From: Mycobacterium sp.
Lineage (GTDB): Bacteria > Actinomycetota > Actinomycetes > Mycobacteriales > Mycobacteriaceae
DNA length: 13,362 bases
Direction: 5' to 3'
NCBI GenBank assembly: GCA_023264755.1
Contig: JAHFVB010000045.1
Location: forward strand, 1,672 to 15,033
Positions within the stretch are counted from its first letter, which is position 1. Every line of letters begins with the position of its first letter. Shown one piece after another: positions 1 through 13,362 of this stretch. The notes beneath the pieces are model-generated. The model ran no database searches. It had not been told where the DNA came from and saw only the letters and a list, made by a program, of their open reading frames with translations. A program made the translations under genes and the position numbers.

Positions 1-834
1 GGGGCCGCCGACGCGCGCCGCGTCGGAACCGACGCAATGTCACCGACGTTCGAGCAACTCTTGCCGATCGCCTTTCCAAGGGCCGAGCTCGTCGACGGAG
101 AGCTCGCCATGCGCAGCGCCCGGCGGATCAAGACACCCGAAGAGGTGACGGCGCTTCGCGCGGCGACCCGGGTCGCCGAAGGCGGTCTTGCCGCAGCGCT
201 TTCGAACCTGGCCCCAGGTAGCACCGAGCAGTCCTTGACCGGCCTGATGCTGGAGGCAATGGCCGCCGGTGGGGTGAGCACGTCGGCCACCCAGGACGGG
301 GCCTGGGTGACCTCACGCGAGCATCCCTGGCGGCAAGGCCCAAGGGATCGCCGGATTGCGCCCGGTGACCTGGTGGCCTTCGCGTCCGGCGCACTTGCGG
401 ACGGCTACGTCGGCGAGGTGGGCCGCACCGTACCCGTAGGGGACATCGCCGGGGTGGACGAACTGTTCGACCGCTCGACTGCGCTGTGGGACAAGCTGAT
501 TGCCGCCTGTCGGCCTGGCGCCGCCGCCAGCGAGCTGCTCGCGGCGTACTCCGCAGCCGGCGAGCCGCTGCCTGCCACGCCGGTGGCCCACGGCCTTGGC
601 TTGGGCTTCGACACTCCGGTGGTGTCTCCCGACCTGCCGCAGACCTCTGCCGAGGAACGGCTAGACCCCGGCATGGTGCTGGCCGTCACCGGATACGTAT
701 GGGAGCAGGGCGTCGGCGCGGTCTACCAACGTGACGCCGTGCTGATCACCGAGGACGCGGCCGAGGTGCTGACCACGACGCGTTGGCCCGAAGAACACGT
801 GCACGCTCACCACGCGCCCGCCGGGTTGGGCTGA
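1..834 (+). CDS. M24 / creatinase-fold protein, 5' partial, metal ligands degenerate
   Basis: The reading frame is open to base 1, and the residues before the ATG at 37 look like the end of an M24 N-terminal domain, so the true start lies outside the window. The C-terminal pita-bread domain is complete and ends at the stop at 832-834. M24 enzymes (Xaa-Pro peptidases, methionine aminopeptidase, creatinase) usually bind two metals through Asp, Asp, His, Glu, Glu. Aligned by eye, these positions read Ala (codon 382), Glu (415), His (589), Thr (688) and Arg (730); the two Asp positions keep the expected 11-residue spacing. Only the His remains, so metallopeptidase activity is unlikely and a creatinase-like metal-free hydrolase or a non-enzymatic role fits better. 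A His at 322-324 could match the creatinase catalytic His. The crotonase gene begins 10 nt downstream, implying co-transcription. Fold assignment is good; function is unknown. Confidence 0.85.
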   Translation, partial: GAADARRVGTDAMSPTFEQLLPIAFPRAELVDGELAMRSARRIKTPEEVTALRAATRVAEGGLAAALSNLAPGSTEQSLTGLMLEAMAAGGVSTSATQDGAWVTSREHPWRQGPRDRRIAPGDLVAFASGALADGYVGEVGRTVPVGDIAGVDELFDRSTALWDKLIAACRPGAAASELLAAYSAAGEPLPATPVAHGLGLGFDTPVVSPDLPQTSAEERLDPGMVLAVTGYVWEQGVGAVYQRDAVLITEDAAEVLTTTRWPEEHVHAHHAPAGLG

Positions 835-844
835 AGGGGAACCG

Positions 845-1801
845 ATGTCGGGCAAGAAGCGGCCATCGGCCGAGGACATCATCTGCTACGAGAAGGACGC
901 GAAGACGAAGATCGCGACGATCACGTTCAACCGTCCCGAGTTCCTCAATGCGCCGACCTCGGATGCGCGGTTGCGCTACGCCGACGTGGTGAGGGCCGCC
1001 TCCGTCGACAACGACGTCAAGGTCGTCGTCATCCGGGGCGTTGGCGAGAATCTCGGCAGTGGTGCGGATCTGCCGGAATTCATGGAGGGCGTCGACGAGC
1101 CGGAGAAGCGGCTGCGCGAGCTGAAGGTCGAGGGGATGGAAGTCACCTATCCGCCCAAGGGCACTTTTCGCAACGGCGCCACGATCAGTGGCTGGTACGC
1201 CAACGTGCAGGCGGGCAACCGTCCTCTGCAGGAGCTCAAGAAGATCAGCATCGTCGAGGCCAAGGGCTACTGCTACGGGTGGCACTTCTACCAGTGCGCG
1301 GACGCCGATCTGGTGATCTCCTCCGACGACGCGCTATTCGGCCACCCGTCCTTCCGGTACTACGGGTGGGGCCCGCGCATGTGGACCTGGGTTCAGATGA
1401 TGGGGCTGCGCAAGTTCCAGGAGATGGTGTTCACCGGACGGCCGTTCACCGCCGAGGACATGGACAAGTGCAACTTCCTCAACAAGGTGGTGCCGCGGGA
1501 CCAGTTGGAGGCCGAGACGCAGAAATATGCGCTCGCTTGCGCCCGCAATCGCCCGGTCGACACGGTGTTCATGCAGAAGATGTTCTTCGAGATCTACAAA
1601 CAACATCAGGGCGAGTACATGGGCAGCCTGCTGAGCGCGTTCTTCGAGTCCATGGGCAGCGGCGTCGCCGCGGACAGCGCCGATGACCTGGACATGAACG
1701 AGTCCATCGACAGTGGGCTGGCCGCCGCGGTCAATGCCAACGACGACAAGTTCCCGCCCGAGTTCCGGCTCAGCAAGAAGAACCGCAAGAAGTCGAAGTA
1801 G
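845..1801 (+). CDS. Crotonase / enoyl-CoA hydratase family protein, divergent active site
   Basis: A 318-aa crotonase-superfamily protein that should bind an acyl-CoA. The first oxyanion-hole segment is GSGADL (71-76) and the second is around GYCYGW (141-146). The C-terminal helical region, with FTGRPFTAEDM (196-206) and NKVVP (213-217), is typical of the family. A stretch at about 96-125, rich in Tyr, Trp and Asn, is the usual variable loop. At the positions of the two catalytic Glu residues of rat hydratase (Glu144 and Glu164), the protein appears to have Tyr149 and Ser169, so simple hydration of an enoyl-CoA is doubtful. Isomerase, hydrolase or C-C lyase chemistry is possible within the superfamily. 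The C-terminus is a Lys-rich tail from about residue 309. The ATG at 845 has a GAAGGGG ribosome site 10 nt after the preceding stop, and the CoA-transferase gene starts 9 nt downstream. Confidence 0.9.
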   Translation: MSGKKRPSAEDIICYEKDAKTKIATITFNRPEFLNAPTSDARLRYADVVRAASVDNDVKVVVIRGVGENLGSGADLPEFMEGVDEPEKRLRELKVEGMEVTYPPKGTFRNGATISGWYANVQAGNRPLQELKKISIVEAKGYCYGWHFYQCADADLVISSDDALFGHPSFRYYGWGPRMWTWVQMMGLRKFQEMVFTGRPFTAEDMDKCNFLNKVVPRDQLEAETQKYALACARNRPVDTVFMQKMFFEIYKQHQGEYMGSLLSAFFESMGSGVAADSADDLDMNESIDSGLAAAVNANDDKFPPEFRLSKKNRKKSK

Positions 1802-1810
1802 GTCCGCCGC

Positions 1811-4216
1811 ATGTCGTCGCCACTAAGTGGCTACACGGTCGTCGACCTGTCCAGCGGAATCGCCGGGGCTTACGCCGCCAAGATACTGGCCGACGGCGGC
1901 GCCGACATCGTCAAAGTCGAAGCACCCGAGGGCGATCCGTTGCGTCGGTGGTCGGCCTCCGGGGCGACCCTCGAGCCGGGCCAGGACGGTGCGCTCTTCA
2001 GCTTCCTGGCGTGCTCGACACGCAGTGTCGTCGCCGATGCAGCCGACCCGGCCGACGTCGAACTGCTCGAGGGGCTACTCGCCGGCGCCGACGCGGTCGT
2101 CTGGTCGCCTGGTACGCCGCTCGCCGCCGTCGAGGCGCTGGCGCCGCAGCGGCTCCACGCCAAGTACCCCCACCTCGTCGTCACGGCGATCACCCCGTTC
2201 GGGCTCGACGGTCCGTGGCGGGATCGACCCGCGACGGAGTTCACCCTGCAGGCCTGGTCCGGCGGAGCCATCGGGATCGGACGAGGCACCCAGGACCGCG
2301 CGCCGATCCACGTGGGCGGCCAGGTAGGGGAGTGGATCTCCGGCGCCGGCGCGGCCGCGATGACTCTGGCGTTTCGGTGCCGCGCGCTCCGAGACGGGCA
2401 CGGTGAACTCATCGACCTGTCGATGCTGGAGGCGCAGATTCTCGGGCTCACCTACTACCCCGTCACGTATTTCGAAATGCTCGGTCGGCCGTGGCGTACC
2501 GAGCGCAGACCGACGGTGCCCGGGGTGGCGCAGGCGGCCGACGGATTGGTCGCACTCGGTTGCGGCACCGCGCAGCAGTGGCACGACCTGTGTGCCATGT
2601 CGGGCCACGACGAATGGATCGACGAGGGCACCGCGCTCACCATCACCGAACAGGCCAACCTGCACGCCGAGGAACTCTACGAGTGGCTGCGCGATCAGCG
2701 GGTGGACGACGTGCGCGAGCTCGCTTCGGCGTTCCGGATCCCGAATTCGCCTGTGGCCAATGGTGAGAACGTGACGACCATGGATCACTTCGTCGAACGC
2801 GGTGCGTTCGTCCGCAATCCGCGCGACGGCTTCACCCAACCCAACCATCCCTACCGGCTTGGTGGCGTCGCACTGCGCACCTTCGAAGCGGCGCCGCGGC
2901 TGGGTGAGCACACCGAATCGGTTCGCGCCGCGGTGCCGCCGCCGCGGCCCCGGCCCACTGGACAGCCGGACCGTGATCGGTTGCCGTTCAGCGGCCTTCG
3001 GGTGCTCGACATGACGACGTTCTGGGCGGGTCCGTCGTGCACCCACACGCTCGCGATGTTGGGCGCCGAATTGATCCATCTCGAATCGACAGCTCGTCCC
3101 GACGGCACCAGGTTGATCGCCGGCATCCCCGCCACGGTCGAGCAGTGGTGGGAGCGCTCGCCGATCTTCTCGGCGCTCAACACCAACAAGAAGAGCGTCA
3201 CCCTGGACTTCCAGACCGAGCGCGGTCGGGAGCTGCTGCGTCGGCTGATCGCGACCTGTGACGTCGTCGTCGAGAACTTCACCCCCCGGGTCATCGAACA
3301 ACTCGGCCTCGACTTCGAGACGCTGCGTTCGTTGCGCGAGGACATCGTCATGGTGCGCATGCCGGGCTTCGGACTCGACGGTCCGTGGCGGGACAATCCC
3401 GCGTTCGCCTACATCATCGAGGACGCCTCCGGATTGAGTTGGCTGACAGGCTATCCCGACCAAGACCCGTACGAGCCCTATTCGGTCGGCGATCCCAACG
3501 CCGGCGTGCACGCGCTCAATGCACTGTTGTTGGCCTTGGAACATCGGCGGCAGACCGGCCGTGGAGTGCTCGTCGAGGCCGCCATGGTGGATGCCGCACT
3601 CAACATCGCCGCCGAGCAAGTGATCGAGCACTCCGCCTACGGGACACTGCTGCAGCGCAACGGCAATCGCGGGCCGGGCGCTGCGCCGCAGAACATCTAC
3701 CGGTGCGAGGGCCTCGACGAGTTCGGCAGGGCCGACTGTTGGGTGGCGATCGCAGTCGAGCACGACCGGCAGTGGGCGGCGCTGCGCGAAGCGCTCGGCG
3801 AGCCCGGCTGGGCGCAGGATCCGCGATTGAGCACCGAGGCTGGACGCCGGGCCGCGCACGACCTGGTCGACGAACGGCTGGCGGAGTGGTGTGCCGCTCG
3901 GACCGGCCATGAGATCATCGAGTTGTTATGGGCCGCAGGTGTTCCCGTAGCCAAGGTGATGCAACCACACCGCCAGGGCGAACTGGCCCAGGTGCAGGCG
4001 CGGGGCTTCTTCGAACTCGTCGGACATCCGGTGAACGCTGCCGCCCCGCACAGCACGCTCCCGATCCGATTGGCCTCCGGCCCGGATTCGTTCCACCGGT
4101 GCCCCGCGCCCCTGCTGGGCGAGCACAACTGCGAAGTGCTGAGTGCCCTAGGCGTCAGCGAGGCCGAACTAGCCGCGCTGGAGCACGACGGCGTCATCGG
4201 AACGGTGCCCCGCTAA
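1811..4216 (+). CDS. Tandem-domain CaiB/BaiF (family III) CoA transferase
   Basis: An 801-aa protein, about twice the usual ~400 aa of a family III CoA transferase, made of two consecutive CaiB/BaiF domains (about 5-375 and 395-790). Each domain starts with the typical strand (LSGYTVVDLSSG and FSGLRVLDMTTF) and contains a GLDGPWRD motif; that motif's DNA is identical over 20 nt in the two halves (2204-2223 and 3374-3393). Family III enzymes move CoA between carboxylic acids through an aspartyl-CoA thioester. The C-terminal half has the expected nucleophile, Asp561, in VGDPNAG. In the N-terminal half the same position is Glu174, in VGEWISG. The CoA donor and acceptor acids are unknown. Being third in this operon, after the crotonase, it probably activates the pathway acid or recycles CoA. 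It ends just before a strong hairpin terminator. Confidence 0.93.
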   Translation: MSSPLSGYTVVDLSSGIAGAYAAKILADGGADIVKVEAPEGDPLRRWSASGATLEPGQDGALFSFLACSTRSVVADAADPADVELLEGLLAGADAVVWSPGTPLAAVEALAPQRLHAKYPHLVVTAITPFGLDGPWRDRPATEFTLQAWSGGAIGIGRGTQDRAPIHVGGQVGEWISGAGAAAMTLAFRCRALRDGHGELIDLSMLEAQILGLTYYPVTYFEMLGRPWRTERRPTVPGVAQAADGLVALGCGTAQQWHDLCAMSGHDEWIDEGTALTITEQANLHAEELYEWLRDQRVDDVRELASAFRIPNSPVANGENVTTMDHFVERGAFVRNPRDGFTQPNHPYRLGGVALRTFEAAPRLGEHTESVRAAVPPPRPRPTGQPDRDRLPFSGLRVLDMTTFWAGPSCTHTLAMLGAELIHLESTARPDGTRLIAGIPATVEQWWERSPIFSALNTNKKSVTLDFQTERGRELLRRLIATCDVVVENFTPRVIEQLGLDFETLRSLREDIVMVRMPGFGLDGPWRDNPAFAYIIEDASGLSWLTGYPDQDPYEPYSVGDPNAGVHALNALLLALEHRRQTGRGVLVEAAMVDAALNIAAEQVIEHSAYGTLLQRNGNRGPGAAPQNIYRCEGLDEFGRADCWVAIAVEHDRQWAALREALGEPGWAQDPRLSTEAGRRAAHDLVDERLAEWCAARTGHEIIELLWAAGVPVAKVMQPHRQGELAQVQARGFFELVGHPVNAAAPHSTLPIRLASGPDSFHRCPAPLLGEHNCEVLSALGVSEAELAALEHDGVIGTVPR

Positions 4217-4217
4217 C

Positions 4218-4269
4218 GCGATTCGGCGCGCCAACGCTCGTTCGGCGAGCATTGGCGCGCGCGAATCGC
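4218..4269. terminator. Bidirectional hairpin terminator between convergent genes
   Basis: The arms 4218-4240 and 4246-4269 are complementary over 23-24 nt, with one bulged base and one mismatch (G-U capable on one strand), around a 5-nt loop TTCGG. The hairpin lies directly after the CoA-transferase stop (4214-4216). Its right arm reaches the first base of the complemented SDR stop codon (4269-4271). No T-run follows, as is common in mycobacterial terminators. It should stop transcription from both sides. Confidence 0.85.
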
Positions 4270-5105
4270 TACTTCAGGCAGCTGCCGCCGTCGACGGGCA
4301 GCGTGACCCCGGTGATGAACCGGGCCTCGTCGGAGGCCAGGAACAACACGGCGTTGGCGATGTCCTCGGGCTCGACCCAGCCGATGGGCAGCGTGTGCAT
4401 GAGCTGACCGATGACCAACATGTCGTCCGGGCCCGGGTTCTCCAAGTCGGGCCGGAAGAGCTTCATCGTGGGCTCGTTCATGAACAGCGGAGTGTTCACG
4501 TTGGTGGGGTGCACCGAGTTGACCCGGATGTTCTGGGCGCCGAGCTCGACGGCGAACGTGCGCATGAGCCCGACCACACCGTGTTTGGCGGCGACGTAGT
4601 GACCGGTGTGTGGGTAGGCCTTGAGCCCACCGACGGAACTGGTGAGGATGATGGAGCCGCCGCGCCCGCCCGCGAGGATGTGCGGGACGCCCGCCTTCAC
4701 GGTCTTCCATACGCCGGAGAGGTTGACGGCGATCATGTCGTCCCAGTCGCCTTCGCTGGTCTTGTCCAGCGTCTGCCCGCCGTTGCCGATGCCTGCGTTC
4801 GCCACGATGATGTCGAGCCGGCCAAGCTGATCGACCCCGGTGTCGACGGCCTGCTTGAGTGCGTCGTAGTCCCGCACGTCGACCTCGGCGGTGTAGATCT
4901 GGCGATTGAAGCCCTTGACCAGATCGGCCGTTTCGGCGAGCTCCTCCGGTGTCGACAGGGGGATCTGCACGCTGTCGATCTGCTTGCAGATGTCGACGGC
5001 GATGATGTCGGCGCCCTCCTGGGCCAGCCGGACGGCATGGGCCCGACCCTGACCCCGCGCTGCCCCCGTGACGAATGCGACCTTGCCTTCTACCCGCCCT
5101 GCCAT
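4269..5105 (-). CDS. Mycofactocin-type SDR family oxidoreductase (NAD-dependent)
   Basis: A 278-aa classical short-chain dehydrogenase that oxidises an alcohol or reduces a ketone. Visible elements are the TGAARGQG nucleotide loop (13-20), Asp38 at the end of the second strand (favouring NAD over NADP), NAG (103-105), Asn128, Ser156/157, and the catalytic Tyr170 and Lys174 (YVAAK). The ICKQIDS segment and the roughly 35-residue insert between strand 2 and VDVRD (41-75) are hallmarks of the mycofactocin-coupled SDR group, in which the NAD is held tightly and is re-oxidised by the peptide cofactor mycofactocin. That coupling is inferred from sequence resemblance. The ATG at 5105 is preceded by GAGGG four nt upstream. 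It has a separate promoter and is convergent with the CoA-transferase operon. The substrate is unknown. Confidence 0.92.
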   Translation of the reverse strand: MAGRVEGKVAFVTGAARGQGRAHAVRLAQEGADIIAVDICKQIDSVQIPLSTPEELAETADLVKGFNRQIYTAEVDVRDYDALKQAVDTGVDQLGRLDIIVANAGIGNGGQTLDKTSEGDWDDMIAVNLSGVWKTVKAGVPHILAGGRGGSIILTSSVGGLKAYPHTGHYVAAKHGVVGLMRTFAVELGAQNIRVNSVHPTNVNTPLFMNEPTMKLFRPDLENPGPDDMLVIGQLMHTLPIGWVEPEDIANAVLFLASDEARFITGVTLPVDGGSCLK

Positions 5106-5128
5106 GTGACCCTCGGTTCCTTGTCGAC

Positions 5129-5158
5129 AAGCTTGCTGTGCAGTTGCTCAGCAAGCTT
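5129..5158. promoter_or_regulatory. Perfect 10-bp inverted repeat, probable operator of the SDR gene
   Basis: The left arm AAGCTTGCTG (5129-5138) and right arm CAGCAAGCTT (5149-5158) are exact reverse complements separated by 10 nt. A second, nested palindrome TTGCT-C-AGCAA lies at 5144-5154. The right arm covers the proposed -10 element of the SDR gene, so a bound protein would block transcription. The motif differs from the GAGAAT palindrome at the TetR gene, which points to another regulator. Confidence 0.6.
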
Positions 5159-5181
5159 ACATTCTGGCCCAATTGTGTCAA
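5154..5181 (-). promoter_or_regulatory. Predicted promoter of the SDR gene
   Basis: On the minus strand a consensus TTGACA (-35, 5176-5181) is followed after 16 bp by TAAGCT (-10, 5154-5159), which fits the mycobacterial TANNNT pattern. The transcript would begin about 45 nt before the ATG at 5105. The -10 overlaps the right arm of the inverted repeat at 5129-5158. Confidence 0.55.
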
Positions 5182-5374
5182 TGAAGTGGCGGGGCCGGGC
5201 CATTTGTACCGGCTGCTTAGAAACGGCTGGTCAACCCACGCGGAGAACCACGGCTCGGGAGGCCCGCACGGCTGAATCGACTCGGCGGCCCGTTGCCGAA
5301 CGCCCGGTGCTGGCCTCGCCCACGGCGGCATCCGCGCTCCGCGGGCAGGGGGAACGTTCTAGCGCCGGGAGAAG
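5182..5374. other. Non-coding stretch between the TetR and SDR genes
   Basis: This region follows the stop of the TetR gene and precedes the SDR promoter. Open frames crossing it look like shadows of flanking genes and have no family signature. The only structure noted is a short GC-rich hairpin (CCGCG-CTC-CGCGG, 5332-5344), which could be a weak terminator for the TetR transcript. Confidence 0.35.
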
Positions 5375-6103
5375 CTAGTTCTCGGGCCGCTCGGCGGCGA
5401 ATCCGTGGGCGCAGAAGTCCCAGACCTCTTGGGCCGAGATCGGTTTGACGGAGCTGTCGTCCGAGCCACTGGACTGTGCGACGAACATGACCGTTTGCAT
5501 CGTCATCGCCGCAATGCGCCGCGGGTTGAGGCCAGGGCGTAGCACGCCTGCCTTGGCTGCGTCCTCCATCAAGTCGGTGAGCAGCGCCACCAGCGGTGCG
5601 TGCGCGATCTTGACCTCGGACGGATGTGAGACCAGCAGCCGGGGCGCGAAATCCGTGAAGAGGGGCCGCTTCGCGATCGGATCGGGACGCGACGACTCGA
5701 AGAGCAGCTCGATGGCGACCTTCAGCGCTTCGAGCGGATCGGACTGACCGGCCGTCGCCGCCCGGATCTGGTCGGCGGACCGGCTGAGCGCATCTTCGAA
5801 CAGCGCCAGCAATAGCTCGTGCTTGCCGTCGAATTGCAGATAGAAGCTGCGCAAGGACTGACGGGAGCGATCGACGACCTCTTGCACGGTGAAGTCGGTA
5901 CTACCCTTTTCGATGATGATCTCCTGGGCGGCGTCGAGGAAGCGCTCCACCCGCTGAGCGGCGCGCAGTTTCGCTGTCTTGATGGAGCGTTCGACCGCGC
6001 GCTGCTTCCACGCCGGCTCTTCGCTCGGGCCGGTCGCCGTCATCTCGGCGGCAGGATGATCAGGGAGAACATGCATGAACTGTACCGGAGGTCGCTTGGC
6101 CAT
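5375..6103 (-). CDS. TetR/AcrR-family transcriptional regulator
   Basis: A 242-aa regulator. After an N-terminal extension of about 45 residues comes a TetR DNA-binding domain: helix 1 around RVERFLDAAQEIIIEKG (51-67), and the helix-turn-helix from FTVQEVVDRS through RSFYLQFDGK (71-94). The C-terminal part (about 100-242) is helical and variable, as expected for a ligand-binding and dimerisation domain. It is the only regulator gene in the window. The ATG at 6103 has an AGGA ribosome site seven nt upstream; Met10 and Met21 are alternative starts. The gene's upstream region contains a 17-bp palindrome (6159-6175) that recurs at the promoter of the seven-gene operon, so autoregulation and control of that operon are inferred. 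The ligand may be a CoA ester or the substrate of the pathway, but nothing in the sequence identifies it. Confidence 0.93.
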   Translation of the reverse strand: MAKRPPVQFMHVLPDHPAAEMTATGPSEEPAWKQRAVERSIKTAKLRAAQRVERFLDAAQEIIIEKGSTDFTVQEVVDRSRQSLRSFYLQFDGKHELLLALFEDALSRSADQIRAATAGQSDPLEALKVAIELLFESSRPDPIAKRPLFTDFAPRLLVSHPSEVKIAHAPLVALLTDLMEDAAKAGVLRPGLNPRRIAAMTMQTVMFVAQSSGSDDSSVKPISAQEVWDFCAHGFAAERPEN

Positions 6104-6158
6104 CGTGGTCCTAGACCCCCTTGCGGCCAGCGTGTCCGAGATTGTAACTTCCTCATCG

Positions 6159-6175
6159 TGAGAATAGTATTCTCA
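6159..6175. promoter_or_regulatory. GAGAAT-type palindrome, proposed TetR operator at its own promoter
   Basis: TGAGAATA-G-TATTCTCA is a perfect 8+1+8 palindrome centred on base 6167, about 64 nt upstream of the TetR start. On the minus strand its centre reads TACTAT (6164-6169), a plausible -10, with a TTGCAA about 15 bp upstream as a possible -35. A second -10-like hexamer, TACAAT, lies at 6141-6146. In either case the palindrome sits inside the promoter, as expected for autorepression. A copy matching at 14 of 17 positions lies at 12077-12093. Confidence 0.75.
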
Positions 6176-6231
6176 TTCCTGGCTTTGCAACAGCCTTCCC
6201 TGGAAAGTCCGCGTTCCCGCGCCGACCTGGG

Positions 6232-7047
6232 TTAGAGCTGGGCAATGCGGGGGGCGGACCCATTGGCGCGCAACGCCCTTCCAGCAGCTCGGGTGAGATC
6301 GCGAGAGCCGCCGAGCAGTCCGTCGAGGATGAGCACCCGTTTGAAATGACGATGGAAGTCGTGTTCGGCCGTGAACCCGAGGCCTCCCAATACCTGTTGG
6401 CAGTGCTTGGCCGCGGTCAGCGCAGCCTGACCGGCGGCGGCCTTGGCCAGCAGTGCGCCGAGTTCGTCGCCGGCACACGCCAGGGTGGCCTCGGCGCCCT
6501 CGATGGCGACGAGGGTTTCGGCCAGCCGGTGCCTGACCGCCTGGAAGGACGCGATCGGGCGGCCGAACTGGGTACGGTCCAGCGCGTGTCGGCGGGCGAG
6601 TTCGAGCATGGCCCTCGAGCTGCCGACGAGCCACCACCCCAGCGCGGCGCGACCGGCGACGAGCGGAATGCCGCTGCCGGCCTCGACTCGGTGTATCGGC
6701 AGTTCGGGATCGATGGTCGTGCTGGATTGGCGGCCCGCTTCGTGACGTCGTTCCCACACGACCCAGTTGCCGCCCCGGTACGGCAGCGGCACCGTGCCGC
6801 CCGGCGGGCGACCAAGCGCCTGCAACACGACGTCGTTGAGCACCGGCGCGTGCGACCCCGTCTCGCCCAACAGCCGGAACACCAACGGAACTGCCACCTT
6901 GGGCATTTCGTCGAGCATGTCGTGCCAGCCGAGCTCGACGAGCGCGGACTCCAGTGCGGCGCCAGAGGACGACGTCATGGTCTTGCACAAGGCGTCCTCA
7001 AGCAGGCCGAGCGTCTCGGCATCGGGTTCGTCCGGAGCGTCCGCCAC
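6232..7047 (-). CDS. Acyl-CoA dehydrogenase small subunit (FadE-like, C-terminal half only)
   Basis: A 271-aa acyl-CoA dehydrogenase homologue, much shorter than the usual 380-400 aa. It lacks a recognisable N-terminal SEPGSGSD-type region. The C-terminal part is clear: RTQFGRPIASFQAVRHRLAE (158-177), and GGLGFTAEHDFHRHFKR (221-237), a form common in actinobacterial partner subunits. The chosen start is GTG at 7047, because AAGGAG (7053-7058 on the plus strand) lies five nt upstream. A GTG at 7053 would leave no room for a ribosome site, and the longer open frame beyond it overlaps the large-subunit gene. Only 2 nt separate it from that gene. It probably forms a heterotetramer with the large subunit, as the paired FadE proteins of mycobacterial steroid side-chain degradation do. 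It is the last gene of the seven-gene operon. Confidence 0.88.
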   Translation of the reverse strand: MADAPDEPDAETLGLLEDALCKTMTSSSGAALESALVELGWHDMLDEMPKVAVPLVFRLLGETGSHAPVLNDVVLQALGRPPGGTVPLPYRGGNWVVWERRHEAGRQSSTTIDPELPIHRVEAGSGIPLVAGRAALGWWLVGSSRAMLELARRHALDRTQFGRPIASFQAVRHRLAETLVAIEGAEATLACAGDELGALLAKAAAGQAALTAAKHCQQVLGGLGFTAEHDFHRHFKRVLILDGLLGGSRDLTRAAGRALRANGSAPRIAQL

Positions 7048-7049
7048 GG

Positions 7050-8204
7050 TCACTCCTTGCCCAGGTCGAGCAGGCGACGAGCGATGATGTTGCGTTGAAT
7101 CTCGGCCGTCCCTCCGTAGATGGTGGCGGCTCGCGAATAGAGAAACTCGGTGCGCCAACGGTTCTCGTCGAGCTCGAAGACTCCGTCGAGGGTGTCTCGG
7201 ACGATGTCGTAGAGCCCCTGCTCTGCTGTTGCCAACAACACCTTGTCGATCGACGTCTCCGCGCCGAGCCGGGCGCCGCCGGCGAGTCTGAGTTGGGTCT
7301 CGCGCGACCGGCACCGCAGCGTGTGCAAGCCCAGGTAGGCCGCGCCGAGTTGGGCGTCCACCGGGTCGGCGGCCGATTCCTCTCGCCCGCCGGCGAGTTC
7401 GGCGATCAGCGCGTCGAATCTCGAGTAGAGGTAGGCGATTCGCTGCCAGAAGCACGTCGACCGCTCGAACGGTAGTAGATCCATCGCGAGCTGCCAGCCG
7501 TCGCCGGGCCTGCCGAGCATGCGGTCGGCGGGCACCGCGACGTCGTCGAAGTACACCTCGCAGAACTCGTCGACGCCGTGCATGGTGCGCAGCGGTCGCA
7601 CTTCGATGCCCGGGCTGTCCATGTCGACGACGAACGCGGTGATGGCCTGATGGTTGGGGGTGGACCGGTCCCCGGTCCTGGTCAGCAGTATGCATCGGGT
7701 CGCGTACTGGGCGAAGCTGGTCCACACCTTCTGGCCATTGACGAGGTAGCGATCCGAGCTCGCATCGTGTTCGGCCCGCGTGGTCAACGACGCCAGGTCG
7801 CTTCCGGAGCCGGGCTCGGAAAAGCCCTGGCACCACGTCTCGCGCCCGGACAACAGCAGCGGCACCAGCTCGGCGGCGAGTTCCGGGCGCGCATAGTCGA
7901 TCATCGTGGGGGTCAGCACTTCGAGCATGGAGTAGGGGCCGGGATCATCGAGCCCGCGCCCGACGACCTCCTCGCCGACGATGGCGCGCAAGATCATCGG
8001 CCCTCCGAGTCCGCCCGCGGATTCCGGCCAGCCCCACCGCATCCAGCCTGCGTCGTAGAGTGCGCTCAGCACCCGCGCATGTTGCGCGTGGACGGCGTCG
8101 AGCGAGTGTTCCTCAGCCGGCGGGGTCAGGTCGTGATCGTCGAGCCAGGCCACCAACTGGGCCCGGAAGTGGGCCGGCGTCGGAATCTCCGGGATGGCCG
8201 TCAT
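7050..8204 (-). CDS. Acyl-CoA dehydrogenase large subunit (FadE-like)
   Basis: A 384-aa FAD-dependent acyl-CoA dehydrogenase that would introduce an alpha-beta double bond into an acyl-CoA. Visible elements are CQGFSEPGSGSDLA (125-138), the middle beta domain with VNGQKVWTS (155-163), and the C-terminal IYGGTAEIQRNIIARRLLDLG (362-382). In that last motif the Glu used by medium-chain enzymes (IYEGT) is Gly. A Glu on helix G, Glu247 in PFERS, aligns with the catalytic Glu of isovaleryl- and long-chain-type enzymes and is the likely base. The ATG at 8204 overlaps the stop of the SnoaL-like gene (ATGA), indicating translational coupling. Upstream in-frame sequence is the antisense-like shadow of that gene. 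The partner small-subunit gene follows after 2 nt. The acyl chain specificity is unknown. Confidence 0.93.
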   Translation of the reverse strand: MTAIPEIPTPAHFRAQLVAWLDDHDLTPPAEEHSLDAVHAQHARVLSALYDAGWMRWGWPESAGGLGGPMILRAIVGEEVVGRGLDDPGPYSMLEVLTPTMIDYARPELAAELVPLLLSGRETWCQGFSEPGSGSDLASLTTRAEHDASSDRYLVNGQKVWTSFAQYATRCILLTRTGDRSTPNHQAITAFVVDMDSPGIEVRPLRTMHGVDEFCEVYFDDVAVPADRMLGRPGDGWQLAMDLLPFERSTCFWQRIAYLYSRFDALIAELAGGREESAADPVDAQLGAAYLGLHTLRCRSRETQLRLAGGARLGAETSIDKVLLATAEQGLYDIVRDTLDGVFELDENRWRTEFLYSRAATIYGGTAEIQRNIIARRLLDLGKE

Positions 8205-8644
8205 CCCGCTTCGGGCCGACCAATCGCATGCGGCCGACCGGAGTCGTGATCGCCATTGCGCCGAATGAACGTCATGGCACGGGTTTTCAACCGCCACCCG
8301 GCGGCGGTGCGGACGTAGGTGTCGTTGTAGTACCCGATCCGCATGTCGTGCGTGGCGTGCTCGACGAAGCACAATGGCTGCGTGCCGGTGGCGCTACCAG
8401 GATCGAAGCCGGGGTCCGCCGAATCGAAGTCGACCAGCGCCGTGCCCGTCATGAACAGCCCGCTGGGCGCCGCGGCGACCAGGTCGGGAAAACGGGCCAG
8501 CGTGTAGGTGGACCCGAAGGCGCTGTAGGTGCCGTCCGGCGTGAACACCGTCACCAGCCCCTCGACGTCGCCTCGCGTGATGGTCACCGCGTACTTGGCG
8601 AGCAGCTGCTGGATTTCGACGAGGTCATCGGTTCTCGTTGACAA
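8201..8644 (-). CDS. NTF2-like / SnoaL-type small protein
   Basis: A 147-aa protein with the NTF2-like cone pattern: an N-terminal helix with EIQQLLAKYAVTITRGDVEGL (10-30), then F-x-PDGTY (34-40), and C-terminal strands ending with GWRLKTRAMTFIRR (115-128). Proteins of this fold include steroid isomerase, scytalone dehydratase, SnoaL cyclases and the beta subunits of ring-hydroxylating oxygenases. The exact reaction cannot be read from sequence. The only suitable start is a TTG at 8644, inside the end of the amidohydrolase gene (20-nt overlap), preceded by AAGG at 3 nt and a G-run at 8 nt. The end overlaps the acyl-CoA dehydrogenase start by 4 nt. In this operon it could serve as an isomerase/dehydratase, or as a beta-like partner of the Rieske protein (inference). 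Confidence 0.85.
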   Translation of the reverse strand: MSTRTDDLVEIQQLLAKYAVTITRGDVEGLVTVFTPDGTYSAFGSTYTLARFPDLVAAAPSGLFMTGTALVDFDSADPGFDPGSATGTQPLCFVEHATHDMRIGYYNDTYVRTAAGWRLKTRAMTFIRRNGDHDSGRPHAIGRPEAG

Positions 8645-9851
8645 AGACCTTGCCCCCCTTCATGACGAAATTGACTTCCCGAGTGACACTGATGTCGAGG
8701 AGCGGGTCGCCCGGGACCGCGATGACGTCGGCGAGTTGGCCAACGGCCAACCTGCCCCGGTCGGCGACGTCGATGAGTTCGGCCGCCACCACCGTGGCCG
8801 CGCGCAGCACCGCCGCCGCAGGCATGCCCCACTCGACGAGCGTGACGAGTTCGTCGGCGTTCTTGCCGTGTGGAATCGCGGGGGCATCGGTGCCGACGGC
8901 GATCTTTACTCCCGCCTCGTAGGCGGCCTTGAGTGACGTGCGGGCCTTGGGAAACATCTCGGCGGCCTTGTCCTGCAATTCCCTTGGAGCCTTCGATACG
9001 TCCATCGCCTCGGCCAGGCGCCGAGTCGTCACCAGGAACCGGTCGTTGTCGACCAGCATCTGGATCGCTTCGTCGTCCATCAGGAAACCGTGCTCGATGC
9101 AGTCGATGCCGACCGCGACCGCGTGCTTGACCGCCTCCGCGCCGTGGGTGTGGGCGGCAACCCGCAGTCCCCGCCGGTGTGCCTCGTCGACGATCGCGGC
9201 CAGTTCTTCGTCCGAATAGTGTTGTGCGCCGGCTTCTCCGGTGAGGGACATGACGCCACCCGAGACGCACACCTTGATCAGGCGGGCGCCGTGCTTGATC
9301 TGGTATCGGACGGCCTTGCGGATCTCGTCGACGCCGTTTGCGATGCCTTCCTCGACGGTCAGCTCGAGCACACCGGGCATGAAGGCGGCGAACATCGTCG
9401 GATCGAGGTGGCCGCCGGTCGGTGTGATGGCGTGCCCCGCGGGCACGATGCGGGGCCCTTCGATCCAACCGGCGTCGATGGCCTTGCCCAGCGCGACGTC
9501 GAGCAGGTAGCCGCCGGTCTTCACGAAGAGCCCGAGGTTGCGGACGGTGGTGAAGCCGGCGTGCAACGTGCGACGGGCGTTTCCGACCGCACGGAGCACT
9601 CGGGTGGGCGGATCGTCCTGCACCTGCGACAGCCCGGGTTGCTCTCCGCGGCCGCCCATGAGCAGGTTGACCTCCATGTCCATCAGACCGGGCAGCAGGA
9701 TCGATTCGCCTAGGTCGATGACAGTCGCCGATTCCGGTATGTCACCGCCGATGCCGACGATCCGGTCGCCTTCGATCGTGAGGATGGCCGGCCGGATGAC
9801 TTCCCCTGCGTCGACGTCGAGGTAACCCGCAGCCTTCAGGGTGAGTACCAC
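8625..9851 (-). CDS. Amidohydrolase (imidazolonepropionase/prolidase-like), HxH replaced
   Basis: A 408-aa amidohydrolase-superfamily protein. It has the N-terminal small beta domain, the entry motif LLPGLMDMEVN (52-62), and a TIM barrel with Lys193 (LIKVCVSGG, a candidate carboxylated lysine), His234/His236 (AAHTHG), His254 (IEHG) and Asp322 (GTDAP). A C-terminal return of the beta domain follows, with RGRLAVGQLADVIAVPGDPL (365-384). The first metal pair, normally His-x-His after PGLID, is Glu60-x-Asn62. The other ligands are kept, so a mononuclear or altered metal site is possible. Family members hydrolyse cyclic amides, dipeptides or C-N/C-O bonds. The start is GTG at 9851, 2 nt after the preceding stop; the longer frame beyond it is out-of-frame sequence of the upstream genes. 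The 3' end overlaps the SnoaL-like gene. Confidence 0.9.
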   Translation of the reverse strand: MVLTLKAAGYLDVDAGEVIRPAILTIEGDRIVGIGGDIPESATVIDLGESILLPGLMDMEVNLLMGGRGEQPGLSQVQDDPPTRVLRAVGNARRTLHAGFTTVRNLGLFVKTGGYLLDVALGKAIDAGWIEGPRIVPAGHAITPTGGHLDPTMFAAFMPGVLELTVEEGIANGVDEIRKAVRYQIKHGARLIKVCVSGGVMSLTGEAGAQHYSDEELAAIVDEAHRRGLRVAAHTHGAEAVKHAVAVGIDCIEHGFLMDDEAIQMLVDNDRFLVTTRRLAEAMDVSKAPRELQDKAAEMFPKARTSLKAAYEAGVKIAVGTDAPAIPHGKNADELVTLVEWGMPAAAVLRAATVVAAELIDVADRGRLAVGQLADVIAVPGDPLLDISVTREVNFVMKGGKVFVNENR

Positions 9852-9853
9852 GC

Positions 9854-10183
9854 CTAGACCACCGGCTCTTCGATGAGTTCGATGTAGGCAGCGCCGCTGT
9901 CGAGCACGCGGGGCTGCTTCCACACTTCGACGGGGAAGCTCACCATGACGATCGACTGGCCCAGGTGCACCAATGCCTTGGCGTCCTCGGGCATCCCCTT
10001 GAGGGGGAAGCGGGCGTCGACGTAGACCATGATGTCCTCGAGCCGGTCCAGCCCCGCGTCGTAGAGCTCCTGCATCTCCGCCATCGACGAGGCCAGCCGC
10101 TTGGCGTAGCGCTCCTCCTCGGTGGGCAGACACCAGTCGCTGAAGCGCTCGAGGTCGGCGAATTCGGCTGGCAACTTAGACAT
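9854..10183 (-). CDS. Conserved small protein of unknown function, 109 aa
   Basis: I do not recognise a characterised family. The protein has 109 residues, no signal peptide and no membrane segment. The first half looks helical and charged (EEERYAKRLASSMAEMQELYDAGLDRLEDI, roughly 36-65 in two helices). The second half has a SFPVEVW motif (about 81-87) and DSGAAYIELIEEP near the C-terminus. The ATG at 10183 lies inside the end of the Rieske gene (8-nt overlap) and has AAGGA seven nt upstream. The amidohydrolase gene starts 2 nt downstream. This tight embedding right after the oxygenase suggests an accessory or assembly role for the Rieske enzyme, but that is inference from context only. Confidence 0.8.
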   Translation of the reverse strand: MSKLPAEFADLERFSDWCLPTEEERYAKRLASSMAEMQELYDAGLDRLEDIMVYVDARFPLKGMPEDAKALVHLGQSIVMVSFPVEVWKQPRVLDSGAAYIELIEEPVV

Positions 10184-11507
10184 GTGCGGTGTCCTTCTCG
10201 CGAGGTTCGGCGGCCTTCCCATTGGCCTGCCCAGTCCCGTTGCCGGTATGGGCGTTGACGTACTTCCATGCCGTCATGTGCAGATGACGCAACAGAATCT
10301 CCTGGTCGCACAGCGGGAAGTCCGTCACGACCCGCGTGTTGATCATGCGCTGGGTGGCCTCGAGGGTGTTGGCGTCCTGGAAGGCGTACTCCTTGAACGT
10401 CACCGCGGCGAGTTCCTGGGAGAGCCGCTCGCGAAGATTCTTCGGGGGCACGAAGTACAGGTCGGCCTCGAAGATGTGTTTGTCCACCGCCGTCGGCCAG
10501 TAGTGATAGGTCAGGTACCAGCCGGGCGCCCAGAACAGCAGCGTGAAGTTCGGGAAGAACTCGAAAGAGTCCGTGCCCCAAGTCTTGTGGCGGCCCGGGT
10601 TGATGGCCGGCGGCAACTCGTCGGGCAGAATGCCCTTGATGGCCGGGCGGTCCCACGGCCCGAACAGGCCGCTGTGCAGGATGCGCTCGATCGGCTTGAC
10701 CATGTTCAGGTCCTTGGGCGGGCTCATTCCGCCCCAGGACGACACCATGGAGTGGTCGCCCTTGATGTCGTAGGCCAGCGCCTCGAAGCCGAACTTGGCC
10801 AGCTTCTCGGCCTCCTCCTTCTCGGCCTGCTTCATGTGCAGGATCGGCGCGTGGTAGAACTCGGTGAACGCGTCGATGAACAACTTCCAGTTGGCGTTGA
10901 TCTCCGCCCGGTAGCCGTAGTGCTCGGTCATCTCGTGGAACGGATAGCCCTCGAGCCCCTTGCCGAAGTCCCCGAGGTAATCGGACAGTGGGGCAGCGTC
11001 GTCGTCGAAGTTGACGAAGAGGAAGCCCTCCCAGACCTCGCAGCGCACCGGGACCAGTCCGTAGTCGTTCTTGTCGAGGTCGAAGAACTCGCCTTCCTGC
11101 TGCACGAAGGTCAGCTCGCCGTCGAGCGCGTACCGCCAGGCGTGGTACTTGCAGGTGAACTGGCGGCAGGTGCCCGACACCTCCTCGCCCGGATAGTCGC
11201 TCCACACCAGCTTGTTGCCGCGGTGTCGGCACAGGTTGTGGAAGGCGCGCACGACCCCCTCTCGGTCCTTGACCACGATGATCGACGTGCCGGGACCCAC
11301 GGACGGCAACTCCCTGGTGAAGTAGCTGCCGGTCTTGGGCAGCCGCTCTATCCGGCCGACGTTGAGCCAGGTCTTCTTGAAGATCGCCTGCTGCTCGAGC
11401 AGATAGTGCTCCGGATCGATGGAGTCCTCGTAATTGACTGGTGCGGTACCCAATTCGGGCCAGTGCTCGGTCCAGCTGCCCTCGTTGGGCTTGGGGAAAT
11501 GCGCCAT
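10176..11507 (-). CDS. Rieske [2Fe-2S] ring-hydroxylating oxygenase, alpha subunit
   Basis: A 443-aa Rieske non-heme iron oxygenase catalytic subunit that would use O2 and electrons from a reductase/ferredoxin to hydroxylate or cleave its substrate. Cluster ligands are Cys93-x-His95 and Cys119-x2-His122 (NLCRHRG, CKYHAW). The gap between the pairs is 23 residues, longer than the common 15-17. The mononuclear iron site is NWKLFIDAFTEFYHAPILH (206-224), giving His219, His224 and bridging Asp212; Asp378 is a candidate third ligand. The end is hydrophilic and low-complexity (about 420-443). The ATG at 11507 follows an AAGGAGGA ribosome site and is 2 nt after the CMD stop. No ferredoxin or reductase is encoded in this window; a conventional beta-subunit gene is absent unless the SnoaL-like gene serves. 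The substrate is not deducible. Confidence 0.95.
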   Translation of the reverse strand: MAHFPKPNEGSWTEHWPELGTAPVNYEDSIDPEHYLLEQQAIFKKTWLNVGRIERLPKTGSYFTRELPSVGPGTSIIVVKDREGVVRAFHNLCRHRGNKLVWSDYPGEEVSGTCRQFTCKYHAWRYALDGELTFVQQEGEFFDLDKNDYGLVPVRCEVWEGFLFVNFDDDAAPLSDYLGDFGKGLEGYPFHEMTEHYGYRAEINANWKLFIDAFTEFYHAPILHMKQAEKEEAEKLAKFGFEALAYDIKGDHSMVSSWGGMSPPKDLNMVKPIERILHSGLFGPWDRPAIKGILPDELPPAINPGRHKTWGTDSFEFFPNFTLLFWAPGWYLTYHYWPTAVDKHIFEADLYFVPPKNLRERLSQELAAVTFKEYAFQDANTLEATQRMINTRVVTDFPLCDQEILLRHLHMTAWKYVNAHTGNGTGQANGKAAEPREKDTAHV

Positions 11508-11509
11508 GC

Positions 11510-12037
11510 TCAGTTCTCCTCCTTGGGTTCGACGCCGAATGTGTTGAGGGCCATCGCCAGCATGTGGTAGCCACCCACGGTGAACACTAAGTCCATGAGC
11601 TGTTGCTTGTCCAGCTGCTCGGCGAGGGCAGCCCAGGTCTGGTCGGTGATGCGGGTGTGCGCGACCAGCTCGTCGACGGCTCGGAGCACCGTCTGGTCGA
11701 ATGCGGCGCTGGCCTCACCGTTTTGGAGTGCGGCGATGTCGTCGTCGCACAGGCCGACCTGCTTGCCGATCGCGACGTGCTCGTCCCATTCGTAGTCACA
11801 GGACGTGAGGTGGGCGACGCGGAGCACGGCGAGCTCGCGCAAGCGTGGCGCCAACGTCGACCGCGTCAGTAGATAGAAGGCGAAGCCGAGGTACGACCGA
11901 GCGAGCTCCGGATGGTTGACGAAGGTCGCGATGGCGTTGCCCGCGGCGAGCGGATTGCGCCGTTCCTCGGGCATCATCCGCAGCGCGGTCAGGACCGCGT
12001 CATCCCACTCGGCGGCAGGCAATGGGGGGACTCGCAC
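11510..12037 (-). CDS. Carboxymuconolactone decarboxylase / AhpD-like protein
   Basis: A 175-aa all-helical protein of the CMD/AhpD family. The core motif is LRELAVLRVAHLTSCDYEWDEHVAIGK (66-92). Cys80, Glu83 and His87 occupy the place where AhpD has CxxC...H, so the second redox Cys is replaced by Glu. Alkylhydroperoxidase activity through a disulfide is therefore unlikely, while a decarboxylase or lactone-acting role remains possible. The start is a GTG at 12037 with GGAG about eight nt upstream. It is the first gene of the seven-gene operon, and its promoter carries a copy of the GAGAAT palindrome 48 nt upstream (centre at 12085). The Rieske gene follows after 2 nt. Confidence 0.9.
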   Translation of the reverse strand: MRVPPLPAAEWDDAVLTALRMMPEERRNPLAAGNAIATFVNHPELARSYLGFAFYLLTRSTLAPRLRELAVLRVAHLTSCDYEWDEHVAIGKQVGLCDDDIAALQNGEASAAFDQTVLRAVDELVAHTRITDQTWAALAEQLDKQQLMDLVFTVGGYHMLAMALNTFGVEPKEEN

Positions 12038-12076
12038 GTGCGTGCTCCGCTCTGACTCCGGGGTGCCTCTCGACTA

Positions 12077-12093
12077 CGAGAATGATATTCTCA
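12077..12093. promoter_or_regulatory. GAGAAT-type palindrome, proposed TetR operator of the seven-gene operon
   Basis: CGAGAATG-A-TATTCTCA matches the palindrome at 6159-6175 in 14 of 17 positions, and its right half TATTCTCA is identical. The minus strand reads TATCAT (12082-12087) at the centre, a good -10 for the operon starting at 12037. A -35 was not obvious. Having the same motif in the same position relative to a -10 at two promoters supports a shared repressor site. Confidence 0.75.
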
Positions 12094-12231
12094 TATCTGA
12101 GCAATAGATTTCCACAGCTCGTCCAAATCGATCGCAAAACAGCGCTGGAGAGCGTTGTGTCAGCGAGCGGACCGGCCCACTGGGCACTGCCGAATCTGCC
12201 GGTTCGATCGGCTGCGATGCGTGGTCGAACG

Positions 12232-12260
12232 TTGATTCTCGCAGGGTGAGAGGCTAGTTT
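12232..12260 (+). promoter_or_regulatory. Predicted promoter of the amidohydrolase_2 gene
   Basis: TTGATT (12232-12237) and TAGTTT (12255-12260, fitting TANNNT) are separated by 17 bp. Transcription would start near 12267, giving a leader of about 88 nt that contains the 11-bp tandem repeats. The palindrome at 12077-12093 is about 140 bp upstream, too far for simple blocking of this promoter. Confidence 0.45.
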
Positions 12261-12305
12261 TCCTAAGTAGAGAACAGCACTGGAATCGCGCTGGCTCCGC
12301 AGGTG

Positions 12306-12338
12306 TCACGTAGCCATCACGTAGCCATCGCGTAGCCA
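12306..12338 (+). repeat. Three tandem 11-bp repeats in the leader of the amidohydrolase_2 gene
   Basis: TCACGTAGCCA occurs at 12306-12316 and 12317-12327, then as TCGCGTAGCCA (one change) at 12328-12338. The array ends 16 nt before the GTG start codon, just before the AAGGA ribosome site. The 11-bp period is about one helical turn, so it could place three protein contacts on one DNA face, or it could act in the RNA leader. It may also be simple slippage. Confidence 0.85.
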
Positions 12339-12354
12339 TACGGAAGGAACGCCG

Positions 12355-13362
12355 GTGAACAAGGACGACATGATCCTGATCAGCGTCGACGATCACATCG
12401 TCGAGCCGCCTGACATGTTCAAGAACCACCTAGCCAAGAAGTACATCGACGACGCTCCGCAACTCGTGCACAACCCGGACGGCTCCGATACCTGGCAGTT
12501 CCGCGACATCGTGATTCCCAACGTCGCGCTCAATGCGGTGGCCGGCCGACCCAAGGAGGAGTACGGCCTGGAGCCTCAGGGCCTCGACGAGATCCGCAAG
12601 GGGTGCTACGACGTCGACGAGCGCGTCAAGGACATGAACGCGGGCGGCATCCTGGGCTCGATGTGCTTCCCCTCGTTCCCGGGTTTCGCCGGGCGGCTGT
12701 TCGCCACCGAGGATCCGGATTTCTCGCTGGCCTTGGTGCAGGCCTACAACGACTGGCACGTCGAGGAATGGTGCGGCGCCTACCCGGCGCGTTTCATTCC
12801 GATGACGTTGCCGGTGATCTGGGATGCCGAGGCGTGCGCAGCCGAGGTCCGGCGCAACGCCAAGCGCGGGGTGCACTCGCTGACCTTCAGCGAGAACCCC
12901 TCGGCCATGGGTTATCCCAGCTTCCACGACGACTACTGGAACCCGCTGTGGGAGGCGCTGGTAGACACCGACACCGTGCTCAACGTGCACATCGGGTCGT
13001 CGGGACGACTGGCCATCACCGCCCCGGACGCGCCGATGGACGTGATGATCACGCTGCAGCCGATGAACATCGTGCAGGCGGCAGCAGATCTGTTGTGGTC
13101 CAAGCCGATCAAGAAGTACAAGGACCTCAAGATCGCGTTGTCCGAGGGTGGCACCGGGTGGATTCCGTACTTCCTGGACCGGGCCGACCGCACGTACGAG
13201 ATGCACTCCACCTGGACCGGACAGGATTTCGGCAAGCAGAAGCCCAGCGAGGTGTTCCGCGATCACTTCCTGACGTGCTTCATCTCCGATCCGGTCGGCG
13301 TCGAGCTGCGCAACAAGATCGGCATCGACAACATCTGCTGGGAGGCCGACTACCCGCACAGC
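12355..13362 (+). CDS. Amidohydrolase_2 (ACMSD-like) family protein, 3' partial
   Basis: The frame runs from GTG 12355 to the end of the window (336 codons, no stop). The sequence fits the amidohydrolase_2 family of metal-dependent hydrolases and decarboxylases, such as ACMSD and gamma-resorcylate decarboxylase. The entry motif is VDDHIVEPPDMF (residues 11-22), in which the usual second His of the HxH pair is Glu (His-Ile-Val-Glu). Later candidate metal or active-site residues are the His in NVHIGSSG (codon at 12991-12999 region), the Glu in SEGGTGW and the Asp in WEADYPHS near the end. GTG 12355 is chosen because AAGGA lies six nt upstream; ATG at 12370, also with AAGGA upstream, is an alternative. 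It is divergent from the Rieske operon and probably acts in the same pathway, on a carboxylated or ring-derived intermediate (inference). Confidence 0.9.
   Translation, partial: MNKDDMILISVDDHIVEPPDMFKNHLAKKYIDDAPQLVHNPDGSDTWQFRDIVIPNVALNAVAGRPKEEYGLEPQGLDEIRKGCYDVDERVKDMNAGGILGSMCFPSFPGFAGRLFATEDPDFSLALVQAYNDWHVEEWCGAYPARFIPMTLPVIWDAEACAAEVRRNAKRGVHSLTFSENPSAMGYPSFHDDYWNPLWEALVDTDTVLNVHIGSSGRLAITAPDAPMDVMITLQPMNIVQAAADLLWSKPIKKYKDLKIALSEGGTGWIPYFLDRADRTYEMHSTWTGQDFGKQKPSEVFRDHFLTCFISDPVGVELRNKIGIDNICWEADYPHS

Follow-up and report, generated by a model that had tools for sequence, protein, structure and literature searches.

The window, by which we mean the whole analysed stretch of 13,362 nucleotides from a Mycobacterium sp. 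contig (JAHFVB010000045.1), contains a gene for a TetR-family regulator, an operon that includes a Rieske oxygenase subunit and two acyl-CoA dehydrogenase genes, and on either side a mycofactocin-coupled short-chain dehydrogenase/reductase (SDR) gene and a divergent amidohydrolase gene (Table 1). The TetR_N domain (PF00440) is found in the regulator with a score of 32.7 bits (cut-off 24). Its helix-turn-helix, residues 68–105, is identical across 80 orthologues (mean 1.000, compared with 0.80 elsewhere in the protein). The AlphaFold model of the regulator (mean pLDDT 76.5) is built entirely of helices, nine in number, with the ligand domain set apart at the C-terminus, and its best PDB fold matches are TetR-family proteins, with FadR-type repressors first. 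The NCBIfam FadR model scores 25.5 bits on this protein, under its cut-off of 200, and no FadR model scores above cut-off. The protein has no match in the plasmid collection, and spread of the gene on plasmids was discarded for that reason.

Table 1. Genes and predicted regulatory elements of the window.
Feature	Position	Strand	Basis
Mycofactocin-coupled SDR	4269..5105	-	TIGR03971, 392.6 bits (cut-off 300)
Candidate weak operator 3, GAGAAGCTAGTTCTC, 2 mismatches	5369..5383	.	Overlaps the TetR stop codon and precedes the mycofactocin-type SDR gene
TetR-family regulator, 242 aa, predicted palindrome binder	5375..6103	-	Pfam TetR_N; conserved helix-turn-helix
Conserved element adjoining operator 1, GAGGAAGTTACAATCTC on the - strand	6138..6154	-	Conserved in 80 loci at its outer letters and over most of its core
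Predicted operator 1, core GAGAATAGTATTCTC	6160..6174	.	Exact in 80/80 orthologous loci; also recovered by scanning the window and its genome
Acyl-CoA dehydrogenase, small-subunit type, last gene of operon	6232..7143	-	Pfam Acyl-CoA_dh_1 on longer ORF; IpdE2/PimD-like, below cut-off
Acyl-CoA dehydrogenase, large-subunit type	7050..8195	-	Best NCBIfam matches acyl-CoA dehydrogenases, below cut-off
SnoaL-like protein	8201..8644	-	Pfam PF13577
Amidohydrolase (PF01979), Xaa-Pro-dipeptidase-like	8625..9884	-	Pfam on longer ORF; NCBIfam NF051886, 366.9 bits, below cut-off 500
Small ORF, 122 aa, no assigned function	9854..10222	-	ORF list only
Rieske oxygenase alpha subunit	10176..11507	-	Pfam PF00848, PF00355
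CMD, carboxymuconolactone decarboxylase-like, first gene of operon	11510..12037	-	Pfam PF02627; start 48 bp from operator 2
Predicted operator 2, core GAGAATGATATTCTC	12078..12092	.	Between CMD/Rieske operon (-) and amidohydrolase gene (+); 55/55 loci with both flanking genes
Amidohydrolase divergent from Rieske operon, runs off window	12355..13362	+	ORF; orthologue opposite Rieske operon with the site between, 55 loci

The first-pass annotation had pointed to two near-identical 17-bp palindromes, and both are present with identical letters, TGAGAATAGTATTCTCA at 6159–6175 and CGAGAATGATATTCTCA at 12077–12093. With up to three mismatches its pattern matches the window at these two places only (four strand matches). 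Shuffled windows give a mean of 0.36 matches, and four were reached in one of 200 shuffles. Given the base composition of the window, chance alone would produce exact GAGAATNNNATTCTC 0.0001 times per window and 0.04 times per genome. The conserved core is a 15-bp palindrome, GAGAAT-R-N-Y-ATTCTC. GAGAATR emerges as the informative half-site from 82 sites, and the outer T/A of the 17-mer holds 0.02 bits; we therefore take the predicted operator to be 15 bp rather than 17.

The centre of operator 1 lies 64 bp before the ATG of the TetR gene in the window, and 63–64 bp from the start across the closest 80 of 343 orthologous loci. Conservation upstream of orthologous clusters, which had been proposed as a check on the palindrome, is complete in these sets: it is exact at 80/80 TetR promoters and present at all 55 Rieske-operon/amidohydrolase promoters in the loci that reach this far, 26 of them exact and 29 with one mismatch. 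Operator 2 may serve both sides because it is flanked by divergent genes, and the amidohydrolase at its plus-strand side is predicted to be co-regulated with the Rieske operon. The place of the weak operator 3 carries at most one mismatch in 46/80 loci and at most two in 69/80, compared with 0/80 and 2/80 for a control region. The conserved element beside operator 1 is a candidate for the second half of a tandem operator, for a -10 hexamer (TACAAT), or for both. In three loci (L141–L143) a better palindrome, GAGAGTAGTACTCTC, is found 21 bp from the site.

Both palindromes were also said to be centred on a -10-like hexamer. This is correct for the letters; as an assignment of the promoter it has partial support and holds at some of the promoters only. 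In 67/80 loci the TetR promoter has a second -10-like TAnnnT, mostly TACAAT, at a fixed place downstream of the operator, so operator 1 would cover the -35 or spacer region. The central TAnnnT/TAnnAT is directed towards the gene in 9/9 promoters of the AmdH2z amidohydrolase class (opposite strand 2/9) and in 5/5 thiolase promoters (opposite strand 1/5), and in none of nine acyl-CoA dehydrogenase and four P450 promoters.

The palindrome was searched in 198 Mycobacterium genomes, of which 163 have the TetR gene and 35 have no detected full copy. At least three sites are present in 159/163 TetR-bearing genomes (median 8) compared with 1/35 of the others (Fisher 1.2e-32, a test that ignores kinship), and 34 of these 35 have two sites or fewer. 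In total there are 1315 sites, against six for a backward control. The genome of the window itself contains four exact and two one-mismatch sites, all at or adjoining catabolic genes, while the backward control matches once even at two mismatches; the random scatter that would have spoken against an operator is thus not seen. Four genomes retain a TetR with an unchanged helix-turn-helix and few sites (G025, one; G086, two; G112 and G201, none), and these four have also lost the operator at the TetR promoter, where no good site is found. G171 has nine sites and no TetR orthologue was found in its assembly, which is 93% complete and in 700 contigs; in G093 only two end fragments of the gene were found. 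Loss of the whole cluster would remove the TetR gene and sites together.

Promoters adjoining the sites were mapped in ten genomes (82 site rows). ORF calling was rough and gave overlapping spurious ORFs, so the promoter classes were built on protein matches with the script ORFs set aside, and the intergenic share of sites is not counted as evidence. The recurring classes are the promoters of TetR (nine of the ten genomes), an acyl-CoA dehydrogenase (ACADx, nine), the AmdH2z amidohydrolase (nine), acyl-CoA ligase/ferredoxin (eight), thiolase/SDR (six), the Rieske/CMD operon with the AmdH2w amidohydrolase (six) and P450 (four), together with korAB in some species (KorA, four). No reference gene adjoins 14 of the 82 rows, and four have a weak match only. 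The site is present at 14/14 AmdH2z orthologues, in 13 of them exact. The korA gene is kept in all 30 genomes asked, its site occurs in 6/14 TetR-bearing genomes compared with 0/15 lacking TetR (Fisher 0.006). The TetR-bearing genomes with a korA site are thus under half of those tested. Most sites lie 16 to 79 bp before starts; more distant ones are found at korA (168–247 bp) and at amidohydrolases (200–340 bp). The wider cluster of G033 includes MhpA- and MhpB-type families above cut-off; KstD-, ChcC1- and HsaD-like matches stay under the cut-off. No site with up to three mismatches occurs in the 405 bases that precede the first gene of the G033 mce operon, and direct control of this operon was discarded on that basis. 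The layout had been read as that of a local repressor of itself and its pathway. That reading is supported, with sites present at both its own promoter and the pathway promoter, but the regulon is larger than local: a genome has about eight sites, part of them distant from the TetR gene.

A paralogue of the window TetR (34–41%), here called TetRp, tracks a different palindrome. TGGTAA-N5-TTACCA is found in 110/145 genomes with TetRp compared with 3/53 without it, as one copy per site-bearing genome and two in G196. The two regulators are alike in helix-turn-helix framework, in the kind of target (PF04909 amidohydrolase) and in the 6-5-6 geometry of the predicted operator, they differ in its letters, which for the window TetR are TGAGAA-N5-TTCTCA. 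The possibility that the GAGAAT palindrome is common to both was discarded, because TetRp follows the other palindrome and G008 has TetRp and no GAGAAT site. In three of five proteins scanned TetRp is fused to a 4HBT (hotdog) thioesterase domain.

The palindrome is likely the operator of the window TetR, which is predicted to repress itself and a dispersed catabolic regulon. Its recurrence in TetR-bearing genomes and rarity elsewhere suggest that TetR likely represses its own gene together with dispersed catabolic genes; binding by this protein is favoured because the site count tracks it, the putative autoregulatory site lies at a fixed distance and the distribution of the cluster's other TetR does not match that of the sites. 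The regulon genes are predicted to act in the degradation of compounds that are ring-shaped or lipid-like. A TetR dimer would bind the 15-bp palindrome over or beside the core promoter and block RNA polymerase, and would be released when an inducer binds to the C-terminal domain. More tentatively, an acyl-CoA produced within the pathway could serve as the inducer, since acyl-CoA ligases, dehydrogenases and a thiolase belong to the regulon, the closest folds include acyl-CoA-binding FadR repressors and some TetRp proteins carry a hotdog thioesterase domain. Release would switch on a single programme made up of the P450, Rieske, mycofactocin-SDR, beta-oxidation-like and amidohydrolase steps, joined in some species by korAB. 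That the regulator represses and does not activate is assumed here from its membership of the TetR family.

A wider proposal, to which we give somewhat less than even weight, is that of an undescribed regulon on the scale of KstR in 163 of the 198 sampled genomes. It would command a whole catabolic programme that begins with CoA activation and P450/Rieske oxygenation of an alicyclic, aromatic or terpenoid-like substrate and runs through to beta-oxidation, with the KorAB 2-oxoacid:ferredoxin oxidoreductase in some species. TetRp would form a sister system, a duplicated repressor whose operator has two bases per half-site altered (TGAGAA to TGGTAA, equal spacing) and which in some lineages has gained a thioesterase domain, with which it could break down the acyl-CoA that induces it.

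The prediction gives a named operator and regulator to an extensive group of catabolic genes in mycobacteria for which family membership is otherwise the sole annotation, and the substrate could be sought through the compound that releases TetR from DNA. The window TetR and TetRp, with equal operator geometry and other letters, would be a natural pair for studying how recognition helices change specificity. The thioesterase fusion of TetRp suggests a CoA-ester inducer, and the korA result ties a central-metabolism enzyme to the regulon in some species only.

TetR might bind the motif without being a simple repressor of the pathway, either by activating or by sensing something unrelated to the pathway CoA esters. 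The distant operators at korA and the amidohydrolases, at which it is harder to see how the core promoter would be blocked, are in keeping with this; most sites, however, are within about 80 bp of the start, several include, on the coding strand, a hexamer resembling a -10, and the known TetR-family relatives by fold are repressors. We consider this reading unlikely. Slightly less likely again is that another regulator in or near the cluster binds the palindrome and that the window TetR is merely one of its targets. Further regulators are present in the cluster, as judged by their sequences, and a TetR gene divergent from the P450 gene (L016:15275-15949) adjoins a one-mismatch site in the genome of the window. 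This gene, however, is found in only 71/198 genomes, and genomes without it keep 6–11 sites (for example G001, G004, G006, G007 and G009). The window TetR tracks the sites far better than this gene, the sole other cluster regulator compared, which was discarded on its distribution.

The regulon of the window TetR could also have been described under another name, for example as the 'motif X' regulon of strain VKM Ac-1817D, which is ascribed to the Rv0767c orthologue. Motif X is a mycobacterial palindrome located upstream of genes for P450, SDR and TetR proteins, its letters being printed as a figure only (PMC6593523). As described in the text of that paper, the motif X TetR adjoins several P450 genes, whereas the window TetR adjoins the Rieske/acyl-CoA dehydrogenase operon, and the motif X set is induced by sterols and includes a steroid isomerase and alcohol and aldehyde dehydrogenases, no such set being identified among the mapped site neighbours. 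The titles and abstracts listed contain no description of an operator of these letters, motifs printed as logos only (such as those of PMC4482099 and PMC6593523) lying outside a text search. Identity with a regulon described earlier is improbable. That the two sites are a chance or non-regulatory repeat can be dismissed, for although short palindromes arise by chance in AT-rich intergenic DNA, this is refuted computationally by the enrichment over the backward control (1315 to 6 in 198 genomes), the fixed position in 80/80 loci and the recurrence at the same promoters.

By analogy, the regulon of the window TetR appears to work like those of the KstR type. KstR and KstR2 repress mycobacterial cholesterol catabolism, and the letters of their operators look different from the palindrome of the window. 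They resemble the present case, as far as the sources consulted describe them, in being mycobacterial TetR proteins with a palindrome repeated at many dispersed catabolic promoters including their own (PMC6593523, PMC1995591, PMC3068626). The genes differ: the window regulon contains Rieske/CMD, mycofactocin SDR, PF04909 amidohydrolase and korAB genes, and the solved structure of KstR2 ranks only 50th among the fold matches of the window TetR model. The closest folds are FadR-type TetR repressors of Bacillus, Thermus and Sulfolobus (PDB 5gpc, 3ang and 6el2), with 15–21% identity and moderate TM-scores of 0.57–0.61 by query length; these repressors bind acyl-CoA. MftR, the repressor of mycofactocin biosynthesis, is likewise a mycobacterial TetR with a palindromic operator, and its inducers are given as acyl-CoA (PMC8728441). 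Its targets in that account are the mft genes, unlike those of the window regulon, and its operator, T-N2-GGCA-N5-TGCC-N2-A (PMC8728441), was rejected as the same element since its letters are unlike GAGAATRNYATTCTC. One predicted target of the window regulon is a mycofactocin-coupled SDR, a point shared with the mycofactocin theme of MftR. Rv3160c, the repressor of the oxygenase gene rv3161c, is again a mycobacterial TetR with operator palindromes at an oxygenase promoter; its site, at a single operon, is described as a stretch of 50 bp in which inverted repeats of 12 and 8 bp are nested (PMC7810876), whereas the window TetR is predicted to use a 15-bp operator at many promoters.

The first-pass annotation had claimed two near-identical palindromes in the window, and both were found in place (operators 1 and 2 in the table). 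A window scan with its pattern at up to three mismatches matched only those two places, and 1 of 200 shuffles equalled this number of matches. The operator core is the 15-bp palindrome GAGAAT-R-N-Y-ATTCTC; across 82 sites the informative half-site extends over GAGAATR, and the base outside it adds practically no information. The window's own genome (4.75 Mb in 636 contigs, 70% complete) was searched for the motif, as that annotation had suggested. GAGAATRNYATTCTC is exact at four sites, the two in the window plus C277:1549 and C419:1277 (contig:position), and has one mismatch at two, C277:15135 and C424:7247, which is not random scatter. With up to two mismatches there are 19 sites, against 1 for the backward-read pattern. 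Composition predicts 0.04 exact matches of GAGAATNNNATTCTC per genome. Outside the window, the sites fall in four settings: the gaps separating an acyl-CoA dehydrogenase from an amidohydrolase, a P450 from a second TetR, and a ferredoxin from an acyl-CoA ligase, and the region ahead of a thiamine-diphosphate enzyme.

Genes and sites in the window (window positions)
Feature	Position	Strand	Remark
Partial M24-peptidase-like ORF, crotonase, double CoA-transferase III	within 1-4216	+	two tandem CoA-transferase family III domains in an 801-aa ORF (1811-4216) adjoining the crotonase
Mycofactocin-coupled SDR	4269-5105	-	TIGR03971 above cut-off
Weak site at TetR 3' end	5369-5383		
TetR	5375-6103	-	
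Conserved element	6138-6154		21-22 bp from operator 1
Operator 1	6160-6174		
Seven-gene run: CMD, Rieske, small ORF, amidohydrolase, SnoaL, two acyl-CoA dehydrogenases	12037 down to 6232	-	
Operator 2	12078-12092		
Divergent amidohydrolase	from 12355		Pfam class measured on paralogues only

The orthologous loci are those of the best 80 of 343 TetR relatives from named genomes; their identity is 79-88%, and each is titled Mycobacterium, Mycolicibacterium or Mycobacteriaceae. An exact site is present in 80 of these 80 loci, its centre lying 63 or 64 bp upstream of the TetR start. The interval between the Rieske gene and the divergent amidohydrolase carries a site in all 55 loci that hold both genes (26 exact, 29 with one mismatch). 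Both places claimed for the palindromes, upstream of TetR and of the Rieske operon, are thus kept in orthologous clusters. A further site at the TetR 3' end occurs with at most one mismatch in 46 and at most two in 69 of the 80 loci, against 0 and 2 of 80 in a control stretch 1 kb away. Across the 80 TetR orthologues the helix-turn-helix (residues 68-105) is all but invariant, the remainder averaging 80%. The conserved element beside operator 1 is the near-perfect palindrome GAGAGTAGTACTCTC in some genomes (loci L141-L143); the two may form a tandem operator, two helical turns apart.

At E <= 1e-15 TetR was confined to its own genus (30 of 61 genomes, including G008, which has only a paralogous TetR-type protein, TetRp), with none found in 24 genomes from other genera of the order. 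At E <= 1e-60 it is present in 163 of 198 genomes of the genus, across which sites were counted with up to one mismatch. TetR-bearing genomes have a median of 8 sites (range 0-13); of the 35 others 20 have none, 10 have one, four have two and G171, where the paralogue alone was found, has nine. At least three sites are present in 159 of 163 genomes with TetR versus 1 of 35 without (Fisher 1.2e-32, ignoring shared ancestry). The 198 genomes hold 1315 sites against 6 for the backward control, counts uncorrected for shared ancestry, and the random scatter named by the first-pass annotation as contrary evidence is not seen. Genomes G025, G086, G112 and G201 encode TetR with the same helix-turn-helix, yet have 1, 2, 0 and 0 sites, and none within two mismatches at the TetR promoter; these may be decaying systems. 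G079 has 3 sites. In G093, counted as lacking TetR, residues 1-60 and 186-240 are matched by two fragments of 80% identity, and an exact site lies upstream of the 1-60 fragment. Two full TetR orthologues are present in ten genomes (G015, G021, G092, G096, G109, G124, G153, G173, G197 and G204).

The regulon was mapped from 82 sites in ten genomes, the window's own and nine with full site lists. TetR, an acyl-CoA dehydrogenase class (ACADx) and an amidohydrolase class (AmdH2z) each have a site in 9 of the 10 (at TetR the remaining genome, G004, carries a site with one mismatch), acyl-CoA ligase/ferredoxin in 8, thiolase/SDR and Rieske-CMD/AmdH2w (the divergent amidohydrolase) in 6 each, and P450 and KorA in 4 each. 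Of the 82 rows, 14 adjoin no reference gene, and in 4 the sole adjoining match has less than 40% identity. AmdH2z orthologues (75% identity or more) occur in 14 of 15 TetR-bearing genomes. Every one of the 14 has a site, exact in 13 and with a mismatch in the other, in most cases 30 bp upstream of the start; 15 TetR-lacking genomes gave no AmdH2z match above 39%.

The 2-oxoacid:ferredoxin oxidoreductase gene korA (L180:8222, L251-L279) is retained in 30 of 30 genomes asked. Omitting the own-genome fragment, whose 5' end is missing, a site with at most one mismatch lies upstream in 6 of 14 TetR-bearing versus 0 of 15 TetR-lacking genomes (Fisher 0.006); in G008 it has two mismatches. The presence of this site in only some TetR-bearing genomes suggests that korA is a facultative regulon member. 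In G033 sites spread over about 100 kb, with another at korA 140 kb away, and the cluster contains MhpA- and MhpB-type ring-degradation enzymes (above cut-off) and further P450s. It also includes an Mce-type import operon (MlaE permease, MlaD/Mce4_CUP1; L178:6183-11164), with no recognisable site before its first gene.

The cluster's second TetR is rejected as reader of the palindrome, being present in 71 of 198 genomes and unable to explain the sites in the rest. The paralogue (34-41% identity to TetR) adjoins a paralogue of AmdH2z, and a palindrome, TGGTAA-N5-TTACCA, is common to 11 of 13 paralogue loci; it is seen at this gene pair in L295, L297-L308 and G000:C34:1447-1463 (L240:1348-1364). 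This palindrome is present in 110 of the 145 paralogue-bearing genomes versus 3 of the 53 others (Fisher 3.7e-20), once per genome except twice in G196; the total is 114 sites, its backward control giving 11. Both operators are built as 6-5-6, with two bases in each half-site distinguishing them, and the recognition region is SRQSLRSFYLQF in TetR versus SKTSLRSFYQHF or SKTSLRAFYQHF in the paralogue. Repressors that arose by duplication and then ceased to share operators would be expected to show this layout. It lends support, though not proof, to GAGAAT being read by the window's TetR.

Beyond the sites, their positions, conservation and co-occurrence with TetR, which are direct observations, we propose that a TetR dimer would bind the palindrome and repress, and that a ligand would release it from DNA. 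The AlphaFold model (mean pLDDT 76.5, pTM 0.67, 28 sequences of 79-91% identity) has FadR-type acyl-CoA repressors and EthR2 as top fold matches, a weak clue to the ligand because TetR folds resemble one another. Of 5 paralogue proteins scanned, 3 carry a 4HBT hotdog thioesterase as a C-terminal fusion (L297:2744-3766, L298:2743-3837, L248:1492-2502), and those of L301 and L304 are unfused. The fused form is a predicted repressor plus thioesterase in one protein, which points to CoA esters as possible ligands. Promoter geometry varies by class. The proposed centring of the operator on a -10-like hexamer holds for AmdH2z and thiolase, where the hexamer points to the gene; at the TetR promoter a separate conserved TAnnnT lies downstream of the operator in 67 of the 80 loci (best 80 of 343).

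By its domain and predicted fold the regulator belongs to the TetR family. Motif-string and topic literature searches gave no described operator with the letters of the GAGAAT palindrome among the matches listed. The nearest prior description may be 'motif X' (PMC6593523), compared here by its written description. The MftR operator differs from the GAGAAT palindrome, and Rv3160c has nested repeats, unlike it. Sequence comparison supports the GAGAAT regulon well as a real one, with an interesting paralogue pair, and it would work like the KstR-type TetR regulons.
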